From Porticoccaceae bacterium (lineage in GTDB: Bacteria > Pseudomonadota > Gammaproteobacteria > Pseudomonadales > Porticoccaceae), in assembly GCA_002720735.1 (NCBI GenBank), contig PBJN01000020.1, forward strand, positions 33,904 through 44,354: DNA of 10,451 nucleotides. Reading direction: 5' to 3'. Position numbers and translations under genes: made by a program. Below, in pieces: positions 1-10,451 of the stretch (the stretch's first letter is position 1; each line of letters starts with the position of its first letter). The notes below the pieces were generated by a model. It was not told the origin of the DNA. It made no database searches and worked only from the letters and a program-made list of their open reading frames with translations.

Positions 1-527
1 TAGGTAATTATTTTGGAGCGTGTACGGAATGAAGAACGAACATCTGAGTTGACAATTAAATCAAGATATCGCTGACGATAACGCATTTCACGATCGGCTA
101 ATCCATGAAACTTGTCAGGTAAAGGTCTCAAAGATTTAGTGAGCAAGATATATGTTTCTATCTCGACATACAGTTCTCCCCTACCTGACCGGCACAACAT
201 ACCCTCAACTCCAATAATATCGCCCAAATCTAGGTTCTTCACAAAAACTCGGGAATGTTTTGTTACGTAGAGCTGTATGGCTCCAGAGCGATCTTGTATG
301 ACAATAAATGAACCTCTATTACGCATAACGCGCCCAGCGACAGAGGTTTGATGTCGGAGCGCCTCCAAATCTTGTCTAGTTGCCAGTGAATAGGTTTTCT
401 CTAATTGGTCGGCAAGTGCTTTAGGTTTAAAATCATTCGGGAAGGGCGTATTTGCTCCAGACCGAAGTTTATTTAACTTTGCTCTGCGCTCCGCTATTAA
501 TTTATTTTCATCTCGTTGTTCGGTCAT
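1..527 (-). CDS. lysS: Lysyl-tRNA synthetase, class II, N-terminal part (cut by window edge)
   Basis: This is the 5' part of a class II lysyl-tRNA synthetase, which charges tRNA-Lys with lysine in the cytoplasm. About 175 codons are visible, running off the left edge with no stop. I translated it from the ATG at 527. An N-terminal helical stretch contains the family-like segment TPFPNDF. Next comes the OB-fold anticodon-binding domain, with VAGRVM, FIVIQDRSGAIQLYV and DLGDIIGVEG. The linker into the catalytic domain follows, with LRPLPDKFHGLADREMRYRQ and then RYLDLI, a hallmark of LysRS. The catalytic motifs 2 and 3 lie outside the window. The gene starts 48 bp downstream of the prfB stop on the same strand, the same order as in E. 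coli, so the two are probably co-transcribed. The upstream Shine-Dalgarno (GAGAAG) is weak. Identity is clear from the conserved blocks. Confidence 0.96.
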   Translation of the reverse strand, partial: MTEQRDENKLIAERRAKLNKLRSGANTPFPNDFKPKALADQLEKTYSLATRQDLEALRHQTSVAGRVMRNRGSFIVIQDRSGAIQLYVTKHSRVFVKNLDLGDIIGVEGMLCRSGRGELYVEIETYILLTKSLRPLPDKFHGLADREMRYRQRYLDLIVNSDVRSSFRTRSKIIT

Positions 528-575
528 TAGAAATATCTTCTCATAAAAACTTACACACTAGCCCCAGTAGATTGA

Positions 576-1671
576 TCAAAGTCCTGCCTTGAGCGATGCT
601 TTAATGAATAAATCGAGTTTACCATCCAAAACCGCTTGCGTATTACGTGTTTCAACATTTGTTCTTAAATCCTTTATTCTGGCGTCGTCTAAAACATATG
701 ATCGGATTTGACTTCCCCATCCAATTTCAGACTTAGCATCCTCAGTCGCTTGGGCAACCTGTTTTCGTTTCTGAACCTCAAATTCATACAGTCTCGCACG
801 AAGCATCTGCCAACATTTTTCTCTATTTTGATGCTGAGAACGCTGACTTTGAGATTGAACCACAATCCCGCTAGGTTGGTGAGTCAATCGCACTGCCGAA
901 TCAGTTTTATTAACGTGCTGGCCACCCGCTCCAGAGGCTCGGTATGTATCTGTTCGAACATCAGAGTGATTGATATCTATTGCTATATTGTCGTCAATTT
1001 CAGGGGACACAAAAACGGCGGCAAATGAAGTATGCCTTCGATTACCGGAATCAAACGGTGACTTTCGAACAAGTCGATGAACTCCAATCTCTGTGCGTAA
1101 CCAGCCATACGCGTAGTTCCCACTTACTTGAACAGTAGCGCTTTTCACTCCGGCGACCTCACCTGCGGAGTACTCGATCAAATCACTCTTAAATCCTTTA
1201 TCATCAGTCCAACGGAGATACATCCGTAATAACATCTCTGCCCAATCTTGCGCTTCAGTGCCTCCTGATCCTGCTTGTATTTCAATAAAGGCATTATTAC
1301 TATCCATTTGTCCAGAAAACATACGCTTAAATTCAAGTTCGGTTAAATTAGCGTCTAGCGAGCTAATCTCAGATCTCACTTCATCAACAATATCAACGTC
1401 AAACTCCTCCACAGCAAGTTGCAAAAGCTGACGCGTATCCTCTAAGCCTCTGTCAAGTGCTTCAATTGTTGTAACTATATCCTCAAGTGAAGCCCGCTCT
1501 CGACCCAACTCCTTAGCTTTTGATGTATTCTTCCATACACGTGGTTCACTCAGTTCTAACTCAACCTCGGCAAGTCGGTCTTTTCGATGATCATAGTCAA
1601 AGATACCTCCTGAGCACATCTGTACGCTCTTTCAAGTCACCGATCAAATCTAAGATTAGATTCACTTCCAT
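576..1671 (-). CDS. prfB: Peptide chain release factor 2 (RF2), expressed through a programmed +1 frameshift
   Basis: RF2 recognises UAA and UGA stop codons in the ribosome and triggers peptide release. The gene is in two frames. The first runs from the ATG at 1671 for 24 codons to an in-frame UGA at 1599-1597. The second begins with GAC at 1598 and runs to the TGA at 576. Slipping by one base at CUU-UGA-C gives a 364-residue product, one shorter than E. coli RF2 (365). The joined N-terminus reads [20 protein letters not shown], then RRYL, then DYDHRKDRL. The stop-recognition tripeptide SPF lies at about residues 204-206. The catalytic GGQ is at about 249-251 within [11 protein letters not shown]. 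The C-terminus is the family-typical SLKAGL. The residue two before SGAGGQ's glycine is Ala, as in most RF2s, not the Thr of E. coli K-12. An AAGGGG sits 12 nt before the ATG, a rather long spacing. An open frame starting at 1619 also exists, but it lacks the conserved N-terminus, so I reject that start. Confidence 0.97.
1596..1611 (-). promoter_or_regulatory. RF2 programmed +1 frameshift site
   Basis: Read on the minus strand, the site is AGG AGG TAT CTT TGA C. It has the three classical elements of the prfB autoregulatory site: an internal Shine-Dalgarno-like AGGAGGT, a CUU slippery codon three bases after it, and an in-frame UGA followed by C. When RF2 is scarce, the UGA is read slowly, the ribosome slips forward one base, and full-length RF2 is made. 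The E. coli site has AGG GGG at the same place. Here the stimulator is AGGAGGT, an even closer match to the 16S rRNA anti-Shine-Dalgarno. The protein frame before and after the site matches RF2, so this is not a sequencing error. Confidence 0.96.
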
Positions 1672-1858
1672 ATTTGGCTTAGACCCCTTAATTCGAATTT
1701 TGCGTATAGTACATGTGGTGTTAAATCACACTTAAGAAAAAATTCTTTTTATTTCATAATTTAATAAAGCTACTCACTAGAAAAAGTTTAAGCAGAAAAA
1801 TAACACTCTCATTATAATCAAAAAGACGCAAGAACTTTAGTAACTTGAGGCGATTTAT
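1672..1858. other. Divergent intergenic region between prfB and selO
   Basis: This is a 187 bp AT-rich spacer from which prfB is read leftward and selO rightward, so it should hold promoters for both. On the prfB side I can only see the AAGGGG at 1684-1689 and weak promoter-like hexamers, for instance TACTAT on the minus strand near 1706-1711 without a good -35 box. On the selO side there is a perfect TATAAT (separate entry). An imperfect TGTG/CACA dyad lies at 1714-1730. I see no tRNA, small ORF with a good ribosome binding site, or terminator hairpin here. Confidence 0.5.
1813..1818 (+). promoter_or_regulatory. Candidate -10 box for selO
   Basis: A perfect TATAAT lies about 40 bp upstream of the selO ATG. 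Transcription would then begin roughly 30 bp before the start codon, leaving room for the GAGG at about 1847-1850 as ribosome binding site. No convincing -35 hexamer is found at 16-18 bp; the nearest is TTAAGC at 1788-1793 with a 19 bp spacer. In AT-rich DNA a chance match is quite possible. Confidence 0.4.
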
Positions 1859-3325
1859 ATGGACGTCATATCAAAGAGACTTGAGCAACATTTCTTTAAC
1901 TCTTTTAAAGAATTCGATGAAGAGTATTTCAGCTCTGTTTCACCGGCACCACTTCAAAAGCCTAAATTGGGAAATGTAAATAACTTACTAGCCAGAGATC
2001 TGGGGCTGGGAGCAGATTTCCTCAAAAATCGTGAAGCATTTAATCTTTTATCTGGTTCAAATGTCCCCAGTGAAATAACACCAATATCCCTTGTTTATTC
2101 TGGCCATCAATTCGGAGTTTGGGCAGGACAACTCGGTGATGGGCGAGCTATAACTCTAGGAGAGCTCTCGGTTGACGGTAATTTATGGGATGTCCAACTC
2201 AAAGGGGCAGGGACAACACCTTACTCACGGTTTGGAGACGGCCGTGCTGTTTTACGATCCAGCATACGCGAGTACCTATGCTCCGAAGCAATGCACGCGT
2301 TGGGTATCCCGACAACTCGGGCACTCTGTATTTTCAGTAGTAAAACACCGGTTTATAGGGAGTGTACAGAAAATGCCGCGATAATTTGCCGCATAGCGAG
2401 AAGTCATATTCGTTTCGGGTCATTTGAACATTTTCATCACAGAGGCGAAAAATCAGCTGTAAAAAATTTAGCACAATACGTAATTCAACGGCATTTTCCA
2501 GATTGGAGTAATTGTGAAAGTAATTACAGAAAGCTATTTAGATTTGCCGTTTTAAATACTGCTCGGACTATTGCCAAATGGCAGGCGAATGGTTTTTGTC
2601 ATGGCGTAATGAACACAGATAACATGAGTATACTCGGGGACACTATTGATTATGGCCCGTATGGTTTTCTCGACGAATATACTCCGAGTTTTATATGTAA
2701 TCAATCTGATCATCAAGGGCGTTATTCATTCAAAAATCAGCCAAAAATCGGTCTTTGGAATCTCAATGCACTTGCGCTTGCCTTTTCTACACTGATACCG
2801 AAAACAGAATTAGAAGAAACTCTAAATGAATATCAGCCAGAGTACGAAAAAGTTTACACTCGATTAATGGCAGATAAATTTGGTCTTGAGCATACTCCCT
2901 CTAAAAAGTTACAAATCATAGAGCGCTTATTAGAGCCTCTTGCAATTAATAAAATTGATTATTGTATTTTTTTTCGATATTTAAGTCACTACAAGCTAGC
3001 AGGTGAGAACACTCCTATGAGAGATATGTTTTTATGTTTGCGCGATTTCAATAAATGGATTAAAGATTATAACAAGTTGCTACAACACGAAATAGTGTCC
3101 GAAGAGGTGCGTCGCAAAAAAATGTTGAATGTCAACCCCAAATACATTCTACGTAATCATATGGCACAAGAGGCGATAACACTTGCCGAGTGTGGAGACT
3201 TTAGCTTGGTAACAGACCTCTTACATTTGCTTCAACATCCGTATGATGAAAACTCAGCAATGTCGAAGTATGCATTAAGACCTCCCAAATGGGCGTCGAC
3301 TATAAGCATAAGTTGCTCATCATAG
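1859..3325 (+). CDS. selO: Protein adenylyltransferase SelO (YdiU/UPF0061 family)
   Basis: SelO has a protein-kinase fold with inverted ATP binding and transfers AMP to Ser, Thr or Tyr of target proteins; in E. coli it is linked to redox stress. The 488 residues match the family's usual length (E. coli YdiU 478). Visible family blocks, in order, are YSGHQFGVWAGQLGDGRA (80-97), DVQLKGAGTTPYSRFGDGRA (111-130, with the ATP-contacting Lys115), LRSSIREYL (Glu138), CRIARSHIRFGSFE (177-190), and HGVMNTDNMSILG (248-260, catalytic-type Asp254 and Asn255). DYGPYGFLD follows (264-272, metal-binding Asp264 in the DFG-like position). The protein ends in SCSS. Cys486, third from the end, is where animal SelO carries selenocysteine and where most bacterial homologues carry Cys. 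The ATG is preceded by GAGG at a 10 nt distance. It is followed after 129 bp by the sensor-like gene on the same strand. The fold and active-site assignments are family knowledge; the target proteins are unknown. Confidence 0.96.
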   Translation: MDVISKRLEQHFFNSFKEFDEEYFSSVSPAPLQKPKLGNVNNLLARDLGLGADFLKNREAFNLLSGSNVPSEITPISLVYSGHQFGVWAGQLGDGRAITLGELSVDGNLWDVQLKGAGTTPYSRFGDGRAVLRSSIREYLCSEAMHALGIPTTRALCIFSSKTPVYRECTENAAIICRIARSHIRFGSFEHFHHRGEKSAVKNLAQYVIQRHFPDWSNCESNYRKLFRFAVLNTARTIAKWQANGFCHGVMNTDNMSILGDTIDYGPYGFLDEYTPSFICNQSDHQGRYSFKNQPKIGLWNLNALALAFSTLIPKTELEETLNEYQPEYEKVYTRLMADKFGLEHTPSKKLQIIERLLEPLAINKIDYCIFFRYLSHYKLAGENTPMRDMFLCLRDFNKWIKDYNKLLQHEIVSEEVRRKKMLNVNPKYILRNHMAQEAITLAECGDFSLVTDLLHLLQHPYDENSAMSKYALRPPKWASTISISCSS

Positions 3326-3382
3326 ACTTCTAAAAAAACTATTCATCCTCCTCGCATACTTATGTTCTAAATAACAAAAAAC

Positions 3383-3412
3383 TCGCCAAACTAGGTTCTC
3401 AATAGATACAAT
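3383..3412 (+). promoter_or_regulatory. Candidate sigma70-type promoter for the PAS sensor gene
   Basis: TCGCCA (3383-3388, four of six matches to TTGACA) and TACAAT (3407-3412, five of six to TATAAT) are separated by 18 bp. Transcription would start near 3419, about 35 bp before the ATG at 3455. That favours the ATG over the upstream GTG at 3419 as the true start, because the GTG would then be leaderless. The match is moderate and readthrough from selO is equally possible, since I see no terminator between the two genes. Confidence 0.3.
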
Positions 3413-3454
3413 GAGGTTGTGCCTAAAAATCGGACATCGCACGAGAAAATCACG

Positions 3455-4939
3455 ATGAACAAGTGCAATGCAGTTTTCAAAAAGAGACAAATAGAAATTA
3501 TTAGCGTCTTTAGAGGGGCCATAATAATCCTGGGATTGACGTTATCCCAGATCGCATCGGCAGATATATTTTGGGCCTTTCGAAATGAGGATAGCAGCAC
3601 GAACTGGCAGTATGTTGCAAATTTTTCGAGCAGCATTTTAATTATCGCTTTATCTCTGACCGCTTTGCGGTTATTCTTAAGCCAGAGGCAAGTCAAACGC
3701 TATAACAAAGAATTAGAAGCAATCCGCAGACAACTTGAAGAACGAGTCGAAGAACGCACTTCAAACTTAAACCATTCAAATCAGCTACTACAAAATAGCA
3801 ATTTAGCACTTGCAGAAGAAATTAAAGAACATCTTTCTACAACTGAACGACTTGCAAGTTCAGAGGCATACATTGGAAGTATTTTACACTACATGCCATT
3901 CATGCTGGTGGGGCTGGATGGCAAAAATATAGTCACACAATGGAACCTTGAGGCTGAAAAAGTAAGCGGATTCAAGAGAAGTGAAATAAAGGGACAGAAC
4001 CTTTGGGAACGATATCCTCAAATCACACTATCAAAAGATCAAGTTACTCAGGCGCGCACGGGAAAAAAAATCCTTTCGTTTAAATCGTATCGAAAAGACC
4101 ACAAGTACTTTGATGTCACAATCTATCCGCTCCAAGAGCAGCAAGAAACCGGCGCAGTCATCCTTATTGATGACGTGACTGAACAGGTAAATGCAAACAA
4201 TTTAATTCTTCAAAGAGACAAAATGTCATCTGTAGGGGAAATGGCCGCCGTGATGGCACAGGATATTAATTTACCTCTTAACGCTACTCTGAAGGATTTA
4301 CACTCAGTCCGACAAGCTTTATCCGAGGAATTGCTGGATACGATTTGGCTCAACGAACTCATAGAAAATGCACTCATTCGTGGTCAGCAATCCAAAAGTG
4401 TTGTAGAAAATTTACTCTCTTTCTCTAGTACAAAAGGAAATGAAAAGTCAATTGAACAAATGACTACAATAATCGACCACAGTCTTGACCTTGCCGTGAG
4501 TCTACTCTCAGTGCACTCCGGGTTAAGATTCCGGGATATCGATGTAGCTTGTGACTATGAAGATAACACTCTTCAGATACGATGTCACGTAACGGAGCTA
4601 CAACAGGTTTTCCTGAGTTTGTTTCGACATTCCTGTCAGCAGCTAGGGGAGATAGATGAAGATGACCATACGCCGCAGATTAATATTCGGGTTTTTTCCG
4701 ACGAAGAAAGCATCATCATCCAAGTCAACCACAATGGACCTTCTATGAGTTTGGAAGAGCAACGGTTAATATTCGAGCCATACACAGATCATGCGCTTCC
4801 CACAGATAAGTATCTGCCCGAAAACCGTCTTTCATTCACCAAGTTTATCGTAGTTAATCAGCACCATGGTCAGATTACAATTTCGTCAAATAGTGCGGCT
4901 GGTACAACATTCCACTTGAGGTTACCTAAAACAGGCTAA
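3455..4939 (+). CDS. Membrane-anchored PAS sensor protein, degenerate histidine kinase (probable pseudokinase)
   Basis: The 494-residue protein has the layout of a sensor histidine kinase. There are two membrane segments (about 14-35 and 54-75) with a short external loop, then a coiled coil with the signature LEERVEERT (94-102). A PAS domain (about 138-245, ending in ILIDDVTEQ), a DHp-like helix and a C-terminal ATPase-like domain (about 378-494) follow. The catalytic motifs are eroded. The H-box reads DKMSSVGEMAAVMAQDINLPL, where Gln269 replaces the phospho-accepting His of the usual AHEINNPL. The N-box asparagines are Ser and His (LQQVFLSLFRHS, 385-396). The G1 box DNGPG is HNGPS. The Gly-rich G2 box is ENRLSFTKF. 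The C-terminal GTTFHLRLP is kept. It probably cannot autophosphorylate and may act as a sensor, partner or scaffold. The reading frame is otherwise intact, which argues against a decaying gene. A GTG at 3419 would add 12 residues but has its GAGG only 2 nt away; the ATG was preferred, though its own ribosome site is weak. No response regulator is adjacent. Confidence 0.85.
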   Translation: MNKCNAVFKKRQIEIISVFRGAIIILGLTLSQIASADIFWAFRNEDSSTNWQYVANFSSSILIIALSLTALRLFLSQRQVKRYNKELEAIRRQLEERVEERTSNLNHSNQLLQNSNLALAEEIKEHLSTTERLASSEAYIGSILHYMPFMLVGLDGKNIVTQWNLEAEKVSGFKRSEIKGQNLWERYPQITLSKDQVTQARTGKKILSFKSYRKDHKYFDVTIYPLQEQQETGAVILIDDVTEQVNANNLILQRDKMSSVGEMAAVMAQDINLPLNATLKDLHSVRQALSEELLDTIWLNELIENALIRGQQSKSVVENLLSFSSTKGNEKSIEQMTTIIDHSLDLAVSLLSVHSGLRFRDIDVACDYEDNTLQIRCHVTELQQVFLSLFRHSCQQLGEIDEDDHTPQINIRVFSDEESIIIQVNHNGPSMSLEEQRLIFEPYTDHALPTDKYLPENRLSFTKFIVVNQHHGQITISSNSAAGTTFHLRLPKTG

Positions 4940-4983
4940 ATAATAATTTGAAAAGGGTTTTAATGAAACAAAAATATCAACAG

Positions 4984-5601
4984 TCATTCTTTTAATAACA
5001 TCCCCTCATTAATAATAAAATTTATAATTTCTGGAAGCCCTTCTCCGCTTTTTAAATTAGAAAAGACAAATGGTTCAGCATTTCTCATTCGCTTAGCATC
5101 CCGATCCATAACATCCAGGGATGCGCCTACATAAGGCGCGAGATCAGTTTTGTTTATTATTAGCAAATCTGATTTTGTAATTCCAGGACCACCCTTTCTT
5201 GGTATTTTATCACCGGCTGATACATCAATTACATATAAAGTCAAATCAGATAATTCTGGAGAAAAAGTTGCACTCAAATTGTCACCACCACTTTCAATAA
5301 AAATTATATCCAAACTTTTATGACGAACTCCCAGTAACTCAACAGCCGCAAGGTTCATAGACGCATCTTCTCGGATTGCAGTATGAGGACAGCCCCCTGT
5401 TTCTACTCCTAAAATCCTGTCTGCACTAAGTGCTTCATGCTTAGTCAGGAAATCAGCGTCCTCTTTAGTGTAGATATCATTTGTTACTACTGCGATCTCA
5501 TATTGAGAGCGCAAACTTATACAAAGCGCCCTTAGGAGCGCGGTTTTTCCCGACCCTACCGGCCCTCCGACACCGACTCGCAAAGTTTGTTTATCCTCCA
5601 T
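4984..5601 (-). CDS. ureG: Urease accessory GTPase UreG
   Basis: UreG is a SIMIBI-class GTPase that carries nickel and drives its insertion into apo-urease together with UreD, UreF and UreE. The 205 residues match the family length. The P-loop GPVGSGKT is at residues 13-20. The nickel-binding CPH motif is Cys71-Pro-His73 in [31 protein letters not shown] is the switch-like block, and the NKTD guanine-specificity motif follows TKSDLLI. I chose the ATG at 5601 because it is preceded by AAAGGAG at 5 nt and gives the usual N-terminus. The open frame extends 18 codons upstream to 5655 inside ureF, but without family similarity. The His-rich N-terminal stretch found in some UreG proteins is absent. 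It is the last gene of the operon, starts 10 bp after the ureF stop, and ends 44 bp from the convergent sensor gene with no clear terminator. Confidence 0.97.
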
Positions 5602-5606
5602 GTTAA

Positions 5607-5613
5607 CTCCTTT
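5607..5613 (-). promoter_or_regulatory. Ribosome binding site of ureG
   Basis: AAAGGAG on the minus strand lies 5 nt before the ATG at 5601 and overlaps the ureF stop codon (5614-5612). It decides the ureG start against the 18-codon longer frame and suggests that ureF and ureG translation are coupled. Confidence 0.75.
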
Positions 5614-6286
5614 AAGATCTAAATAACCGAGTGTATTGCGTTTCATGTAAAGCACTTGCCATCGCTAATCCAGGCAGAGAACTCCCGATTTCTGCATCAC
5701 TTGCAGACTGAGAAGCACTAACTGCACCCGGAATCATACCAATCAAATCATCCAATATACGTTGCGCTGCACTTTGTCCAAGTGGAAGTAATTTTGTGGC
5801 TGCAGCTACTTGATTTTCCATCCAAGACCACACGAACCCATGGCAAGCTACTCTTACATCGATCTTCCAAAAAGAAACCGCGAATGCATAAGCTGCTACA
5901 AAAGTCAAAGATTCTTTTGGAGCAGTGCCCTGACAAACCTTTATGCCTTTAAGTAGTTTAACAAGCGCTTTTCCTGTCGCTATTTCCGCTTCGCGTAATT
6001 CCAGCGTCTCACGACAAGCTAGCACATGCAAATTCCAATACCTCACGCCCTTGAAATCATGGGTTTTAAACGCTTCAACAAGACGAATTAGTAATGGTAA
6101 ATCAGTCTTCGCTATGGCATGCTCTAACACAGTTGCGATCCAATCGCGGACATCAGAAGAATTTCTCAACCAATGTTTCTCTATCGCAAATTCAAGACCT
6201 TGAGAAAAGGAGTATCCGCCGACTGGCAAAGCGGAACTGCTGAGTTGGAGTATTCGCAGTAATCCCAGATCAGATAATGCGTTCAT
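5612..6286 (-). CDS. ureF: Urease accessory protein UreF
   Basis: UreF is the helical accessory protein that bridges UreD and UreG in the urease activation complex and controls the GTPase step of nickel transfer. The 224 residues are the usual family length. The N-terminal family signature [20 protein letters not shown], followed by QGLE, is at about residues 9-32. The middle region TDLPLL and the block [17 protein letters not shown] match the family, and the C-terminal region carries [12 protein letters not shown]. Its start overlaps the end of ureE by 17 bp, and no strong Shine-Dalgarno precedes it, so it is probably translated by coupling with ureE. It is followed closely by ureG, as in most ureEFG clusters. 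Confidence 0.96.
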
Positions 6287-6722
6287 GATTTTTTACGTGT
6301 TTGTACGCGCCTTGTTCTGGAACAAAAGCCGCTTTTTCGTGTTTCAAAGCCATGTTCAACCCTATGAGCATTTCTTCTAGAACATGATCGGGCAATATCC
6401 TTAGCCACTTTTCACCTATTTGAACTTTCACATGCCTGTTCCCAAGATGGTAGCAAGCCTTGCTAAACTGACTCCAATCGTCTGTCGAGGCTCTAACCAC
6501 ATCCTCTTTTTTTGCGGTTACTAAAAGAACTCTCCCGCACCTGCTAATCAATGCATCACCGACCTTGAGTACGTTCCCTCGCTCCAAAAAAAATCCAACT
6601 GCCTCTCCTGTGAAAATGGCCGTTTTAAACCGACCCTTTTCTCGCTGCAAATGACAAAGTTCTACCTCCCCATAAATATCGAGCCCCGTTGCAGATGACA
6701 GTCGTTGGTAGATTTCTAACAT
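6270..6722 (-). CDS. ureE: Urease nickel metallochaperone UreE
   Basis: UreE is a dimeric nickel chaperone that hands Ni to UreG for urease maturation. The 150-residue protein has an N-terminal peptide-binding-like domain (about 1-75, with the TAIFTGEAVGFFLERG block) and a C-terminal metal-binding domain (about 76-150). The latter carries ACYHLGNRHVKVQIG, where His97 corresponds to the dimer-interface nickel ligand (His96 in Klebsiella), and the DHVLEEML helix. The extra His pair before DHVL in Klebsiella UreE is replaced by Leu-Pro here. The typical C-terminal His-rich tail is reduced to [13 protein letters not shown], with only two His. It starts 13 bp after the ureC stop with a poor Shine-Dalgarno, and it overlaps ureF by 17 bp. 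Confidence 0.95.
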   Translation of the reverse strand: MLEIYQRLSSATGLDIYGEVELCHLQREKGRFKTAIFTGEAVGFFLERGNVLKVGDALISRCGRVLLVTAKKEDVVRASTDDWSQFSKACYHLGNRHVKVQIGEKWLRILPDHVLEEMLIGLNMALKHEKAAFVPEQGAYKHVKNHERII

Positions 6723-6735
6723 CGAGGTCCGAAAA

Positions 6736-8439
6736 CTAAAATAAGTTGTAAAGTTGAGTCAGCGGAAGTACTTTTGCCGGCTCGCAGGTCATTAATAATC
6801 CATCCGCATGAACTTCGTAAGTCTGAGGATCCACGGTGACGTTAGGCATCCATGCGTTATGAATCATGTTTCGCTTGGTAATTGATCGAGTGTTTCTGCA
6901 TGCCACGAGCCGGCGAGAAAGATCTAACTTCTTTCCAAGACCATCCTCTACGGCCATTTTTGAAGTGAAAGTAACACATGTTTGCGACGGAGCCTTCCCA
7001 TAACTCCCAAACATCTTCCTGAAATGCACTGGCTGCGGTGTTGGGATTGATGCATTTGGATCACCCATTGGAGCCGCAGCAATTATCCCTCCCTTAATAA
7101 TCAGTGTGGGCTTAGTCCCAAAAAAAGCCGGTTTCCATAGCACAAGATCTGCGAGCTTCCCGACTTCGACAGAACCGATCTCATGATCAATACCATGAGT
7201 TATGGCCGGATTGATAGTATATTTTGCAATGTAACGCTTGGCTCGAAAATTATCCATTTTTTCATTATCTTGATCTAAAGCCCCCCGCTGGACCTTCATT
7301 TTATGAGCCGTTTGCCAAGTACGTGTAATCACCTCTCCAACTCGACCCATTGCTTGAGAATCCGAAGCAATCATACTGAAAGCTCCAAGATCATGAAAAA
7401 TATCCTCTGCCGCTATTGTCTCTTTCCGGATGCGCGAGTCCGCAAATGCTATGTCCTCAGGAATGGATGAGTCTAAATGATGACACACCATCAACATGTC
7501 CAGATGCTCGTCAATAGTGTTTACAGTGTATGGACGCGTTGGATTAGTGGATGAGGGTAAAACATTCAACTCCGCACAAGCTCGAATAATATCAGGGGCA
7601 TGTCCGCCGCCGGCACCCTCTGTATGATAGGTGTGAATTGCCCGTCCTTTAAAGGCCGCGATGGTGTCATCGACAAATCCCGACTCATTCAGGGTATCAG
7701 TATGTATAGCAACCTGTACATCATTTGTTTCCGCCACACTGAGACAATTGTCAATGGATGCCGGCGTAGTTCCCCAATCCTCATGTAATTTTAGACCACA
7801 TGCTCCAGCTAAGAGCTGCTCCTCCAGCGCAATGGGTATGCTAGCGTTACCTTTTCCCAAAAATCCTAAATTCATTGGCATATCATCAGTAGCTTGTAAC
7901 ATCTTGCCAATATTCCAAGGTCCGGGTGTACACGTTGTAGCATTGGTTCCTGTGGCCGGCCCTGTTCCACCACCAATCATGGTAGTAATACCCGACATAA
8001 GAGCCTCCTCAATTTGTTGAGGACAAATAAAGTGGATATGCGCATCCACGCCGCCAGGGGTCAAAATCAAACCCTCGCCTGCTATAACTTCAGTGCCAGG
8101 CCCAATAATGACCGACACGTTATCCTGAATATCTGGATTACCCGCTTTTCCTATGGCAGCGATTCTTCCATGATTTATGCCGACATCCGCCTTAACAATA
8201 CCCCAATGATCTAAAATCAGAGCGTTCGTTATTACTACATCGACAGACTCACTGCAACTGTGTTGGCTTTGCCCCATGCCGTCTCGAATGACTTTTCCCC
8301 CACCGAACTTTACTTCCTCTCCGTAGCAAGTGAAGTCTTCCTCTACCTCAATAATAAGCTCTGTGTCTCCCAAACGAACTCGATCACCCTTTGTGGGACC
8401 AAACATGGAAGCATAGGCTTTGCGATCAATACTAATCAT
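6736..8439 (-). CDS. ureC: Urease alpha (large catalytic) subunit UreC
   Basis: UreC holds the di-nickel site that hydrolyses urea to ammonia and carbamate in the cytoplasm. The 567 residues equal the length of the Klebsiella subunit, and every active-site residue falls at the same number. They are His134 and His136 (DAHIHF), the carbamylated Lys217 and His219 (GLKLHEDWG), His246, His272, flap Cys319 and His320 (MVCHHL), Arg336 and Asp360 ([11 protein letters not shown]). The enzyme should therefore be active once matured. I chose the ATG at 8439, giving [20 protein letters not shown], since an ideal AAGGAGGTGG precedes it. The frame extends 27 codons further to 8520, but into ureB and without similarity. 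The start overlaps ureB by 8 bp. It ends with LTQLYNLF, followed by ureE after 13 bp. Confidence 0.99.
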
Positions 8440-8755
8440 TTTCCACCTCCTTAAGAGAACCCATAATCTCTCCCCGAAACCCGAAAACATTCCGCGTTCC
8501 AGCAAGAGAAACAAGTTCAATTTCCCTAACCTGCCCTGGTTCGAACCGAACCGCAGTGCCCGACGCGATATTCAAACGAAAGCCGCGCGCTCTGATTCGA
8601 TCAAACTTTAGTGCGGGGTTCACCTCATAAAAATGATAGTGCGAGCCAACCTGAACCGGTCGATCTCCCACATTAGCCACCTCTAATTCAATTGTGTCCC
8701 TATTTTGATTGATCAGAATAGAGCCGCTGCTTACAAAAACTTCACCAGGAATCAT
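8432..8755 (-). CDS. ureB: Urease beta subunit UreB
   Basis: UreB is a small structural subunit of the UreABC trimer of trimers. The 107 residues show the family start MIPGEVF, then the [20 protein letters not shown] block (about 28-47), [25 protein letters not shown] (52-76), and the near-terminal GFRGEIMG. The subunits are separate, as in most proteobacteria, not fused to UreA as in Helicobacter. The ATG at 8755 has a GAGG 8 nt upstream. The gene follows ureA by 19 bp and overlaps ureC by 8 bp. Confidence 0.98.
8443..8452 (-). promoter_or_regulatory. Strong ribosome binding site of ureC
   Basis: AAGGAGGTGG on the minus strand is a near-perfect Shine-Dalgarno, with its AGGAGG core 6 nt before the ATG at 8439. 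It lies inside the ureB coding sequence. It fixes the UreC start at MISIDRK and rules out the 27-codon extension. Confidence 0.85.
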
Positions 8756-8774
8756 ATCAATTACCTCATCGGTT

Positions 8775-9077
8775 CTAATTTATAGGGTCATGCACCGTGA
8801 CTAACTTTGTGCCATCTGGAAATGTTGCCTCTACTTGGACCTCTGAAACAAGTTCCGCTACACCATCCATCACCTGATCACTTCTTAAAATATTCTTTCC
8901 GTCACTCATCAACTGAGCAACGGACTTCCCATCCCTAGCTCCCTCAACAATTGCCATAGAAATATAAGCAACAGCCTCGGGATAGTTAAGTTTTAGTCCG
9001 CGACCGAGCCGTCTTTCAGCAAGAAGGGCCGCGGTGAAAGTGATTAATTTATCCTTTTCTCTGGGCAGTAATTCCAT
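8775..9077 (-). CDS. ureA: Urease gamma subunit UreA
   Basis: UreA is the smallest structural subunit of urease. The 100 residues are the standard length and show the family start [11 protein letters not shown], then [22 protein letters not shown] (14-35), [15 protein letters not shown] (43-57), and the C-terminal [20 protein letters not shown]. An AAGGAGTGAG sequence lies a few bases before the ATG. It begins 25 bp after the ureD stop and precedes ureB by 19 bp, in a single operon. Confidence 0.98.
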
Positions 9078-9102
9078 ATTAGTCTCACTCCTTCTAGGGT
9101 AT

Positions 9103-9978
9103 TTAGGTTAGCCAAATTCGCGGTTCACAAAATTCGCGTAGCATTAGAATTGGCCTTGCTAACTTCCACCAGTTCACAAATATTTTTTTAGCATGCTCCG
9201 CACTGTTTCCGAGGTAGCGTCCGATTAGAAAATTTCCAACCCGCGATATAGACATTAAATGAGGAGACTTAGCCATAAATTCAATCTCACGCATCCTTGA
9301 TATTATAGAATCCGCACCATCAACAAAAGGTCCAAGTATGAGGAATCCCGACACCATAAAGCCTTGCAACCCCGCAGGCTTTGAAAGAAGTGAGTTTTCC
9401 TGGTCACACAACTCGAGTCGATCCACATATACAGGCATGCCATCCTTCTGGAGAACATATTTTTGTTTAAAACTTCCCAAGTCAAAACCTGAAAAAGAGG
9501 CAGGCATGCCCAGTGAGCATATATCCCAACCTGCGAAACAACTCCCTTCTGACAAATTTATTTTAGTTGAAATTTGTGAACACGCACCGCTAAAAACGAT
9601 CGTTTCTAATGGAAACCACTCCACCATGGCGTTAGCTCCAATGGTCAAGTCAAATACTACTCGCTGAACCGATACATCCTTCCGAGCCCTATATATCCTG
9701 GAGGCTCCGGGTGTAGTTAAAAAGACTCCCGCGTTTTCTCCGACATCAACACTTATTCTAAGATGATCGCCAGAAACAATTCCACCCGGGGGATGCAACA
9801 GATAAACATGTGCATGCTCTAAACCCTCCGGATAAAACAATTTCTGCACATAAAGGGGGCCCTTATGTACACTCTTGATCAAACGAGTCTTCTTGCCAGG
9901 CATGTCAAAGGTAAGACCTAAGTATGCCGGCCATATTTTAGAGCCATCTGAAGAGCAGCTCTCTAATTCAGTCAACAT
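9103..9978 (-). CDS. ureD: Urease accessory protein UreD (UreH)
   Basis: UreD forms the scaffold on which UreF and UreG dock to apo-urease, and it contains the nickel tunnel in the UreDFG complex. The 291 residues are of usual length. The family blocks are [20 protein letters not shown] (about 33-52), [20 protein letters not shown] (59-78), [13 protein letters not shown] (86-98), and [12 protein letters not shown] (120-131). UreD sequences are among the most variable in the operon, and this one fits the pattern throughout. The ATG at 9978 overlaps the end of the preceding small membrane protein gene by 11 bp. I see no Shine-Dalgarno, so translation is probably coupled to that gene. Confidence 0.96.
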
Positions 9979-10222
9979 AAAAGCACTTGTCTAATTTGAG
10001 ACACTGAAACGCTCGTTGTCGTATCCTCGCATGCATAAGCGCTGCCCAGATTGCAGTTAAACCAACAATCAGTATCTCCCCTAAGTGCAGAAAATCGAAG
10101 AGAAAATGGACGCCAACACTCATATTGTTCCACGTATGAACCCCGTCGTGAGCTAATAAAGTCCCACTACCCAATACGACCATCACCAAAACTATCGACC
10201 TGACAAGATTTTTACAAGTCAT
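9968..10222 (-). CDS. Small His-containing membrane protein between urtE and ureD, function unknown
   Basis: I do not recognise this 84-residue protein with certainty. It has a strong Shine-Dalgarno (AAAGGAGGA, 8 nt before the ATG) and is translationally locked into the operon, overlapping ureD by 11 bp, so it is almost surely real. The N-terminus looks like a signal peptide: Lys4 and Arg8, a hydrophobic core at 9-21, and a likely cut after LLA at residue 24, which would leave His25 as the mature N-terminus. Then come HDGVHTW, GVHFLFDFLHLGE (37-49) and one membrane segment (about 46-64, GEILIVGLTAIWAALM), followed by a basic tail (HARIRQR) with Cys74 and Cys80. The order AH-x-G, then a His, then LH and a GL-x-A-x-WAAL helix recalls the start of HupE/UreJ nickel permeases. 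Those are about twice as long, however, so this is only a resemblance. A nickel, urea or urease-linked membrane role is inferred from position. Confidence 0.8.
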   Translation of the reverse strand: MTCKNLVRSIVLVMVVLGSGTLLAHDGVHTWNNMSVGVHFLFDFLHLGEILIVGLTAIWAALMHARIRQRAFQCLKLDKCFYVD

Positions 10223-10230
10223 TTTTAATG

Positions 10231-10239
10231 TCCTCCTTT
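10231..10239 (-). promoter_or_regulatory. Ribosome binding site of the small membrane protein gene
   Basis: AAAGGAGGA on the minus strand is a near-consensus Shine-Dalgarno, 8 nt from the ATG at 10222. It lies in the 40 bp gap after urtE. It is good evidence that the 84-codon frame is translated. Confidence 0.75.
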
Positions 10240-10262
10240 AAAGATTAGGTATTTTATTTAAT

Positions 10263-10451
10263 TCAGACCGCCAAGTGTTGTGAGATTAAATCATCACTTA
10301 ACTCCGTCATTCGACCCGATGCCACAATCCGACCTTTTTCCATCAAACGGAACTCTTTACCAACTTTTCTAGCAAAAGAGATTTTCTGCTCTACGAGGAG
10401 AACTGTTATTCCCTCAGTCTTATTCAAATATGTTATGACTCGTCCAATTTC
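10263..10451 (-). CDS. urtE: Urea ABC transporter ATP-binding protein UrtE, C-terminal part (cut by window edge)
   Basis: UrtE is one of the two ATPases (with UrtD) that power the high-affinity urea importer UrtABCDE at the inner membrane. Only the last 62 codons lie in the window. The translation contains EIGRVITYLNKTEGITVLLVEQ, then KISFARKVGKEFRLMEKGRI and VASGRMTELSDDLISQHLAV. The LLVEQ block is the H-loop region of the branched-chain amino acid/urea ABC family, with Gln in the LivF-like position, and RLMEKGRIVASG is the end of the nucleotide-binding domain. The C-terminal HLAV is typical of UrtE. The adjacent urease operon supports urea over amino acids as substrate. The Walker A and signature motifs lie outside the window. 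The small membrane protein gene begins 40 bp downstream with no terminator in between, so the transporter and urease genes are likely on one transcript. Confidence 0.9.
   Translation of the reverse strand, partial: EIGRVITYLNKTEGITVLLVEQKISFARKVGKEFRLMEKGRIVASGRMTELSDDLISQHLAV

Follow-up and report, generated by a model that had tools for sequence, protein, structure and literature searches.

A small gene overlapping ureD in a Porticoccaceae bacterium probably encodes a divergent mini-HupE/UreJ protein

The window, by which we mean the whole stretch of 10,451 nucleotides analysed here (G000:C38:33904-44354), comes from a 2.1 Mb Porticoccaceae genome that is 97% complete. On its minus strand the end of urtE is followed by a small ORF, ureD and further urease genes. 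The Ure names were confirmed by Pfam, and the Urt names were given by eye and by mutual blast. The features are listed below, where "minis" are short one-helix proteins related to HupE/UreJ.

10263..10451, minus strand: 3′ end of urtE, running off the window (name by eye)
10231..10238, minus strand: Shine-Dalgarno sequence AAGGAGGA (from the sequence)
9968..10222, minus strand: mini-HupE/UreJ-like ORF of 84 aa (from the sequence, homologues and profile matches)
10151..10222, minus strand: codons 1-24, signal-peptide-like, ending LLA before H25 (from the sequence, aligned with 29 minis)
10082..10150, minus strand: codons 25-47, histidine segment H25-x3-H29-x9-H39-x6-H46-L, predicted to be periplasmic and at the mouth of the membrane (from conservation, spacing shuffles and alignment)
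10031..10081, minus strand: codons 48-64, a single putative membrane helix (from the sequence and the AF2 helix 44-81)
9971..10030, minus strand: codons 65-84, basic tail with C74 and C80 (from the sequence)
9968..9978, minus strand: 11-base overlap of the ORF end with the ureD start (from the sequence; the same in 5 of 6 genomes)
9103..9978, minus strand: ureD (Pfam PF01774, 148 bits)
4984..9077, minus strand: ureA, ureB, ureC, ureE, ureF and ureG (Pfam families of each)

The 84-residue ORF had been proposed, with its strand left unspecified, in a first-pass annotation that also described a strong ribosome binding site and an overlap with ureD. All three were confirmed on the minus strand: the GGAGG core of AAGGAGGA lies 9 bases upstream of the ATG, the ORF begins 40 bases after the urtE stop, and its last 11 bases are shared with ureD. 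Read on the plus strand, the same stretch is interrupted by stops. No promoter- or terminator-like sites were found in 9900-10451, and since only 1.1 and 0.2 would be expected by chance, this absence is weak evidence for co-transcription. Inspection by eye agreed with the likely signal peptide described before His25, which ends in ...GTLLA, and with one further membrane helix, represented by a hydrophobic segment after the signal peptide. The five histidines counted between residues 25 and 46 were in fact four (H25, H29, H39 and H46), the fifth being H64. The basic tail does carry two cysteines (Cys74 and Cys80), to which a third outside the tail (Cys3) must be added.

Homologues were searched for in 58 genomes, the organism's own included, at a threshold of E < 1e-20. 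Six of them, belonging to a single genus, encoded the ORF, in each case at the urtE-ureD junction, the five other homologues being 53-92% identical to it; named relatives among those encoding it are Porticoccaceae bacterium AG-907-E05 and the Cellvibrionales MAG UBA1854. UreD was present in 24 of the 58 genomes and in 7 of the 14 from the same genus (own included). The survey of urtE-ureD junctions suggested by the first-pass annotation revealed a small gene there in all seven same-genus ureD genomes, belonging to the ORF family in six. In the seventh (G004) a different small gene fills the slot, directly after urtE at the end of contig C48, and the junction rests on 55 identical bases shared between the C48 end and the start of the ureD-bearing contig C18. 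This gene matched a mini profile at E 3.5e-9 and has the same histidine spacing as the ORF. The ORF is a real gene, and its homologues at the same junction make it more than a chance reading frame.

Across 11 aligned sequences of the ORF family, 27 of 84 columns were invariant, including H25, D26, G27, H29, W31, H39, F40 and E49, and H46 was replaced by Tyr in two of the six genomes. The dN/dS ratio between two sub-clades was 0.33-0.53 for the ORF compared with 0.09-0.16 for ureD, and inside the G009/G012/G002 sub-clade it was 0.57-1.36 for the ORF, indicating that constraint on the gene is present but loose; the G002 copy is six codons shorter at its 3′ end. When 5.8 billion proteins were searched with the single ORF sequence, six close relatives emerged, and no annotation went further than 'hypothetical protein'. 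One database protein (P0006) consists of an ORF-family sequence that ends in CLLYTSDAADE, which looks like translated sequencing-adapter sequence; it is therefore probably an artefact and was excluded from the alignments.

A Pfam HupE_UreJ profile search had been suggested for the ORF. This profile (PF04955) did not match the ORF or any of the 11 aligned family members at E ≤ 10, and Pfam and NCBIfam scans of the ORF gave nothing above threshold. DUF6488 (PF20098) scored 13.8 bits against a cut-off of 27, and DUF6732 (PF20506) was absent from the Pfam matches of the ORF. Weak matches to DUF6488, UL2 and Gram_pos_anchor were set aside as signal-peptide or helix likenesses. No relatives of the ORF were found in viral contigs or PDB sequences, and a search of plasmids with one mini found none.

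Because the ORF has no direct Pfam HupE_UreJ match, its link to HupE/UreJ goes through intermediates. A PF04955 search of relatives identified a HupE-like gene of 143 aa in G019, divergent from ureD, and a 76-codon frame following ureG in G043, an Endozoicomonas protein named 'HupE/UreJ family protein' by NCBI and scoring 23.6 against a Pfam cut-off of 23. A profile of the G043 protein found matches in 12 of 369 genomes of the class, some of them directly after the [NiFe] hydrogenase large subunit. Six minis scanned with Pfam HupE_UreJ gave three matches above the cut-off, two below it and one protein without a match. Among 3,193 candidates, profile A4, made of ten minis, picked out 252 protein clusters at E ≤ 10; the top 120 comprised 22 with a HupE-type name, 17 called 'hypothetical protein' and 81 unnamed. 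Over most of its length the ORF can be aligned with a broad set of short HupE/UreJ-related proteins.

Pairwise and small-profile comparisons of the ORF with the minis were suggestive, and the link became clear only with a broader mini set. Profile A3 in its first test on the ORF gave a moderate result (P 1.1e-4), with a real score of 26.75 against 26.4 for the best of 200 within-segment shuffles; when the test was restricted to the mature part, 12 or more of 200 shuffles did equally well. When profiles A3, A4 and A5 were run against the organism's own genome, the ORF was not among the hits; its detection may have failed at the initial word-matching step. When the 3,582 ORFs from the fetched loci were searched by hmmsearch with an HMM built from 44 one-helix 'mini-HupE/UreJ' proteins, the window family being excluded, the ORF scored 25.0 bits and E 2.9e-6. 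Within its six-member family, E was ≤ 7.4e-5 for four proteins and 0.019 and 0.046 for the other two, which were intermixed with an exported ORF of another type (E 0.022), plain noise starting at 0.16. Among 5,739 ORFs, two models placed the ORF at E 4.7e-6 and 1.3e-5 and the two weak members at 0.03-0.07 and 0.12-0.87, one of them (E 0.87 with the second model) ranking amid the noise. When the ORF family was compared by hhalign with profile A5 (34 minis), the result was 94.5% with E 7.4e-8 for a single comparison.

Shuffling was used to locate the source of this likeness. When the signal peptide and H25 were kept fixed and all other residues were permuted segment by segment, the real score of three members was attained in 1, 0 and 0 of 1,000 trials. 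With an HMM of the mature part, 196, 61 and 11 of 1,000 shuffles were as good for three members and the ORF was not detected; without bias correction the counts were 89, 41, 11 and 65 of 1,000 for four members. The mature-part likeness is thus no better than chance for the ORF and near significance for two relatives, indicating that much of the match lies in the signal peptide and the histidine pattern in register. The spacing H-x3-H-x(8,10)-H-x6-H turned up 72 times when the mature part, apart from a fixed H25, was shuffled 200,000 times. In an alignment of 37 sequences (29 of them minis) that left out the two Tyr46 members, A24, H25, H39 and H46 were invariant.

Two other small exported proteins surfaced in these searches. 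A 61-aa signal-peptide-HSGH one-helix ORF in the urease region of G055 (L057:1058-1243) reached E 1.2e-4 with the mini HMM and may be a mini. An exported peptide of 44 aa that is rich in Cys and His (signal, HSGGCRKD...CCHAGSKPYHCH) occurs repeatedly in Porticoccaceae (L155, L156, L157 and L159) and matches the mini profile, apparently via its signal peptide.

The mini-HupE/UreJ group, as defined here, comprises short proteins with a signal peptide, a mature start at AH, H-x6-H, one helix and a basic tail. The ORF fits this definition, AH and H-x6-H being found in 37/37 aligned sequences, and through its overlap with ureD it also shares the adjacency to nickel-enzyme genes. Instead of forming a family of its own, as had been entertained, it aligns with this broad set. 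AF2 modelling gave a mean pLDDT of 60 (poor) with the close family alone and 75 with minis in the alignment, a gain that any deeper alignment may bring. The latter model has helices at 3-27, 33-42 and 44-81, a break between H39 and H46 and a block of pLDDT 91-92 at residues 51-70.

To survey where minis occur, profile A5 was run against 390 genomes of the order, frames of ≤ 140 aa being counted as short. Among the matches listed there were 56 short frames in 54 genomes and 76 longer frames, the latter largely N-termini of full-length HupE. The 56 short frames alone were used as the survey because several other loci (most of L226-L236, plus L237-L244) had been chosen for nearness to UreD. Each of them was inspected in its fetched locus: 34 adjoin ure genes, two (G106 and G185) neighbour a gene similar to the G457 hydrogenase maturation protease, 19 lie elsewhere and one (G315) is a full-length HupE truncated where its contig ends. 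Within the 34, 24 have UreD listed within 15 kb and in ten its place is distant or not listed; G004 was counted here through the contig overlap. 'Elsewhere' means no blast match within 1.5 kb to urease, hydrogenase large-subunit, cytochrome b, protease or HupE references. All 19 such frames read AH[PAS][GS]HDH, a separate subtype, one example of which lies in a region with the cobalamin genes CobS and CobO; once the subtype is set aside, a separation made after the contexts had been seen, the remaining 36 true minis all adjoin nickel-enzyme genes.

The position of minis within these operons varies. They lie between ureE and ureF (e.g. G032, G251, G208, G359 and G229), after ureG (e.g. G043, G050, G415 and G287) or directly after the hydrogenase large subunit (G488, G538, G632 and G772, with Pfam NiFeSe_Hases for G488), a place held by full-length HupE in G470, G617 and G478. 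Among the matches listed, UreD was located in 150 of the 202 UreD genomes, with a mini within 15 kb in 24, a full-length HupE, counted among the matches listed, within 8 kb in 37, and none with both; the hypergeometric probability of this mutual absence is 5.6e-4 when relatedness is ignored. The mini group is thus an under-described set of one-helix proteins associated with nickel enzymes.

Two other observations concerned size and sequence classes. In other Porticoccaceae (L061 (G019), L151 (G780), L154 (G789) and L158 (G786)), ureD has a divergently oriented neighbour, a half-size HupE-like gene of 133-149 aa; such genes form a size class between minis and full-length HupE; shortening of full-length HupE was considered as the origin of the minis. 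An AHPGHDH..HW subtype of minis was represented by L201 (G182), with similar ones at L202, L204-L207, L216, L221 and L223; it lies beside genes of similar sizes, the loci other than L201 being compared by gene sizes only. The L201 neighbourhood includes the cobalamin genes CobS and CobO, which hints at a link of these minis to cobalt.

Full-length HupE/UreJ proteins have about 180-200 aa and several membrane helices, and an H-x5-D-H motif in the first helix is important; its letters are present in the full-length HupE of the hydrogenase loci. The ORF resembles HupE/UreJ (PF04955) in having a signal peptide, a mature protein that begins with His and a His-x6-His at the entrance to the first helix, and also in location, since HupE/UreJ genes also adjoin urease or [NiFe] hydrogenase. 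It differs in having 84 aa, with a signal-peptide helix and one long helix, so a single mature helix, in lacking the later motifs and a Pfam match, and in carrying Leu in place of the Asp before the second His. Its relatives have Ser, Pro or Val there, and 18 of 29 minis have Asp. The ORF is not a full HupE_UreJ member, as length, motif Asp and Pfam cut-off all fail.

Short Endozoicomonas proteins annotated as 'HupE/UreJ family protein' (P0007-P0013, 72-74 aa, with precomputed PF04955 in four of seven) share size, plan, His-x6-His and urease operon location with the ORF. However, they are only 27% identical to it over 59 columns, read PDH where it has FLH, and lie after ureG (G043, G194 and G215) instead of between urtE and ureD. 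CbtB, a small one-helix cobalt-transport partner with a His motif, is likewise built of one helix and a short His motif, but is absent from the Pfam matches of the ORF at E 10 and has different neighbours. The Anglerase domains Ang-1 and Ang-2, which are fused to HupE/UreJ-2 (PF13795), are exported, metal-binding domains with a mature N-terminal His, and their suggested role is to 'fish' metal ions on behalf of that permease (PMC12537917). By that account the Anglerase domain shares export and the N-terminal His with the ORF and is joined to a HupE/UreJ-type permease, although it is a beta-sandwich of about 175 residues whereas the ORF has a short His segment on one helix (PMC12537917). Our literature search, with supplements and most subscription journals outside it, found no paper on short HupE-like proteins and no nickel binding or transport assay of such a protein.

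On these grounds we favour, with a probability of about 0.6, the reading that the ORF is a divergent mini-HupE/UreJ member, a module akin to the N-terminus of HupE/UreJ that is anchored in the membrane and captures nickel in the periplasm. The minimal HupE/UreJ-like module proposed in the first-pass annotation is supported by the alignment to short HupE/UreJ-related proteins recurring beside urease and [NiFe]-hydrogenase genes. Its placement near the UreD tunnel is not supported; the histidines are predicted to be periplasmic, while UreD is cytoplasmic. The ORF would be the N-terminal HupE/UreJ module standing alone as a small gene. Its product would be exported, cleaved after the signal peptide and anchored in the inner membrane, and by analogy the free N-terminus with H25, together with H29, H39 and H46, may bind Ni2+ on the periplasmic side. 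The ion might then be handed to a permease, perhaps the unlinked HupE_UreJ_2 on contig C25 of the same genome, or pass through a pore lined by an ORF oligomer. If the ORF is co-transcribed with urease, co-production may raise nickel supply during urea use.

The organism's own genome was searched for four kinds of nickel gene, NicO, CbiM, HupE_UreJ and [NiFe] hydrogenase; NicO, CbiM and [NiFe] hydrogenase were not found, and one HupE_UreJ_2 permease gene was (L084:1264-2286, contig C25). Judged by eye, its product has an exported N-terminal domain with a His right after the signal peptide, and it adjoins a peptidyl-prolyl-isomerase-like gene.

The occurrence of minis and full-length HupE in equivalent places, and never together in the 150 located urease clusters among the matches listed, is what would be seen if minis were stand-alone minimal nickel permeases, copies of which assemble so that the His-x6-His helices line a pore and replace full-length HupE. 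The A5 profile also matches N-termini of full-length HupE frames, e.g. one of 193 aa at E 1.3e-11. Against this, a mini has one helix and one HupE motif only, and in the present genome the HupE_UreJ_2 permease could do the transport, so we regard a stand-alone permease as unlikely. Equally doubtful is its generalization, that one-helix HupE/UreJ versions of about 60-90 residues supply nickel in many urease and hydrogenase operons as an oligomeric His-lined pore.

Less probable still is convergence, in which an exported one-helix protein resembles the minis through signal peptide, His and helix while serving another role or urtE-ureD translational coupling. The mature part without significance on its own, the loose selection with C-terminal loss in G002, and other signal-peptide-H ORFs that reach E 1e-4 to 0.04 with the mini HMM all speak for it. 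The in-register shuffles that failed to match the real score, the hhalign E value, the rise in AF2 pLDDT (with the caveat given above) and the congener gene in G004, with the same His spacing in the same slot, argue for relatedness instead. A role as a small accessory to the UrtABCDE urea ABC transporter, e.g. as a stabilizer of its membrane subunits, would explain why the ORF and minis directly follow urtE in this genus and, in a window-like slot between a urtE-like gene and ureD, in G121, G184 and G249 of other families. Yet relatives occupy the ureE-ureF interval, follow ureG or neighbour hydrogenase genes, and G037, G040 and G049 have no ORF of at least 40 codons between the urtE-like gene and ureD. 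The suggested partnership with the urea transporter was dropped because relatives sit away from urt genes, and we consider an accessory role of this kind very improbable.

To our knowledge, the loading of urease by bacteria that live in nickel-poor seawater is poorly understood, and annotation can easily pass over small genes of ure operons as 'hypothetical'. Were the pore reading true, minis would be one of the smallest metal uptake systems and the window protein a fast-evolving marine branch of them. The mini group, associated with urease, [NiFe] hydrogenase and perhaps cobalamin genes, is a testable candidate for periplasmic nickel capture. It raises the question of whether HupE's first helix can function on its own, and it offers an annotation route for many unnamed small proteins.
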